Source of the DNA: an alpha proteobacterium BAL199
GTDB lineage: Bacteria; Pseudomonadota; Alphaproteobacteria; Thalassobaculales; Thalassobaculaceae
Assembly: GCA_000171835.1 (NCBI GenBank)
Contig: ABHC01000015.1
Location: forward strand, 62,001-126,000
Direction: 5' to 3'
Length of the DNA: 64,000 nt
The notes below the pieces were generated by a model. The model was not told where the DNA came from. It was given only the letters and a program-made list of their open reading frames with translations, and searched no databases. The stretch's first letter is position 1. Each line of letters opens with the position of its first letter. Shown piece after piece: positions 1-64,000 of the stretch. The translations under genes and the position numbers were made by a program.

Positions 1-1479
1 ATGCAGCATGAGACCAATACCTTTTCTACCGTCCCGACGCCGCTCGCCCGATTCTCGCGCGGCAACGCCAAGCCAGTCCCGCTCGAGGGTCAGGCGGCGA
101 TCGACGCCTTCCGCAACACCGGCACCGCGCTTGGCGCGTTCATCGAGCTGGCCGAGGCTGAAGACCTGGAGATGGTCGTGCCGATGGCGGCCAGCGCGTG
201 GCCAAGTGGCCCCGTCGAAGATGCCGCCTATGCCTACATGACCGACCGGATCTGCGCCGCGGTCGAACAGGGCTGCGACGCGATCCTGCTGCACCTGCAC
301 GGCGCCATGGTCACCGAGTCGCTGGAGGACGGCGAAGGCGCGCTGCTGGCCCGGGTTCGCGCGCTGGCGCCAAACACCCCGATCGGCGTCGCCCTCGACA
401 TGCACACCAACCTATACCCGGCGATCGTTGACAGCGCCGACGTGGTCGCCGGTTACCAGACCTACCCGCACATCGACGTCTATGAGACCGGAATCCGTGC
501 GGCCAAGCCGATCCTGGCCATGCTGAAAGGCAAGGCCGAGCCGACCATGGCCTGGGGCAACCGGCCGATGCTGCCCCACGTGATGCGCCAGGGGACCGAC
601 GACTTCCCGAACAGCGCAATCCAGGCGCTGTGCGCGAAGATGGAGGCCGACGGCGCGCTGTGTGCCACCTTCTTCACCGGCTTTCCGCACGCCGACATCG
701 AGCTTGCCGGATCCAGTGCCGTGGTCGTCACCGACGGCGATCAGGCGAAGGCCGACGCGCTGTGCCGGGAAATCCTCGACCTCGCCTGGAAGCACCGCGC
801 CGAGTTCGTCTACGAGATCGAACCGCTGGACGAGTCGCTGGCCCGGGCCAAGACGATGACCGAGGGGCCCATCGTGCTGCTCGACCACTACGACAACGCG
901 GCCTCCGGCGGATCGATGGACAGCATGACCGTGCTGAAGGCCATCCTGGAGGCCGGCCTCGACAACGTTGCGGCCTTTGCGGTCTGCGATCCCGATGCGG
1001 TGACGACTATGGCCAAGGCCGGGGTCGGCGAGACGGTGACCCTGACGCTGGGCGGCAGGACCGACATGCCGTCGATCGGCCGCATGGGCGAGCCGCTGAC
1101 GGTCACCGGCCGGGTCCGGCTGATCTCCGACGGCCGGTTCCGCAACATCGGGCCGATGAGCCGCGGCGTGCTGAACGACATGGGGCCGACCGCGGTGCTC
1201 GACACCGGCAAGGTCGAGATCGTTGTGGTGTCGACCCAGCAGGAGCCGAACGACTACGCCTGCTTCCAGAGCCTCGGCATCGACCCGACCGCCAAACGCT
1301 ACCTGATGCTGAAGAGCCGGGTGCATTGGCGCGCCGGCTTCAAGCCGATCGCCCGGCAGATCGTCGATTGTGCCGGGGTCGGGGTGTGCACCTCCGACTA
1401 TTCCATGCTCGACTTCAAGAACGTCCGCCGTCCGATCTACCCGCTGGACGAGGACCTGCAGCCGACGTCCACGGCATAG
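1..1479 (+). CDS. M81 family metallopeptidase (MlrC-like), 5' end cut by window edge
   Basis: MlrC-type zinc peptidase of the M81 family, named after microcystin breakdown but mostly of unknown substrate; related proteins often sit in transport and catabolic clusters. The visible protein begins with HETNTF at residues 3-8. In the family this metal-binding stretch lies about ten residues after the true start, so the ATG at base 1 is probably internal and the gene starts before the window. Further family signatures are DMHTN at residues 133-137 and a YPHID motif shortly after. The C-terminal MlrC domain ends in the usual region with CTSDYSMLDF. At about 492 visible residues it is essentially full length. 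A probable TTG-initiated EamA transporter gene follows 27 bases downstream, so the two may be cotranscribed. The family call is secure; the substrate is unknown. Confidence 0.88.
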   Translation: MQHETNTFSTVPTPLARFSRGNAKPVPLEGQAAIDAFRNTGTALGAFIELAEAEDLEMVVPMAASAWPSGPVEDAAYAYMTDRICAAVEQGCDAILLHLHGAMVTESLEDGEGALLARVRALAPNTPIGVALDMHTNLYPAIVDSADVVAGYQTYPHIDVYETGIRAAKPILAMLKGKAEPTMAWGNRPMLPHVMRQGTDDFPNSAIQALCAKMEADGALCATFFTGFPHADIELAGSSAVVVTDGDQAKADALCREILDLAWKHRAEFVYEIEPLDESLARAKTMTEGPIVLLDHYDNAASGGSMDSMTVLKAILEAGLDNVAAFAVCDPDAVTTMAKAGVGETVTLTLGGRTDMPSIGRMGEPLTVTGRVRLISDGRFRNIGPMSRGVLNDMGPTAVLDTGKVEIVVVSTQQEPNDYACFQSLGIDPTAKRYLMLKSRVHWRAGFKPIARQIVDCAGVGVCTSDYSMLDFKNVRRPIYPLDEDLQPTSTA

Positions 1480-1506
1480 CCATCGCTTGACCAAAGGCCA
1501 CTTGCG

Positions 1507-2418
1507 TTGACCGACTCCACAGCCACGGCGCCCACCGACGGTCGCACCCCGATTCTTGCCGTTGCTCTGTTGGCGATGATCGCGGTGCTGTGGGGCTTCA
1601 ACTGGCCAATCATGAAGATCGGCCTGGCGGAGATCCCGCCCTGGGTGTTCCGGGCCGGCGCCAGCATCGTGTCATGCGCCGGGCTGTTCCTGATCTCGGC
1701 GATCGCCGGCCACTCGCTGCGGGTACCGCCGGGGCAGTGGCGGGCCGTTATCCTCGGCGGAATTCTGAACATCACATTCTTCAACATCTTCGTGGCCTAC
1801 GGCGTCACGGCGATGGACGCCGGGCGCGCCGGCATCATCGGCTACACCATGCCGCTGTGGGCCACGCTGATCGGCACGATGGTGTTGAAGGAACGGCTGG
1901 GGGCCCGCGCGATCGCCGGGCTGACGGTTGGCTTGGCCGGAATGGCCCTGTTGTTCTCGGTCGATGCAGCGGTGCTGACGGGATCGGCAGTCGGCCCGCT
2001 GCTGGTACTGGGCGGGGCGATTTCCTGGGGCGCCGGTACGGTGGTGATCAAGCATGCCCGGCTGACCATGCCGATCACCGTCGCAGTGGCCTGGCAGCAC
2101 CTGATCGGGGTGGTCCCGATCGCCATCGTCGCGGTCGCCTGGGACTGGCAGAACGTCGGCGAGATCAGCCTCTGGCCGATGATGGCGCTGGTCTACAACA
2201 TGCTGATCACAGGGATCATCTGCTACTGGGCGTACTTCAAGGTCGTGCAGATGCTGCCGGTCGTGGCATCCACGGTCGGCACCCTGATGGTGCCGGTGAT
2301 CGGGGTGTTCGCGAACGAGCTGATCTTCGGCGTGACGCCGCATCTGGTCGACTACATCGCGCTGGTCTGTGTCGCGGTCGCGGTCTTCCTTGTGGTGGTC
2401 CGGCCGCGGCAGCGCTAG
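1507..2418 (+). CDS. EamA/DMT-family membrane transporter
   Basis: Drug/metabolite transporter superfamily protein of about 303 residues with ten predicted membrane helices arranged as two EamA repeats (roughly residues 15-145 and 160-300). Typical features are WGFNWPIMKIG in the first helix and the GLAGMALL stretch that closes the first repeat. Members export or import small metabolites such as amino acids or purines, and sequence alone does not give the substrate. The frame opens with TTG at 1507, and AAGG lies ten bases upstream. An internal ATG at 1576 would cut into the first helix, so TTG is preferred, though not proven. It follows the M81 gene closely and converges with the M20 gene, the two stops being only four bases apart. 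Confidence 0.85.
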   Translation: MTDSTATAPTDGRTPILAVALLAMIAVLWGFNWPIMKIGLAEIPPWVFRAGASIVSCAGLFLISAIAGHSLRVPPGQWRAVILGGILNITFFNIFVAYGVTAMDAGRAGIIGYTMPLWATLIGTMVLKERLGARAIAGLTVGLAGMALLFSVDAAVLTGSAVGPLLVLGGAISWGAGTVVIKHARLTMPITVAVAWQHLIGVVPIAIVAVAWDWQNVGEISLWPMMALVYNMLITGIICYWAYFKVVQMLPVVASTVGTLMVPVIGVFANELIFGVTPHLVDYIALVCVAVAVFLVVVRPRQR

Positions 2419-2422
2419 CCGG

Positions 2423-3673
2423 TTACCCCTTCGCCAGCAATTCCGCCACCGCCAGCGCCACCACTTCGGTGGCGGCCCGCAGATCGGACAGCACCAGCCG
2501 CTCATCGGCCCGATGACCATTGGCATCCAGGAAGGTTCGCGGCCCGGCGCCGTAGCCGATGGTCGGCACGCCGGCCTCGGCGTACAACCGGGCATCGGTG
2601 TACAACGGCACGCCTTCAACCGGAACTTCCTCGCCAAGCAATCGCCTTGCGTGGTGCCGCACCGGATCGATCAGCTTTTCCGCACCGTCCAGGCGACGCA
2701 GCGGCGCAGCCAGCAAAACCCGGTTGATTTCGACACTGATCCCCGCTCGACCAGCCACCGCCGCCTCGATGACGGCCCGAAGTCCGGCCTCGACCGCTGC
2801 CGGATCTTCCTCCGGGGTCATCCGCCGGTCGAGCCGGACGGTGCATCGGTCAGGTACCACGTTGGTGTTGATGCCGCCGTTGATCAGGCCGACCGTCAGA
2901 TTCGGATGGCCGATCCCGGGAATCTTTGACACCCGTTGGGGGAACTCGCGTCGCTCGGCGTACAGGGCCTGCAGCACCGCCGTCATCGCCTCGATCGCGT
3001 CGGCGCCCTCGTCCGGCTTGGCGGCGTGGGCCGACCGGCCGCGCACCGTCACCTCCAGGTGCAGGCAGCCATTGTGCGCGGTCACCACCGCATGGCTGAA
3101 CCCGGCGCTGATCGCGTAGTCCGGCTGGCTCAGTCCCTGGCCGAGGATCCACGCCGGGCCGATACCCCCGCCGGTCTCCTCGTCATAGGTCAGATGCAGT
3201 TCGACCGTCCCGGACAGCCCGTCGGCAATCGCTTCGAGCGCTAAAAGCGCGAAGGCGTAGGTCGCGAAATCGGATTTCGACACGGCAACGCCGCGACCGT
3301 ACATCACGCCATCGATGACCTCGCCGCCATACGGGTCATGTGTCCAGCCGTCGCCCGGCGGCACCACGTCGCCATGGGCGTTCAGTGCGACGACCGGGCC
3401 ATCGCCGAACCGCCGGCGTGCGATCAGGTTGGTGCATGAGATCATTCCAGCCGTTCGCACCACCTCCCCCGGCACAACATGACGCTCAACGGTAAAACCG
3501 AGTCCTTCAAGCAGGCCGGCCGTCACCTCAGCGTGGGCCGAGCAGTCCCCCGGCGGGTTATCGGAGGGTTGTTGCACCAGGGCGCGCAGGAACTCGACCT
3601 GCTTGTCCCAGCCGGCATCGATCGCCGCAGCGACGGGCGCGATGACGGTATCGGATGAGCGGCTGGCAGACAT
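2423..3673 (-). CDS. M20 family (ArgE/DapE-type) deacylase
   Basis: Metal-dependent amidohydrolase of the M20 family, 416 residues, the usual length for ArgE/DapE-like N-acyl amino acid deacylases. Visible metal ligands are His100 and Asp102 (NAHGDVVPPGDGW), the catalytic Glu165-Glu166 pair in YDEETGGG, a TDAR aspartate and a C-terminal GHRADE histidine. The position that normally holds the bridging aspartate (GRGxxDxKG) reads GRGVAVSKSD, so the usual Asp is Val and an Asp lies four residues later. It is the last gene of the operon that starts with the TRAP transporter, 12 bases after the GNAT gene. By context it may remove an acyl or carbamoyl group from an amino acid released by ring opening; that role is inference. 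It could equally act on a dipeptide. Confidence 0.85.
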   Translation of the reverse strand: MSASRSSDTVIAPVAAAIDAGWDKQVEFLRALVQQPSDNPPGDCSAHAEVTAGLLEGLGFTVERHVVPGEVVRTAGMISCTNLIARRRFGDGPVVALNAHGDVVPPGDGWTHDPYGGEVIDGVMYGRGVAVSKSDFATYAFALLALEAIADGLSGTVELHLTYDEETGGGIGPAWILGQGLSQPDYAISAGFSHAVVTAHNGCLHLEVTVRGRSAHAAKPDEGADAIEAMTAVLQALYAERREFPQRVSKIPGIGHPNLTVGLINGGINTNVVPDRCTVRLDRRMTPEEDPAAVEAGLRAVIEAAVAGRAGISVEINRVLLAAPLRRLDGAEKLIDPVRHHARRLLGEEVPVEGVPLYTDARLYAEAGVPTIGYGAGPRTFLDANGHRADERLVLSDLRAATEVVALAVAELLAKG

Positions 3674-3685
3674 GCGGTGACTTCC

Positions 3686-4534
3686 TTATCCCAGCTCGAA
3701 CGTGGTGACGCCGAACAGCTTCGGCAGCGGCAGTTCCGGCGCCGGACCACGGTACATACGGGCGGTCTCGAACACCGGCGTCAGACCATAACGGCGCGCG
3801 AGGGCAACCGCATCGGCATTCGGTTCCGGCGTGTCCAGGGCGACGGTGACGCCAGGCATCGTGGCGGCCAACTGCCGGAACAACAGGTCGGCACGATCAG
3901 CGTCATCGGCGAACAGGGGCCCAATCTTGGCGCCGTCCCGGCAGGCCCGCACCACCCCGTACCCGGTAATGCGGCCATCCTCCAGCAGCGCCCAACCAGT
4001 CCGGGTATCGCCGTTCAGCCAGCACTGCAGGAATTTGTCGCGCGGCGCCGGAAAGAACGGCCGGTCGTAGGCAACTACCGCGTCGCTTAGCGCCGGTCCA
4101 ATGCGAACCAGCCGAAGGTCGTCCGGCTTCTCCACCGCCGGCACCCCGCTTTGGCGGATGTTGCGGTACGCAAACTCGAAGCCGGATTTGCGGTAGTTGT
4201 CCTGCTGGTCGACCACCCCGTCGAGACCGACGACACGGTCGCCCAGGCGGGCCACCCCGGCCTGCCACAGCCGGTAACCGATGCAGCGGCCACGCAAGTC
4301 GGGCCGGCAGATGTAGAAGCCGAGGAAGCCGAACGACGCGCCGTAGTTGATCACCGAGATGGCGGCCGCTGGCTCATCGTCGAGGAACGCCATCAGGAAC
4401 CCGTCAGGGTCCTCTGCTCGAAAACACGTCGCATCGTCGATCCCGGGATTCCAGCCTTCGGCCGCGGCCCAGTCGACGGCGAGGTCGACCTCGGCCGCTG
4501 TCATCGAACGAATTTGAATTGAATCTGCCATCAT
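3686..4534 (-). CDS. GNAT family N-acetyltransferase with second acetyltransferase-like domain
   Basis: About 282 residues with an N-terminal GNAT fold. The acetyl-CoA site can be recognised around LGFYICRPDLRGRCIGYRLW, a variant of the RGxGxG/A loop. A C-terminal half resembles the Acetyltransf_18 (YitH-like) domain. The acceptor is unknown. The frame continues upstream, but that part is shadow sequence of the preceding gene. The start at 4534 overlaps the stop of the PuuE-like gene as ATGA, and a second ATG follows directly at 4531. The gene sits between a PuuE-type enzyme and an M20 deacylase, so an acetylated intermediate that the deacylase later frees is one possible logic. That is speculation from gene order. 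Confidence 0.8.
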   Translation of the reverse strand: MMADSIQIRSMTAAEVDLAVDWAAAEGWNPGIDDATCFRAEDPDGFLMAFLDDEPAAAISVINYGASFGFLGFYICRPDLRGRCIGYRLWQAGVARLGDRVVGLDGVVDQQDNYRKSGFEFAYRNIRQSGVPAVEKPDDLRLVRIGPALSDAVVAYDRPFFPAPRDKFLQCWLNGDTRTGWALLEDGRITGYGVVRACRDGAKIGPLFADDADRADLLFRQLAATMPGVTVALDTPEPNADAVALARRYGLTPVFETARMYRGPAPELPLPKLFGVTTFELG

Positions 4535-5439
4535 GCCGGTCTGTGGTGGTTGTGCCAGTGCTTGGCGATGTCGACCCGCCGGCAGATCCAGACGTCCCCG
4601 AAGCCGGCGGCGTAGTCGAGGAACCGGGCGAGCGCGGCCGTCCGCCCCGGTCGTCCGACCAGTCGGCAATGCAGGCCGACGTTCATCATCTTCGGGGTCT
4701 CGGCACCCTCGGCCCGCAGCACGTCGAAACTGTCCTTCAGGTAGCTGAAGAACTGGTCACCGCTGTTGAAGCCCTGGGCGGTGGCAAACCGCATGTCGTT
4801 GGCGTCCAGCGTGTACGGGATCACCAGATGCGGACCGTTCCGTCCGTCGAGCCAGTACGGCAGGTCGTCGGCGTAGCTGTCGCTGTCGTAGAGGAAGCCA
4901 CCCTCCTCCATGACCAGTTGGCGGGTCTGCGGGCTGATCCGGCCGGTGTACCAGCCGAGCGGCCGGCTGCCGGTCGCCTCGGTGTGCAGGCGGATCGCCT
5001 CGCGCAACTGCCGCCGCTCCTCATCGACCGGCATGTCCTGATAGTCGATCCAGCGCAGGGCATGGCTGGCGATCTCCCAATCGGCCTCCTTCATGGCGGC
5101 GACCGCCTCGGGGTTGCGCACCAGCGCCGCCGTCACCCCATAGACCGTGACCGGCAGTTTGCGCGACGTGAAGGTCCGCCACAGCCGCCAGAACCCGGCG
5201 CGCGATCCATATTCGTAGATCGATTCCATGTTCATGTTGCGCTTGCCGACCAGCGGCTGGGCGCCGACGATCTCCGACAGGAACGCTTCCGACGCAGCAT
5301 CACCGTCGAGGATGGTGTTCTCGCCGCCCTCCTCGTAGTTGATCACGAACTGCAGGGCCAGCCGGGCACCGTTCGGCCACGCCGCCAGCGGCGGGGTGCG
5401 GCCGTAGCCGATCATGTCGCGGGGATAGTCCGGGTTCAC
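4531..5439 (-). CDS. puuE: PuuE-type allantoinase / polysaccharide-deacetylase-fold hydrolase (paralogue A)
   Basis: 302-residue protein of the polysaccharide deacetylase (NodB) fold that matches the PuuE allantoinase group closely, including NMNMESIYEYGSRAGFW and EEGGFLYDSDSYADDLPYW. PuuE enzymes open the hydantoin ring of (S)-allantoin without a metal; the Asp-His-His metal triad of true deacetylases is replaced by Glu-His-Trp. Here the NYEEGGE glutamates (36-37), His126 and Trp130 (SHALRW) fit that pattern. No uricase, OHCU decarboxylase or HIU hydrolase gene is in the window, so allantoin itself may not be the natural substrate. The gene is in the TRAP operon, 72 bases after paralogue B and overlapping the GNAT gene. 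Family confident, substrate less so. Confidence 0.85.
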   Translation of the reverse strand: MNPDYPRDMIGYGRTPPLAAWPNGARLALQFVINYEEGGENTILDGDAASEAFLSEIVGAQPLVGKRNMNMESIYEYGSRAGFWRLWRTFTSRKLPVTVYGVTAALVRNPEAVAAMKEADWEIASHALRWIDYQDMPVDEERRQLREAIRLHTEATGSRPLGWYTGRISPQTRQLVMEEGGFLYDSDSYADDLPYWLDGRNGPHLVIPYTLDANDMRFATAQGFNSGDQFFSYLKDSFDVLRAEGAETPKMMNVGLHCRLVGRPGRTAALARFLDYAAGFGDVWICRRVDIAKHWHNHHRPA

Positions 5440-5511
5440 GTCTTGATCTCCTTGAGCGCAGATACTGCTTCGGTACGCCAGCTCATGTCGATCATCCGCA
5501 CGACGGCGGTG

Positions 5512-6429
5512 TTAGTCCACATCCCCCCATTCCGGCAAGCCGTTCAGCGCGCGCCAGTGGTGCGCGATGGCGTCGCGGCGCGTCACCCAGATCTGGCCGC
5601 GCTTGCGGATGTGGGCCATGACCTTCTCGAGCCCGGCAATGCGGGCCGGTCGGCCGATGATCCGCAGGTGCAGGCCAATCGACATCATGGACGGGCCGCG
5701 GCGGCCAGCCTCCTCCCACAACCAGTCGATGGCGTCGATGCAGTAGCGGGCGAAATCGTCGGCGTGGGTGAAACCACCCTGACGCTGAAAGCGCATGTCG
5801 TTGGTGTCGAAGGCGTAGGGCAGAACTACGTGCGGCCGATCGCCGACCGGAAGGATGAACGGCAGGTCGTCGTTGTAGTGGTCGCTGTCGTAGAGGAACC
5901 CCCCCTCCTCGACCAGCAGGCGCCGCGTGTTCGGGCTCGGCGCCGAGCGGGTGTGCCAACCGAGCGGCCGCACCCCGGCGGAACCGCGGATCGCTGACAC
6001 CGCCCGGGCGATCATCGCTTTCTCATGCGCCTCGTCCATTCCGGCGTGCCGCTCCCACCGGTAGGAATGGCAGGAAATCTCGTGGCCGCGAGCGCGCGCA
6101 TCCGGGCCGAGCCAGGGCGACAGTTCCAGCGCCCGGGCGCAGCAGTTCATGGTCGCCGGCATGTCGTAGCGGTCGAACAGTTCCATGATCCGCCAGTAGC
6201 CGGCACGGGTGCCATAGTCGAAATGGCTGTCCTTGCAGGGGTCGGGTGCGCCCACGACCTCCTCGACGACCTCGTAGACCGCCTCGTTTCGTTCGTCGCC
6301 CAGGCTGACCGACAGCTCGGCCCCCTCTTCGACGTTGATCACGAAAGACACGGCGAGCCGCGCATCGGACGGCCAGTTTGGGTCCGGGCGCTGGTCGCCA
6401 TAGCCCAGAAAGTCACGCCCGCCGGTCAC
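5512..6429 (-). CDS. PuuE-like polysaccharide-deacetylase-fold hydrolase (paralogue B)
   Basis: Second PuuE-like enzyme of 305 residues, clearly homologous to its downstream neighbour but well diverged. Shared features are GYG near the N-terminus, INVEEGAE (Glu34-Glu35), DYGTRAGYWR, and EEGGFLYDSDHYNDDLPF. It keeps the PuuE-type residues His121 and Trp125 (CHSYRW) instead of the metal-binding His-His of chitin deacetylases. Two paralogues in one operon suggest two related ring-opening or amidase steps, or two enantiomers of one substrate; this is inference. Its start overlaps the stop of the racemase-like gene as ATGA. The 72 bases between it and paralogue A hold no clear promoter or terminator. 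Confidence 0.82.
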   Translation of the reverse strand: MTGGRDFLGYGDQRPDPNWPSDARLAVSFVINVEEGAELSVSLGDERNEAVYEVVEEVVGAPDPCKDSHFDYGTRAGYWRIMELFDRYDMPATMNCCARALELSPWLGPDARARGHEISCHSYRWERHAGMDEAHEKAMIARAVSAIRGSAGVRPLGWHTRSAPSPNTRRLLVEEGGFLYDSDHYNDDLPFILPVGDRPHVVLPYAFDTNDMRFQRQGGFTHADDFARYCIDAIDWLWEEAGRRGPSMMSIGLHLRIIGRPARIAGLEKVMAHIRKRGQIWVTRRDAIAHHWRALNGLPEWGDVD

Positions 6430-7103
6430 GCCACACCGTCCTGGGACAGCGCTGCCACCAAGCGTCGGACGGCAGCCGGCACCGGTTCGATTAACGGCAC
6501 CGGCGATGTCGGGGCCAATGTCCGCGCGGCGTCGGCCAGCGGCCCGCCTCCGACCACCACCGCTTCGGCGCCATCGTCGCGCACCGTGCGGCGGATCAGT
6601 TCGTCCAGAGCCGCCACCAACCGGTCGGCATCGGCCATCAGGGTCTGCGGATCTTCGGTCGTGCCCGGAATCGCCACCATACGATCGGCGAGGCCGAGCG
6701 CGGTTGCGTAGCGGCGCACGCAGTCAATCAGGCCGGGCGTGGTCATCAGTACCGCGAACCGCCCGATCGCCGCCGCCTCGCGCATCGAGGACTCGCCGAT
6801 GCCGACCACCGGCACGCTCAGGTGTTTCCGCATGTGATCGATGCCCGGATCGACAAACGCCGACAGGATCACCCCGTCGCCGTGATCCTTGGTGCGGTTG
6901 GCGTCATTGATCACCGCTTCGGTCGCCAAGGCGCTTCCGGCGTCATCGACGATCAATCGCGGAGACGCCGCCGTGGTGGACGCTTCGATCCGCAGCCAGG
7001 CCGGTGCCGCCGCCCGTGCGGCGACCAGCATCCGTTCGGTCGCCCGGCTGTCCGAGTTCGGGTTGATCAGCCGGACTGATCGCTGTGCGGGCGCGGTAGT
7101 CAT
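6426..7103 (-). CDS. Asp/Glu/hydantoin racemase-fold protein lacking both catalytic cysteines
   Basis: 225-residue member of the Asp/Glu racemase superfamily, closest in pattern to hydantoin and allantoin racemases: RLINPNS at the N-terminus, a xFxDPG loop and VPVVGIGES. Those enzymes use two cysteines, in ACFGDPG and LGCAG contexts. Here the first reads LSAFVDPG (Ala82) and the second VVGGGP near residue 186, so both are absent; the only cysteine is Cys128 in LIDCVRR. A two-base racemisation by cysteines is therefore unlikely and the chemistry is open. The longer frame upstream is shadow of DctM. The ATG at 7103 overlaps the dctM stop as ATGA, and the stop overlaps PuuE paralogue B, so this is the centre of the operon. 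Confidence 0.8.
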   Translation of the reverse strand: MTTAPAQRSVRLINPNSDSRATERMLVAARAAAPAWLRIEASTTAASPRLIVDDAGSALATEAVINDANRTKDHGDGVILSAFVDPGIDHMRKHLSVPVVGIGESSMREAAAIGRFAVLMTTPGLIDCVRRYATALGLADRMVAIPGTTEDPQTLMADADRLVAALDELIRRTVRDDGAEAVVVGGGPLADAARTLAPTSPVPLIEPVPAAVRRLVAALSQDGVA

Positions 7104-8407
7104 CGTGAACTCACCATCCATTCGACCGGCCACAGCACGAGCTGCGGGAACACGGTGATCACCACGATGCCCAGCAGCATCAGGAAGAAGAACGGCATTG
7201 CCGCACGGGTGACCTGCAGAATGTCGCGCCCGGTCATGCCTTGCAGGACGAACAGGTTGAAACCGACCGGCGGGGTGATCTGCGCCATCTCCACGACGAT
7301 CACCGTGAAGATGCCGAACCACACCAGATCGATGCCTGCCGCCTGCACCATCGGCAGTACCACCGCGGCGGTCAGCACCATCATCGACACACCGTCGAGG
7401 AAGCAGCCGAGGAAAATGTACAGGATGGTCAGCACCACCAGCAGCATGGTCGGTGACAGGTCGAACGAATCCACATAGCCGGCCAGCACCCGCGGCACGC
7501 CGGTAAATCCCATCGCGATCGACAGGAACGCCGCGCCACCCAGGATGAACGCGATCATGCAGGAAGTGCGAACCGCGCCCATCAGGCTTTCCATGAACGA
7601 GCCCCAGGTGAGCGACTTCGACACCCAGGCCAGTACCAGCGCGCCGAGCACTCCGATGGTCGCAGCCTCGGTCGGCGTGGCATAGCCGCCATAGATCGAT
7701 CCGATCACCACGAAGATCAGCAGGATCACCGGGATCAGCAGGCGCGACGCCCACACCTTCTCTCGAAAACTGGTGCGCGTGTCGTCCCTGGGCGCCAACG
7801 ACGGATCGAGCGTTGTGCGAATCATCACGTAGCCCATGAAGATCGCGATAATCACGATGCCCGGCAGCACGCCGGCGATGAACATGCGCGAGATCGACTG
7901 CTGGGCGATGACGCCGTAGACGATCAGCATGATCGACGGCGGAATCAGCAGGCCGAGCGTGCCGGAGCCTGCGAGCGTGCCGATCGACAGGTTTTCGTCG
8001 TAGCCGCGCTTCTTCAACTCCGGAATGCTCATGCGTCCGACGGTGGCACAGGTGACCGCGCTCGATCCGGCGACCGCCGCCATCACGCCGCAACCGATGA
8101 TGTTCACATGGAACAAGCCGCCCGGCAGCCGCGACAGCCAGGGCGCCAAGCCGTTGAACATGTCGGAAGACAATCGGGTCCGGAACAGGATCTCGCCCAT
8201 CCACACGAACAGTGGCAGCGCGGTCAGCGCCCAGTTCCAACTGGCATCCCATACGGTGCTGGCCAACAGCGAGCCGGCCGGGGCCGGCGAGAAGAACTCC
8301 AGTGCCACGAAGCCGACGGCCAGCAGGGCGGGAGCCACCCACAACCCACTCGCCAGCAGCACCAGCATGACGCCGAACAGCAGAAGGGAAATCGCGCCGG
8401 CGTCCAT
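7100..8407 (-). CDS. dctM: TRAP transporter large permease (DctM)
   Basis: 435-residue polytopic protein of the TRAP DctM family with about 12 helices. Typical stretches include LPLFVWMGEIL, AAVAGSSAVTCATVG, IPPSIMLIVYGVIA and the QITPPVGFNLFVLQG signature near the C-terminus. It is the sodium-coupled transport subunit of a tripartite carboxylate-type importer. The start at 8407 overlaps the DctQ stop by one base (TGATG), which fixes it; the longer frame is shadow of DctQ. The cargo is not deducible from this subunit. The downstream racemase-fold and PuuE-like genes suggest a chiral cyclic ureide or a derived amino acid. Confidence 0.95.
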   Translation of the reverse strand: MDAGAISLLLFGVMLVLLASGLWVAPALLAVGFVALEFFSPAPAGSLLASTVWDASWNWALTALPLFVWMGEILFRTRLSSDMFNGLAPWLSRLPGGLFHVNIIGCGVMAAVAGSSAVTCATVGRMSIPELKKRGYDENLSIGTLAGSGTLGLLIPPSIMLIVYGVIAQQSISRMFIAGVLPGIVIIAIFMGYVMIRTTLDPSLAPRDDTRTSFREKVWASRLLIPVILLIFVVIGSIYGGYATPTEAATIGVLGALVLAWVSKSLTWGSFMESLMGAVRTSCMIAFILGGAAFLSIAMGFTGVPRVLAGYVDSFDLSPTMLLVVLTILYIFLGCFLDGVSMMVLTAAVVLPMVQAAGIDLVWFGIFTVIVVEMAQITPPVGFNLFVLQGMTGRDILQVTRAAMPFFFLMLLGIVVITVFPQLVLWPVEWMVSSR

Positions 8408-8952
8408 CACTGACCTCCCGCCGGGGTGCCGGCATCCAACGGCGTGTTGCCCAGCACCGTCTCTGCGTTCGCTTCGTAGGATGGCGTCGCACCGGACAGC
8501 ACCCGCACGAGCTCGTCGAGCAACGCCACCGTCAGGATGAATGAGCCGACCGCCATGGCCGATCGTGGAATCCAAAACGGTATCGCCAGCAGCCCTGGGC
8601 TGATCTCGTGGAAAACGTAGGAGTAGTAAACGAGGTCGCCGGCCCAGTAGGTGAAATAGGCCATCGCGGCGAGCATGAAGCCGATGGTCCACAACTCGAA
8701 CCCCTGCCGCACCCGCCCCTTGGACAGGCCGATCAGCAGATTCACACGGATGTGCGCGCCCTGCTTGAAGGTATGCGCCAAGCCGAGGAAGGTTGCCGCG
8801 GCCATGCTGAACCCGGCGCTTTCGGTCGAGTCGACCGCGACGCCGAAGAACCGGCCGACAATCTGTGCCACCACGGTAGCGGCAATCGCCACCAGGAACA
8901 CCGCGGCCGCATAGCCGCTCCATAGATAGAGAGTATCAAGCGCGCGTCGCAC
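8407..8952 (-). CDS. dctQ: TRAP transporter small permease (DctQ)
   Basis: 181-residue small permease of a TRAP transporter with four predicted helices, including AAVFLVAIAATVVAQIVGRFFG and AVGSFILTVALLDELVR. The conserved ESAGFSMAAATFLGLAHTFKQGAHIRVNLL region is characteristic of DctQ. It joins DctM to form the membrane complex. It is preceded by an intercistronic hairpin after dctP and overlaps dctM. This arrangement normally gives more binding protein than permease. Confidence 0.93.
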   Translation of the reverse strand: MRRALDTLYLWSGYAAAVFLVAIAATVVAQIVGRFFGVAVDSTESAGFSMAAATFLGLAHTFKQGAHIRVNLLIGLSKGRVRQGFELWTIGFMLAAMAYFTYWAGDLVYYSYVFHEISPGLLAIPFWIPRSAMAVGSFILTVALLDELVRVLSGATPSYEANAETVLGNTPLDAGTPAGGQ

Positions 8953-8983
8953 GGGCCGCCTCGATGCTGGAGAGAGAAAGAAC

Positions 8984-9007
8984 CCCGGCCGCCTGTCGGC
9001 GGCCGGG
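8984..9007 (-). terminator. Intercistronic hairpin between dctP and dctQ
   Basis: A perfect 10-bp inverted repeat, CCCGGCCGCC at 8984-8993 and GGCGGCCGGG at 8998-9007, with a 4-base loop. Read on the minus strand it is followed by GTTCTTTCTC, a weak T tract. It lies just after the dctP stop, as stem-loops often do between a binding-protein gene and its permease genes. It may stabilise the dctP transcript or cause partial termination. Confidence 0.7.
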
Positions 9008-9021
9008 TACGCTTCATGCGA

Positions 9022-10002
9022 TCACTGCAGCGCGAGGTAGCGATCGAGAACCGCGGCCGCTTCCGGGCTGGCAGTCTTGCGCCAATCATCCATCATCACC
9101 GCGCCGATCTTCTTCATGGCGTCGATGACCTGCGGCGGTGCGTTCGACGTCTTCATGCCGTTCTTCGCCAGAATCTTCATCTGATCCGAAGTGGTCTGCG
9201 CGCTCATCTCCCAGCCACGCAGTTCGGCATTCGCCGCCGCCGCCAGGATGCCGGCCTTGTCGGCATCCGACAGCGCCGAGAAATACCGTTCGCTGACGAT
9301 CACCGCGTTCTTCGATAGAATTGCACCGGCATAGGTGAAGTGGCTGGTGTTGTCCCAGGCCTGAATGTCGATACCGGTTTGCGGGCTGGTGAACAAAGCC
9401 TCGATCAGGCCGGTCGAGAATGCCTGCGGCACCTCAGCAAACGGCAGAATGGTGGCGTTGAACCCGAGCATCTCACCCATCTTCTGGGTGGCGATCGAGT
9501 AGATCCGCAGCTTCTTGCCCTTGAAGTCCTCGGTCGAGTTCACCGGGAACTTCGTGTAGAAGCCCTGCCCCGGCCACGGCGCGTAGTACAGGATCCGCAT
9601 GCCGTCCTTGGCGAACTTCTCTGCGAAATAGCCCTTCTGCAGGTCCTTCAGCAGCCAAGCTTCCGCATAGTTCGAGGCGATGAACGGCAGCCCCGCGAGG
9701 ATGTACATCGGGTCCTCGTTGCCGTACACGCCCAGCCGGATCTCGCCGATCGGCACTTGGCCGCGCTGGACCGCGGTCTTGATCGCGTCCAGCTTGATCA
9801 GCGAGTCGTTGGAATTGAGGTTGATTTTGACGCTGGTGGTCTTGCCCACCTCGTCAATGAACGCCCGGATATTCTTGGTGTGGAAGTTATCCTCCGAGTA
9901 GCCCGAAGCCATGATCCAGTCGACCGCCAGCGCCGGGCCGCTCGCCAGCGCGAGCGTGGCGCCAACAACGGCGGACGCCACTGTGTTGCGTGTCCAAGCC
10001 AT
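9022..10002 (-). CDS. dctP: TRAP transporter substrate-binding protein (DctP family)
   Basis: Periplasmic binding protein of about 326 residues. The start at 10002 is chosen because GGAGGA lies eight bases upstream; the frame runs nine codons further without such a site. The N-terminus MAWTRNTVASAVVGATLALA is a clear Sec signal with probable cleavage after ALA before VDWIMASGY. The mature part has the DctP pattern: FKGKKLRIYS, ATILPFAEVPQAFSTGLIEALFTSP, and the ERYFSALSDADK helix. It delivers the ligand to DctQM. It is the first gene of the eight-gene operon. Upstream are a 20-bp palindrome and an 18-bp tandem repeat, probable control sites. No regulator gene for this operon is apparent nearby. 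Confidence 0.93.
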   Translation of the reverse strand: MAWTRNTVASAVVGATLALASGPALAVDWIMASGYSEDNFHTKNIRAFIDEVGKTTSVKINLNSNDSLIKLDAIKTAVQRGQVPIGEIRLGVYGNEDPMYILAGLPFIASNYAEAWLLKDLQKGYFAEKFAKDGMRILYYAPWPGQGFYTKFPVNSTEDFKGKKLRIYSIATQKMGEMLGFNATILPFAEVPQAFSTGLIEALFTSPQTGIDIQAWDNTSHFTYAGAILSKNAVIVSERYFSALSDADKAGILAAAANAELRGWEMSAQTTSDQMKILAKNGMKTSNAPPQVIDAMKKIGAVMMDDWRKTASPEAAAVLDRYLALQ

Positions 10003-10040
10003 CCCCGAAATCCTCCTGCATTGATGCATCCGTCCGGCCT

Positions 10041-10060
10041 CTCGGACCGATCGGTCCGAG
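10041..10060. promoter_or_regulatory. Perfect 20-bp palindrome upstream of dctP
   Basis: CTCGGACCGATCGGTCCGAG reads identically on both strands. It lies 39-58 bases upstream of the dctP start, where an operator for a dimeric repressor would be expected. There is no loop and no T tract, so a terminator is less likely. The cognate regulator is unknown. Confidence 0.6.
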
Positions 10061-10086
10061 AACCAGACTGTTTGATGCCCGCCTGC

Positions 10087-10122
10087 GCGGACACGCTACA
10101 TTAGGCGGACACGCTACATTAG
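10087..10122. repeat. 18-bp perfect tandem repeat upstream of dctP
   Basis: GCGGACACGCTACATTAG occurs twice head to tail, at 10087-10104 and 10105-10122, with no mismatch. It lies 85-120 bases upstream of dctP in the roughly 320-base space before the divergent MsrQ-like gene. It could be a double activator site or a recent replication slip. Apart from this and the adjacent palindrome I see nothing else in that space. Confidence 0.75.
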
Positions 10123-10319
10123 CAAGATCGAGTCCATCCGGCACGCCCCGGGAAACGCGCAGTTCACCGCCAATCCCGGACCACCCGCTCCGCATGGGTC
10201 TGTTTCGCAATGCACAATGCGCAGGCATGACGCCGATTTGACTGACGATTTTGCAGGCGAACCGAAACTTCAGGCGACATCCCCGCATTGCGGTATCAGA
10301 ACGACATCAGGACGCCGGA

Positions 10320-11207
10320 ATGACAACAGCGACCGACACGATACGCCCAAACCGGCCGAGGGGAGCCTCATTGCGAGTCTACCTGCCCTGGACAGACTCC
10401 GCCGGCCGGTTCTCCCCCCTCGTGCTTGTCGTCTTTCTGGCGCTGCTGACCCCGGCCGTACTGCTGGCCTTCGACGCTGCCATCGGAAACCTCGGACCAC
10501 GCCCCTGGAACATCGCGATCCATCGGGTCGGCTGGTGGACGGTTGTGTTCCTGTTGGCATCGCTCGCCGTAACCCCGCTGCGCCGAACGTTGCGCTGGAA
10601 CAGCCTGATCGGCGTGCGGCGGATGATCGGGGTCGCCGCGTTCGTCGCCGCAGCGTTCCATCTCGTCCTCTACGCCGGCGAACAGGCCTGGGACCTGCTG
10701 AAGGTGTCCAGCGAGATCGTGCTACGGATCTACCTGGCGATCGGTCTGGCCGCGCTGCTCAGTCTTGGCGCGCTCGCGGCGACCTCCACCGACGCCATGG
10801 TGCGCCGGCTCGGCGGCAAACGCTGGCAGTTCCTGCACCGCCTGACTTATCCGGTAGCCGTCCTGGCGCTCATTCACTTCTTCATGCAGATCAAGGCCGA
10901 TATCACCCAGCCGATCCTGTTCAGCGGCCTGTTTGTCTGGTTGATGGCGTATCGCTTGTGGCGCAACCGGCTCAGCGACCCGGGAACCGGCGGTCTGGTT
11001 GCCCTGGCCATTGCAGCAGCGCTGCTGACTGCCACTGGCGAGACGGCAGGTATCGCCTGGACCTACCACGCCCCCATGTGGACGATCATCCAGGCGCATT
11101 TCGACACAGCCATCGGCATCCGCCCGGCCTGGTGGGTATTGGGTGCCGGCCTGGCGGTCGCGGCAGCCTCCGCCTTCCGCCGACAGCCGCGCCGCGCGCT
11201 GGCCTGA
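10320..11207 (+). CDS. MsrQ/YedZ-like heme-binding ferric-reductase-domain membrane protein
   Basis: About 295 residues with a ferric reductase-like transmembrane domain. Helices carry the expected heme-ligand histidines in NIAIHRVGWW, FHLVLYAGE and RWQFLHRLTYP, and LHRLTYPVAVLALIHFF is typical of MsrQ. MsrQ passes electrons to the periplasmic methionine sulfoxide reductase MsrP. No msrP lies beside it, and two extra C-terminal helices make it longer than E. coli MsrQ, so the partner may differ. The ATG at 10320 is preferred over the longer frame because AGGA precedes it and the N-terminus then fits. It converges with upp with one base between the stops. Confidence 0.78.
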   Translation: MTTATDTIRPNRPRGASLRVYLPWTDSAGRFSPLVLVVFLALLTPAVLLAFDAAIGNLGPRPWNIAIHRVGWWTVVFLLASLAVTPLRRTLRWNSLIGVRRMIGVAAFVAAAFHLVLYAGEQAWDLLKVSSEIVLRIYLAIGLAALLSLGALAATSTDAMVRRLGGKRWQFLHRLTYPVAVLALIHFFMQIKADITQPILFSGLFVWLMAYRLWRNRLSDPGTGGLVALAIAAALLTATGETAGIAWTYHAPMWTIIQAHFDTAIGIRPAWWVLGAGLAVAAASAFRRQPRRALA

Positions 11208-11208
11208 C

Positions 11209-11844
11209 CTACTTGGTGCCGTACATCCGGTCGCCGGCGTCGCCCAGGCCCGGCAGGATGTAACCGTGGTCATTCAACTGACGATCGATCGCCGCCGTGT
11301 AGATCGGCACGTCCGGATGAGCCGCCGTGAACGCGGCTATGCCTTCGGGCGCCGCCAACAGGCAGACGAACTTGATGCGGGTCGCCCCGGCATCCTTCAG
11401 GCGCTGCACGGCAGCCGCCGCTGAATTTCCGGTCGCCAGCATCGGATCGACCGCAATGCACAGCCGGTCGCCAATCTGCTCCGGCAGCTTCATGTAGTAC
11501 TCGACCGGCTTCAGCGACTTCGGATCGCGGTACAACCCGACATGACCGACCCGGGCCGACGGGACCAGATCCAGCATGCCATCCAGAAGGCCGTTGCCGG
11601 CGCGCAGGATCGACACGAAGCACAGCTTCTTGCCCTCCAGCTTCGGCGCCATCATCGTCTCCAGTGGCGTCTGGATCTCGATCATCGAGACCTCAAGGTC
11701 GCGCAAGACCTCGTATGCCAAAAGCAGACTGATTTCCTGGAGCAGTTGGCGGAACTTGGACGTCGCCGTCGTCGCCTCGCGCATGATCGTCAGCTTGTGA
11801 CGGATCAGCGGATGGTCGACGACAACCGTGTTGGGATGCGTCAT
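11209..11844 (-). CDS. upp: Uracil phosphoribosyltransferase
   Basis: 211-residue cytoplasmic enzyme that converts uracil and PRPP to UMP. Diagnostic stretches are [12 protein letters not shown] at the N-terminus, [22 protein letters not shown], the PRPP loop [12 protein letters not shown], and the C-terminal uracil-binding [20 protein letters not shown]. Length and ends match the family exactly. The TetR regulator upstream on the same strand resembles RutR, the pyrimidine-responsive regulator, so the two may be linked in pyrimidine salvage. The space between them is about 98 bases. Confidence 0.97.
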
Positions 11845-11942
11845 GGCACGGCCTCTCTCAGTCGGAACAGCATCGCGTCACCGGCCAACGCCGGCGAACG
11901 TACTTGCCCCGCCCTTTAGCACGCCGGCTCGTGATGAGGTCG

Positions 11943-12644
11943 TCAAATCTGACGCCTTGCCACCGTGGATCCAGCCGCCGGAATCGGTATTCCCAGACCG
12001 CGCAAGACGATTGCCGTCACGGTCTCCACGGCATCTCGGAATTCGCCATCGTCCAGCCGGTCGACGCCCAGGACCGCTGTGACCTGCGGTGCGAAATCCG
12101 CATAGGTCTGAGTGACCGCCCAAATTGTGAAGAACACATGCTCCGGCGGCAGGTCGGCCATCATGCCGCGCCGCTGCCAGGTGCGGAACACCGTGCCCTG
12201 CCGCTCCACCCAGGCACGCAGATAACCCTGCAGGTAACCGCCGATCACCGGTGCGCCGGTGATGACTTCCATGGCGAACACCCGCGACGCCTCCGGTCGC
12301 TCCTTCGACAGCGCCATCTTGCGCTGGATGTAGCCGGTCAGCGCCTCGGCCGGATCGTCGTCCACGCTGATCTCGCCCAGCGCGCCCAGCCAGACCTCCA
12401 GGATATCGGCGATGACCGCCTCGTACAGCGCCTCCTTGCTCTTGAAGTAGTAGAGCAGGTTGGCTTTCGGCAGGGCCACTTCCTCGGCGATCTCGTCCAG
12501 GCGGGCGCCACGATAACCCCGGCGTGCGAACACGCGCTCGGCGGCCGTCAGGATTTCACGGCGGTTGCGTTCGCCGATCCGGCCCCGGCGTCGCGTCGCG
12601 GATACGATCTTTGCGGGGAGGTCGGATGCGGTCGCTTCGCTCAT
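11943..12644 (-). CDS. TetR-family regulator, RutR-like
   Basis: About 233 residues. The N-terminal helix-turn-helix (residues about 25-70) reads RREILTAAERVFARRGYRGARLDEIAEEVALPKANLLYYFKSKEALYEAV. The C-terminal part matches the YcdC/RutR ligand domain, with HVFFTIWAVTQTYADFAPQV typical of RutR. RutR senses uracil or thymine and controls pyrimidine use, which fits the adjacent upp. The frame could open at GTG 12650, but ATG 12644 gives the usual MSEAT-type start; no strong ribosome site is visible for either. It could instead control another operon, since the rut genes are not in the window. Confidence 0.82.
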   Translation of the reverse strand: MSEATASDLPAKIVSATRRRGRIGERNRREILTAAERVFARRGYRGARLDEIAEEVALPKANLLYYFKSKEALYEAVIADILEVWLGALGEISVDDDPAEALTGYIQRKMALSKERPEASRVFAMEVITGAPVIGGYLQGYLRAWVERQGTVFRTWQRRGMMADLPPEHVFFTIWAVTQTYADFAPQVTAVLGVDRLDDGEFRDAVETVTAIVLRGLGIPIPAAGSTVARRQI

Positions 12645-12686
12645 GCCCACAGAATAGGCAGCGAATGCGGCTGCCGATACCCCCGA

Positions 12687-13769
12687 TCAGCGCGCCGCAA
12701 CGCGCGCCAATGCCGCATCCGTCTCTGCGACCAGCGCCGACATCAGGTCGGGCGCCGACAGCCGGCGCGCCAACCGGACCCCCTGCCCGGCCCACAGCGA
12801 CAGATAGTCGGCCTTGCCCTGCTTGCCGGCCGCCGTGCGCATTGGACGGGTCAGGGTGTTCTGCAACGGGAACGCCAGGATGTCGTCACCGCTGGCGCCC
12901 GCTTCCACCGTTTCCATGAACCGGTTGACGATGCCACGCGCCGGCCGACCCGAGAACGCCCGGGTCACCCGGGTCCGGCTCTCTGTCGCGGCGAAGATCG
13001 CCGCCTTGTAGGCGTCGGGCACCCCGGCCTCGCCGCAGGTCAGGAACGCCGTGCCCATCTGGACGGCGTCGGCACCAAGCACTAAGGCTGCCGCGATGCC
13101 GCGGCCGTCCATGATCCCGCCCGACGCAATGACCGGGATCGATACAGCGTCCAGTACCTGCGGGACCAGGGCCATGGTGCCAACCACCCCGGCGTTCAGG
13201 TCGCCGAGGAAGGTACCGCGATGGCCGCCCGCCTCACCGCCCTGGGCAACAATGGCGTCGACACCGGAGCGTTCCAGAGCGACCGCCTCGTCGACCGTGG
13301 TCGCGGTGCCGATCAACGTCATCCCCTTGGCCTTGATCGCCTGAACCGCAAAGTCCGGCAACAGGCCCAGGGTGAAGCTGAACGCCGAGACACCGGACTC
13401 CAGCGCCGCCGCCAACCGGTCCTCGAACGGATCGGCCGCCAGTACCGGCGGGCTCGGCGTCTCCAACCCAAGCTCGGCAAAGAACGGCGCCACACGATCG
13501 ACGGCCCGATGCGGAGCGGTTGGTGGCTCCGACACCGGTTGCGGTGCGAACAGGTTGACGCCGAATCGCCGGTTGGTGCTCGACCGGATTGCCCGACCGG
13601 ATTCAATGATCTGATCCGGGGACAGGTAGGCGCCACCGAAGAACCCCATGCCGCCGGCCTGGGAGACGGCCGCCACCAGCGCCGGCGTGTCGCCGCCGCC
13701 GGCCATCGGCGCCTGGATGATCGGGTGATCCAGCCCGAGCGTGTCCATCAGTGGCGTTCGGAACGACAT
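12687..13769 (-). CDS. Nitronate monooxygenase (NMO / 2-nitropropane dioxygenase family)
   Basis: 360-residue FMN-dependent TIM barrel. It begins with PLMDTLGLDHPIIQAPMAGG, the standard N-terminus. It contains GVDAIVAQGGEAGGHRGTF with the catalytic histidine, IPVIASGGIMDGRGIAAALVLGADAVQMGTAFL for phosphate binding, and the late NTLTRPMR stretch. It oxidises propionate 3-nitronate or related nitronates, protecting respiration. GGAG seven bases before the ATG supports the start. It is apparently a single gene between the TetR and LysR genes. Confidence 0.92.
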   Translation of the reverse strand: MSFRTPLMDTLGLDHPIIQAPMAGGGDTPALVAAVSQAGGMGFFGGAYLSPDQIIESGRAIRSSTNRRFGVNLFAPQPVSEPPTAPHRAVDRVAPFFAELGLETPSPPVLAADPFEDRLAAALESGVSAFSFTLGLLPDFAVQAIKAKGMTLIGTATTVDEAVALERSGVDAIVAQGGEAGGHRGTFLGDLNAGVVGTMALVPQVLDAVSIPVIASGGIMDGRGIAAALVLGADAVQMGTAFLTCGEAGVPDAYKAAIFAATESRTRVTRAFSGRPARGIVNRFMETVEAGASGDDILAFPLQNTLTRPMRTAAGKQGKADYLSLWAGQGVRLARRLSAPDLMSALVAETDAALARVAAR

Positions 13770-13881
13770 GGTCGGGCTCCTTCGCGTAGTGCCGAGAATC
13801 AGGGCTTAAACCTAGTCTCGCCGATACATCAGTAAAAATGGAATTGTCAGATCTCATCCATCACCCGTAATGATGGGTTCG

Positions 13882-14766
13882 TCATTCCGCCGCGTCGGCA
13901 TGAAGGCTTGGTCGGACATGATCCAGGAATGCGCTGAGTGCGCTGGACCGCCGGGCATCCCTGCGCCGGATGAACACGGTCTCGACCCGGCTCTCGGCTG
14001 GCGGCAGATCGTGCACGGCGACCCGACCATCCCGCCACACCGGGCCGATCAGGCTGCGCGGCAGCAGGGTCACGCCCAACCCGGCTGCCACCGCCCCGAA
14101 CACCGCTTCCAGGGTTCCGAACTCCATCAGCCGGTAATCGACCAGTCCGCGGACCGCCAAAATCGCTTCCAGCCGCTGGCGGTACGAACAGCCGGCACGC
14201 AGCACCACGATCCGCAGACCGGTGCGACCGGACAGCGCGTCCAGCGACGGAACCGCCGGTCCGGTCAGCACGGCCAGATCCTCATGGAACACGGTCTCCT
14301 CGTCGATCTCGGGGTGCTCGACCGGACCGCACACGAACGCGCCCTCGACCCGGCGCTGCTGGACGTCGTCGACCAGTTCCGCTGTCGTGCCGGGCCGCAG
14401 CGTCAAATCAACGTCGGGATAGGCGGCCACGTAGGACGCCAGCACCGGCGACAGGCGCAGGGCAGCCGTGGTCTCCAGCGAACCGATGATCAGCGCGCCG
14501 CGCGGCGTGCCGTCGTCGCGCACTGCCGCGGTCGCCTCAACCAGCAGTGCCGCGATGCGATGGGCGTAGGGCAGCAACCGCTCGCCTGCTGCGGTCAGCG
14601 TCACGCCACGGCTGTGCCGTTGGAACAGCGGCTCACCCAGTCCCGCCTCCAGCGACCGGATCCGCGCGGTGACATTGGATTGCACGGTGTTCAACTCGGT
14701 CGCGGCCCGGCTGATGCCGCCGAGCCTAGCCACCGCCTCGAACACCCGAAGATCGGACGCATCCAT
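13882..14766 (-). CDS. LysR-family transcriptional regulator
   Basis: About 294 residues. The N-terminal winged HTH is MDASDLRVFEAVARLGGISRAATELNTVQSNVTARIRSLEAGLG, followed by a substrate-binding domain from about residue 90. The HTH is of the type seen in CbbR- and YofA-like regulators. Start 14766 is chosen because GGAG stands six bases upstream; an in-frame ATG at 14778 is possible. The long upstream frame is shadow of the next LysR gene. It lies 50 bases downstream of a second LysR gene on the same strand, and the effector is unknown. Confidence 0.85.
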   Translation of the reverse strand: MDASDLRVFEAVARLGGISRAATELNTVQSNVTARIRSLEAGLGEPLFQRHSRGVTLTAAGERLLPYAHRIAALLVEATAAVRDDGTPRGALIIGSLETTAALRLSPVLASYVAAYPDVDLTLRPGTTAELVDDVQQRRVEGAFVCGPVEHPEIDEETVFHEDLAVLTGPAVPSLDALSGRTGLRIVVLRAGCSYRQRLEAILAVRGLVDYRLMEFGTLEAVFGAVAAGLGVTLLPRSLIGPVWRDGRVAVHDLPPAESRVETVFIRRRDARRSSALSAFLDHVRPSLHADAAE

Positions 14767-14815
14767 GGCACTCTCCATCACTCCAAGAGATGGATTATGC
14801 CAAACCAGACCACTA

Positions 14816-15745
14816 TCAGGAATACCGAGCGGATAGCCCTTCGGCAGCGGCACGGTCCAGCAGCCAGGTACGGACCAATTCGGCCCCGGCTTGGCCGTCG
14901 CCCGTCGCCGACGGCAGCAACCAATACGCCGGCCCGCTGATCGCATGACCTGGAAGCGGTGCCGCCAGCCGGCCCTCTCGCATTTCATCCTCGGTCAGCA
15001 CGCTGCTCTCCAGCACGATACCGAGTCCCTTGGCAGCCGCCTCGATCGCAACGTCAGACGGATCGAGTTCCATCGCCGCGGCGCCGGTCCGATCGACGTC
15101 GATCCCGTGCCGCCGGAACCAGCTCCGCCACGACATTGCGTTGCCCCGGGTTCCGATCAGCGGACGCGAGAGCAGATCGCGCGGGCCGTGAATGCCGTCG
15201 GCCAGCGCGGGCGCGCACAGCGGTTGAATCGTCTCGTCGAGCAACCGGGTCGCCCGCGTGTCCCAGGCGCGGGCATCGCCGTAGACGATCGCCAGGTCGA
15301 CGCCCGTAGCGTTCGGACGCTGGTCCTTGTCGGCGTTCACGCGGATGTCGATCCCTGGATGCGCCGCCAGCAGGGCCGGCAGCCGCGGCAGCAGCCAGCG
15401 GCTGGCGAACGACGGCGGGGTCTGCAGCCGGACGACCTGCAGAGTCCGGCCACTGCGACGCCGTCGCGTAGCCTCCACCGCCCGCTTCACCAACTCAAAG
15501 CCGTCTCGGATTCCGGCGAACAGGTCCCGGCCGTCCTGCGACAAAGTCACCCCGCGCCCGATCCGCTCGAACAGATCCACTCCCAGGCCGGCTTCCAGCG
15601 ACCGCACCTGATGGCTGACCGCTGATGGGGTCAGACCAAGCTCGTCCGCCGCCGCTCGGAAACTGCCCAGGCGGGCCGAAGCTTCGAACACCACGAGCGC
15701 CCGGAGCGGCAGGTTCGATCCCAACAAGCGGCACCTCGACAGCAT
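14816..15745 (-). CDS. LysR-family regulator, GcvA-like, divergent from dgdA
   Basis: 309 residues. The HTH is LRALVVFEASARLGSFRAAADELGLTPSAVSHQVRSLEAGLG, and the effector domain has the GcvA-type stretch PRLPALLAAHPGIDIRV. It is divergently placed from the dialkylglycine decarboxylase gene with 132 bases between the starts, the usual arrangement for a LysR regulator and its target. In Burkholderia dgdA is also accompanied by a LysR-type gene, dgdR. The ATG at 15745 has AGGA only one base before it; a TTG at 15727 with GAGG six bases upstream is a plausible alternative start. Confidence 0.85.
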   Translation of the reverse strand: MLSRCRLLGSNLPLRALVVFEASARLGSFRAAADELGLTPSAVSHQVRSLEAGLGVDLFERIGRGVTLSQDGRDLFAGIRDGFELVKRAVEATRRRRSGRTLQVVRLQTPPSFASRWLLPRLPALLAAHPGIDIRVNADKDQRPNATGVDLAIVYGDARAWDTRATRLLDETIQPLCAPALADGIHGPRDLLSRPLIGTRGNAMSWRSWFRRHGIDVDRTGAAAMELDPSDVAIEAAAKGLGIVLESSVLTEDEMREGRLAAPLPGHAISGPAYWLLPSATGDGQAGAELVRTWLLDRAAAEGLSARYS

Positions 15746-15844
15746 GTCCTTATTAAAAATGATGAATCCATCTCACCTGTCCAGCGAGTTCTTTGCGCTT
15801 GCGGCCCGGCCGGTTGCGGACGCTTCATATTGCCGACGACGTAG

Positions 15845-17176
<1,332 letters not shown>

Positions 17177-17220
17177 TGCGGTTGCGGTCCGCTCGTCCGA
17201 CGGATCCCGGCTCAAGGGGT

Positions 17221-17279
17221 CGGGATGACGGCCGTGTCTGGTCGGCGCACGTCAACTGGTTCTCTTTGACGTCATCCCG
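17221..17279. repeat. REP-like nested inverted repeat between convergent genes
   Basis: A perfect 10-bp inverted repeat, CGGGATGACG at 17221-17230 and CGTCATCCCG at 17270-17279. Inside it lies a second 7-bp stem, ACGTCAA at 17249-17255 and TTGACGT at 17266-17272, which overlaps the outer right arm by three bases, so the two stems compete. The CGTCATCCCGG core is a common dispersed intergenic motif in alphaproteobacteria. It lies between the convergent dgdA and EamA genes and covers the EamA stop, so it may act as a two-way terminator. Confidence 0.6.
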
Positions 17280-18196
17280 GACAGACGCGTCGCGGCGCGG
17301 CTGATCCGCGATCCAGATCCGGACCATCCCAGGGTAACCCCAAGGCTGGCCAACACGATCAGGGTCAGCCCCAATGCCTGCCCCAGGTCGATCAGGCGGC
17401 CGTACACTGCCGCGTCCACCAGCACGGCGCTGGCCGGGTACAGGAAAGTCAGCACCGCGATCACCGGAGTGGCGAGGCCGGGCAGCGCGCCGTAGATCAG
17501 CACGTAGACCAGTCCGGTGTGGATCAGCCCGATCCCGGCGAGCCAGCCCCACTGCGTGCCACTCAATACCATCGGGGAAACCGGGTCGAGCAGCGCCAGC
17601 AGCGGCACCCCGACCAGGCACTGGATCAGGGTCAGCATCGGCGACCGAACCCCGGTGACCCGCCGGGCCAGCAGGGTGACCCAGGCATACAGGAAGGCAC
17701 CGCCGAGCGCGCAGCCGATCCCGATGAGATAGACGCCGTCGACACCGTGCAGCAGCGCCTCCGGGCCGATTGCAGCGACCAGTCCGGCGAATGCGAGACC
17801 CACCCAGGCCAACCGCGAGGCCGTCAACCGCTCACCGAAAGCGATCGCGCCGATCAGCAGCACCAGGAACGGCTGGACGTGGAACACGATGGTGGCAAGC
17901 GCGATGCCGATCCGGCCAAGTGCGGCGGTGAACAGCACCCAGTTCCCGGTCATCAGCACGCCTGTCAGCACCGCCAGCAGCAGCGTCCCCCGGCTGGCCG
18001 CACGCAGACTCAACCACCCAGCCCATCGACCGTACAGTCCCAGCGCCAGCGCCCCGATCAGGCAGCGGTAGAACACGATGGACACCGCATCCTGTCCGCT
18101 TTCGACGACGAACACCCCGAGGGTGCCGAGCAGGAGGTTGCCGACTGCCAGTTCGATGATGGAGCGGCGCGAAGGAGAGAGAGGCGTGAACGGCAT
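17252..18196 (-). CDS. EamA/DMT-family membrane transporter
   Basis: About 314 residues, ten predicted helices in two EamA repeats. Typical parts are GNLLLGTLGVFVVES, VLMTGNWVLFTAALGRIGIALATIVFHVQPFLVLLIGA, and the late GLIHTGLVYVLIYGALPGLATPVIAVLTFLYPASAVLVD. The start at 18196 is preferred because GGAG lies six bases upstream; the frame opens 11 codons earlier at 18229. It is divergent from a LysR gene 96 bases away, which probably regulates it. Substrate unknown, perhaps an amino acid or metabolite exporter. The C-terminal tail is basic and Ser-rich. Confidence 0.88.
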   Translation of the reverse strand: MPFTPLSPSRRSIIELAVGNLLLGTLGVFVVESGQDAVSIVFYRCLIGALALGLYGRWAGWLSLRAASRGTLLLAVLTGVLMTGNWVLFTAALGRIGIALATIVFHVQPFLVLLIGAIAFGERLTASRLAWVGLAFAGLVAAIGPEALLHGVDGVYLIGIGCALGGAFLYAWVTLLARRVTGVRSPMLTLIQCLVGVPLLALLDPVSPMVLSGTQWGWLAGIGLIHTGLVYVLIYGALPGLATPVIAVLTFLYPASAVLVDAAVYGRLIDLGQALGLTLIVLASLGVTLGWSGSGSRISRAATRLSGMTSKRTS

Positions 18197-18292
18197 GGCG
18201 GACTCCGCGACAACGGGTCCGGCGATCATCGACGCGCCATCAATACAGACAAACGAATTGAATTTATCCGATTATTTCGAGATCCTGATGAA

Positions 18293-19153
18293 ATGGATCC
18301 GCGCCTCGACCTCGACCTGTTGCGCACCTTTGTGGCGGCCATCGACACCCTGAGCTTTGCCAAGGCGGCGCAGGCGGTACACCGCTCGCCGGCGGCGGTG
18401 TCGATGCAGATACGCAAGCTGGAGGAGACGCTGGGGCATCGGCTGTTCGAGCGCGACACCCGCAACATCCGCCCGACCGCCGACGCCGAGATCCTGCTGG
18501 GCTACGCGCGCCGGCTGATCCGGCTGCACGACGAGGCGGTCGAGGCGGTGCGCCGGCCCGACATCGCCGGCCAGGTGGTGGTCGCCGCTCCCGACGACTA
18601 CGCGCTGTCGCTGCTGCCCGGACCGCTGCGCCGGTTCGGCATGCTGTTCCCGAAGGTCGACGTCGAAGTGGTGTGCCAGCAGACCACCCTGCTGTTACCG
18701 GCGCTCGACGACGGCAGCATCGACCTCGCGTTCGTGTCGCGGACCCGCGGGGTGACCGGCGACCTGATCCGGGTCGAGCCGATGGTGTGGGTGGCGTCTC
18801 CGGACGCCGACCTGGCCGGCCGGTCGCCGTTGCCGGTGGCGTTGTACGAGCCGCACAGCCTGGCTCGGGTGCGTGCGGTGCAGGCGCTGGAGCGCGGCGG
18901 GATACCGTACCGGGCGGCCTATTCCAGCCCCAGCCTGCTCGGCCTGCTGGCGATGGTCGAGGCGGGTCTGGCGGTTGCCGCCCTGGCGCGCTGCTCGGTA
19001 CCGCCGGGCGTCGCGATCCTCGACCAGCGCCACGGCATGCCGCCGATCGAGAACCTGGAGGTGGTGCTGGTCCGCAGCGCCGCCTCCCACCGCCCGGCCT
19101 GCGACGCGCTGGCGCAAATCATCCGCGACGAACTGACGCCGCCGATAGTCTGA
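18293..19153 (+). CDS. LysR-family regulator divergent from the EamA gene
   Basis: 286 residues. The HTH lies at about residues 8-50 (LLRTFVAAIDTLSFAKAAQAVHRSPAAVSMQIRKLEETLG). The effector domain contains GQVVVAAPDDYALSLLPGPLRRFGMLFPKVDVEV, a pattern shared with regulators of lysine and arginine exporters and related transporters. The much longer open frame upstream is shadow of the divergent gene, and the ATG at 18293 gives the normal LysR N-terminus. It probably controls the EamA transporter next to it. The AT-rich 96-base space between them is the likely shared control region. Confidence 0.87.
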   Translation: MDPRLDLDLLRTFVAAIDTLSFAKAAQAVHRSPAAVSMQIRKLEETLGHRLFERDTRNIRPTADAEILLGYARRLIRLHDEAVEAVRRPDIAGQVVVAAPDDYALSLLPGPLRRFGMLFPKVDVEVVCQQTTLLLPALDDGSIDLAFVSRTRGVTGDLIRVEPMVWVASPDADLAGRSPLPVALYEPHSLARVRAVQALERGGIPYRAAYSSPSLLGLLAMVEAGLAVAALARCSVPPGVAILDQRHGMPPIENLEVVLVRSAASHRPACDALAQIIRDELTPPIV

Positions 19154-19274
19154 CCCTGTGTGGCGGCAGTGCGCACGATGCCGGGCCAGGGCTGACCGCA
19201 TGAAGGCCTTGCCCCCGACCGGCCCCGGCGGCAAGCTGGTGCGTCCGGCAAAACGCCGGGTGGAGGTGGGCCCC

Positions 19275-20144
19275 ATGCGCATAACCGGCGCGTCGATCCC
19301 CGCGGCCAGCCTGCTGGCGGCCGGTGCGTTCGCCCGCAAGCCGGGCAGCGATGCGGCACGTCCCGCAACCCCAGGATCGTCCGCCAAGTCCCCGCAGGCA
19401 CAGCCCGACGCGGAAACCGCCGCCGCCATGGCGCGCGCCGAGAAAGCCGCCGACCGGTCCCGCACCGCCCGGCGCGACGCGCTGTCCCAGGAGTTGAACC
19501 GTCTGATCGCGGTGGCGCGCAAGCTGAACGGTGTCGGCGACCTGCGCAGCGGTGCCGACGTCCTGCAGGACCTGGCCCGGCAGATCGCCAAGGTGGCCCG
19601 CGCGCTGGCCGAGGCCGAACGCGGACTGGCTCCGGCCGATCGCCGCGGCGTGCCGACAACTGCGCTGCCGGCCGGGCCACGGGCACAGCCGGCCAACACA
19701 GGATCGGGCGACCCAGCCGGAGAAGCGCAGCCCCCGGCTCCCGATGCGGCCAACGCCCCGGTCGAAGCCGCAGCATCCGCAAACGCTGGCGCAACCGGGC
19801 CGGCCTCACCGGCGGATGACCTCCGGGACGACGACGCCGGAGCACCGGTGGCGCTCGACGAGGTGGCCGAGCGCGCGGCCGAGCGCACCCGGGAACGCCG
19901 CGACGACGCGCGGGCCGGTCGCGAGGGCACCCGCCAACTGCTGTTGCAGGCGGCCGACCTGCTGGACGCGATCCGCAAGACGGTGGCCAAGGCCGAACGG
20001 TTCGAGAGCCTGCTCGATCCCGAGGCCGCCAAGGCGCGCGGCAAGGCCGGCCGGGAGATCGAGGGGCTGGCGATCGAGTTGCGCGGCCTCGCTGGCGGCT
20101 TCGCCGATCCGACCCGCGGCCTCGGCCTCGACACGACGGCCTGA
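19275..20144 (+). CDS. Hypothetical Ala-rich protein, probable coiled coil
   Basis: I do not recognise a family. The 289-residue product has a short apolar N-terminal stretch (GASIPAASLLAAGAFA), then a helix rich in Ala, Arg and Glu at about residues 50-130 (AAAMARAEKAADRSRTARRD onward). A Pro/Ala-rich spacer follows, then a second charged helix with repeated Arg and Asp (AERAAERTRERRDDARAGR). There is no transmembrane helix and no catalytic motif. The start at 19275 is preferred because GGAGG stands eight bases before it. It ends nine bases before the C39-like peptidase gene, so the two are almost certainly cotranscribed. It may be a scaffold or partner for that enzyme; this is inference. 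Confidence 0.6.
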   Translation: MRITGASIPAASLLAAGAFARKPGSDAARPATPGSSAKSPQAQPDAETAAAMARAEKAADRSRTARRDALSQELNRLIAVARKLNGVGDLRSGADVLQDLARQIAKVARALAEAERGLAPADRRGVPTTALPAGPRAQPANTGSGDPAGEAQPPAPDAANAPVEAAASANAGATGPASPADDLRDDDAGAPVALDEVAERAAERTRERRDDARAGREGTRQLLLQAADLLDAIRKTVAKAERFESLLDPEAAKARGKAGREIEGLAIELRGLAGGFADPTRGLGLDTTA

Positions 20145-20153
20145 GGGCACCCC

Positions 20154-21170
20154 ATGGATCCCACCGTCCAACCCGCCGAGCAACGCCCGAACCGACTGTC
20201 GGTGACCGTCGACGGCGTGACCATCTCCGGCGAGGTGCGGCCCGGAACCCGGCTCGCCCGCATCCTGACGATCGACGGCCCGGCCCCCGCCGAGGCTCCG
20301 GCGGTCGACGCCTTCCTCAAGGCCGCCACCGAACACGGCTGCAGCGTGGTGCGGGCCGAGCTGCCGGAAGGCGACCCGGCCGCCGCCGCCCTCGCCGCCG
20401 CCGGCTTCGGCGCCGTCGACCCGGCGGTACACGCCGCCCAACCGGGGCGACCGGTGTGGCGGCTGGAACGGCGGCTGGACGGCAGTATCCCGGACCGCAC
20501 CCTGCCGTATTTCGGCCAGACCACCGGCTTCACCTGCGGACCGGTGGCGGTGATGCTGGCGCACCGCCGGTTCGACGCGGCCGCCCCGGTCGACCGCCGC
20601 ACCGAGGTGGCACTGTGGCGCGAGGCGACCACCGTGCACGCCCCGTCCGGACCCGGCGGCTGCGATCCGTTCGGCGTCGCCTGCGCCGCCGCCCGTCGCG
20701 GGCTGCAGACCCGGGTGATCGCGTCGACCGAGGGGCCGTTCCTGACCGGCTGGGCGACCGACGCCTACCGTCGCGACCTGATGGTGTTCGTCCAGGACGA
20801 GTTCCGCGAGGAGGCCCGCGCCCGCGGCGTCGGCACCGAGATCCGCGCCTGGACCCACGCCGACCTGACGGAGACCCTGGTTGGCGGCGGCGTCGCCATC
20901 GTGCTGATCGACCAGATCGTGTTCAACGGCTGCGCCATCCCGCACTGGATTCTGGTGCACGGCGTGACCGGCGGGCCGGACGGCGGCACCTACGCGGTGG
21001 ACGACCCGTGGATCGAGCCCGAGGACGGCGAGACCGACACCGACAAGTTCGACGTGCCGGTCCCGGCCGCCGATCTTGATCGCATGGGATGGTATGGTGC
21101 CGCACCGTTTCGGGCAGCAATCCTGCTGCAAGCGCCAGCAGACTCTCAGTCGTCGTTGGGCCCCACCTAA
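20154..21170 (+). CDS. C39-like cysteine peptidase with degenerate N-terminal GNAT-like region
   Basis: 338 residues. The C-terminal 220 match the peptidase C39-like (DUF3335) group: the cysteine motif YFGQTTGFTCGPVAVMLAHRR with Cys128, the histidine in IPHWILVHGV and the aspartate in AVDDPWIEP form the expected triad. In many proteobacteria this domain is fused behind a GNAT (RimI-like) domain. Here the first 110 residues look like a shortened remnant (AAAALAAAGFGAVDP), without an intact acetyl-CoA loop. No transporter domain or signal peptide is present, so it is a cytoplasmic processing enzyme of unknown substrate. It follows the coiled-coil hypothetical gene by nine bases. Confidence 0.75.
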   Translation: MDPTVQPAEQRPNRLSVTVDGVTISGEVRPGTRLARILTIDGPAPAEAPAVDAFLKAATEHGCSVVRAELPEGDPAAAALAAAGFGAVDPAVHAAQPGRPVWRLERRLDGSIPDRTLPYFGQTTGFTCGPVAVMLAHRRFDAAAPVDRRTEVALWREATTVHAPSGPGGCDPFGVACAAARRGLQTRVIASTEGPFLTGWATDAYRRDLMVFVQDEFREEARARGVGTEIRAWTHADLTETLVGGGVAIVLIDQIVFNGCAIPHWILVHGVTGGPDGGTYAVDDPWIEPEDGETDTDKFDVPVPAADLDRMGWYGAAPFRAAILLQAPADSQSSLGPT

Positions 21171-21295
21171 CTCCGAACAATGCTTGAAAAGGTTCTCCGA
21201 TCCTACCGGATCGGGTTACCCTGGCTTGTTTGGTGGGAGGACTGATCATCCCTTGGCGATTGGCCGGATGATCTCAGAAAATGAGGGGATACATC

Positions 21296-21616
21296 ATGAC
21301 GAGAATTATGGCGCTGGCGCTGGCGCTGGCCGTGTCGACTGTCGGCACGGCATTCGCCGAAGACCTTGATTTCACGCTGATCAACGGCAGCAACTCCGAT
21401 GTCGTGGCGTTCCACGTCTCGCACGCCGGCACCGGCTCCTGGGAAGAGAACCTGATCGCCGGCGGCTTCCTGCCGTCCGGCAACGAACTCGGCATCCAGA
21501 TCGCCGACGGACGCTCGACCTGCGTCTACGACATCCTCACCGAGTTCGCCGACGGCCAGAAACTCGAAGACTATGGCCTCGACCTGTGCGAGTTGGGTTC
21601 GTACACGTTGCAGTAG
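21296..21616 (+). CDS. Small periplasmic protein of unknown function
   Basis: 106 residues starting at 21296, with GAGGGG seven bases upstream; the frame also has an ATG five codons earlier. Residues 1-21 form a clean Sec signal (MTRIMALALALAVSTVGTAF-A), with cleavage before EDLDFTL. The mature part of about 85 residues, with LDFTLINGSNSDVVAFHVSHAG, is a small beta-rich domain with two cysteines (STCVYD and LDLCELG) able to form a disulphide. It resembles a widespread group of short alphaproteobacterial periplasmic proteins, sometimes wrongly named argininosuccinate lyase. Function unknown. It is followed by a hairpin and preceded by 125 untranslated bases, so it may be its own transcription unit. 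Confidence 0.75.
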   Translation: MTRIMALALALAVSTVGTAFAEDLDFTLINGSNSDVVAFHVSHAGTGSWEENLIAGGFLPSGNELGIQIADGRSTCVYDILTEFADGQKLEDYGLDLCELGSYTLQ

Positions 21617-21637
21617 CACTGGCTGTTACGCCCGCCG

Positions 21638-21660
21638 CTCGAGCCCCGGTGGGGTTCGAG
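21638..21660 (+). terminator. Hairpin after the small periplasmic gene
   Basis: CTCGAGCCCC at 21638-21647 pairs with GGGGTTCGAG at 21651-21660 around a 3-base loop, with one G-T pair. It lies 22 bases after the stop of the periplasmic gene. No T tract follows, so it may protect the 3' end rather than terminate by itself. Confidence 0.5.
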
Positions 21661-21747
21661 TGGATGGGTGTCTCATAGCGGTTCGTCCGCTGATTCAAAG
21701 CTCCCTCACCCCTACCGTTGCTCCTACGCCCGCGCTAAAACAGCGCC

Positions 21748-22557
21748 ATGCGGATCGCCCTTCTCCAATGCCTGCCCGGCGCAGCCGACCTCGCCGCCGG
21801 CCTTGCCCGGCTCGACGGCTGTGCCACTGCCGCCGCCACGTCGGGCGCCACCTTGCTGGTCACCCCGGAGATGTTCCTGACCGGCTACGCCATCGGCGCC
21901 GACGCCGTTGCGCGCCTCGCCGAACCGGCCGACGGACCGGCGGCCCAGGCGGTCGTCGCGATCTGCCGGACCCACGGCACTGCCGTTCTCTACGGCTATC
22001 CCGAGCGCGGCGCCGATGGTGCCGTCTACAACGCGGTCCAACTGATCGATGCCGACGGGATGCGCCGCGCTAACTATCGCAAGACCCATCTGTTCGGCGA
22101 GGTCGACCGCGCGCAGTTCAGCGCCGGCGATGCGCCGTCACCGATCGTCGAGTTCGGCGGGCTGCGGGTCGGCTTCGCGATCTGCTACGATATCGAGTTC
22201 CCGGAGGTGGCGCGCGCCCTGGCGTTGGCCGGGGCCGAGGTAGCGCTGGTACCGACCGCCAACATGACGCCGTTCGAGAGCGTCGCGACCCGGTTGGTGC
22301 CGGCGCGCGCCGACGAGAACACCCTGTTCGTCGCCTACGCCAACTATGTCGGCCGCGAAGCCGGCTTCACCTATTGCGGGCTGAGCTGCGTGGTCGCCCC
22401 CGACGGCACGGATCTGGCTCGCGCCGGGGCCGGGGACGAAACCCTGCTGCTCGCCGACCTCGACCGGGCGCGCCTGGACGCGGCACGCAGCCGGGTGACC
22501 TATCTGCGCGACCGCCGGCCGGAGCTGTACGGTGCCACGCCAGGAGAAGATGCATGA
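21748..22557 (+). CDS. davA: 5-aminovaleramide amidohydrolase (delta-aminovaleramidase)
   Basis: 269-residue nitrilase-superfamily amidase. The catalytic Glu41 (PEMFLTGY), Lys112 (NYRKTHLF) and Cys146 (ICYDIEFPE) are all present. It matches Pseudomonas DavA along its length, including GYPERG, YNAVQLID and VPTANMTP. DavA hydrolyses 5-aminovaleramide, the product of lysine 2-monooxygenase, to 5-aminovalerate and ammonia. Its stop overlaps the start of davB as ATGA, giving the classic davAB pair in coupled translation. The later enzymes DavT and DavD are not in the window. Confidence 0.93.
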   Translation: MRIALLQCLPGAADLAAGLARLDGCATAAATSGATLLVTPEMFLTGYAIGADAVARLAEPADGPAAQAVVAICRTHGTAVLYGYPERGADGAVYNAVQLIDADGMRRANYRKTHLFGEVDRAQFSAGDAPSPIVEFGGLRVGFAICYDIEFPEVARALALAGAEVALVPTANMTPFESVATRLVPARADENTLFVAYANYVGREAGFTYCGLSCVVAPDGTDLARAGAGDETLLLADLDRARLDAARSRVTYLRDRRPELYGATPGEDA

Positions 22558-24236
22558 GCGTCCCCGCCGACCCGCGCGACGGCGCGCCCGGCCCGGTCAC
22601 GGTGTTCGGGCCGGACTTCCCGTTCGCGTTCGACGACTGGCTGGCCCACCCGGCGGGCCTCGGCCGCATCCCGGCCGAGCGGCACGGCGCCGAAGTAGCG
22701 GTGGTCGGCGCCGGGATCTCCGGGCTGATCGTCGCCTACGAGCTGATGAAGCTCGGCCTGCGGCCGGTGGTGTACGAATCCGGCCAGCTCGGCGGCCGCC
22801 TGCGCTCGCAGCCGTTCGAGGGCGCCGACGGCATCGTCGCCGAACTGGGCGGCATGCGCTTTCCGGAATCCTCCACCGCGTTTTGGCAGTACGCCGACCG
22901 GCTGGGCCTGGACTCGCAGCCGTTCCCCAACCCGCTGACCCCTGCCGCCGGCAGCACGGTGATCGACCTGGAGGGCGAGACCCACTACGCCCGCACCCTG
23001 GACGACCTGCCGGCGATGTTCCGCGAGGTGGCGGCCGCCTGGGACGCCGCCCTGCAGGAAGGCGCGCGTTTCGGCGACCTGCGCGCCGCGCTGCGGGCCC
23101 GCGACGTCGGTCGGCTGAAGGAGATCTGGAACGCCCTGGTGCCGCTGTGGGACGAGCGCACGTTCTACGACTTCGTCGCTTCGTCCTCGGCGTTCAGCGC
23201 CCTGCCGTTCCGCCACCGCGAAGTGTTCGGCCAAGTCGGCTTCGGTACCGGCGGCTGGGACAGCGACTTCCCGAACTCGATGCTGGAGATCCTGCGGGTC
23301 GTGCTGACCGGTTGCGACGACAGCCAGCGGCTGATCGTCGGTGGGGTCGAGCAGGTACCGCAGGGGCTGTGGCGGCGGGCACCCGACCGCATGGTGCACT
23401 GGCCGCGCGGCACCACGCTGGCGTCGCTGCACGCCGGCGCGCCCCGACCGGGGGTGACCCGGATCGCCCGCCACGCCGGCGGCGCACTGGCCGTGACCGA
23501 CCGCTGGGGCCGCACCCAGGCGTTCGACGCGGTAGTGGCGACCTGCCAGTCCTGGCTGCTGACCACCGCGATCGAGGTCGACGAGCCGCTGTTTTCGCAC
23601 CGCCTGTGGATGGCGCTCGACCGCACCCGCTACATGCAGTCGTCGAAGACCTTCGTGATGGTCGACCGGCCGTTCTGGAAGGACGTCGACCCGGCGACCG
23701 GGCGCGACCGCATGAGCATGACCCTGACCGACCGGCTGACCCGCGGCACCTACCTGTTCGACAACGGCCCCGGCAAGCCGGGCGTGATCTGCCTGACCTA
23801 TTCGTGGATGAGCGACGCGCTGAAGATGCTGCCGTTGCCGGTCGAGAAGCGGGTCGACCTGGCGTTGGGCGCGCTGGCCAAGATCTACCCGGACGTGAAG
23901 CTGCGCGAGCACATCATCGGCGATCCGATCACCGTGTCGTGGGAAGCCGATCCCAACTTCCTCGGCGCCTTCAAGGGCGCCCTGCCCGGCCACTACCGCT
24001 ACAATCACCGCATGTACGGCCACTTCATGCAGGCCGACCTGCCGCCGGCCGAGCGCGGGTTGTTCCTGGCCGGCGACGACGTGTCCTGGACCCCGGCCTG
24101 GGTCGAGGGTGCCGTACAGACCGCACTCAACGCGGTGTGGGGCGTGATGACCCATTTCGGCGGCCACACGCTGCCGGAGAACCCCGGCCCCGGCGACCTG
24201 TACCCGAGCATCGGCCCGGTGACGCTGCCGGAGTAG
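22554..24236 (+). CDS. davB: L-lysine 2-monooxygenase
   Basis: 560-residue flavin monoamine oxidase-family enzyme. The FAD-binding VVGAGISGL is at residues 50-58, followed by GGRLRS and AELGGMRFP. It follows Pseudomonas DavB almost block for block: FGPDFPFAFDDWL, PFPNPLTPAAGSTVIDLEG, GFGTGGWDSDFPNSMLEI, SSKTFVMVDRPFWKD and GDDVSWTPAWVEGAVQT. The enzyme oxidatively decarboxylates L-lysine to 5-aminovaleramide with O2. The related tryptophan 2-monooxygenases are more distant, and the partner DavA settles the call. The start at 22554 overlaps the davA stop; the longer frame is shadow. Confidence 0.95.
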   Translation: MSVPADPRDGAPGPVTVFGPDFPFAFDDWLAHPAGLGRIPAERHGAEVAVVGAGISGLIVAYELMKLGLRPVVYESGQLGGRLRSQPFEGADGIVAELGGMRFPESSTAFWQYADRLGLDSQPFPNPLTPAAGSTVIDLEGETHYARTLDDLPAMFREVAAAWDAALQEGARFGDLRAALRARDVGRLKEIWNALVPLWDERTFYDFVASSSAFSALPFRHREVFGQVGFGTGGWDSDFPNSMLEILRVVLTGCDDSQRLIVGGVEQVPQGLWRRAPDRMVHWPRGTTLASLHAGAPRPGVTRIARHAGGALAVTDRWGRTQAFDAVVATCQSWLLTTAIEVDEPLFSHRLWMALDRTRYMQSSKTFVMVDRPFWKDVDPATGRDRMSMTLTDRLTRGTYLFDNGPGKPGVICLTYSWMSDALKMLPLPVEKRVDLALGALAKIYPDVKLREHIIGDPITVSWEADPNFLGAFKGALPGHYRYNHRMYGHFMQADLPPAERGLFLAGDDVSWTPAWVEGAVQTALNAVWGVMTHFGGHTLPENPGPGDLYPSIGPVTLPE

Positions 24237-24356
24237 CCGCCCTTTCCCCCCGCTCCATAAACCGGGCATACTTTCGCCACGAATGCCGTGGATGATGCGA
24301 ACTGCCGGCCGATGGATGGGGTCGGCATTGCGCATCCCGACCTGCCGGAGGCTGCC

Positions 24357-27300
24357 ATGACCCCGCTTTTCCGTATCCGCTTTGCCGTTCTGGCGTCGCT
24401 GCTGCTCGCCGCGACGGCTCTGGCGGCACCGGGAGGAGCGGCGGCGGACGGCATGAGCTTCGCCAAGGAACGCTATCTGCTGGACGGCAGCACGCCCTCG
24501 GTCTGCCTCGACTTCTCCGAACCGGTGGCGTTCCCGGCCAGCAGCTTCCCGGAAGACTATGTGGCGGTCGCGCCGAAGGCCGACATCGACGTGCGGGTCC
24601 AGGACGGCGCGCTGTGCCTGGGCGGGCTGCGCTGGGGCACCGCCTATTCGGTCACCGTGCGATCCGGGGTGCCGTCAGCCAACGGCGCACGAACCGAAGC
24701 CGCGCGCACCGTCGCCCTGAACCTGCCCGATGCGCCCTCGTCGGTCGGCTTCGCCGGCAGCGGCTACGTGTTGGCGCAAGCCGGCGAGACCGCGCTGCCG
24801 CTGACCACCGTCAACGTCGACAAGGTGCGCCTGCGGGTACTGCGGATCGTCGACCGCAACCTGATCGAAGAACTGGCGGAAGGCGACTTCGCCCGGTCCC
24901 TGAACGGCTGGTCGGCCGAGCAGATCGCCCAGTTCGACGGCGAAGAAGTCTGGCGTGGCACCGTCGACACGCACGGTCCGCGCAACACGCGGGTACGCAC
25001 CGGCATCCCGATCGAACAGGTGATCAACCGCTCGGTGCCGGGCGTGCACGTCGCCATCGCCGACGCCGCCGACCAGCAGTCGGAAGACTGGACCACGCTC
25101 GCGACCCAGTGGCTGGTGGTCTCCAATCTCGGCCTGACCACCTTCACCGGCGAGGACGGGCTGACCGCCTTCGTCAACGCGCTCGACACCGCCACACCGG
25201 TCGGCGGGGTCGAGACGGTGCTGCTGGCCCGCAACAACAAGGTGCTGGCGCGTGCGCACACCGACGGCGATGGCCGGGTCGAGTTCGCCGGCGGCCTGCT
25301 GCGCGGACGCGGCGGCAACGAAGCGACGGCGCTGCTGGCCTACGGTCCGAACCTCGACTTCACGGTGCTGAAGCTGACCGGCCCGGCGTTCGACCTGTCA
25401 GACCGCGGCGTCTCCGGCCGCACCCCGCCGGGACCGCTCGACGGTTTCCTGTGGGCCGACCGCGACATCTATCGCCCGGGCGAGACCCTGCACATGGCGG
25501 CACTGCTGCGTTCGGCCGAGGCGCGCACGGTCGCCGGCATCCCGGTCACCCTGGCGGTGGTCCGTCCGGACGGCCAGGACTTCCGCCGGCTGGTCCTGCC
25601 GGTGCGCGACGGCGGTGCCTACACCACCGACCTGGAACTGCCGAAATCGGCGCCAACCGGCCAATGGACCGCCCTTCTCTACACCGACCCCAAGGCCGCA
25701 CCGGTCGCCGAAATGCCGTTCTCGGTCGAGGATTTCGTACCGGAACGCCTGGATCTGGAACTGACGTCCGAGGCAGCCGCCATCGCGCCCGATGAGACGG
25801 TTCCGGTCGCGTTGCACGGCCGCTTCCTGTTCGGCGCCCCGGCGACGGAACTGCGCGCGACGTCCGACCTGGTGGTCACGGTCGACCCCGAGCCGTTCCC
25901 CAACTGGGCCGACTACCGCTTCGGCCTTGCCACCGAGGAATGGTCGGCGATCCGTGCCGAGCTGGCGGAGGTCCGCACCGACGGCGACGGCAATTCCAGC
26001 GTCGACGTCACCCTGCCGGAAATCGCCGACACCACCCTGCCGCTGCTGGCCCGGGTCAGTTCGACCTTGCTGGAGCCGGGTGGCCGCGGGGTGACGCGCT
26101 CGCTCGACCTGAAGATCCGCAATCAGCCGCTGGCGATCGGCGTGCGTCCCGGCTTCGCCGACGACACCGTCGCCGAGGACGGTACCGCCCCGTTCCAGAT
26201 CGTCGCCCTCGATCCCGACGGGCAGCCGGTCGCCGGCCAGACGCTCGGCTGGGAACTGATCCGCGAGATCTGGCACTACGACTGGGTGCGCATCAACGGC
26301 AACTGGGAGGTCGAGACCTCGGTGCAGAACCGCCGGGTCGACACCGGCGCCCTGCAGACCGGCGCCGACGGACCGGCAGCCCTGACGCTGCCGGTGCAGT
26401 GGGGCTGGTACCGGCTGGAGGTCTACGACGCCGCTAGCGGTGTCGCCTCCAGCGTGCGGTTCCAGGCCGGTTGGCGCGCCGGACCGGTCGCCGGCACCGC
26501 GCCCGACAAGGTCAAGGTCACCCTCGACCAGGCCCGATACCGGCCCGGTGACACCGCGAAGGTGTTCATCGACCCGCCCTATGCCGGCGAAGCGCTGGTC
26601 ACGGTGCTCGGCCGCGGCGTGCTGGAAACCCAGCGGATCACCGTGCCGGCCGGCGGCGCCGAGTTCACCTTGACCGCCGACGACAGTTGGGGTGCTGCTG
26701 GTGCCTATGTCGCCGTCACCCTGCTGCGACCGGGCCGTCCGGGTGGCGCGGCGAGCGACTCCCCGCCGGCGCCGGGCCGCGCCATCGGCCTTGCCTGGCT
26801 GGAGTTCGACCGCAGCGCGCGGACCCTGGATGTCGCGATCCTGGCCCCCGATGAGGTCCGGCCCGAACGGCGCCTGATCGTTCCGATCACGGTGTCCGGC
26901 CTCGCCACCGGTGAACGGGCTTGGGTCACCCTGGCGGCGGTCGACCGCGGCGTCCTGGCCCTCACCGGCTTCCAGACTCCGAACCCGGACGCTCATTTCT
27001 TCGGCAAGCGCGCCCTGCCGGTCGACCTGCGCGACCTGTACGGCCGGCTGATCGACGGCGGCTACGACCGCATGGGTGCCGTGCGTTCCGGCGGCGACGC
27101 CATGGGCCGCAACAACGCCGGCCTCACCGAAGACAGCTACGAGACCGTGGCGCTGTTCTCCGGCCTTGTGACGGTCGGCCCCGACGGACGGGTCGAGATC
27201 CCGCTCGACATCCCCGACTTCAACGGCGAACTGCGGCTGATGGCCGTGGCGTTCACCGACGACAAGGTCGGGCATGCCGAGGCGCCCCTGCCGGTCCGGC

Positions 27301-29141
27301 CGCCGGTGGTGGCGGAGCTGTCACGGCCACGGTTCCTGGCACCGGGCGATAGTGCGGAGCTTACCCTGGAACTGCACAACCTGACCGGTGCGACCGGCGA
27401 CTACCGGATTACCGTCACCGCCGACGGCGCCGCAGCGATCCGCGGCGGTGGCGACCAGATCGTCACGCTCGCAACCGGCGGCAAGGCCGAGCGCTCCGTG
27501 CGGCTGGAGGCCATGGGCATCGGGGTCACCCGTCTTGCCCTGTCGCTCAACGGCCCCGGCGATCTCGCCATCACCCGGCGTTTCGCCCTGACCGTGCGTC
27601 CGGCCCAGACCGTGCAGACCGAACGCCGGACCGTCTGGCTGGCGCCCGGCAGCACCCTTCGGCTCGACCCGTCGGTGTCTGCCGGTTTCCGGACCGAGAC
27701 GGTGCGTACCGGTGTCACCGTGGGAACGGCGCCGACCTTCGACCTGCCGCACCTGATCGACCGACTGTACCGCTATCCTTATGGCTGTCTGGAGCAGTCG
27801 GTCAGCACCGCCATGCCGCTGTTGTACCTCGACGACCTCGCCGCCTACGCCGGTCTGGACGAGGACACCAATGCCCTGCGCGAGCGCGTGCAGAAGACGG
27901 TCTGGCGAATCCTGGACATGCAGCGCTCCGACGGCGCGTTCGCGCTGTGGGACGCCTATGGCGAGGCCGAGCCGTGGCTGTCGGCCTATACGCTCGACTT
28001 CCTGACCCGAGCTCGCACCGCCGGCTACACCGTGCCCGACGGTGCCTACGGCCTCGGCCTCGATTGGCTGAAGACCCGGATCGTCGACGATCCCGAATGG
28101 AACGCAGCCTCGGTCGCGCGCCCCTATGCACTGTACGTGCTGGCCAAGGCCGGGCGGACCGATGTGGCGGGAGCCGCGCGCTATCTGGCCGACAACCGTG
28201 CCAACCGCCTGCCCTACGGTGCCCGAGGCCACCTGGCGGCCACGCTCACCCTGCTGGGCGAGACAGAGCGGGCCAAGATTTTGCTGGCCGAAACCGAAGC
28301 CCCGCCGCGCGGCTGGTGGCGCCACGACTACGGCACGCGGTTGCGCGACGCCGCGCTGCGCCTGACCGTGATGGCCGATGCCGGCAGCAACGACAAAGCC
28401 ATCGGCGCGCTGGCCGACCAGGTGGCCGACATGGCTGCCCGACGGCGCTGGCTCAGCACCCAGGAGATGAGCTGGATGGTGCTGGCCGCCAAGGCGATGA
28501 TCGCCCGACAGCAGACCGCCACAGCCGAGATCAATGGCAAGCTGGTCGGCCCACAGACCCGACCGATCGCTGCCTTCCCGACATCCAAGGAACTCAGTTT
28601 CGGCTACCCGATCGCCAACCGTGGCGGACAGAGTCTGCGGATCGAGATCTCGACCTCCGGTGTGCCGACCGATCCGCTGCCGGCGAAGGCTCAAGGATTT
28701 GCCGTGGAACGCACGATCCGCACGTTGGACGGCTCTGCGGTGCCCGATGGCGCGACGCTGGTACAGGGCCAGCGCTACGTGGTGATCGTCGCCGGCACCA
28801 GCGATTCCGCTGAGCCACATCAGGGTCTGGTCGTCGACCTGTTGCCGGCCGGGCTGGAGATCGAGAACACCCGACTGCGCAACGGCGGCGATGTCGGCGA
28901 CTTCGCCTGGCTGCCGCAGCTGACCGATGCCCGGCATATCGAGATGCGCGACGACCGGTTCATCGCCGCCTACGACCTGGAGGCCGAGCGCACCACGTTC
29001 ACCGCTGCCTACATCGTGCGGGCGGTGACTCGAGGAATCTTCGTGCAGCCGCCGGCTTATGTGGAGGACATGTACCAACCCTACCGGTTCGCCCGCGGGA
29101 CGGTCGGAACACTGACCATCTCGCCGGCACCCCCCAGGTAA
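24357..29141 (+). CDS. Bacterial alpha-2-macroglobulin family protein (YfhM-like)
   Basis: About 1594 residues, the usual size of bacterial alpha-2-macroglobulins. The Sec signal is RIRFAVLASLLLAATALAAPG, with no lipobox cysteine, so it looks periplasmic rather than a lipoprotein. MG domains follow (DGFLWADRDIYRPGETLHMAA is typical), then the SYETVALFSGLVTVGPDGRVEI region of the A2M core. The thioester motif CLEQ is at Cys1144-Gln1147, within YGCLEQSVSTAMP and a helical TED domain. These proteins trap foreign proteases in the periplasm. The pbpC gene follows after ten bases, the conserved partner that repairs peptidoglycan. GGAGG six bases upstream fixes the ATG at 24357. Confidence 0.95.
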   Translation: MTPLFRIRFAVLASLLLAATALAAPGGAAADGMSFAKERYLLDGSTPSVCLDFSEPVAFPASSFPEDYVAVAPKADIDVRVQDGALCLGGLRWGTAYSVTVRSGVPSANGARTEAARTVALNLPDAPSSVGFAGSGYVLAQAGETALPLTTVNVDKVRLRVLRIVDRNLIEELAEGDFARSLNGWSAEQIAQFDGEEVWRGTVDTHGPRNTRVRTGIPIEQVINRSVPGVHVAIADAADQQSEDWTTLATQWLVVSNLGLTTFTGEDGLTAFVNALDTATPVGGVETVLLARNNKVLARAHTDGDGRVEFAGGLLRGRGGNEATALLAYGPNLDFTVLKLTGPAFDLSDRGVSGRTPPGPLDGFLWADRDIYRPGETLHMAALLRSAEARTVAGIPVTLAVVRPDGQDFRRLVLPVRDGGAYTTDLELPKSAPTGQWTALLYTDPKAAPVAEMPFSVEDFVPERLDLELTSEAAAIAPDETVPVALHGRFLFGAPATELRATSDLVVTVDPEPFPNWADYRFGLATEEWSAIRAELAEVRTDGDGNSSVDVTLPEIADTTLPLLARVSSTLLEPGGRGVTRSLDLKIRNQPLAIGVRPGFADDTVAEDGTAPFQIVALDPDGQPVAGQTLGWELIREIWHYDWVRINGNWEVETSVQNRRVDTGALQTGADGPAALTLPVQWGWYRLEVYDAASGVASSVRFQAGWRAGPVAGTAPDKVKVTLDQARYRPGDTAKVFIDPPYAGEALVTVLGRGVLETQRITVPAGGAEFTLTADDSWGAAGAYVAVTLLRPGRPGGAASDSPPAPGRAIGLAWLEFDRSARTLDVAILAPDEVRPERRLIVPITVSGLATGERAWVTLAAVDRGVLALTGFQTPNPDAHFFGKRALPVDLRDLYGRLIDGGYDRMGAVRSGGDAMGRNNAGLTEDSYETVALFSGLVTVGPDGRVEIPLDIPDFNGELRLMAVAFTDDKVGHAEAPLPVRPPVVAELSRPRFLAPGDSAELTLELHNLTGATGDYRITVTADGAAAIRGGGDQIVTLATGGKAERSVRLEAMGIGVTRLALSLNGPGDLAITRRFALTVRPAQTVQTERRTVWLAPGSTLRLDPSVSAGFRTETVRTGVTVGTAPTFDLPHLIDRLYRYPYGCLEQSVSTAMPLLYLDDLAAYAGLDEDTNALRERVQKTVWRILDMQRSDGAFALWDAYGEAEPWLSAYTLDFLTRARTAGYTVPDGAYGLGLDWLKTRIVDDPEWNAASVARPYALYVLAKAGRTDVAGAARYLADNRANRLPYGARGHLAATLTLLGETERAKILLAETEAPPRGWWRHDYGTRLRDAALRLTVMADAGSNDKAIGALADQVADMAARRRWLSTQEMSWMVLAAKAMIARQQTATAEINGKLVGPQTRPIAAFPTSKELSFGYPIANRGGQSLRIEISTSGVPTDPLPAKAQGFAVERTIRTLDGSAVPDGATLVQGQRYVVIVAGTSDSAEPHQGLVVDLLPAGLEIENTRLRNGGDVGDFAWLPQLTDARHIEMRDDRFIAAYDLEAERTTFTAAYIVRAVTRGIFVQPPAYVEDMYQPYRFARGTVGTLTISPAPPR

Positions 29142-29151
29142 CCGACACGCC

Positions 29152-31215
29152 ATGACCCGACGTCAGGCCGGCCTGCTCGCAACCGTCGTGTTCACCGTCA
29201 TCGCGGTGATGGCGCCGGCGGCGTGGGGCTGGTTGGTCCGGCCATTGGAACGCGCGACCGACCCGTCGCTGACCGTTACCGACCGCGACGGTCGGCCGTT
29301 GCGGGTGTTCCTGTCGGCCGATGACACGTGGCGCCTGCCGGCCGATCCCGATCGGATCGACCCCGGCTATCAGGCGATGCTGATCGCCATTGAGGACCAA
29401 CGGTTCGCCGATCACCTGGGCGTCGATCCGCTGGCCATCGTCCGCGCCGTCGGTCAGATGATCGGTGCCGGTCGGGTGGTTTCCGGTGCGTCCACCCTGA
29501 CCATGCAGACCGTGCGGCTGCTCGACCCTCAGCCCCGCACCCTAGGTGCCAAGGCGACCGAGGCGGCGCGGGCACTGATCCTGGAGCGTCGCCTCGACAA
29601 GCGCGAGATCCTTGCGCTCTATCTCACCCTTGCGCCGTTCGGCGGCAACCTGGAAGGGGTGCGCGCCGCGTCCCTCGCCTATTTCGGCAAGGAACCGATC
29701 GCCCTGACGCCGGCAGAGGCCGCCCTGCTGGTCGCCATTCCGCAGGCACCGGAGCGGCTGCGCCCGGACCGCCATCCGCAGGCCGCCCGCATCGCCCGGA
29801 ACCGGATCCTGATACGCGCTGCCGACAGCGGTACGATCCCCGCCAACGTCGCCGCCGAAGCCATGACCGACCCGGTCCCGACGATCCGCCGCCCGATGCC
29901 GATGCACGCGCCGCACCTGACCCGGCGCATCGCCTTGGCGGCGGCTCCCGGGACCGCCAGCATCTCCACCACCCTCGACGGGGGCCTGCAGCGCCGGATC
30001 GAGGGCATGGCCGCCCACTGGGCGGAGACTCTGGAACCGGAAGCCGGCATTGCAGTCGTCGTGGCCGACACGACCGACGGGGCAGTCCTTGCCCATCTCG
30101 GATCCCCGGATTTTTTCGCCACCCGGCGCGCCGGGCAGATCGACATGACCCGGGCCGTGCGCTCGCCCGGCTCGACCTTGAAGCCGTTCCTGTACGGCCT
30201 CGCATTCGATGACGGCTTTCTCGACCCGCGCAGCATCGTCACCGACGCGCCGCAACGGATCTCCGGCTACGCCCCGGCCAATTTTGCGCCGGTGCACATC
30301 GGTGAACTGCCGGCGGCCGAGGCGCTACGGCAGTCACTGAACGTCCCGACCGTGGCAATTCTCGACCGCTACGGACCAGGGCGCTTCGTGAACCGACTGC
30401 GCGCGGCCGATACCCGGCTGGAGTTACCGCACGCGACCGATCATCCCGGCCTCGCCGTCATCCTGGGCGGCGTCGGGACCACACTGGAAGATCTGGTCAG
30501 CCTGTACACCGGCCTGTCCGGCGACGGCCGGGTCCGTCCGCTGGTCGTCCACGCAGACCGGGCCAACGGCACCGATTCCCGCCCGCTGCTGTCGGCCGGG
30601 GCATCGTGGGAGGTCGCACGCATTCTCGAGGAGTCGCTGCACCCGGCCCACGCCGCCCGTCGGCGCGGCGGCCCGATCGCCTGGAAAACTGGCACATCCT
30701 ATGGATTCCGGGACGCCTGGGCGATCGGCATTGCCGGCAATAGAGTGGTCGGCGTCTGGGTCGGCCGCCCGGACGGCACGCCGCGGCCCGGTCACTATGG
30801 AGCCCGGTCGGCCGCACCGCTGTTGTTCGAGATCTTTGATACGCTGCCGGGTTCGACGGGGCTGACCGCGCCGCTGCCCACTGGGTCCGCCATGCCTCCG
30901 TCGCTTCGGCCATTGCCGCAGGCATTGACCTACTTCCCGCCGCGGGACCGCTCCCCCGGCAGTACTCCCGTTACCATCGCCTACCCGCTCGACGGCAGCG
31001 AGATCGAGCGCCCGGGCGAACGGCCGATCGCGTTGCGGGCCAAGGGCGGGAAGCGACCGCTGGTCTGGTTGATCGACGGCCGGCCGATCCCGGCATCCCC
31101 ACACCGCCGCGACGCCGCCTGGCAACCGGACGGCCTCGGGTTCGCCACTCTGACGGTAATCGACGCGGAGGGACTGTCGGCCCAGGCCCGGGTCCGGGTG
31201 CGCGGAACCCCATGA
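29152..31215 (+). CDS. pbpC: Penicillin-binding protein 1C
   Basis: 687 residues with an N-terminal membrane anchor. A GT51 glycosyltransferase domain has the catalytic Glu81 in EDQRFADHLGVDP. A transpeptidase domain has SxxK at Ser341-Lys344 (SPGSTLKP), a QSLN motif, and KTGTS from Lys512. A C-terminal BiPBP_C domain begins near ITIAYPLDGSEIERPGERP and ends in the usual immunoglobulin-like strands. It synthesises and crosslinks peptidoglycan at the outer face of the inner membrane. It pairs with the alpha-2-macroglobulin gene, as in many Gram-negative bacteria. Its stop overlaps the following LysR start as ATGA. Confidence 0.96.
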   Translation: MTRRQAGLLATVVFTVIAVMAPAAWGWLVRPLERATDPSLTVTDRDGRPLRVFLSADDTWRLPADPDRIDPGYQAMLIAIEDQRFADHLGVDPLAIVRAVGQMIGAGRVVSGASTLTMQTVRLLDPQPRTLGAKATEAARALILERRLDKREILALYLTLAPFGGNLEGVRAASLAYFGKEPIALTPAEAALLVAIPQAPERLRPDRHPQAARIARNRILIRAADSGTIPANVAAEAMTDPVPTIRRPMPMHAPHLTRRIALAAAPGTASISTTLDGGLQRRIEGMAAHWAETLEPEAGIAVVVADTTDGAVLAHLGSPDFFATRRAGQIDMTRAVRSPGSTLKPFLYGLAFDDGFLDPRSIVTDAPQRISGYAPANFAPVHIGELPAAEALRQSLNVPTVAILDRYGPGRFVNRLRAADTRLELPHATDHPGLAVILGGVGTTLEDLVSLYTGLSGDGRVRPLVVHADRANGTDSRPLLSAGASWEVARILEESLHPAHAARRRGGPIAWKTGTSYGFRDAWAIGIAGNRVVGVWVGRPDGTPRPGHYGARSAAPLLFEIFDTLPGSTGLTAPLPTGSAMPPSLRPLPQALTYFPPRDRSPGSTPVTIAYPLDGSEIERPGERPIALRAKGGKRPLVWLIDGRPIPASPHRRDAAWQPDGLGFATLTVIDAEGLSAQARVRVRGTP

Positions 31216-32123
31216 TCACCCTTCGGCAGATCGAAGTGATCCGCGCGGTGATGGTGACCGGGACCATCGTCGGTGCCGCCCGCCTGCTGAACGTTTCGGC
31301 GCCGGGCATCAGCCGGCTCATGAAGTACACTGAGGACACATTGGGGTTCCGGTTGTTCATTCGCCGACACGGTCGCTACGACCCCACACCGGAAGCCCGC
31401 GACGTCTTCGACCTGATCGACACCGTCTACAAGAAGGTTGAGGACCTGCAGGCGGCGATCGACCGCATGAAGCGCGGAGAAACCAAAGAGCTCAGCCTCG
31501 GCTCGGTTCCCAGCATCGCCAACGTGATGGTGCCCCGCGCGATCGAACGGTTGCGGAGGCAGTACCCGCAGTTGCGGATCGACATCAACATCCTGAAGGT
31601 CGAGGACGCGGTGGACTACCTGCTGCTCGGCAAAGGCGAGGTGGTGGCCATGAGCTACCGGTTCGACCATCCGATCGTGACCTTCGAGCCGCTGGTCCGT
31701 GGACGCCTGCTGTGCATCGTTCCGACGGGGCATGAGCTTGCCGGACAGGATTCGGTCTCAGCCGCGCAGATCGTGCGCTATCCCCTGGTCGGCATCGATC
31801 CGAACGATCCCTACGGCTCGATCATGGCTCGGATCTTCGACAGCCGGGGGCTGCCCTACGACACCACGATCCGCGCCCGTTTCGGTTCGACGGTCTGCAG
31901 CCTGGTCGCAGCCGGACTCGGCATCGCGGTGATTGACCAGTTCACCGTCGCTCACAACCAGATGCCCGGTATCCTCTGCCTGGAGATCGAGGAGGACACC
32001 GGCTTCCAGACCTACGCGGCCCACCGCAACGACGGCCCGCTGTCGACCTACGCTGAGAGCTTCGTGACCCTGCTGCGTAGCGAAATGCAGCGCACAATGT
32101 CAGCAGCATCGCCCCCGAATTAA
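31212..32123 (+). CDS. LysR-family transcriptional regulator
   Basis: 303 residues. The HTH is ITLRQIEVIRAVMVTGTIVGAARLLNVSAPGISRLMKYTEDTLG, a variant seen in OccR/NocR-like and LysR proper groups. The effector domain has LSLGSVPSIANVMVPRAIERLRRQYPQLRIDI. It overlaps the pbpC stop by four bases, yet its function is unlikely to concern peptidoglycan. The more probable target is the quiC-type gene that begins 246 bases downstream on the same strand. That inter-gene stretch is less GC-rich, contains the 8-bp palindrome TAACGTTA, and shows no convincing promoter to me. Confidence 0.85.
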   Translation: MITLRQIEVIRAVMVTGTIVGAARLLNVSAPGISRLMKYTEDTLGFRLFIRRHGRYDPTPEARDVFDLIDTVYKKVEDLQAAIDRMKRGETKELSLGSVPSIANVMVPRAIERLRRQYPQLRIDINILKVEDAVDYLLLGKGEVVAMSYRFDHPIVTFEPLVRGRLLCIVPTGHELAGQDSVSAAQIVRYPLVGIDPNDPYGSIMARIFDSRGLPYDTTIRARFGSTVCSLVAAGLGIAVIDQFTVAHNQMPGILCLEIEEDTGFQTYAAHRNDGPLSTYAESFVTLLRSEMQRTMSAASPPN

Positions 32124-32369
32124 CCTAACGTTACTTCTCGGTAATTATTCGTATTTGACGTTAGCTTTGTGCACATCAGATGCTGGCATTCTGAGTGCTG
32201 GGCGGCGTGCGGAAGCTTGGTAGTCGGTGCCTGTGAAAGGTTGTCCAACGCGTCGGCGCAACCGCCGACCGTATCGGTGGTACAGTTTCCCGCAAGTCAA
32301 ACCCCAGTCTGGACTGCGGCGCGAGCCCCTCTCGGCCGATGGCGTGAATTCGCACGGAGGTAGGAAGCC

Positions 32370-34262
32370 ATGAAGACCTCGATCGCGACCGTATCCCTCA
32401 GCGGCGACCTGGAGGAAAAGCTCACCGCGATCGCTGCCGCCGGCTATGACGGCGTTGAGATCTTCGAGAACGACTTCCTGACTTTCGACGGCGGGCCAAG
32501 GGATGTCGGCCGGATGATCGGCGATCTCGGGCTGACCTGCGTCGCGTTCCAGCCGTTCCGCGACTTCGAGGGCATGCCAGATGCCGAGCGGGCGCGCACG
32601 TTCGCCCGCGCCGAACGCAAATTCGACATCATGGAGGAACTCGGCACCAAGCTGATGCTGGTGTGCAGCAACGTCTCGCCGGCGTCGCTGGGCGGCATTG
32701 ACCGGGCAGCCGACGATTTCCGGGAACTTGGCGAGCGGGCGAAGAAACGTGGCCTGACCGTCGGCTTCGAAGCACTCGCCTGGGGCCGCCACATCAGCGA
32801 CCACCGCGACGCCTGGGAGGTGGTGCGCCGGGCCGATCACCCGAACATCGGCCTGATCCTCGACAGCTACCACACCATCGCCCGCGGTGTGCCCGTGGAC
32901 AGCATCCGCTCGATCCCCGGCGACCGGATCGTGCTGGTACAGATCGCCGACGCACCGCAGGTCGACATGGACCTGCTGCAGCTCAGCCGGCACTTCCGCT
33001 GCATGCCGGGTCAGGGCGACCTGCCGCTGGTCGGGTTCATGCAAGCGCTCGACGCCACCGGCTACGACGGCATGCTGTCGCTGGAGATCTTCAACGACCA
33101 GTTCCGCGCCGGCTCGGCCCGCCAGGTCGCAACCGACGGCAAGCGCGGCCTGCTCCACCTGACTGACCAGGTCTCGCGGTCCACCACCAACCCGAAGCGC
33201 CGAAAGCCGACCATGCCGGCGCGGCCCGCCGGACTGGGCGTCGAGTTCATCGAATTCGCGGTGGACGAGGACACCGCGGACGAATTGACGGCGCTGCTCG
33301 CCGGTCTGAGCTTCCATCTCGCCGGCACGCATCGCTCCAAGTCGGTCGAACTTTGGCGACAGGGCGACGTCAACCTTGTCGTCAATACCGACAAGGAGGG
33401 CTTCGCCCATTCCTCCTATGTCGTCCACGGCCCGTCGGTCTGTGCCATGGCGCTCAAGGTGTCGGACGTGGCTGGCGCGATCGAGCGAGCCGAAGCGCTG
33501 TTGGTGCCGTCGTTCACCGAAGCGGTCGGTCCGGGCGAGTTGAAGATCCCGGCGATCCGCGGGGTCGGCGGCAGCCTGATCTATTTCGTCGAACCGCAAG
33601 GACTACTGGCCGACATCTGGTCGGTCGACTTCGACCTGACGGGCGCGACGGAGCCGTCGACCGACGGAATCGGACTCACCCGCGTCGACCATCTCGCCCA
33701 GTCGATGAGCTACGAGGAGATGCTGTCGGCGCTGCTGACCTACACGGCCCTGCTCGACCTCGACAAAGCCCCGCAGGTCGACATCACCGACCCGGGCGGG
33801 CTGGTGCAGAGCCAGGCCCTGCAGGCCGCCGACGGTGCCGTCCGGCTGGTCCTCAACAGCTCGCAGAGCGCCAAGACCCAGTCCGGGCGCTTCCGCTCGG
33901 AGTTCTTCGGGTCCGGCACCCAGCACATCGCGTTCGCGACCGACAACATCTTCGAGACGGTACGGCGCATGAAGGCGCACGGGCTGGCGCCGCTGCCGAT
34001 ATCCGATAACTACTACGACGACGTCGACGTGCGCTTCGGGCTCGACCCGGCGCTGGTTGCTGACCTGCGCGACCACGACGTGCTGTACGACCGGGACGGC
34101 GACGGCGAGTACTTCCAGATCTACACCCGCACCTTCGCCGACCGGTTCTTCTTCGAGATCGTCCAGCGCAAAGCCTACCAGGGCTTCGGTGCCGCCAACG
34201 CCCCGGTGCGGCTGGCCGCCCAGGCCCGCTCGGCGCCCGAGCCAACCATGCCGCGCCGCTGA
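32370..34262 (+). CDS. quiC: 3-dehydroshikimate dehydratase, two-domain QuiC type
   Basis: 630 residues made of two domains. Residues 1-280 are an AP-endonuclease-type sugar isomerase barrel (MKTSIATVSLSGDLEEKLTAIAAAGYDGVEIF, GLILDSYHTIARG, LSLEIFNDQFR). Residues 290-610 form a VOC/4-hydroxyphenylpyruvate dioxygenase-like domain with metal-type ligands in RVDHLAQSM, TQHIAFATDN and FFEIVQRK. This fusion is the QuiC1 3-dehydroshikimate dehydratase, which makes protocatechuate from quinate or shikimate. Many databases name it sugar phosphate isomerase/4-hydroxyphenylpyruvate dioxygenase. The ribosome site GGAGG fourteen bases upstream is somewhat distant, and a second AGGA closer in may serve. 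No other quinate gene is near. Confidence 0.88.
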   Translation: MKTSIATVSLSGDLEEKLTAIAAAGYDGVEIFENDFLTFDGGPRDVGRMIGDLGLTCVAFQPFRDFEGMPDAERARTFARAERKFDIMEELGTKLMLVCSNVSPASLGGIDRAADDFRELGERAKKRGLTVGFEALAWGRHISDHRDAWEVVRRADHPNIGLILDSYHTIARGVPVDSIRSIPGDRIVLVQIADAPQVDMDLLQLSRHFRCMPGQGDLPLVGFMQALDATGYDGMLSLEIFNDQFRAGSARQVATDGKRGLLHLTDQVSRSTTNPKRRKPTMPARPAGLGVEFIEFAVDEDTADELTALLAGLSFHLAGTHRSKSVELWRQGDVNLVVNTDKEGFAHSSYVVHGPSVCAMALKVSDVAGAIERAEALLVPSFTEAVGPGELKIPAIRGVGGSLIYFVEPQGLLADIWSVDFDLTGATEPSTDGIGLTRVDHLAQSMSYEEMLSALLTYTALLDLDKAPQVDITDPGGLVQSQALQAADGAVRLVLNSSQSAKTQSGRFRSEFFGSGTQHIAFATDNIFETVRRMKAHGLAPLPISDNYYDDVDVRFGLDPALVADLRDHDVLYDRDGDGEYFQIYTRTFADRFFFEIVQRKAYQGFGAANAPVRLAAQARSAPEPTMPRR

Positions 34263-34269
34263 CGCGGCT

Positions 34270-35118
34270 CTACTTGCGCGCCTTGCGCGGCTTGGCGGCC
34301 TTGAACTGCCTGGTCACCTCGATGATCGCCTTCTCCACTGGCAGCCGCTCCATGCTGGACGCGCCCACGAAGCCGTGGGCGTCGGTGCGTCCCAGCACGT
34401 AGTCGACGTCCTGCGGCGTGGCAATCGGTCCGCCATGGGCCAGGGTCACGATCTCCGGGTTGATCTCCCAAGCGGCCTCGATCATCGCCTGGACCTTGTC
34501 GGCAGCATCGTCGAGACCGAGGGCGTTGGTGGAGCCAATGGTCCCACCGGCGGTCAGGCCGACATGCGGCACCAGCATGTCGACGCCGGCCTTGGCCATC
34601 ATCCGGGCGTCATCGGGCGAGAACACATAGGACAGGGTGTAGAGGCCCGCCGCCCGCGCCCGGGTGATCGTCTCCGCCTCCTTGGCGAAACCGAGTCCCA
34701 CCGATTCCAGATCGCGCCGGAACACCCCGTCGATGCGCCCGACCGTCGGGAAATTGATGACCCCGGCATAGCCGACGGCACGCACCTCTTCCAACAACTG
34801 ATCGATGTCGCGGGTCGGGTCGGTGGCGCAGATGCCGGCGATCACCGGAATCGCGTCGACCGCCGGCAGGATCTGGCGGCGCCCCATCTCCAGGACGATG
34901 TCGTTGGCGTTGCCGAACGGCAGGTACCCCGCGATCGACGCGTGACCGTTCATGCGGAACCAGCCGGAATTGTAGACGACGATCAGGTCGGCGCCGCCGA
35001 TCTCGGCGCACTTGGCGGACAGGCCGGTACCGGCGCCGGCCGTGACGATCGGGTCGCCGGCGGCAATCACCTCGGCGACACGGGCGCAAACCTCGTCCCG
35101 GTGATATCTGCGGGCCAT
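34270..35118 (-). CDS. Phosphoenolpyruvate hydrolase family TIM-barrel protein
   Basis: 282 residues of the PEP_hydrolase (PF09370) group. Typical features are GAGTGLSAKCAEIGGADLIVVYNSGWFRMNGHASIAGYLPFGNAN, the VIAGICATDP strand, GVINFPTVGRIDG, and LVPHVGLTAGGTIGS. The family name comes from annotation tradition; a clear reaction is not established. It is nearly always found next to a UPF0261 gene, as here, where that gene lies upstream with 29 bases between. GAGGA before the ATG supports the start. The C-terminal tail is basic (FKAAKPRKARK). Confidence 0.88.
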   Translation of the reverse strand: MARRYHRDEVCARVAEVIAAGDPIVTAGAGTGLSAKCAEIGGADLIVVYNSGWFRMNGHASIAGYLPFGNANDIVLEMGRRQILPAVDAIPVIAGICATDPTRDIDQLLEEVRAVGYAGVINFPTVGRIDGVFRRDLESVGLGFAKEAETITRARAAGLYTLSYVFSPDDARMMAKAGVDMLVPHVGLTAGGTIGSTNALGLDDAADKVQAMIEAAWEINPEIVTLAHGGPIATPQDVDYVLGRTDAHGFVGASSMERLPVEKAIIEVTRQFKAAKPRKARK

Positions 35119-35147
35119 GGGGATTCCTCGTGTTGGTCTGGATGAAA

Positions 35148-36383
35148 TCAGCCGGCAACCGCCGCCGGCCGAATGGATGCCATTAACGCCAGGAGCCGCG
35201 CCACCACCAGATCGGCGAAGGGCTGGTCGTTGATGTGGTCGGACGACCGGACGATCGGACCGTCATAAGCAGCGCTGACCGCCTCGAAGAAGGCGCGATC
35301 CGCCTCGGGATCGTGGAACGGACCGCCCGTCCGGCCGTACTCGGAGATTCCGCCGAGTGGTAGGACCAGTTCGGTCGGCCCGGTGGCGCCCGCCAGCTTG
35401 GCCGCCACGATCCGGCCGAGCTCGATGTTCTCGTCCCGGGTGGTGCGCATCAAAGTGGTTCCGGCGTTGTGCCGATGCAGCCGACGGTCACGCAGCACCG
35501 GAGGGACCGTGCCGATCGGTCCGAAATTCACCATGTCGAGCGCCCCCGGAACCACGACCTGAGGAATGCCCCGCCGCCCCGCGGCCTCCAGACGCGTCGG
35601 CCCGGCGCTCAGCGCGCCAGCGCACAACTCGTCGGCCAGTTCGGTGGTGGTCAGATCCAGCACCGCGTCGATCTCGCCGGCCGCGATCAGTTCCTCCATG
35701 GCACGGCCGCCGGTGCCGCTGGCATGGAACACCATGACCTGGCAGCCCACATCGAGCAGCAGGCGGCGGCAACGCTCGGCCGCCGGCGTGGTCACGCCGA
35801 ACGCGGTGATCGCGACCACCGGGCCATCGGCCTGCCGCACGTCATCGGCGGCACCTTCGGCCATGCCGCACACTGCGTTGGCAGCGTTGCGCAGCACCCG
35901 GCGCAGGATCGGGTTCAACCCCATGACATCGGTGACCGAAAACAGCACGGCGATGTCACGGGTGCCGACGAACGCCGAGACGTCCCCCGCACCCTTCGTA
36001 GACACCAGCACCTTCGGAAACCCGAACGGCAAGGCGCGCAGCGGCGCGCTGGCGACCGCCGACCCGGAGCCGCCGCCGATCGCCACCGCGCCGTCGATGC
36101 GGCCCTGGTCCAGCAGGTCCCGCATCAGTGCCACGGCGCCGGACGACATCCGGTCGAGGGCCGCTCCGCGATCTCCGGCGGCGATGAGTTCGTCGACCCC
36201 GCCGCCGCCTCGCGCCGCCACCTCCTGTCGGGTGATATCGGCCCCGCCGTGGTCGCCGCGCACCGACAGGTCGACCATCACTGCGCGATGGCCGCGCGCC
36301 TCGACCACACATTTCAGAAAACCCAGTTCCTCGGCCTTGGTGTCCAGCGTTCCAATGATCGCGATGGTCCGCGACGGATGCAT
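35148..36383 (-). CDS. Tm-1-like ATP-binding domain protein (UPF0261)
   Basis: 411 residues. The N-terminal Tm-1-like ATP-binding domain is visible in IAIIGTLDTKAEELGFLKCVVEARG and AVAIGGGSGSAVASAPLRALPFGFPKVLVST. The C-terminal half has LDLTTTELADELCAGALSAGPTRLEAAGRRGIPQVVVPGALDMVNFG, highly characteristic of UPF0261. In tomato the related Tm-1 protein binds a viral replicase, but bacterial members are of unknown function. It is the first gene of a two-gene operon with the TIM-barrel protein. The pair faces the quiC-type gene, so a role in aromatic or sugar-acid metabolism is possible but unproven. Confidence 0.9.
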   Translation of the reverse strand: MHPSRTIAIIGTLDTKAEELGFLKCVVEARGHRAVMVDLSVRGDHGGADITRQEVAARGGGGVDELIAAGDRGAALDRMSSGAVALMRDLLDQGRIDGAVAIGGGSGSAVASAPLRALPFGFPKVLVSTKGAGDVSAFVGTRDIAVLFSVTDVMGLNPILRRVLRNAANAVCGMAEGAADDVRQADGPVVAITAFGVTTPAAERCRRLLLDVGCQVMVFHASGTGGRAMEELIAAGEIDAVLDLTTTELADELCAGALSAGPTRLEAAGRRGIPQVVVPGALDMVNFGPIGTVPPVLRDRRLHRHNAGTTLMRTTRDENIELGRIVAAKLAGATGPTELVLPLGGISEYGRTGGPFHDPEADRAFFEAVSAAYDGPIVRSSDHINDQPFADLVVARLLALMASIRPAAVAG

Positions 36384-36460
36384 GTCAACTTTCCCCAGGC
36401 GCGGTCGCGCGCTGCGGGGAGACTACAAACCGGACCGCACTCCAGCAAGCGGCGGCGACC

Positions 36461-37432
36461 CTACCGCAGCATGAACTGGACTGGCACCCGGACCTCCAAC
36501 CTGGCTTGCTGGAACGACGCCGGGACGCCCGGCAAGGGCTGCGCCCGCTCGATCATCCGCTCGACCGCGTGGTCCAGCGAGCGGTCGCCGGCGCTGCGTT
36601 CGATATGGTGCGACAGGACCCTGCCGCTGCGGTCCATCACGAACACCAGCAGGGCGGTGCCTTCGATCCGCCGCTGGCGGGCCCGGTGCGGGTATTCCTT
36701 GTGGCGTTCCAGCCAGGCGCGCAACTGGCTCATGTAGTCGGCGGCACCACCGGCCGTGGCAACCGCTGGCGATGGGGTCCCGCTGTCGGCGCCATGCGCC
36801 GGCTGACCGCCAGCAACAGCACCGCTGTCGCGCGACTGAGTATCCGATGCAGCAGAGACGGCGGCGGCGGGCGGTGCTTCGGCCACCTGGCTGGGCTGCT
36901 CGGTCACCGACCGAGGTGGCGCCGGCTTGGCTATGGTCGATTTGGGGGGGGTGGGCCTGGGTTGTGGAGTCGGCGGCACGACGGCATCACGTGCCTCGAC
37001 CATTTCGGCTTCCGGCATCGGCACGGGCTGAACCTCCGGTGCAGGCGCCTTCACCACCGTCGGCTTCACCGGTTCAATGGCTTCCGGCTTGATCAGCTCC
37101 GGTGGCTCGGCGGCCGACACTGTCTCGGCGACTGTTTCCGGCTTGGGCGGTTCCAATGCCTGAGGTACCGGCGGCGTCACAGGCTCCGCGGTCGCCGGAG
37201 ACGGTTCGGCCGTCGGTGCGGGCACCGCTTTCATCGCATCCTGCCGCGGCCCGGCCGGGGCCTCGGCCGAGGACGGGCCGGCACTCGGCGACAGCATCAC
37301 CTGCAGGCTGCTGCCGCCACCGGCGGTCACTGCGGGTGCCGGGCTGTTCTGAGAAATCCAAGCGGCAGCCATCATGTGGATTCCGAGAGCAACGCCCCCT
37401 GCCGCCAGCCAGTGCTTGCCGCCAACCGTCAT
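36461..37432 (-). CDS. tonB: Energy transducer TonB
   Basis: 323 residues. One N-terminal membrane helix (HWLAAGGVALGIHMMAAAWI) is followed by a long Pro/Glu/Lys/Ala-rich periplasmic linker at about residues 45-225. The C-terminal TonB domain contains YMSQLRAWLERHKEYPHRARQRRIEGTALLVFVMDRSGRVL. It couples the inner-membrane proton gradient to outer-membrane receptors. It is the last gene of exbB-exbD-exbD-tonB and overlaps the preceding exbD as ATGA. An 8-base C run on the coding strand (36944-36951) lies in the linker. No TonB-dependent receptor gene is in the window. Confidence 0.95.
   Translation of the reverse strand: MTVGGKHWLAAGGVALGIHMMAAAWISQNSPAPAVTAGGGSSLQVMLSPSAGPSSAEAPAGPRQDAMKAVPAPTAEPSPATAEPVTPPVPQALEPPKPETVAETVSAAEPPELIKPEAIEPVKPTVVKAPAPEVQPVPMPEAEMVEARDAVVPPTPQPRPTPPKSTIAKPAPPRSVTEQPSQVAEAPPAAAVSAASDTQSRDSGAVAGGQPAHGADSGTPSPAVATAGGAADYMSQLRAWLERHKEYPHRARQRRIEGTALLVFVMDRSGRVLSHHIERSAGDRSLDHAVERMIERAQPLPGVPASFQQARLEVRVPVQFMLR
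36944..36951. repeat. 8-base G/C homopolymer inside tonB
   Basis: Eight consecutive G on the plus strand (C on the coding strand) encode part of the TPPK linker segment of TonB. A slip of one base would remove the C-terminal receptor-contact domain. It is the longest homopolymer I noticed in a coding region here. Confidence 0.7.
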
Positions 37433-37845
37433 TGCCCGCTGCCCGGTACCGTCATCAACCGGACCCGCTCCACCCCGGCGTCGCGCAGGATCTCCATGAT
37501 CCCGACCACCTCCGTCGCCGCCGCCGCGCCGTCCGCCTTTAGGTGGACTTCCTGAGCGGGAGCGTCCACCAACCGCTCGGTCATCGCCGATTTCAGCGCC
37601 GACGCCTCTAGTACCCGGCCGTCCAAGGCCAACTGCCCGTCGGTTCCGATAAGGAGGACAATGCCCTTGAGATCGCGGGGGTCGCCGTTCCTGGACTGCG
37701 GCGGCTCGATCGTAAACGGATCGGTGGCCGACAGACTGCCTACCACCATGAAGAAAATCAGCAGCAGGAAAACCACGTTGATCAGCGGCAGGATGCGATC
37801 GTCCTCATTGGCCGTGCGGGTTCTGTGCAAGTGAGCAAGCCTCAT
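37429..37845 (-). CDS. exbD: ExbD/TolR-family protein, second copy
   Basis: 138 residues. One membrane helix, ILPLINVVFLLLIFFMVVGSL, carries the conserved aspartate region in the form EDDRILPLINVVF, where the usual single functional Asp lies slightly earlier than in the first copy. A periplasmic ExbD domain follows. It overlaps the first exbD stop and the tonB start, both as ATGA. Two different ExbD proteins with one ExbB occur in some TonB2-type systems. The two copies are clearly divergent and not a recent duplication. Confidence 0.88.
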   Translation of the reverse strand: MRLAHLHRTRTANEDDRILPLINVVFLLLIFFMVVGSLSATDPFTIEPPQSRNGDPRDLKGIVLLIGTDGQLALDGRVLEASALKSAMTERLVDAPAQEVHLKADGAAAATEVVGIMEILRDAGVERVRLMTVPGSGQ

Positions 37846-38273
37846 CGTGCCCGGTCCCGGATCAGCGACAGGTCGCGCACACCAGCGGCCGACAGCCGAT
37901 CCAGCACTGCAACCGCCTGCTGCAGAGGAACGCCGGCCGCCGGCTTCACGAACACGGCCTGATCCGGCTTCTCGGCCACCCGAGTTCGGATGGATGCCTC
38001 CAGGCCGTCAAGACCGATGGGACGGCCAGACAGGCGCAGGCCGGCAGTCCGGATCTCCACCAGCACGGCACCCTCCATCGAGGCCGAGGCGGCGCCCGCC
38101 GACGGCGCGCTCAACGTGATCGACCGCCAGTCGAGAAAGCTCGACGCCAGCATGAAGAACACCAGCAGAATGAAGACGACGTCGATCAGCGGCGTCAGGC
38201 TGATCAGCGACCGTCGACGGCGAACCTTAGCGATCGGCCACAAGGGCCGCCGGACGCAGGCGGGCGACGTCAT
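37842..38273 (-). CDS. exbD: ExbD/TolR-family protein, first copy
   Basis: 143 residues counted from ATG 38273, chosen because GGAG stands seven bases upstream; an in-frame ATG at 38291 would add six residues. The membrane helix LTPLIDVVFILLVFFMLASSFLD contains the essential proton-path Asp in PLIDVVF. The rest is a periplasmic ExbD domain with the VFVKPAAGVPLQQAVAVLDRL region. The gene overlaps the exbB end by 47 bases. Confidence 0.9.
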   Translation of the reverse strand: MTSPACVRRPLWPIAKVRRRRSLISLTPLIDVVFILLVFFMLASSFLDWRSITLSAPSAGAASASMEGAVLVEIRTAGLRLSGRPIGLDGLEASIRTRVAEKPDQAVFVKPAAGVPLQQAVAVLDRLSAAGVRDLSLIRDRAR

Positions 38274-38994
38274 GGCGGGGCTCCACGGCATGCTCGGTGA
38301 GGACGGGTTCGATGGTCAGGTCGCGGGTGAAGACCTGGGTGACGACATTCTCCATCTCGTGGGTCAGCCGATCGACGATCCGCTCCAGCCAAGCCAGGAT
38401 CCCGACAACCGGGATTGCGACGGCAAGGCCGACGGCGGTCGTCAGCAACGCTTCCCAGATACCGCCCGACAGGATGGAGGGATCGACCTGCGACCCCGCC
38501 TGCTCGAGTTGGCGGAACGCCTCAATCATGCCCAGCACGGTGCCGAACAAGCCGAGCAACGGCGCCACGCTGGCGATGACCTCGAGCGGCCGAAAGTACA
38601 TGCGCAGATCCTCGATCCGGTCGGTAGCCAATCGGGCCACCTCCTCGCGAACCATTGCCTCCGGCAGATCCCGGTACAGGGTTCCGCGAACGGCGCAGGC
38701 AACCACCTGCGCCACCGGGTTGCGCGACCGGGCAGCGGCATCGATCGCCTCGATCGACCGGCCAGCCCGGTGCAAGGCGAGCGCCCGGCGCGCGGTGGTC
38801 CGGTCCCCGACCCGGCTCATTGCGAACTGCCACAATTTGACCAGGATGATCGCCAGCGCGACCACCGACATGGCGGCCAAAACGGCCACCACCGGGCCAC
38901 CGGCGGTCACCATTTCAAAGACCTGCTCCGATACGCCCGGCTCGACCGCGTCGGCCGGGTTGGTCGACATCGGGCCAACCTGTTCAATCGTCAT
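38227..38994 (-). CDS. exbB: ExbB/TolQ-family proton channel protein
   Basis: 255 residues with three membrane helices: VVAVLAAMSVVALAIILVKLW, SVAPLLGLFGTVLGMIEAF, and LLTTAVGLAVAIPVVGILAW. GLFGTVLGMI and TAVGLAVAIP are the ExbB signatures. It forms the proton channel with ExbD and energises TonB. AAGGG eight bases before the ATG supports the start. Upstream lies a 9-bp inverted repeat that overlaps the likely promoter, suggesting iron control. Confidence 0.94.
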   Translation of the reverse strand: MTIEQVGPMSTNPADAVEPGVSEQVFEMVTAGGPVVAVLAAMSVVALAIILVKLWQFAMSRVGDRTTARRALALHRAGRSIEAIDAAARSRNPVAQVVACAVRGTLYRDLPEAMVREEVARLATDRIEDLRMYFRPLEVIASVAPLLGLFGTVLGMIEAFRQLEQAGSQVDPSILSGGIWEALLTTAVGLAVAIPVVGILAWLERIVDRLTHEMENVVTQVFTRDLTIEPVLTEHAVEPRHDVARLRPAALVADR

Positions 38995-39041
38995 TGCAGT
39001 TGCCCTTGAGCGAGCGGATTACGGATGCAGGTTCCGTATTA

Positions 39042-39070
39042 CTATTGAAAATCAGTCGCAATTTCAATAG
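39042..39070 (-). promoter_or_regulatory. Inverted repeat overlapping the exbB promoter, candidate iron-responsive operator
   Basis: CTATTGAAA at 39042-39050 and TTTCAATAG at 39062-39070 are perfect 9-bp arms around an 11-base spacer. Read on the minus strand, TTGAAA at 39067-39062 can serve as -35, with AGTAAT 18 bases later as -10. The A/T-rich arms recall Fur- or Irr-type sites, and exb-tonB genes are usually iron-controlled. The centre is 62 bases before the exbB start. Confidence 0.6.
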
Positions 39071-39404
39071 ACACATCGCATGGCAGTTCAATGAGTGCGG
39101 ACAGCTAATCTCGCCGCACGGAAACTGCTGATGGTTCGTGCCGCATCCCATTCGCCGACCGGTCCGGACGCCGTGGTTCTGGAATGGGTCGTATAGCCTC
39201 GTCGCCGTCTACCGCGATGGCTCGCACGGCGAGCGATGCCGGTGATCACATGGACGGCCGAAGCGGCAGCACCGACGACTTAGGCCAACCTTGCAGCCCA
39301 CCACTCCACAGCGTTGACACAGAAGCGTTTCTCGGAAGTCACGGCAACTCGCGTATGTCTTTGGTTAACGGGCGGGATGATCCCAATCAGCCGGAGATGC
39401 GAGC
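39071..39404. other. Intergenic space before the ECF sigma gene
   Basis: About 330 bases between the exb operator and the sigma factor start. A 74-codon frame (39184-39408) overlaps the sigma start, but it has no ribosome site and a low-complexity product, so I do not call it. I see no clear promoter, hairpin or RNA gene in this stretch. Confidence 0.5.
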
Positions 39405-39971
39405 GTGACCGACCTGATCGAAGACCCCACGACACAGATCCGCGAACTGACCCGGCAAGCCTCGTACCTTACGGCAAACCGGGCAGACGCCGACGATATG
39501 GTGCAGGACTCCCTCGTCCGCGCCCTCAGCTATGTGAAGGACGGCGGAGCCATCCGGAACTGGCAGGCCTACCTGTACCGCATCCTGCGAAATGTCCGGG
39601 CCGATCACGTCGGCCGTCAGGCCCGGCGCGGCCCCACTGTCCTTCTCGATGATGTCGAACACCAACTCGGCATCCCGGCCCCGCAGCCTTCCGAGCTTCT
39701 GTTGCGGGAACTGGGCGAAGCGCTTGATCGTCTTCCGGCCAGCCAGCGGCGTGTGATTCACATGGTCGCCGTCGACGGCTTATCCTACCAGGACGCCGCC
39801 GAGCAGCTCGGTATTCCGATCGGAACGGTGATGTCGCGTCTGCACCGCGGTCGCTGTGCCCTGCGGCGAGAGATCGGTGACGATTCGATGGAGGCGCTCA
39901 GCCCGATCGCCCACCAACCCAACCGCCGCAAGCTGCGCGACGGCGGCCGCACTGCGGCGGCCGTCGGCTGA
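39405..39971 (+). CDS. ECF-type RNA polymerase sigma factor
   Basis: 188 residues starting with GTG at 39405, GGAG eight bases upstream. Sigma-2 covers about residues 10-75 (ASYLTANRADADDMVQDSLVRALSY and IRNWQAYLYRILRNVRADH). Sigma-4 covers about 100-160 (LGEALDRLPASQRRVIHMVAVDGLSYQDAAEQLGIPIGTVMSRLHRGR). There is a 25-residue Arg-rich tail after sigma-4. No anti-sigma factor, FecR-like or NepR-like gene lies beside it, so its control is unclear. The divergent neighbour is the exb-tonB operon, but typical iron-starvation sigma genes are paired with fecR, which is absent. Confidence 0.88.
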   Translation: MTDLIEDPTTQIRELTRQASYLTANRADADDMVQDSLVRALSYVKDGGAIRNWQAYLYRILRNVRADHVGRQARRGPTVLLDDVEHQLGIPAPQPSELLLRELGEALDRLPASQRRVIHMVAVDGLSYQDAAEQLGIPIGTVMSRLHRGRCALRREIGDDSMEALSPIAHQPNRRKLRDGGRTAAAVG

Positions 39972-39984
39972 TGCCCTCTCTGGG

Positions 39985-41707
<1,723 letters not shown>

Positions 41708-41710
41708 TCC

Positions 41711-42724
41711 ATGCCGCGCATGACGATGATCGAGGCGATCCGCGACGCCATGCACGTCACGATGGCCCAGGACCCCAACGTGGTGGTGTTCGGCGAGGAC
41801 GTCGGCTATTTCGGTGGCGTGTTCCGCTGCACCCAGGGCCTGCAGCAGAAGTTTGGCCGGTCGCGCTGCTTCGACGCGCCGATCAACGAGTCCGGGATCA
41901 TCGGCGCTGCCGTCGGCATGGCCGCCTACGGGCTGCGACCGTGCGTGGAAATCCAGTTCGCCGACTATGTCTACCCCGGCTATGACCAGATCGTCTCCGA
42001 AGCGGCCCGACTGCGCTACCGCTCCAACGGCGATTTCACAGCTCCCCTGACCATCCGCATGCCGACCGGCGGCGGCATTCACGGCGGCCAGACCCACAGC
42101 CAGAGCCCGGAAGCCCTGTTCACCCATGTCTCCGGGCTCAAGACAGTGGTGCCGTCCAATCCCTACGACGCCAAGGGCCTCCTCATCGCGTCGATCGAGG
42201 ACGACGACCCGGTGATCTTCCTGGAGCCGAAGCGGCTCTATAACGGCCCATTCGACGGCCACCACGACCGTCCGGTGACACCCTGGGCGAAGCACCCGCT
42301 GGGCGACGTGCCGGAGGGCCACTATACGGTCCCGCTCGGCAAAGCGGTGGTCCGGCGTCCCGGCAAGGCGGTGACCGTCCTGGCCTACGGCACGATGGTC
42401 CATGTCGCGGAAGCGGCGGCCGAAGAGACCGGGATCGACGCCGAGGTGATCGACCTGCGCACCCTGCTGCCGCTGGATCTCGACACCATCACCACGTCGG
42501 TGACCAAGACCGGGCGCTGCGTCGTGGTGCACGAGGCGACCCTAACCTCCGGCTTCGGTGCCGAACTGTGCGCGCTGGTCCAGGAGCATTGTTTCTATTC
42601 GCTAGAGAAGCCAATCGCCCGGGTCGCTGGCTGGGACACCCCCTATCCGCACGCCCAGGAATGGGATTACTTCCCCGGGCCGAAGCGCATCGGCGAAGCG
42701 CTGATCAACGCGATGGAGGGCTGA
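41711..42724 (+). CDS. bkdA2: Branched-chain 2-oxoacid dehydrogenase E1 beta subunit
   Basis: 337 residues. The family blocks are TMIEAIRDAMHVTMAQDPNVVVFGEDVGYFGGVFRCTQGL, DAPINESGIIGAAVGMAAYGLRPCVEIQFADY and GGGIHGGQTHSQSPEALF. The C-terminal transketolase domain includes VVVHEATLTSGFGAEL. It joins the alpha subunit in an alpha2-beta2 E1 heterotetramer. It lies three bases after bkdA1 and one base before bkdB, so the three genes form one operon. Confidence 0.97.
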   Translation: MPRMTMIEAIRDAMHVTMAQDPNVVVFGEDVGYFGGVFRCTQGLQQKFGRSRCFDAPINESGIIGAAVGMAAYGLRPCVEIQFADYVYPGYDQIVSEAARLRYRSNGDFTAPLTIRMPTGGGIHGGQTHSQSPEALFTHVSGLKTVVPSNPYDAKGLLIASIEDDDPVIFLEPKRLYNGPFDGHHDRPVTPWAKHPLGDVPEGHYTVPLGKAVVRRPGKAVTVLAYGTMVHVAEAAAEETGIDAEVIDLRTLLPLDLDTITTSVTKTGRCVVVHEATLTSGFGAELCALVQEHCFYSLEKPIARVAGWDTPYPHAQEWDYFPGPKRIGEALINAMEG

Positions 42725-42725
42725 G

Positions 42726-44027
42726 ATGGCCGAGCACGTCATCAAACTGCCCGACGTCGGCGAAGGCGTGGCCGAAGCCGAGGTGGTCGAGTGGAACGTC
42801 AAGGTCGGTGACATCGTCCAGGAGGACGCCATCCTCGCCAGCGTGATGACCGACAAGGCGGCGGTCGAGATCCCGTCGCCGGTCGCCGGCACGGTTTCCT
42901 GGCTGGGTGCCGAAGTCGGCGAGTCGCTCGCCGTAGGCTCGCCACTGGTGAAGATCGAGATTGCCGGCGATGCGCCAGTTCCGGTGGATGAGGAGTTGTC
43001 CGCCGAGTCGGACGGTCCGCCACCGCCTGCACCAATGCCATCAAGGTCCAAACCTGTGGCCACCCCTGCCCCTAGGGCCAAGACGACAGCGGCGTCCATG
43101 GCGCAACCGCAGGCCGGCATGCCGCGTCGTGAAGGCGAAAAGCCAAGCGCTTCACCCGCCGTGCGCAAGCGTGCCCGCGACGCCGGGATCGACCTGCGGC
43201 AGGTCCGCGGGTCGGGTCCCGCGGGCCGCATCAACCACGAGGATCTTGAGGCCTTCATCGAGGCCGGTCCGTTGGCCGCTGCCGGCACCGCGCTGCGAGC
43301 CGATACGTCGGTCAATGACGTCAAGGTCGTCGGCCTGCGCCGCAAGATCGCCGAGAAGATGGCGCTGTCCAAAAGCCGAATCGCCCACATCACCTATGTG
43401 GACGAGGTCGACGTTACCGCGCTTGAGGACCTGCGCGCCCAGCTCAACCGCCAGAAACAGGATACCCAGCCGAAACTGACCCTGCTGCCGTTCCTGATGC
43501 GGGCGATGGTTAAGGCGATCGCCGATCAGCCGGCGATGAACGCGCACTACGACGACGATGCCGGCGTCATCCACCAGTTTGGCGGGGTGCACATCGGCAT
43601 CGCGGCGCAGACCCCGAACGGCTTGGTGGTTCCGGTGGTCAAGCACGCCGAGGCTCGCGACATCTGGAGCTGCGGTAGCGAGATGAACCGGTTAGCCGAG
43701 GTCGCCAAGGCCGGCACCGCCAGCCGGGACGAATTGAGCGGCTCGACCATCACCATCACCTCGCTTGGTGCGATGGGTGGTCTGGTGACGACGCCGGTGA
43801 TCAACCATCCGGAGGTGGCGATCGTCGGGGTTAACAAGATCCAGGTCCGCCCGGTCTGGGACGGCAGCCAGTTCGTCCCGCGCAAGATGATGAACCTGTC
43901 GTCGAGCTTCGATCACCGGGTAATCGACGGCTGGGACGCCGCGGTGTTCGTCCAGCGCATCAAGAGCCTGCTTGAGGCTCCCGCCATGATTTTCATGAGC
44001 GACCATCTTTATAAATCAACCAGTTAG
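42726..44027 (+). CDS. bkdB: Branched-chain 2-oxoacid dehydrogenase E2 (lipoamide acyltransferase)
   Basis: 433 residues: one lipoyl domain at 1-80 with lipoylated Lys44 in MTDKAAVEIPSP; a Pro/Ala linker; a peripheral subunit-binding domain at about 138-175 (ASPAVRKRARDAGIDLRQVRGSGPAGRINHEDLEAF); and the catalytic domain with His397 and Asp401 in SSSFDHRVIDGWDAA. It transfers the acyl group to CoA and forms the core of the complex. GGAGG precedes the start. A 193-base AT-rich space with a promoter separates it from lpdV. Confidence 0.96.
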   Translation: MAEHVIKLPDVGEGVAEAEVVEWNVKVGDIVQEDAILASVMTDKAAVEIPSPVAGTVSWLGAEVGESLAVGSPLVKIEIAGDAPVPVDEELSAESDGPPPPAPMPSRSKPVATPAPRAKTTAASMAQPQAGMPRREGEKPSASPAVRKRARDAGIDLRQVRGSGPAGRINHEDLEAFIEAGPLAAAGTALRADTSVNDVKVVGLRRKIAEKMALSKSRIAHITYVDEVDVTALEDLRAQLNRQKQDTQPKLTLLPFLMRAMVKAIADQPAMNAHYDDDAGVIHQFGGVHIGIAAQTPNGLVVPVVKHAEARDIWSCGSEMNRLAEVAKAGTASRDELSGSTITITSLGAMGGLVTTPVINHPEVAIVGVNKIQVRPVWDGSQFVPRKMMNLSSSFDHRVIDGWDAAVFVQRIKSLLEAPAMIFMSDHLYKSTS

Positions 44028-44162
44028 CCTGATAATTTCCGATGTTTGTCATTTAGTTGTCAGGCTGTTTGTTTTCCTATTGTTCTTCGTCATCGGTGTT
44101 CCGGCGGAAGGAATGCCTATCACAAGGGAATTCTAGTAATGCTATGGTATGACAACTACCCT

Positions 44163-44190
44163 TTGTAACTTATTGATTTATCGATATAAT
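44163..44190 (+). promoter_or_regulatory. Sigma-70-like promoter before lpdV
   Basis: TTGTAA at 44163-44168 and a consensus TATAAT at 44185-44190 are separated by 16 bases, ending 30 bases before the lpdV ATG. The whole space 44028-44220 is markedly AT-rich compared with the surrounding genes. It would allow lpdV expression apart from bkdA1A2B, useful because E3 can serve several complexes. Confidence 0.6.
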
Positions 44191-44220
44191 ATATGTTGAT
44201 TTTCATCTGAGGGCATCGCC

Positions 44221-45615
44221 ATGAAGGACATTTCCTGCACGGTGCTGGTGGTGGGTGCCGGTCCTGGCGGCTACGTCGCCGCGATCCGGGCCGGCCAGCT
44301 TGGTCTGGATACCGTCATCGTCGAGGCGAAGCGGCCGGGCGGGACCTGCCTGAACGTCGGCTGCATCCCGTCAAAGGCGCTGATCCACGCTGCGGACGAG
44401 TTCCTGAAGATCCGAGAGATGGCGCAGGGCAAGCGCACACCCGGCATCCGACTGGAGACGCCGAGCTTCGATCTCAGCGCCTGCCGGGACTGGAAGGACG
44501 GCATCGTGAACCGCTTGACCAACGGGGTCGCCGGACTGCTGAAGAAGGAGCGGGTCAAGACGGTGGAGGGCTGGGCCACCTTCCGCGACGGCAAGACCGT
44601 CGAAGTCACGACCGCGACCGGGCCGCAGGTGATCCGCGCCGAGCACGTGATCATCGCCACCGGGTCCGAGCCGGTAACCTTGCCATCGCTGCCGTTCGGC
44701 GGCCGGGTGATCTCCTCGACCGAAGCCCTCGCCCTGCCCACCCCACCGGAACGGCTGGTCGTGGTCGGCGCCGGCTACATCGGGCTGGAACTCGGAACCG
44801 CGTTCCGCAAGCTCGGGTCCGACGTCACGATCGTCGAAGCCACCGACCGCATCCTGCCCCTGTACGACGCCGACCTCACGCGGCCGGTCGCCAACCGGCT
44901 GCACGACCTCGGGATCGCCGTGCACCTCGGCGCGAAGGCTCGCGGCATGGCCGGCGGCGAAGCGCTGCTGGTCGAGACCGCCGACGGCAGCGAGGCCCGG
45001 TTTCCGGCCGACGCGGTGCTGGTGACCGTCGGCCGTCGGCCGCTGACCGAGGGCTGGGGTCGCGAGGAACTGGCGCTCGACATGGACGGCCAGTTCATCG
45101 CGATCGACGAGCACTGCCGCACCTCGATGCGCGGCATCTATGCAGTCGGCGACGTCACCGGCGAGCCCATGCTGGCCCACCGGGCGATGGCGCAGGGCGA
45201 AATGGTGGCCGAGATCATAGCCGGCGAGAAGCGTGCCTGGGACAAGGTGTCGATCCCGGCGGTCTGCTTCACCGACCCGGAGATCGTCACAGCCGGCCTG
45301 TCGCCGGAGCAGGCTCGCGCCGCCGGGCTCGAGATCAAGACCGGGCAGTTCCCGTTCCAGGCCAACGGCCGGGCCATGACGACCGAAATCGAGGAAGGTT
45401 TCGTGCGGATCGTCGCCCGCGCCGACAATCATCTGGTGCTGGGACTGCAAGCGGTCGGCACCGGCGTATCGGAATTGTCCTCATCATTCAGCCTCGCCCT
45501 GGAGATGGGCTGTCGGCTGGAGGACGTCGCAGCGACGATCCACGCCCACCCGACGCTGAGCGAAGCTATTCCGGAAGCCGCGCTGCGGACCCTGGGGCAC
45601 GCCCTGCACATCTGA
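44221..45615 (+). CDS. lpdV: Dihydrolipoyl dehydrogenase (E3)
   Basis: 464-residue FAD enzyme. [18 protein letters not shown] binds FAD, Cys43 and Cys48 in [13 protein letters not shown] form the redox disulphide, and [19 protein letters not shown] is the NAD site. [22 protein letters not shown] and the C-terminal HAHPTLSEA hold the rest of the active site. It reoxidises the lipoyl group of BkdB. The position after bkdB supports the lpdV name, though it has its own probable promoter. Confidence 0.95.
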
Positions 45616-45630
45616 GGCAGCCAGCGGCCT

Positions 45631-47061
45631 TCAGAGCTGGGCTTCCAGCGGCAGCAGGTACAGGGCCCACGCCAGGAAGGTCCGCCACAGCGTCGTTCCA
45701 GGTTCGCGCTCCAACTCGACGGTGCCGTCTCCATCGTCGGTCCGCCAGACTAGGCCGCGGCCCCGCAGCATCGGCTGGAAGGCCTTCGACGGTGCCATCC
45801 CGTCTTCGATGAACGCCGTGACCTGCTCGGCCAGCGCCGGGCTGCGAACCAGCAGCCCGATCTCGGTGTTCAGGGTCGCCGAGCGCGGATCGAGGTTGAG
45901 CGAGCCGATGAACACGTCGCGCTGGTCGATCACCGCGGCCTTGGTATGCAGGTTTACGATCGACCCGTTTCGAACCGACGTGCGGAAAGGTTTGTCGCGC
46001 AGTTCATACAACTGAATACCGGCGCGCAGCAGCGGCATGCGGTACTGTCGATACGCAGCGTATGCGAGTGGTACATCGCCCGATCCTGCTGAGTTGGTCA
46101 GGATGCGGACCTGTGTGCCCCGGCGCACCAGCCGACTGAGCAGCCGGGTCCCGAACCGTGTCGGGATGAAGTACGTGGCCTCGATCAGCAGTTCCCGCAT
46201 AGGCGTGCCTTCCAGGCGCGCCAACAAGTCCCTCAGCAACCGCGGCTCGCCCGTCTCCGGCTTGTCCGGGGAGTCCACCAGCACCATCGCCTGATCGGCC
46301 ACGATCAGTTCGGCGAACCGGCACCGGATCTGCTGCTCCAGGTCACCCAGATCCAGCGCGGGATAGCGGACCGGCTGGGCCTTCTCTGCCGGTCGGATCT
46401 TGCGTCGCAAACCGCGTCGCACCGTCGACCGCACGTCTGCCAAGCGCCACCGGCCACGATCCAGGGCATGGATCGGCCGGCTGAACGAACTGTTCCAGAA
46501 GGCGTCGAACGACTCTGCCACCCGCGCAACCACCGGACCGGCGGCGAACAGATCCAGGTCCCGAAAGTTCCGCTGCGAATCCAGTTCGAAATACCGGTCA
46601 CCGACATTGCGGCCACCGACGACAGCGACCGCCCGGTCGGCGATAAACGCCTTGTTGTGCATCCGACGGCTTACCCGCCTGGCCTGGAACAACAGGCCGA
46701 ACACCAAGCCGAAACGGCGTGGAAACGGGTTGTACAGCCGGACTTCGACGTTCGGATAGGCACCGAGCCGGGCCAGTTCGGGATCGCTGCGGGTCGCCCC
46801 GATGTCGTCGAGAAGCAGCCGAACCCGTACGCCCCGATCCGCGGCGTCCAGCAGCGCCATCAGCAGCCGGCGGCCGCTCCAGTCGTCCTCCCAGAGGTAA
46901 TACTGGACGTCCAAGGTCCTTTGGCTCGCCGCGGCCAGGCCGTGCAGCGTCAGGAATGCCTCCTGCCCTGTCCGGATGAGGGAAAACCCCGATCGACCGT
47001 CGTCCGGTACATGCCGGCGACACAGGTCATCGAGCTGGGCCGTACACTCGTTCACGTCCAT
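45631..47061 (-). CDS. Phospholipase D-family cardiolipin synthase (ClsB-like)
   Basis: About 476 residues with two HKD motifs: MHNKAFIADRAVAVVGGRN in the first half and LHTKAAVIDQRDVFIGSLNLDPRS in the second. Both repeats are intact, as needed for phosphatidyl transfer. The N-terminal part (LTLHGLAAASQRTLDVQYYLWEDDWSGRRLL) is typical of ClsB/YbhO rather than the membrane-anchored ClsA. Start 47061 is chosen from family alignment; no good ribosome site is seen. It overlaps the end of the endonuclease/phosphatase gene, an arrangement also known for ybhP-ybhO (clsB) in E. coli. Confidence 0.88.
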   Translation of the reverse strand: MDVNECTAQLDDLCRRHVPDDGRSGFSLIRTGQEAFLTLHGLAAASQRTLDVQYYLWEDDWSGRRLLMALLDAADRGVRVRLLLDDIGATRSDPELARLGAYPNVEVRLYNPFPRRFGLVFGLLFQARRVSRRMHNKAFIADRAVAVVGGRNVGDRYFELDSQRNFRDLDLFAAGPVVARVAESFDAFWNSSFSRPIHALDRGRWRLADVRSTVRRGLRRKIRPAEKAQPVRYPALDLGDLEQQIRCRFAELIVADQAMVLVDSPDKPETGEPRLLRDLLARLEGTPMRELLIEATYFIPTRFGTRLLSRLVRRGTQVRILTNSAGSGDVPLAYAAYRQYRMPLLRAGIQLYELRDKPFRTSVRNGSIVNLHTKAAVIDQRDVFIGSLNLDPRSATLNTEIGLLVRSPALAEQVTAFIEDGMAPSKAFQPMLRGRGLVWRTDDGDGTVELEREPGTTLWRTFLAWALYLLPLEAQL

Positions 47062-47825
47062 GACGTACGCGCCACATGGTGACGTTGCGCAGCCGCGGCC
47101 GGCCCGGCCGAGGTGATGCTGGCCCACACCGGCAGATGATCTGAGGCGACGCGAGACTTAGCCGACACATGCACGCCGGCGTCTTCGACCCGCAGATCGA
47201 GGCTGGTAATGATTCTGTCCAGCGTGGCGATCGGCCGACGGGAGTGGAAGCTCTGCCCTGGAACCGCGACATGATGATGCTTGGCAAACATAGCTAGGCA
47301 ACCGCCGCCGAGCGTCCACTCGTTCAGATCGCCCATCATGACCGTCGGCAGCGGTTCCTCCAGCGCCTCCAGTGTCATGAGCACCGCCCGAGCCTGCCGG
47401 CGACGCCACAGGCCGAGCAGGCCAAGGTGCATACCCAGCACCCGGATGGCCGTACCACGGACCCGAAGATCAGCAAGGATCGCGCCCCGAGGTTCGAACG
47501 ACGGGAGTTCCAGGCGACGGTGCGACAGCACCTCCACATCCCGGCCAATCAGCAGCGCGTTGCCGTGCCAGCCGAGGCTGTCCGGCCTGACGCCGAACCG
47601 CACCGGTTTGAAGCTGGTTTCAGCCACGATGCTGTCCGGTGACAATACCGACGCCCGGGCGCCGAACCGGCGATCGACTTCCTGCAAGGCCACCACATCG
47701 GCGTCGAGCTCGCCGAGCACGGCAAGCACGCGATCTGGACGTCGACGCAGATCGGTCCCGACGCTCTTGCAGATGTTGTAGGAGGCAACGCGCAGCATAC
47801 CAGACACCAGTTGGGGACGGACCAT
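47052..47825 (-). CDS. Endonuclease/exonuclease/phosphatase family protein (YbhP-like)
   Basis: About 257 residues if started at ATG 47825; an ATG at 47798 just before LRVASYNICKSVG is equally possible, and the frame runs further upstream. Domain signatures are ALQEVDRRF (metal-binding Glu), GMHLGLLGL, MGDLNEW, LDRIITSLDLRV and a final SDHLPVWASI with the catalytic Asp-His. It may hydrolyse a phosphodiester in lipid or nucleic acid. It is translationally coupled to the ClsB-like gene, the same pairing as E. coli ybhP-clsB. It is divergent from iolD. Confidence 0.83.
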   Translation of the reverse strand: MVRPQLVSGMLRVASYNICKSVGTDLRRRPDRVLAVLGELDADVVALQEVDRRFGARASVLSPDSIVAETSFKPVRFGVRPDSLGWHGNALLIGRDVEVLSHRRLELPSFEPRGAILADLRVRGTAIRVLGMHLGLLGLWRRRQARAVLMTLEALEEPLPTVMMGDLNEWTLGGGCLAMFAKHHHVAVPGQSFHSRRPIATLDRIITSLDLRVEDAGVHVSAKSRVASDHLPVWASITSAGPAAAAQRHHVARTSWT

Positions 47826-47961
47826 CCGCTGGGGAACCGCCGTCGGCCGCAATGGTGGCGCCTGTGCGTCAATTCTGTCGATCCCGGGACCATCAGGCGT
47901 GATGCCTCCGTCACGCTGACGGAGTACAAATGAACGGATGGCCGAGGAAAGGGAGCGCGGC

Positions 47962-49806
47962 ATGGGCGTGATACGACTGACGGCAGCGCAGGCCGTCGTG
48001 CGCTACCTCGCGGCGCAAATGACGTCGCTCGACGGCACCCAGGTTCCATTGTTCGCAGGGGTCTGGGCAATCTTCGGCCATGGGAACGTCGCTGGACTGG
48101 GGGAGGCGCTGTGGCACGCACGCGAGGCTCTGCCGACCTTCCGGGCGCACAACGAGCAGGCGATGACGCTGGCCGCCATTGCCTACGCCAAGGCCAGCAA
48201 CCGCCGCCGCATGATGGCGTGTACTACCTCGATCGGCCCCGGTGCGTTGAACATGGTGACCGCCGCCGCGGTGGCGCATGTCAACCGGCTGCCGGTGCTG
48301 CTGCTGCCGGGCGACACCTTCGCCGGCCGCCTGCCCGATCCCGTTCTGCAGCAGGTCGAGCATTTCGGCGATCCAACCGTGACCGCCAACGACTGCTTCC
48401 GGCCGGTCTCACGCTGGTTCGACCGGATCACCCGGCCGGAACAACTGCTGACCTCCTTGCCGCGCGCTCTGCAGGTGCTGACGGATCCGGCGGAGTGCGG
48501 ACCGGTGACCCTGTGCTTGTCGCAGGATGTGCAGGCCGAAGCCTACGACTATCCCGACGCTTTCTTCGCCGAGACCCTGCGTCAGACGCGTCGGCAGGCG
48601 GCCGACCCGGATGAACTGGCACGGGCCGTAGATCTGCTGCGCAAGGCCGAGCGCCCCCTGCTGGTCGCCGGTGGTGGCGTGCTGTACTCGGACGCCGCCG
48701 ACACTTTGCGCAACTTCGCCGAACGGCACCGGATCCCGGTGGCCGAGACCCAAGCCGGCAAGGGTGCCCTGCCTTGGAATCATCCGCAGAACGTCGGCGC
48801 GGTCGGCGTCACCGGCACCGAGGCCGCGAACATCCTGGCGCGCGACGCCGACGTCATCCTTGCGGTCGGTACCCGCCTCCAGGATTTCACCACCGGGTCG
48901 CGAGCGCTGCTGCCGGGTGAGGCGCAGTTGATCCAGCTCAACGTGGCAGCGTTCGACGCCGGCAAGCACAGCTCGGCACCACTGGTCGGCGATGCCCGTC
49001 GGACATTACAGGATCTGAGTGATGTCCTTGGCGACCATACCGCTCCGTTGGCGTGGCAGAACCGGACAGCGGAGGTCATCGCTGGCTGGAACGCGGTGGT
49101 CGACCGGGTGACGGCTGCCAGCAACGCCGACCTGCCCTCCGATGCCCAGGTGCTTGGCGCGGTCAATCGACAGGCGCAGGCCGAAGACGTCGTGGTCTGT
49201 GCGGCCGGCGGTCTGCCGGGCGAATTGCACAAGCTGTGGCGCGCGCCGGGACCGGGCAGCTATCACCTGGAATACGGATTCTCCTGCATGGGCTACGAGA
49301 TCGCCGGCGGACTCGGAGTGCGGATGGCGCGGCCCGGCGGCGAGGTGTTCGTGCTGGTCGGCGACGGCTCCTACCTGATGTTGAACTCCGAGGTCGCCAC
49401 TTCGGTGATGCTCGGTCGCAAGCTGGTGATCGTGGTCCTCGACAACGGCGGGTTCGGCTGCATCAACCGGCTGCAACAGGCCTGTGGCGGTGCGCCGTTC
49501 AACAACCTGTTCGACCATGTCGACCACCGTGTCGACACCGCGGGCGTCGACTTTGCCGCGCACGCCCGAAGCCTCGGCGCCACCGCCGAGAAGATCGCGG
49601 GGATCGCCGACCTGGAGGCAGCACTGAAACGGGCGCGGGCCTCCGCCGGAACCTACGCGATCGTCATCGACACCGACCCGCTGGTCTCGACGTCAGAAGG
49701 CGGTGCGTGGTGGGACGTGGCGGTGCCCGAGGTATCCGAACGCGCCCAGGTCCGGCAGGCCCACGCGAAATACATCAAGGCTTTTGCGCACCGGAAACTG
49801 GTCTGA
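47962..49806 (+). CDS. iolD: 3D-(3,5/4)-trihydroxycyclohexane-1,2-dione hydrolase
   Basis: 614-residue thiamine diphosphate enzyme. It matches IolD rather than acetolactate synthase: TAAQAVVRYLAAQMT, PLFAGVWAIFGHGNVAGLGEAL and AHNEQAMTLAAIAYAKA at the start; the ThDP-binding GDGSYLMLNSEVATSVMLGRK to DNGGFGCINRLQ at the end. It opens the inositol-derived ring in myo-inositol catabolism. ATG 47962 is preferred because GGGAG lies seven bases upstream; the frame begins eight codons earlier. iolE follows by 23 bases. No iolB, iolC or iolG gene is adjacent. Confidence 0.93.
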   Translation: MGVIRLTAAQAVVRYLAAQMTSLDGTQVPLFAGVWAIFGHGNVAGLGEALWHAREALPTFRAHNEQAMTLAAIAYAKASNRRRMMACTTSIGPGALNMVTAAAVAHVNRLPVLLLPGDTFAGRLPDPVLQQVEHFGDPTVTANDCFRPVSRWFDRITRPEQLLTSLPRALQVLTDPAECGPVTLCLSQDVQAEAYDYPDAFFAETLRQTRRQAADPDELARAVDLLRKAERPLLVAGGGVLYSDAADTLRNFAERHRIPVAETQAGKGALPWNHPQNVGAVGVTGTEAANILARDADVILAVGTRLQDFTTGSRALLPGEAQLIQLNVAAFDAGKHSSAPLVGDARRTLQDLSDVLGDHTAPLAWQNRTAEVIAGWNAVVDRVTAASNADLPSDAQVLGAVNRQAQAEDVVVCAAGGLPGELHKLWRAPGPGSYHLEYGFSCMGYEIAGGLGVRMARPGGEVFVLVGDGSYLMLNSEVATSVMLGRKLVIVVLDNGGFGCINRLQQACGGAPFNNLFDHVDHRVDTAGVDFAAHARSLGATAEKIAGIADLEAALKRARASAGTYAIVIDTDPLVSTSEGGAWWDVAVPEVSERAQVRQAHAKYIKAFAHRKLV

Positions 49807-49829
49807 CCGACGCGCCCGTAGGAGAACCC

Positions 49830-50729
49830 ATGACCGTCCAACTCGGCACCAATCCGATCGCCTGGAGCAACGACGACCTGCCGGAACTCGGCGGTGACAC
49901 GCCATTGGAGACCTGCCTGTCCGAGGCGGCCCAAGCCGGCTTCTCCGGCATCGAGTTGGGCAATAAGTTTCCACGAGAACCGGCGGCGTTGGCCGCGACA
50001 TTGAAGCCGCACGGCCTGAAGCTGGTATCGGGATGGTACGGCGCCCTGCTGCGCGAACGGTCGGTCGAGGATGAGATCCGGGCGATGCAGCCGCATCTCG
50101 ACCTGCTCGCCGCCATGGCGTGCCCGGTGATGGTATTCGCCGAGGTCGGCGGCAGCGTCCAGGGGCAACGGGGCACGCCGCTGGCGAGCCGACCGGTCAT
50201 GACCGACCCTGAGTGGCGAGGCTATCTCCCGAAGATCACCGCGGTTGCCGAGCACATGGCGGCGCGTGGCGTCAGCCTCGCCTATCACCACCACATGGGC
50301 ACGGTGATTGAGAAGGCAAACGAGGTCGATCGCCTGATGGCTGGCACGCCGAAAGTGGTCGGCCTGCTGTACGACACCGGCCACCTGACCTTTGCCGGCG
50401 ACGATCCCTCAGCGGTCGCCGAACGTTGGGCGAGCCGCATCGTCCACGTCCACGCCAAGGATGTGCGACCCGAGGTGATGCGGCAGGCTGTCGCTGAACG
50501 CTGGAGCTTCCTGGACGCAGTCGTAGCCGGAGTGTTCACCGTGCCGGGAGACGGTTGCGTCGACTTCCGCCAGGCGTTGGCGCCGGTTGCACGGTCGGGG
50601 TACGCTGGCTGGTGGATCGTCGAGGCCGAGCAGGATCCGGCCAAGGCCGAGCCGCTCACCTATGCCCGACTGGGCCACGCTCACCTGACAGCGACCGCGC
50701 GAGCCCTCGGCGTCAACCTCGCCCGGTGA
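49830..50729 (+). CDS. iolE: Myo-inosose-2 dehydratase
   Basis: 299-residue AP-endonuclease-type TIM barrel. IolE features are LGTNPIAWSNDDLPELGGDTPLETCLSEAAQAGFSGIELGNKFPR, VSLAYHHHMGTVIEKANEVDRLM, and LLYDTGHLTFAGDDP with metal ligands in the usual strands. It dehydrates scyllo-inosose to the IolD substrate, so the two neighbours are consecutive pathway steps. AGGAG precedes the ATG at 49830. The gene converges with garD, with 12 bases between stops. Confidence 0.94.
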   Translation: MTVQLGTNPIAWSNDDLPELGGDTPLETCLSEAAQAGFSGIELGNKFPREPAALAATLKPHGLKLVSGWYGALLRERSVEDEIRAMQPHLDLLAAMACPVMVFAEVGGSVQGQRGTPLASRPVMTDPEWRGYLPKITAVAEHMAARGVSLAYHHHMGTVIEKANEVDRLMAGTPKVVGLLYDTGHLTFAGDDPSAVAERWASRIVHVHAKDVRPEVMRQAVAERWSFLDAVVAGVFTVPGDGCVDFRQALAPVARSGYAGWWIVEAEQDPAKAEPLTYARLGHAHLTATARALGVNLAR

Positions 50730-50741
50730 GACTCGACCGTT

Positions 50742-52307
50742 TCAGGTGATCGGCGCCGGGTTGAACAGCGCCAGCGAGTTGTGCAGCTTCCACTGCTCCG
50801 CCCAGGTCTTCCGGCGGCCGCTGGCGGTGTCGAGCATCAGCCGGAACAACTCCCATCCGACATCCTCGATCGTCGCCTCACCGGTAGCGATACGCCCGGC
50901 GTCGACGTCCATCAGATCGTGCCAGCGCCGCGCCAAGTCGCTGCGGGTCGCGACCTTGATCACCGGCACCTCGGCGAGACCATAGGGCGTGCCGCGTCCG
51001 GTGGTGAAGACGTGCACATTGATTCCGGCCGCCACCTGCAGGGTGCCGCAGACGAAGTCGCTGGCCGGGGTGGCAGCGTACAGCAGCCCCTTCTGCCGGG
51101 TCTTCTCGCCGGGCGAGACCACGCCGGAGATCGGCGCCGTGCCGGACTTGACGATCGAGCCCATGGCCTTCTCGACGATGTTCGACAGCCCACCCTTCTT
51201 GTTGCCGGGCGTGGTGTTGGCGCTGCGGTCGACCATCCCCTTGCTCAAATAGTCGTCGTACCAGCGCATCTCGCGGATCATCGCCTCAGCCACTTCCGGG
51301 GTCGCGGCGCGCGCCGTCAGTTGGTCGATGCCGTCGCGGACCTCGGTGACTTCCGAGAACATCACCGTCGCGCCGGCCCGGACCAGAAGGTCAGTCGCGA
51401 AACCGACAGCCGGGTTCGCGGTCACCCCGGAGAACGCGTCGCTGCCGCCGCACTGCACACCGACCATCAGGTCGGACGCCGGGCAGGTCTCGCGCCGCCG
51501 CCGGTTCAGCTTCTCCAGATGGCCTTCCGCCATCTCCATGATCGAGCGGATCATCGCGTCGAAGCCGACGTGGCGGTCGTCCTGCAGCGTGACCAGGCCG
51601 AACTCCGGCCCCGATCCCTCGCTCAAACGGCCGAACGTACCTGGCGGGATCAGCCGCTCCGGCTGCAGCTTCTCGCAACCCAGGCTGACCACCATTGCCG
51701 TGCCGCCGAAGTTCGGGTTCAGGCTGATGTTGCGCAGCGTGCGGATCGGGATGTAGGCGTCCGGCGCGTCGATCGCGACACCGCAGCCGTAGGTATGCTC
51801 CAGCCCGATGACATCATCGACGTTGGGGTAGCGCGGCAGCAACTCGTCCTTGATCCGCCGTACCGCGAACTCCACCACGCCGGACACGCATTGCACGGTC
51901 GTTGTGATCGCCAGGATGTTGCGGCTACCGACCGTCCCGTCAGCGTTTCGATAACCTTCGAAAGTGTAGCCGTCCAGCGGCGGCAGAGGCTCGATCTTGC
52001 GGGTAGCGATCGGCAGATTGGTGAGTTCAGGCGGCGCCGGCATCCGAAGGGTGCGTTCGTTGATCCAGGAGCCGGCGGCGATTGCCTCGATGGCCTGGCC
52101 GATCATCACGTTGTAGCGCAACACCGGCGCATCGGTGGCAATATCCCGCAATGCCACCTTGTGCCCCTGTGGCACGTGTTCGCGCAACGTCAGCCCGCAC
52201 GAAAACGACGTGCCCGCCGGCAACCCGCCGTCGTTGGCGATGATTGCCACGTTGTCGTCGGGGTGCATTCGGATGAACAGCGGCTGTCCCTGAACCGGCT
52301 GCGCCAT
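50742..52307 (-). CDS. garD: Galactarate dehydratase
   Basis: 521 residues, matching E. coli GarD (523) along the whole length. It has an N-terminal SAF domain ([19 protein letters not shown]), then [68 protein letters not shown] and [19 protein letters not shown]. It dehydrates galactarate to 5-keto-4-deoxyglucarate. The closely related UxaA altronate dehydratases are shorter or less similar. Start 52307 has AGGA about nine bases upstream; the longer frame is shadow. It is an apparent single gene with a palindrome in its upstream region. Confidence 0.93.
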
Positions 52308-52417
52308 GACGGTCGTTCCTTCCCCTCGAAATTCCACTCTGTGAGCAACGCCGCCGCAACAATCGGTGGGTCCAGTCCCAATATGCAAGCCGATCAGGAT
52401 TGACGATCATTATTTAT

Positions 52418-52429
52418 GTTGATATCAAC
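52418..52429. promoter_or_regulatory. 12-bp palindrome in the garD/VOC divergent space
   Basis: GTTGATATCAAC is a perfect palindrome in an AT-rich stretch (about 52400-52450) between the divergent garD and VOC genes. It lies 111 bases before garD and 94 before the VOC gene. It may be a repressor site, for example for a GntR- or LacI-type regulator, but none is nearby. Confidence 0.45.
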
Positions 52430-52522
52430 TTATTAAGAACGAAAACATGACCTCGGTCAGCCGTATCAGCAATGCCGAAGTCCCGTTCGACTCAGATCCA
52501 CCGAATTGATGGAGAGAATCGC

Positions 52523-53011
52523 ATGGCCGCCAAAACCAAATCTGTTCCAGAGGGCTTCACCACCGTGACACCGCATCTGGTCGTCCAAGGAGCCGCAAAG
52601 GCAATCGACTTCTACAAGAAGGCCTTCGGCGCCGAAGAAATCGTGCGGGTGCCCGAGCCTGGCAACTCTGGCAAGCTGATCCATGCGTGCGTGCGGATCG
52701 GCGATGCGATGGTGATGCTGGCCGACGATTTCGTCGGATGCAGCGTGGCACCCGATGGGTCCGGCAACACACCGGTGACGGTCCACCTGTTTGTTCCGGA
52801 CACCGACGCGACGATCGCCAAGGCGGTCGAACACGGCGCCAAGATCGTGATGCCGGCGATGGACATGTTCTGGGGCGACCGCTACGGCCAGATCGTCGAC
52901 CCGTTCGGTCACCGATGGTCGGTGGGGACGCACCAGCGCGACCTGACGCCGGAGCAGATCACCGAAGGTGCGACAGCGATGTTCGCCGAGCACGCCAAAA
53001 TGGCAGGCTGA
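52523..53011 (+). CDS. VOC-family (glyoxalase/PhnB-like) protein
   Basis: 162 residues of the PhnB-like VOC group: TVTPHLVVQGAAKAIDFYKKAFGAEEIVRVPEP, GDAMVMLADD and MFWGDRYGQIVDPFGHRWSVGTHQ. The fold is a pair of beta-alpha-beta-beta-beta units that may bind a metal. Members of this type have no firm reaction assigned. GGAG ten bases upstream supports ATG 52523; the frame is open further back. It is followed 81 bases later by an SDR gene on the same strand. Confidence 0.88.
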   Translation: MAAKTKSVPEGFTTVTPHLVVQGAAKAIDFYKKAFGAEEIVRVPEPGNSGKLIHACVRIGDAMVMLADDFVGCSVAPDGSGNTPVTVHLFVPDTDATIAKAVEHGAKIVMPAMDMFWGDRYGQIVDPFGHRWSVGTHQRDLTPEQITEGATAMFAEHAKMAG

Positions 53012-53092
53012 TGATGACATCCGGCGAGTAGCGGTTGTCGGTCTGGCCTGCCGGCACATCTGTTGTGAAGAACAGTTGCCAAGGAGCCGACC

Positions 53093-53908
53093 ATGCCATC
53101 CACGCCGCGCCTCGCCGGACGTCATGCCATCGTGACGGGGGCCTCCACCGGTATCGGCCGGGCAGTCGCCGAGCGGTTCGCCGCCGAGGGGGCGACCGTC
53201 GCGATCAACTACCTGCGATCGGTCTCGGAAGCCGAGGAGACGCTGGCCCAAGTCCGTCGGGCTTCGGAAGCCGGCGGGTTCAAGGAGGTGGACCACCGCA
53301 TCGCCCAGGCCGACATCAGCAACGAGGCCGAGGCCCAGGAACTGATCGCCGAGTTGGAGCTTGCCTGGGGGCGGATCGACATTCTGGTGAACAACGCCGG
53401 CATCCAGATCGCGGCCGACAGCGAGGATCATCCGGTCGCCGACGTCCGACGGGTGCTCGACGTCAACCTGATCGGCGCCCTGGTCTGCTCGCAGGCCGCC
53501 ATCCGCCACTTCCTGACGCGTCCCGGCGGCGGGGTAATCGTCAACTGCTCCAGCGCCCACGAGATCATCCCCAAGCCCGGCTACATCGGCTATTCACTGA
53601 GCAAGGGGGGGCTCGGCAATCTCACACGGACCCTGGCGCTGGAATTTGCCGACCGCGGTATTCGCGTCAACGCCGTGGCCCCCGGCGCGATCCTGACACC
53701 GATCAATGACGCCTGGCGCCACGACCCCGCGACGCGTGCCTCGGTCGAAGGCCATATCCCGATGGGGCGTGCCGGCACACCGGAGGAGATCGCTGCGGTC
53801 TTCGCCTTCCTGGCATCGGATGAGGCGTCCTACATCACCGGCCAGACCCTCTACGCTTGCGGCGGGCTGACCCTGTACGGCGAGTTCAAGCAGAACTGGT
53901 CGTCCTAG
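53093..53908 (+). CDS. Short-chain dehydrogenase/reductase (glucose-1-dehydrogenase-like)
   Basis: 271 residues. The cofactor loop is TGASTGIGRAVAERFAAEGATVAINY, the NNAG motif follows, and the catalytic Ser and Tyr-x3-Lys are in NCSSAHEIIPKPGYIGYSLSKGG. The C-terminal part (VAPGAILTPIN, FLASDEASYITGQTLYACGG) is like glucose 1-dehydrogenases. The substrate is probably a sugar or polyol. AAGGAG stands seven bases before the ATG. It converges with the arsenic operon. The adjacent garD and iol genes fit a sugar theme, but that link is inference. Confidence 0.88.
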   Translation: MPSTPRLAGRHAIVTGASTGIGRAVAERFAAEGATVAINYLRSVSEAEETLAQVRRASEAGGFKEVDHRIAQADISNEAEAQELIAELELAWGRIDILVNNAGIQIAADSEDHPVADVRRVLDVNLIGALVCSQAAIRHFLTRPGGGVIVNCSSAHEIIPKPGYIGYSLSKGGLGNLTRTLALEFADRGIRVNAVAPGAILTPINDAWRHDPATRASVEGHIPMGRAGTPEEIAAVFAFLASDEASYITGQTLYACGGLTLYGEFKQNWSS

Positions 53909-53921
53909 CCCCTGCCCGTCG

Positions 53922-55004
53922 TCAGGATGACGGAAAGAACGAGCGGGTGCGGTTGGCAAACGCGACCAGCGACAGCATGACCGGCACCTCGACCAACACG
54001 CCGACCACCGTGGTCAGCGCGGCTCCCGATTGCAGCCCGAACAGGCTGATCGCCACGGCGACTGCTAGCTCGAAGAAGTTCGACGTGCCGATCAGCGCGC
54101 ACGGCGCGGCCACCGGAAACGGTACCCGCCACACCCAAGCGGCCGCGTAGGCGATCAGGAAGATGCCATAGGACTGCAGGATCAGCGGCACGGCGATCAG
54201 CGCGATCAGCAACGGCCGGTCCAGGATCACCTGTCCCTGGAACCCGAACAGCAGCACCACCGTCGCCAGCAGACCAAGCACGGACACCGGCTTGATGGCC
54301 GCGGTGAACGCCGAGACCCGCTGGTCGCGCTCGGCATCCGTACTGGCACCGGACGCCAGCCGCAGGCGCGTCAACGCACCGGCGGCCAGCGGGATCAGCA
54401 CGTACAGCACGACCGACAGCAGCAGCGTCTCCCACGGCACCTGGATGTCGGTCACGCCCAGCAGCAGGGCCACGATCGGCGCAAAGGCGAAGATCATGAT
54501 GATGTCGTTCACCGAGACCTGGACCAGGGTGTAGGTCGCGTCGCCCCGCGTCATCTGCGACCACACGAACACCATGGCGGTACAGGGTGCGGCGCCCAGC
54601 AGGATCAGGCCGGCGATGTACTCGCTGGCCGACGCCGGGTCGATCAGGTCTGCGAACAGACCCTCGAAGAACAGCACGCCAAGAGCCGCCATGGTGAACG
54701 GCTTGACCAGCCAGTTGACCACGATGGTGATGACCAGCCCCTTCGGACGCTCGCCAATCCGCCGCAGGCTGGCGAAGTCGACGTTCACCATCATCGGATA
54801 GACCATCGCCCAGATCAGCACCGCGACCACCAGGTTGACCGAGGCGTACTCCAGGCTGGCAAGCGTGGAGAATGCCCCGGGCATGACGTTGCCAAGCCAC
54901 AGGCCGGCGACGATGCACAGGGCGACCCATACGGACAGCCACTTCTCGAAGAACCCGATGCCGCCCGCGGCCGGCTGGATACGGTCGGAGATCTCGCTGG
55001 TCAT
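53922..55004 (-). CDS. acr3: Arsenite efflux transporter, ACR3 family
   Basis: 360 residues, ten helices. ACR3 signatures: [73 protein letters not shown] (with the essential cysteine) and [18 protein letters not shown]. It exports arsenite through the inner membrane using the proton gradient. It is the last gene of arsR-arsC-acr3, 30 bases after arsC. Many annotations call it ArsB, but the sequence is clearly of the ACR3 type. Confidence 0.96.
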
Positions 55005-55034
55005 GTCATGGTCTTCCGATTCGGGCGTGCCGGT

Positions 55035-55565
55035 TCAAGCGTTTTGTTCGTTCGGCACTACGGCGGTCCGGCCGATCGCGTCAAGCCGACGGCTCAGCGT
55101 CAATCGGTCAAGCGATTGCATTGGCAAACTGACAAAGATCGAGATCCGGTTGTGCAGCATTCGGTATGCATCGGCGAATGCGAAACGCCGCTCGGCCTCG
55201 GTGCCGTTCGCGCCGGCCGGGTCCGGCACGCCCCAATGTGCGGAGATCGGCTGCCCTGGCCAAATCGGACAGACCTCGCTGGCCGCATTGTCGCAGACCG
55301 TGAAGACGAAGTGCATCACCGGCGCGCCCGCAGCGGCGAACTCATCCCAACTCTTCGACCGCAACTCGTCCACCGAGTGGTTCTGGTTGCGCAGCAGATC
55401 GATCGCGAACGGATGAACCGACCCGCGCGGCTGGCTGCCTGCGCTGTACGCTCGGAACCGCCCGGCGCCGAGTCGATTGAGGATCGTTTCCGCCAGGACA
55501 CTGCGCGCCGAATTGGCGGTACACAGGAACAGCACGTTGTAGGTGTTGTAGGTGTTGTCGCTCAT
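55035..55565 (-). CDS. arsC: Arsenate reductase, low-molecular-weight phosphatase type
   Basis: About 176 residues. Cys15 and Arg21 in LFLCTANSARS form the CX5R active-site loop. VFTVCDNAASEVCPIWPGQPISAHWGVPDP is the usual redox and substrate region. The enzyme reduces arsenate to arsenite, usually with thioredoxin. The start at 55565 overlaps the arsR stop as ATGA; the longer frame is shadow. Codons 4-10 repeat (TYNTYN), from a short GTTGTAGGT duplication in the DNA. Confidence 0.94.
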   Translation of the reverse strand: MSDNTYNTYNVLFLCTANSARSVLAETILNRLGAGRFRAYSAGSQPRGSVHPFAIDLLRNQNHSVDELRSKSWDEFAAAGAPVMHFVFTVCDNAASEVCPIWPGQPISAHWGVPDPAGANGTEAERRFAFADAYRMLHNRISIFVSLPMQSLDRLTLSRRLDAIGRTAVVPNEQNA

Positions 55566-55915
55566 CCCTCGACCTCTTCCTTGGGGCCACAGTCGGCTGC
55601 CGCGATGGCCAAGCCGCCGCAGATCTCCGGGCGACCGTCGCAGCATTCCTCGGTGAGAAACATCATCAACCGGCGCATACCCTCGATGTCGACGGCGTAG
55701 AACACGTTGCGGTGGATCCGCCACGACCGCAGCAAACCTGCCCGGTCCAGCAGGCCGACGTGAAAGGTCACGCTCGACGGGCTGATGCCGATCGCTTCGG
55801 CAATCTCGCCCGCCGCCATTCCCGACGGCCCCTGCCGCATCAGCAGCCGGAACAGTCGCAGGCGATGCTCGTGTGCAAGAGCCGACAGCGCGGCGACAGC
55901 GTCTAGATCTTCCAT
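55562..55915 (-). CDS. arsR: ArsR-family metalloregulator of the arsenic operon
   Basis: 117 residues. The winged HTH is ALSALAHEHRLRLFRLLMRQGPSGMAAGEIAEAIGISPSSVTFHVGLLDRAGLLRSWR. C-terminal cysteines in EECCDGRPEIC and AADC can bind As(III), as in the C-terminal-site ArsR proteins. It represses the operon it heads. A small inverted repeat lies just before the ATG. arsC overlaps its end. Confidence 0.93.
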   Translation of the reverse strand: MEDLDAVAALSALAHEHRLRLFRLLMRQGPSGMAAGEIAEAIGISPSSVTFHVGLLDRAGLLRSWRIHRNVFYAVDIEGMRRLMMFLTEECCDGRPEICGGLAIAAADCGPKEEVEG

Positions 55916-55923
55916 TTCGTCAA

Positions 55924-55939
55924 TTCATGTATCAATGAA
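55924..55939. promoter_or_regulatory. Candidate ArsR operator
   Basis: TTCAT at 55924-55928 and ATGAA at 55935-55939 are inverted around a 6-base spacer, in an A/T-rich stretch 9-24 bases before the arsR start. Position and form fit an autoregulatory ArsR box. Confidence 0.5.
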
Positions 55940-56119
55940 ATAAAATAGAGTCGAGCACTTTGCGCAAGGGCAGCGGCAGGCCAATGCGCGATGATGCGAC
56001 TCTCAACGGCGAGACGGTAGGTGGATGGTCCCGCCCGACCGAGAGCCCTCCGCTAAAGGCTCAGAGGCCCGATGAACACCGGCTCACCGGCGACGCCAGC
56101 GTCGTCTGGCTCCGTAGTC

Positions 56120-56971
56120 CTATGCCGGGCCGGCGGTGGGCACTTCGCGGACAATGCCCCCGTGCAGGAATGACGCCTGGATCAGGCGACGCGGATACTC
56201 GCCTTCGACCACCGGAACACCGTGAAGCGAGCGTGGCGTGCGCGGAAACATCAGCATGCAGTTTCGGCGATACGGCACGGCGCCATGATCAATCGCGTCG
56301 TCCCAATCGAGATAAGCGCCACCCTTCAGGACCGCCGCCGGGACTTCGACATCGGGCTTGATACCGTAGAGATGCGTGCCGAGCGTCTCCGGCGCGTCGG
56401 CGCCGGCGATATAAATCAGGGCCGTCACCAGCTTCTTGTTGCCGTCGGTATGCGGCCGCAGTTCGAATCCCGTGGCGTCGTAGATCATTTCGCAACTGCG
56501 TCTAACGTCGAGGCCGCCCGCGCCGTCCGCGGCACCGGCGCGCGTCAACAACGCGTGCAGCACCGGCGTCAAAGCGCTGGCGAAGTGTTGGATCAAGTAC
56601 TGAGCCAAGGTGGGATGTGTCATGACCCGGTGGGCTTGGCGGATCGGCGGCGGCAGCGCGCCGAGTTGCTCCGCCGGCAGCGCTGCGGTGTCGATCGTCA
56701 GGCGTCGGTCGGAATAGCCCTCGCGTTCGGCCCAACGGTCGGCCGTTCGGGTCATAACAGCCGCTGTTGCGTTTCCAGGCGCCGGGAACACTGCTTCCAA
56801 CTCGGCATAGAACGCCTCCGGAAATACGTTCTCCACATAGGCATGGTCGAACGGGTCCGTGCGGGTCGGCGCGGCCGCGATTGCTCTAAGCATATGGGCC
56901 AGTATAGCCCCGTCGGTTTGCGAGCCATCTTTCTTGCCGGGCAGGTCTGGGCCGGACGCAGGAGCGCTCAT
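56120..56971 (-). CDS. 2-oxoglutarate/Fe(II)-dependent oxygenase family protein
   Basis: 283 residues. The iron-binding His and Asp are in ELRPHTDGNKKLVTALIYI, the distal His in SLHGVPVVEG, and the 2-oxoglutarate Arg in YPRRLIQAS. The N-terminal half (FPEAFYAELEAVFPAP) resembles the group that contains prolyl-hydroxylase-like enzymes acting on sugars or proteins. No substrate can be named. It stands alone, with about 200 bases of no visible feature on the arsR side. Confidence 0.85.
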   Translation of the reverse strand: MSAPASGPDLPGKKDGSQTDGAILAHMLRAIAAAPTRTDPFDHAYVENVFPEAFYAELEAVFPAPGNATAAVMTRTADRWAEREGYSDRRLTIDTAALPAEQLGALPPPIRQAHRVMTHPTLAQYLIQHFASALTPVLHALLTRAGAADGAGGLDVRRSCEMIYDATGFELRPHTDGNKKLVTALIYIAGADAPETLGTHLYGIKPDVEVPAAVLKGGAYLDWDDAIDHGAVPYRRNCMLMFPRTPRSLHGVPVVEGEYPRRLIQASFLHGGIVREVPTAGPA

Positions 56972-57204
56972 TCAACTGAACTCAAGGATCACGGGAGCTT
57001 GCATATCAGGCTCAAGCTCAGTGAAACCATCCACCCTGTCAACATGGCGTCTCGACGCCCCTGATGCCATTGGCCAGTTGAAGTGCCGATGGATTGCAAC
57101 GACCTGAATTAAGACATTCCGCCACCCCCACGGCCCCGCTACACTCCGCCCCGGCAACAAGCGGCGGATCAAGCCGCAGCCGTGACCCAAGGGGGAGGAT
57201 GGGC

Positions 57205-57573
57205 GTGTCGGCACGGGTTCTTATCGCCGAGGACGAGCCGAATCTGATCGAATCGCTGAGCTTCATCCTCGGTCGCGAGGGGTATGAGGTTTCGGCGGTG
57301 TCCGATGGCGACGCCGTGCTTGAGCGACTTCGTTCGGACCGCCCGCACGTGCTCATCCTGGATGTGATGCTGCCCAAGCGCACCGGCTTCGAAGTGCTTA
57401 AGCTGATCAAGCTGGACCCGACGTTGTCCGGTATCCCGGTCATGGTCCTGACCGCAAAGGGCCAGGAGCGGGACCGCAAGACCGCCGAGGACCTGGGGGC
57501 CGACGCATTCGTCACCAAACCCTTTTCAAACCAGGACGTCGTCGATCGTATCAAGCGGTTGGCAGGCGGCTGA
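57205..57573 (+). CDS. Receiver-only response regulator
   Basis: 122 residues, a single receiver domain: acidic pocket in LIAEDEP, phospho-acceptor Asp53 in VLILDVMLPKRTG, Thr in VLTAKGQ and Lys in TKPFS. There is no output domain. An ATG at 57199 directly abuts GGAGG and would have no spacing, while GTG at 57205 lies six bases from it, so GTG is taken as start. It is followed by the two-TM protein (15 bases) and then the symporter-type kinase, its evident partner. Confidence 0.9.
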   Translation: MSARVLIAEDEPNLIESLSFILGREGYEVSAVSDGDAVLERLRSDRPHVLILDVMLPKRTGFEVLKLIKLDPTLSGIPVMVLTAKGQERDRKTAEDLGADAFVTKPFSNQDVVDRIKRLAGG

Positions 57574-57588
57574 GCGGGGCGCTCGCAG

Positions 57589-57852
57589 ATGTCCCGGCAC
57601 TCGACCCGCGATGCCATTCTGGTAGCGACGGTGTTCGGCGCGATCCTGCTGATGCCGCCGATCATCCCGTTTTTTGATCGCCCGGTTTCTCTGTTCGGCA
57701 TGCCGTTGATCGTCGTCTATGTCTTTGGCATCTGGCTGGCCCTGATCGGCCTGTCCTGGCGGCTGTCGCGGCAACTGCCGGTCGAGGGAACTCGCGAACC
57801 GATTGTCCCTCCAGCCATCGACGACGCGGGTCGGCACGAGAAAGCCGACTGA
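57589..57852 (+). CDS. Small two-helix membrane protein, symporter accessory-like
   Basis: 87 residues with two predicted membrane helices: LVATVFGAILLMPPIIPFF and FGMPLIVVYVFGIWLALIGLSW. A short charged C-terminal tail follows. The layout resembles the small DUF3311/YhdT-like proteins encoded before sodium:solute symporters. Its stop overlaps the kinase start as TGATG, so the two are made together. It may be a subunit of the kinase's symporter domain. This is inference from position and shape. Confidence 0.75.
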   Translation: MSRHSTRDAILVATVFGAILLMPPIIPFFDRPVSLFGMPLIVVYVFGIWLALIGLSWRLSRQLPVEGTREPIVPPAIDDAGRHEKAD

Positions 57853-60575
57853 TGCTCTCCGCAAACATCGTCCTGTTCACGGCCCTCGCCTACGTGGCGT
57901 TATTGTTTCTAGTCGCCTTCGTCAGCGACACCCGTGCCCGCAAGGGTTGGCTGGGACTGGTTCGTTCGCCGGTCGTCTACACCCTGTCGATCTCGGTGTA
58001 CTGCACGTCCTGGACGTTCTACGGCGCTGTCGGATCAGCGGCGCGCAGCGGGTTGGAGTTTGCGACCATTTATCTCGGGCCAACCCTGGTGTTTGTCGGT
58101 TGGTGGTTTCTGCTGCGCAAGCTCGTCCGGATCGGTCGCATTCACCGAACTTCGTCGATCGGCGACCTGATTTCGTCTCGGTATGGCAAGAGCACATCGC
58201 TCGCCGTGCTGGTCACCCTGATTGCGGTGGTCGGCACCACGCCTTACATCGCCCTGCAGCTGAAGGCGGTGACCGCCAGCTTCCAGGTCATCGCCGATGC
58301 TACCAACACGTCGCTGCTCGGGATGCCGACCCGCGAGTTGGATGTGCGCACCGGGTTCTGGATTGCGGCCGGCATGGCAGTATTCACCATCCTGTTCGGC
58401 ACTCGGAACATCGACGCCAACGAGCACCATCACGGGGTGGTTGCCGCGATTGCGCTGGAGGCTCTGGTCAAGCTGTTCGCCCTGCTCGCCGTCGGGCTGT
58501 ACGTGGTGTTCTCGATCGGCGGCGGGGTGGCGGAGGTCTTCAGGTTGCCCACCGCTGCGGCTGTGCTGCAGGGCCCCGAGACCTTCGGAACACGTTGGGT
58601 CGCCCTCACCTTCCTGTCGGCCGCCGCAATCGTCTGCCTGCCTCGGCAATTCCAGATCACGGTGGTGGAGAACGCCGATGAGGGTCATCTGCGGACCGCC
58701 GGCTGGCTGTTCCCGCTTTACCTGTTCCTGATCAGCCTGTTCACCCTGCCGATCGCGATCGTCGGTCTGGCCACGCTGCCCGCCGGTTCGAACCCCGACA
58801 TGTTCGTGCTGACCCTGCCGATGCTGCACGACCAGAGTGCGCTGGCCCTGCTGGTGTTCATCGGCGGATTCTCGTCGGCGACATCCATGGTGATCGTGGC
58901 CAGCATCGCGCTTTCGATCATGGTCTCCAACCACATCGTCATGCCGATCGTGCTGCGCCTGCCACGCCGCTCGGTCGGTGTAAGCGGCGACGTGAAGAAG
59001 CTGCTGCTGGTCAGCCGGCGCATCAGCATCGGCGTGATCCTGCTGCTGGGGTTCGCGTATTTCGTGGCCAGTGCCCGCTCGGACGCACTCGCCGCCATGG
59101 GGTTGATCGCGTTCGCCGGGGTTGCCCAGTTCCTGCCGAGCCTGATCGGCGGTCTGTATTGGCATCAGGCATCGAAGAGCGGGGCTTTCTCCGGGCTGCT
59201 GGCCGGCGTGCTGGTCTGGGGGTACACCCTGCTTCTGCCTAGTTTCGAAGGCGGCCCTGTCTCGGCCAGTTTGATCAACGACGGTCCATGGGGCATCACC
59301 GCATTGCGACCGCAGGCGCTGTTCGGTGCCGACGGCGTCGATCCGCTGGTGCATTCGCTGTTCTGGAGCCTTGGCCTCAACCTCGCACTGTTCGTGTTGG
59401 TTTCGCTGTTCCGCGATCTGAAGCCGCTGGAACGCCTGCAGGCCACGCTGTTCATCGACGTGTTCCGCAATCCGGCCGACAATGAGTCCCGATTCATCCG
59501 CCGCTCGGCTGCCATCGACGACCTCTATATCCTGGCGCAGCGCATCTTGGGAACGGACCAGGCGCAACGGCTTTTCCAGGACTTCGCCCGTCGGCAAGGC
59601 AGCCGAGACGACCTTCCGCAACCGGATACCGAGTTCATCGCGCACCTGGAACGCCAACTGGCGGGCGGCATCGGCGCTGCCTCGGCCCGGGTCATGGTCT
59701 CCCAGGTCATCACCGGGGAAACCATCAGTCTTGATGAGCTGATGCGGCTGGTCGACGAGACTCAGCAGGTCATCGAGTACAGCCAGCAGTTGGAACATAA
59801 ATCCCAGCAGTTGCAGATCACCGCGGGCCAGTTGCGCGAGGCCAATGAGCGGTTGAAGACCCTGGATGCCCAGAAGGACGACTTTCTGAGCCAGGTCAGC
59901 CATGAGGTTCGCACGCCGATGGCGTCGATCCGGTCGTTCTCCGAGATCCTGCTGTCAAATCAGGACCTCTCAACCGATCAGTCGATGCGGTTCCTGGACA
60001 TCATCCACACCGAAACCCTGCGCCTGACCCGGCTATTGGACGAGATCCTGGATCTCAGCCATCTGGAGCGTGGCGAACTGACCTGGACGCTGGAGCCCGT
60101 CGACGCGTCAGCTATCCTGCGCCGCGCCGTCGAGACCTGCCAGGGAATGGCCGATGGCGCCGAGGTGGACGTCGAGGTCGATTGCCGCGCCGACGACGTC
60201 GAGGTGTTTGCACACAGAGACCGGCTATCCCAGGTGTTCATCAACCTGATCTCCAACGCCATCAAGCACAACACCGATGACGCCCCGCGCCTGCGGATCG
60301 TCAGCTCCGTGCTGGACGGGCGGTTCATCGTCGATGTCCAGGACAATGGTCCCGGCATAGCGCCAGCCGACCGCGAGCGGATCTTCACCAAGTTCTCCCG
60401 CGCCTGGACCACCGCTCGTCCGACGGCAACCGGAGCCGGCCTGGGCCTGGCGATCACCCGGGCCATCCTGCGGCGCATGAACGGTACCCTGGATCTGCTG
60501 CCGTCGATGGGCGCGGGAGCGTGTTTCCGAGTAGCTTTGCCAGTGCGCCGCGCCGCCGCGGACGTTTCAAAATAA
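57852..60575 (+). CDS. Sodium:solute symporter-type sensor histidine kinase (CbrA/CrbS-like)
   Basis: 907 residues. Residues 1-500 are a full SSS-family transporter with about 13 helices (SARSGLEFATIYLGPTLVFVG, GDLISSRYGKS and later FIGGFSSATSMVIVASIALSIMVSNH). A STAC-like region follows (IDDLYILAQRILGTDQAQRLFQDFA), then a coiled coil. The kinase has His684 in SHEVRTPM, an N box NLISNAIKH, and G boxes DNGPGI and GAGLGLAI. Related kinases CbrA and CrbS sense nutrient status, with histidine or acetate as the reported inputs. The partner is the receiver protein two genes upstream. A downstream effector with an output domain must be elsewhere. Confidence 0.93.
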   Translation: MLSANIVLFTALAYVALLFLVAFVSDTRARKGWLGLVRSPVVYTLSISVYCTSWTFYGAVGSAARSGLEFATIYLGPTLVFVGWWFLLRKLVRIGRIHRTSSIGDLISSRYGKSTSLAVLVTLIAVVGTTPYIALQLKAVTASFQVIADATNTSLLGMPTRELDVRTGFWIAAGMAVFTILFGTRNIDANEHHHGVVAAIALEALVKLFALLAVGLYVVFSIGGGVAEVFRLPTAAAVLQGPETFGTRWVALTFLSAAAIVCLPRQFQITVVENADEGHLRTAGWLFPLYLFLISLFTLPIAIVGLATLPAGSNPDMFVLTLPMLHDQSALALLVFIGGFSSATSMVIVASIALSIMVSNHIVMPIVLRLPRRSVGVSGDVKKLLLVSRRISIGVILLLGFAYFVASARSDALAAMGLIAFAGVAQFLPSLIGGLYWHQASKSGAFSGLLAGVLVWGYTLLLPSFEGGPVSASLINDGPWGITALRPQALFGADGVDPLVHSLFWSLGLNLALFVLVSLFRDLKPLERLQATLFIDVFRNPADNESRFIRRSAAIDDLYILAQRILGTDQAQRLFQDFARRQGSRDDLPQPDTEFIAHLERQLAGGIGAASARVMVSQVITGETISLDELMRLVDETQQVIEYSQQLEHKSQQLQITAGQLREANERLKTLDAQKDDFLSQVSHEVRTPMASIRSFSEILLSNQDLSTDQSMRFLDIIHTETLRLTRLLDEILDLSHLERGELTWTLEPVDASAILRRAVETCQGMADGAEVDVEVDCRADDVEVFAHRDRLSQVFINLISNAIKHNTDDAPRLRIVSSVLDGRFIVDVQDNGPGIAPADRERIFTKFSRAWTTARPTATGAGLGLAITRAILRRMNGTLDLLPSMGAGACFRVALPVRRAAADVSK

Positions 60576-60701
60576 TTCATAAATTATATTTCGATATTAT
60601 TTTTCAGTTCATAAAATATTCTATGATTGAAAACAACATTTCACACACCACATAAAGATATGGCGACATAGTCAGTTGCTATATTTGGAAGGATCACTTT
60701 C

Positions 60702-60842
60702 ATGTCTTTCAAGAGCTTTTCCACGGCCCAAGACACGCCAGACAAATCGGACGATAAGCCCAAAGTCGCGCCGACGGCCGCTCAACCGGCCAACCAGCCG
60801 AGCCGCCCGTCCGCCGATGTCCCACCGGCTGTAAAGCCGTAG
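60702..60842 (+). CDS. Small hydrophilic protein of 46 residues
   Basis: ATG at 60702 has GGAAGGA about eight bases upstream and runs to TAG at 60842. The product begins MSFKSFSTAQDTPDKSDDKP and continues Pro/Ala-rich to VPPAVKP. It is highly charged and probably disordered. Similar short MSFKxFST proteins occur in alphaproteobacteria, as far as I recall, but no function is known. It stands in a 458-base space after the kinase gene. The 126 bases before it are very AT-rich, with TTGAAA at 60627-60632 as a possible -35. Confidence 0.6.
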   Translation: MSFKSFSTAQDTPDKSDDKPKVAPTAAQPANQPSRPSADVPPAVKP

Positions 60843-60992
60843 TACGCGGGACGGCGATAAGGTCTTCCCCGCGCCGAACGGCCGTCGGGCGAGGGCATCC
60901 GAAGAGAGCGCCGAAACAATCAGCGACCGTGACGTTCGCTGCCGTAGCGCCGGCGGGGCAACTTTGTCGCCCTGCTTCGACTTCGCAGCAAC

Positions 60993-61010
60993 GTCACGGA
61001 AATCCGTGAC
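60993..61010. promoter_or_regulatory. 18-bp palindrome upstream of hflK
   Basis: GTCACGGA at 60993-61000 and TCCGTGAC at 61003-61010 are perfect inverted arms with two bases between. It ends 23 bases before the hflK ATG, where it could be a repressor site or an mRNA hairpin near the ribosome site. The rest of 60843-61033 shows nothing else I can name. Confidence 0.5.
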
Positions 61011-61033
61011 ACACCACTTAGGACGCCAGCCGA

Positions 61034-62095
61034 ATGCCATCGCAGAACGACAACGGTGACCAAGGCGGCCCTTGGGGCCGCACGCCAGCTTCCGACGCTG
61101 AGGAGTTGATCCGCCAAGGACAGGAACGGCTCAAGCAGCTCATTCCGAACGCCGGAGGGGCGAAAGGCATCATTCTTGTCGCCTTTCTGGCTCTGGCTGC
61201 CTTGGGTGCTTGGACAGCCTACTACACCGTGCCGAGCGACTCGGTCGCCGTCGTGCAGCGCTTCGGCAAGTACCTGAAAGATGTGCCGCCGGGGCTGCAC
61301 TTCAAACTGCCCCTGGGCATCGACGAAGCCACCGTCGTGCCGGTCAAACGGCAGTTGAAGCAGGAGTTCGGATTCTCCACACCCGGCTCCCGCGACCCGT
61401 ACCAGACCCCTCGTCCCCGCGACGAGAAGCGCGAAACCCAGATGGTGACGGGCGACCTGAACGCCGCACTGGTCGAATGGGTGGTGCAGTATCGGATCTC
61501 CGATCCCGCCAAGTTCCTGTTCGAGGTGCGTGAGCCGAGCGAGACGCTGCGCTACGTATCGGAATCCGTAATGCGCGAAGTCGTCGGCGACCGAACGGTC
61601 GACGAAGTCATTACCATCGGGCGCCAGGAAATCGAAACCGAAGCGCTGACCAAGATGCAGGCGCTCTCCACCAAGTACGCCATGGGCATCAGCATCGATC
61701 AGGTGCAGCTGAAGAACATCAACCCGCCGCTGCCGGTTCAGGAATCGTTCAACGAGGTGAACCAGGCGCAGCAGGAGAAGGAGAAACTGATCAACGAAGC
61801 CAGGCGCGATTACAATAAGGTGATCCCGTTGGCCGAGGGCGAGAAGGATCAGCGCATCCGCGAGGCCGACGGCTACCGCTTGAAGCGCGTCAACGAGGCC
61901 GAGGGTGACGTCGCCCGTTTCAGCGCATTGCTGGCGGAATATCAAAAGGCGCCGGAAGTCACCCGGCGGCGCATCTATCTTGAAACCATGGAAGCCGTGA
62001 TGCCGGGCATCCGCTCCAAGATCGTCATCGACGAACAGGCGCGCAGCATTCTGCCGTTGTTGAACCTCGACGGCCAGAAGGGCGACCGACCATGA
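61034..62095 (+). CDS. hflK: FtsH protease modulator HflK
   Basis: 353 residues. It has a cytoplasmic N-terminal part rich in Gly and Asn, one membrane helix (GIILVAFLALAALGAWTAYYTV) and an SPFH/band-7 domain (VVQRFGKYLKDVPPGLHFKLPLGIDEATVVPVKRQ to VQLKNINPPLPVQESFNEVNQAQQEKEKLINEARRDYNKV). HflK and HflC form a large periplasm-facing ring that encloses FtsH and tunes its proteolysis. Its stop overlaps the hflC start as ATGA. Confidence 0.96.
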   Translation: MPSQNDNGDQGGPWGRTPASDAEELIRQGQERLKQLIPNAGGAKGIILVAFLALAALGAWTAYYTVPSDSVAVVQRFGKYLKDVPPGLHFKLPLGIDEATVVPVKRQLKQEFGFSTPGSRDPYQTPRPRDEKRETQMVTGDLNAALVEWVVQYRISDPAKFLFEVREPSETLRYVSESVMREVVGDRTVDEVITIGRQEIETEALTKMQALSTKYAMGISIDQVQLKNINPPLPVQESFNEVNQAQQEKEKLINEARRDYNKVIPLAEGEKDQRIREADGYRLKRVNEAEGDVARFSALLAEYQKAPEVTRRRIYLETMEAVMPGIRSKIVIDEQARSILPLLNLDGQKGDRP

Positions 62096-63093
62096 TCGGC
62101 ATCAAGCACATAGCGATACTCGCCCTGATCCTCATCGGGACTTACGTGGCGATGAGTTCGATCTACACGGTGAGCGAGGTCGAGCAGATCATCGTCACCC
62201 AGTTCGGCAAGCCGGTCGGCGAGCCGGTGACGACCGCCGGCCTGAAGATGAAGACGCCGTTCATCCAGGACGTCAATTCGATCGACAAGCGGGTCCTGGA
62301 ATGGGACGGCAACCCATCAGACATGCCGACCAAGGACAAGCTCTACATCTCCGTCGATCTGTTTGCCCGCTGGCGGATCGTCGACCCGCTGCAGTACTTC
62401 CTGCGGCTGCGCGACGAACGCAGCGCCCAGTCTCGACTGGACGACATTCTCGGCAGCGAGACTCGCAACGCCGTTGCCAAGCACGAGCTGATCGAGATCA
62501 TCCGCACCACCAAGGACCGTGTGCCGCTTCGCGACGCCCTGCTGACCGTCGCCGAACGCGATCTCGATATGGGTTCGCTGGTGCCGATCCAGAAAGGACG
62601 CAAGCTGGTCGAGCAGGAGATCTTTGCTGCAGCGGCAGAGAAGATCCAGGTGTTCGGAATTCAACTGCTCGACATCCGCTTCAAGCGTATCAACTACAAT
62701 GAGAGCGTGCGGCCGAAGATCTACGACCGGATGATCAGTGAGCGTCGGCAGATCGCCGAGCGCTTTCTGTCCGAGGGCAATGGCGAGGCTGCCCGGATCC
62801 GCGGCAATCGGGTACGCGACCTGAACAAGATCCAATCGGAAGCGTATCGGCAGGTCGAGGAGATCCGAGGCGTCGCGGACGCCAAAGCCACCGAAATCTA
62901 TGCCGGCGCCTACAATCAGAGCCCGGACTCGGTCGCGTTCTATGAGTTCACGCGGACGATGGAGTCCTACAAGACCGTCATCGCCGCCAACACCACGCTA
63001 ATGCTCTCGACCGAGAGCGACCTGTTCAAGTTCCTGAAGGGCATGAGCCCGGGGAGCGCAGAAAGTCCGGGTCGGTCTCCGCTCGGCAACTGA
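62092..63093 (+). CDS. hflC: FtsH protease modulator HflC
   Basis: 333 residues, partner of HflK. The N-terminal helix is KHIAILALILIGTYVAMSSIYTV, the SPFH domain holds EVEQIIVTQFGKPVGEPVTTAGLKMKTPFIQDV, and the helical tail has FLSEGNGEAARIRGNRVRDLNKIQSEAYRQVEEIRGVADAKATEIYA. The end (DSVAFYEFTRTMESYK) is typical. A strong terminator follows the stop. Confidence 0.96.
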   Translation: MIGIKHIAILALILIGTYVAMSSIYTVSEVEQIIVTQFGKPVGEPVTTAGLKMKTPFIQDVNSIDKRVLEWDGNPSDMPTKDKLYISVDLFARWRIVDPLQYFLRLRDERSAQSRLDDILGSETRNAVAKHELIEIIRTTKDRVPLRDALLTVAERDLDMGSLVPIQKGRKLVEQEIFAAAAEKIQVFGIQLLDIRFKRINYNESVRPKIYDRMISERRQIAERFLSEGNGEAARIRGNRVRDLNKIQSEAYRQVEEIRGVADAKATEIYAGAYNQSPDSVAFYEFTRTMESYKTVIAANTTLMLSTESDLFKFLKGMSPGSAESPGRSPLGN

Positions 63094-63105
63094 CGCTCGG
63101 ATTTC

Positions 63106-63150
63106 AAGAGGGTGGCATCGTTCAAACCGGACGGAGGCCGCCCTCTTTTT
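63106..63150 (+). terminator. Rho-independent terminator after hflC
   Basis: AAGAGGGTGGC at 63106-63116 pairs with GCCGCCCTCTT at 63137-63147, with one G-T pair and a 20-base loop. It is followed by a T run to 63150. It starts 13 bases after the hflC stop. The stem, read on the minus strand, also begins with an A run that could stop livF-side transcription. Confidence 0.8.
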
Positions 63151-63199
63151 GCCTCGCTCGTTCCGGTACGGGTGGTAGCGGTCGACCGCCCTTCAGAGC

Positions 63200-63955
63200 T
63201 CAGATCGCCAGGTATCGGTGCCGCAAATCGGCGTCCTCAAGGACTTCCTTGGCGGCCCCGTCGAACACGATCTCGCCCATGTCGAGGATCAGGGCCCGGT
63301 CGGCGAGATTCAGCGCAGCGATGGCGTTCTGCTCGACGATCACCGTGGTGATGCCGAGTTCCTTGACCTCCATCAGGATCTTCTCGATCTCCCGCACGAT
63401 GGTCGGTGCCAGCCCCTCATAGGGCTCGTCCAGCAGCAGTAGCTTGAGGTCACGGGCCAATGCCCGGGCAACCGCCAGCATCTGCTGCTCGCCGCCGGAC
63501 AGGGTGACCGCTTCCTGCTGCTTGCGCTCTGCCAGCCGGGGGAAATGCCCGTAGATGCGCTCCAGCGACCAGCCAAGCGGCTTGGCTACCTGCGACAGCA
63601 ACAGGTTCTCCTCAACCGTGAGGCCGGCAATGATCCGTCGATCCTCGGGCACCAGTTGGATGCCCTGGCGCGCCGCCTCGAACGATTTCATCGGATGGAT
63701 CGCCACCCCGTTCAACCAGATTTCACCCTGCATGATGGCCGGCTGCTCGGTGCGGGCGATGGCCCGCAGGGTCGAGGTCTTGCCGGCGCCGTTGCGTCCC
63801 AGCAACGCGACGATCTCGTTCTCGGCAACGTCAAAGGACACGCCCTGAACGATGTAGGACTCGCCATAGTAGGCGTGGACGTTGCGAACGCTGAAATACG
63901 CGCTGGATCCCGCCGCCGGATTGCGGTGGTCGTCGATCGTGGCCGCCTCGCTCAT
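63200..63955 (-). CDS. livF: Branched-chain amino acid ABC transporter ATP-binding protein LivF
   Basis: 251 residues. Walker A is GRNGAGKTS, the signature is LSGGEQQMLA, and Walker B is LLLLDEPYEGLAP. The LivF-specific parts are VRNVHAYYGESYIVQGVSFDV and GIQLVPEDRRIIAGLTVEENL. It powers a Liv/HAAT-type importer of amino acids, amides or urea. Its start overlaps the stop of the preceding livG as ATGA. The N-terminal 20 residues before YFSVRNV are longer than usual. The rest of the operon is beyond the right edge. Confidence 0.94.
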   Translation of the reverse strand: MSEAATIDDHRNPAAGSSAYFSVRNVHAYYGESYIVQGVSFDVAENEIVALLGRNGAGKTSTLRAIARTEQPAIMQGEIWLNGVAIHPMKSFEAARQGIQLVPEDRRIIAGLTVEENLLLSQVAKPLGWSLERIYGHFPRLAERKQQEAVTLSGGEQQMLAVARALARDLKLLLLDEPYEGLAPTIVREIEKILMEVKELGITTVIVEQNAIAALNLADRALILDMGEIVFDGAAKEVLEDADLRHRYLAI

Positions 63956-64000
63956 AGGTGAGCCCCTCCCAGATAGGCTTCCTGTACCTTCGGATTGCCC
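63952..64000 (-). CDS. livG: LivG C-terminal end, cut by window edge
   Basis: The last codons read GNPKVQEAYLGGAHL and a stop at 63954-63952 on the minus strand. A NPKVxEAYLG ending is typical of LivG ATP-binding proteins, and livG normally precedes livF. The stop overlaps the livF ATG by ATGA. Only 15 residues are visible, so the call rests on that motif and the gene order. Confidence 0.7.
   Translation of the reverse strand, partial: GNPKVQEAYLGGAHL

Follow-up and report, generated by a model that had tools for sequence, protein, structure and literature searches.

A cysteine-free branch of the hydantoin/allantoin racemase family and its possible thiol-free chemistry

Introduction

In the textbook scheme of the Asp/Glu racemase superfamily, two cysteines work from opposite faces, one as acid and the other as base. 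A conserved branch with neither cysteine, found near hydantoinases and PuuE, departs from this scheme and raises the question of what the racemase fold does without its thiols. We addressed this question at a single locus, in a window of 64,000 nucleotides from the alpha proteobacterium BAL199 (by window we mean this whole stretch of DNA). The protein of interest, 225 amino acids long and cysteine-free at both catalytic sites, is labeled RAC throughout. If the branch is active, it would show the racemase fold working without thiols and would matter for biocatalysis and for the breakdown of cyclic ureides and hydantoins; if inactive, RAC would be a clean example of a pseudoenzyme partner in bacteria. 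In both cases, “aspartate/glutamate racemase family protein”, the name carried by plasmid records that match RAC, tells little about its reaction.

Both catalytic cysteines are replaced in RAC

The original prediction, made from the letters of the window, had placed a racemase-fold gene at positions 6426–7103. These coordinates proved exact. The gene runs from 7103 to 6426 on the minus strand, which the earlier reader had not seen, and encodes 225 residues; the plus-strand frame contains stops. Pfam assigns the protein to the Asp/Glu/hydantoin racemase family (PF01177, Asp_Glu_race) with 115.6 bits against a gathering cut-off of 31, and no NCBIfam model matched it at an E-value of 0.001.

The two motifs that surround the catalytic cysteines in this family are both recognizable and both altered. 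The first, LSAFVDPG (residues 80–87; positions 6843–6866, minus strand), has Ala82 at the first cysteine site, followed by an invariant Asp85. The second, VVGGGP (residues 183–188; positions 6540–6557, minus strand), has Gly186 at the second site and a Pro188 that is typical of the clade. A HMMER alignment to the wild-type allantoin racemase of Klebsiella pneumoniae (PDB 3qvj) sets Ala82 and Gly186 opposite Cys79 and Cys184, as these cysteines are numbered in PMC12661438. The earlier reading of both motifs, with alanine in place of the first cysteine and no cysteine near residue 186, is thus borne out by translation and alignment. RAC thereby lacks the cysteine pair of two-cysteine racemases such as HyuE and KpAllR. 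In 3qvk, a related deposited sequence, both sites are Ser.

The predicted structure resembles allantoin racemases

An AlphaFold2 model of RAC, computed from a 32-row alignment in which the window protein was joined by 31 of the 32 loci that it matched (see below), reached a mean pLDDT of 92.2 and a pTM of 0.90. Together with Foldseek and VIA comparisons, the model points to the two-lobed racemase fold. The nearest solved structures were allantoin racemases (Foldseek, 3qvk, E-value 8.9e-15), and VIA Z scores were 28.1 for 5lg5, 28.0 for 5lfd, 26.8 for 3qvk, and 26.6 for 3qvj. With the K. pneumoniae enzyme (HpxA/AllR, 3qvj), RAC shares the fold (rmsd 2.3 over 217 residues), the NPN motif, and the DPG that follows the first site; the two differ at the cysteine sites and in the second loop, which reads GCGGM in 3qvj and GGGPL in RAC.

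The best fold match, the allantoin racemase of Pseudomonas fluorescens (5lfd, 5lg5), has also lost the first cysteine in its solved sequence. The 5lfd sequence has Gly at that site, Glu three residues further on at the position of Asp85, and the second cysteine still in place; RAC has neither this Glu nor the second cysteine. Cendron is said to have described in 2016 how the Glu of the P. fluorescens enzyme takes over from the lost cysteine, and reportedly also a bicyclic route of allantoin.

More distant members of the superfamily have lost one of the two cysteines. Arylmalonate decarboxylase (AMDase; 3dg9, 2vlb, 3ixm; Z 15.1 to 15.9) has Gly74 and Cys188, the latter as its only proton donor, so that here the loss of one cysteine goes with a changed reaction (PMC4996985). 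RAC has Gly186 at the second site and lacks LMGTSLSF and ILLSCGGL, given as AMDase motifs in the same text (PMC4996985). The L-Asp/Glu-specific racemase of E. coli (EcL-DER; 5elm and 5ell, Z 15.3 and 15.2) has one cysteine replaced and the other kept, as Thr83 and Cys197 (PMC12661438). Mutants of relatives suggest how much the thiols matter. In NozR, interconversion was undetectable for C75A, C179A, and C75A/C179A (PMC10156859), and in OpaE, C90S retained 4.8% of activity, with C199S and C90S/C199S at most at 0.3% (PMC12661438). In another family, a Cys-to-Thr change turns a hydroxyproline epimerase into a dehydratase (PMC8142540). Our literature search, thin on subscription papers, found no report of a family member with neither cysteine in the abstract openings and text passages that it covered; PMC11698098 mentions allantoin racemase in connection with purine use in the sea.

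The substitutions are shared by a branch of the family

Searching genome contigs with the window protein returned 32 loci (one of them, L011, read in two pieces), and every one of them carries Ala82 and Gly186. The peptide patterns used in this search span neither cysteine site, and since all 32 loci share Ala and Gly, the pattern is not due to chance. L011, from a metagenome assembly, has the same operon, with frame breaks in RAC, DctM, PuuE2, and GNAT; because all four genes are broken alike, this looks like an assembly error rather than gene decay, and the locus was left out of the two alignments and both trees described below.

For a wider collection, we built a profile from an alignment of 42 hand-picked rows, chosen by the look of their motifs, with cysteine-bearing rows and a large number of near-identical ones omitted; given this choice, the invariance of Ala82 and Gly186 in that alignment is not counted as evidence. 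The profile matched 102 of 386 genomes in the window’s class (E-value 0.001), 81 of 398 in its phylum (1e-25), and 12 of 296 in the phylum of an Arthrobacter (1e-20), all of these figures including two-cysteine relatives. Each search contributed its best loci alone, and from the resulting 257 we obtained 192 unique family members. By the residues at the two sites, with all shares biased by the profile, they comprise 70 Cys/Cys, 81 Ala/Gly (biased upwards because the profile came from Ala/Gly sequences), 21 Cys/Gly, 10 Gly/Cys, 4 Val/Gly, 3 Thr/Ser, 1 Ile/Gly, and 1 Ser/Gly member, plus the frame-broken L011. Among the Ala/Gly members, 53 form what we call the core, by our own cut (GGGP without a following Ile, score of at least 205), and 28 are others.

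The collection bears on the role of Cys128 (positions 6720–6722, minus strand), which had been picked out as the only cysteine of RAC and as lying outside both motifs. Both statements held. One could suppose that a misalignment hides the true catalytic residue, given that RAC has no other cysteine to offer. An Ile of 3qvj stands opposite Cys128, however, and Cys occurs there in 1 of the 53 core rows, that of the window itself, and in none of the 28 other Ala/Gly rows. For these reasons Cys128 is not a displaced catalytic residue, and a catalytic role for it is barely credible.

Two further features stand out. The NPN motif (residues 14–16; positions 7056–7064, minus strand) keeps Asn14 and Asn16 in 53/53 core rows and 70/70 two-cysteine relatives. 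Thr122 (positions 6738–6740, minus strand) is specific to the clade: it is present in 52/53 core rows, and 56/70 two-cysteine relatives have Leu there.

We examined two phylogenetic trees. In a tree of 134 rows with the motif columns included, a single branch separates the Ala/Gly rows from all others (90/84, recovered in 86% of bootstrap trees), and a star marks the 48-row core (100/100). In a tree of 191 rows without the motif columns, which is unrooted, has several long branches, and was made by a quick method without bootstrap, RAC falls within a starred set of 55 rows, all of them Ala/Gly. By record titles, this set spans many families and two phyla, Pseudomonadota and Actinomycetota. In this tree, only the wider class with no cysteine at either site (87 of the 191 rows: 81 Ala/Gly, 4 Val/Gly, 1 Ile/Gly, 1 Ser/Gly) forms one side of a branch, unstarred, with an SH-aLRT of 92. 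That the exact Ala/Gly state arose just once was rejected, as this label needs three changes on the 191-row tree, two of which are forced by starred branches.

RAC thus has Ala-x-x-Asp-Pro at the first site, GGGP at the second, and a place in one clade even when the motif columns are removed. Sequence, model, and tree together place it in a coherent branch of the hydantoin/allantoin racemases that has neither cysteine. This branch-wide state had escaped the original prediction, as had the minus strand; its view of an intact, coupled gene that is unlikely to have decayed stood up, as shown below. Judging by the rest of the superfamily, the two cysteines are presumably ancestral. If so, the one-cysteine groups leave room for a stepwise loss, and since such single-thiol relatives exist (the 21 Cys/Gly and 10 Gly/Cys members), it is conceivable that the chemistry changed before the last cysteine was lost.

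No obvious residue replaces the thiols

Is there a residue in RAC that could take over from the cysteines? Asp85 is present in 81/81 Ala/Gly rows and also in 70/70 two-cysteine rows, and Glu104 is similarly general (49/53 core, 68/70 two-cysteine rows). As the two-cysteine enzymes carry both, these residues mark no new mechanism. At the second thiol site, the alignment revealed no new conserved acid or base, and nothing obvious as a replacement. The Gly/Cys rows, which are of the 5lfd type, have Glu at the position of Asp85 in 8 of 10 cases (GEHG; L226, L232, L233, L235, L236, L237, L238, and L255).

These observations bear on the reading that RAC has remained a racemase or epimerase, acting on an acidic C-H such as that of a 5-substituted hydantoin or an allantoin-like ureide, in which Asp85 and a polar group or water would stand in for the thiols. 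The 5lfd type offers a precedent, with Gly at the first site and a Glu that most Gly/Cys rows share; the Ala/Gly rows invariably keep an acid at position 85, and the genes around RAC are those one would expect near hydantoin racemases. The acid is nevertheless the Asp of the two-cysteine enzymes and not the longer Glu, the second thiol has gone as well, unlike in 5lfd, and replacing both thiols with Ala or Ser kills activity in two relatives. A Glu rescue of the P. fluorescens type is absent, and the original suggestion of isomerization by another base is therefore weakened. We consider this reading unlikely, though it deserves weight.

RAC is encoded in an operon with a TRAP transporter and PuuE-like hydrolases

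On the minus strand, the operon reads dctP, dctQ, dctM, RAC, PuuE1, PuuE2, GNAT, M20. The first three genes encode a TRAP transporter: the solute-binding protein DctP (9022–10029; PF03480, NF037995), DctQ (8407–8952; PF04290, 71.6 bits), and DctM (7100–8407; PF06808, 291.1 bits). RAC overlaps its two neighbors by four bases each, dctM through ATGA and puuE1 through GTGA. PuuE1 (5512–6429) is a PuuE-like hydrolase of the polysaccharide deacetylase fold that scores 308.5 bits with TIGR03212 and misses the equivalog cut-off of 424.6; it is a PuuE paralogue, near the PuuE structure 3cl6 (E-value 2.2e-83). PuuE2 (4531–5439) exceeds the same cut-off with 535.6 bits and is an allantoinase PuuE. It is followed by a GNAT acetyltransferase-like protein (3686–4534; PF18014, PF00583), which overlaps PuuE2 by four bases (ATGA), and an M20 family deacylase of the ArgE/DapE type (2423–3673; PF01546; TIGR01910, 212.4 bits, just below the cut-off of 217.6).

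RAC adjoins PuuE1 in all 13 compared loci that hold a core RAC, namely that of the window itself and those of 12 genomes from the same family. It had been proposed to check whether homologues in the same operons also lack both cysteines, and they do so in 11 of the 11 genomes listed. In Thalassobaculum fulvum, the cluster runs in the order TRAP, RAC, PuuE1, ABC transporter genes, a two-cysteine racemase, PuuE2, GNAT, and M20, so that the two-cysteine racemase sits beside the true PuuE (PuuE2) and the cysteine-free RAC beside the paralogue PuuE1. Since a two-cysteine racemase stands beside PuuE2 in the same cluster, RAC is not simply the allantoin racemase of this species. That each PuuE paralogue has a racemase-fold gene of its own at its side suggests that RAC serves the substrate of PuuE1.

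Ring and amide hydrolases near cysteine-free relatives

Beyond these genomes, the neighborhoods vary. In a second genus (L169–L173), RAC lies beside PuuE1 and a carbon-nitrogen hydrolase, with a two-cysteine racemase about 7 to 11 kb away. In L169 and L172, a D-hydantoinase sits between RAC and the carbon-nitrogen hydrolase, the one in L172, directly beside RAC, scoring 769.8 bits with PRK13404 (cut-off 647). Three other Ala/Gly rows are also found near D-hydantoinases (L108, L106, L022). Eight loci (L014, L016, L021, L023, L027, L030, L032, and L036) combine the cysteine-free protein with an ABC transporter, a GlmS-like SIS protein, a PfkB kinase, a BtpA family protein, PuuE-like genes, and an amidohydrolase, though not every gene occurs in each. 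Such clusters are reminiscent of the breakdown of Amadori compounds. The record titles of L030 and L036 name Acidobacteria, a doubtful label, as a search of that genome’s phylum gave places already seen in the window’s phylum. Further surroundings of RAC include two PuuE-like genes and a guanine-deaminase-like amidohydrolase along with ABC transporter, SIS, PfkB kinase, and BtpA genes, or an MFS transporter and DUF6282.

To quantify these neighbors, we counted ring and amide hydrolases within 3 kb, for loci with 3 kb on both sides and with hydrolase models built from genes of those same loci. Such a hydrolase was found in 26/38 core and 8/11 other Ala/Gly loci, compared with 13/34 two-cysteine, 4/16 Cys/Gly, 0/3 Val/Gly, and 0/2 Thr/Ser loci. 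The enrichment is modest, because in a positional control the hydrolase was present at 0–3 kb in 14/26 loci and still at 4–7 kb in 9/26. PuuE itself was found within 3 kb in 20 of the 38 core loci. Within 1.5 kb, counted over all loci, many of which have short flanks, it accompanied 30/53 core, 4/28 other Ala/Gly, 18/70 two-cysteine, 3/21 Cys/Gly, and 0/10 Gly/Cys members. PuuE as an obligate partner of RAC is ruled out, since the remaining 18 of the 38 core loci have none within 3 kb.

The pocket appears conserved while the rest of the protein diverges

We next asked how selection acts on RAC. Between the window and T. fulvum, RAC shows a dN of 0.27 and a dS of 0.655 (Nei-Gojobori). The resulting ratio of 0.41 is the highest among the five operon genes compared, the others being 0.25 for PuuE1, 0.13 for DctM, 0.13 for DctQ, and 0.14 for DctP. 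Across eight genomes that each hold RAC, the two-cysteine racemase, and PuuE1, median identities over the 28 pairs, which are not independent, were 51% for RAC, 84% for the two-cysteine racemase, and 77% for PuuE1; RAC was less identical than the two-cysteine racemase in 27 of the 28 pairs.

This elevated ratio is what a decaying copy of a two-cysteine racemase, its cysteines recently lost, might lead one to expect. The open frame, the four-base overlaps, a dN/dS below 1, and the conserved clade, with its starred 55-row Ala/Gly set across many families, speak against such a copy, and decay was rejected as highly improbable. The original prediction had likewise judged the gene intact, tightly coupled, and unlikely to be a decayed copy, and we agree, because the frame is intact, both junctions overlap by four bases, dN/dS is about 0.41, and the homologues in the same operons also lack both cysteines.

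The strand-end loops of the racemase fold line its active site. Of the 23 core positions that are at least 98% conserved, 16 fall in the seven-residue segments where strands end, 56 of the 206 positions in all (P 7.7e-6; strand ends from the AlphaFold2 model, the last one set by us at residue 205). As conserved residues crowd the active-site loops despite the low identity of RAC, its pocket seems, from the sequences compared, to be guarded while the remaining protein drifts. From the conserved loops, the dN/dS ratio, and the operon coupling, we infer that RAC is a small-molecule pocket under selection and not a decayed gene.

RAC may also be a pseudoenzyme that partners PuuE1 by binding a ligand or as a scaffold, and would then serve in substrate delivery, stabilization, or regulation. 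Its four-base overlap with puuE1, its constant place beside PuuE1 in the 13 compared loci, its top dN/dS among the five operon genes, and the absence of the family’s catalytic residues all fit such a role. The conserved residues lie in the pocket loops, however, as ligand binding or catalysis predicts, and nearly half of the core loci (the 18 of 38 above) have no PuuE within reach. Overall, we find a pseudoenzyme rather improbable.

A possible different reaction in the same pocket

What, then, could RAC do? The original prediction had named three options: substrate binding, isomerization by another base, or a different reaction. RAC keeps the fold, both first-loop asparagines, and the conserved loops around the former cysteine sites. 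Because both thiols are missing, it cannot move a C-H proton with two thiols as its relatives do. Its gene neighbors suggest that RAC may belong to the catabolic series of the co-translated PuuE1 and act there on a cyclic ureide or amide that is perhaps the cargo of the TRAP transporter. In this pocket, it would carry out a different, non-thiol step on the substrate or product of PuuE1, possibly a one-face reaction such as a tautomerization, a ring-chain isomerization, or a lyase or decarboxylase step. The loop backbone might provide an oxyanion hole, with Asp85, perhaps together with Thr122, as polar groups.

We put the probability that RAC catalyzes a different, non-thiol reaction on a cyclic ureide or amide at roughly 0.45, the exact reaction being our reading of sequence and gene context. 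Several lines of evidence favor this view: the thiols are missing throughout the branch, from the close loci to the starred Ala/Gly set and the wider class without cysteines; the conserved core positions crowd the strand ends; and thiol mutants of relatives (NozR, OpaE) are dead or nearly so. In addition, ring and amide hydrolases, including the D-hydantoinase of L172, accompany most core loci, and T. fulvum keeps RAC/PuuE1 and two-cysteine racemase/PuuE2 in one cluster. Single-thiol relatives exist, and the epimerase that becomes a dehydratase is a precedent in another family.

Other observations pull the opposite way. PuuE, D-hydantoinase, and the C-N hydrolase are the neighbors expected of true hydantoin or allantoin racemases, and they therefore point to racemization by other means. 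Asp85 and Glu104 are shared with the two-cysteine enzymes, the faster evolution of RAC relative to its partners also fits a loosened, non-catalytic role, 12 of the 38 core loci lack any such hydrolase in the surrounding 3 kb, and the positional control is weak. More tentatively than the different reaction itself, the cysteine-free branch could represent a new type of enzyme built on the racemase fold, one that handles cyclic ureides or amides without thiols; databases name it a racemase family protein even though the residues of the known racemases are missing from it. Such an enzyme might, for instance, perform a ring-chain or bicyclic rearrangement that inverts a stereocenter without breaking a C-H bond, or a lyase step.

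Related genes in the BAL199 genome and the window

The BAL199 genome holds nine PF01177 matches, eight of them above the cut-off. A second cysteine-free paralogue (contig C41, L186:5810–6430) lies outside the core, with the motifs AAFGDPG and GGGPIAG, and none of the hydrolases sought lies within 3 kb of it. A tandem pair of the PF01177 type (contig C65, L187:5970–7505), to which no NCBIfam model matched, has Thr and Ser at the two cysteine sites; its motifs, DTVSDSG or DTMSDSG and GSTTMH, define another group without the usual cysteine pair. The same genome has 13 matches to the PuuE model at an E-value of 0.001, one of them above the cut-off. Within the window, positions 11209–12650 on the minus strand encode a uracil phosphoribosyltransferase (PF14681) and a TetR regulator with a YcdC-like C-terminal domain (PF08362), possibly related to pyrimidines. 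On the plus strand, positions 1–2418 encode an M81/MlrC-type metallopeptidase family protein and then an EamA transporter, convergent with the RAC operon.
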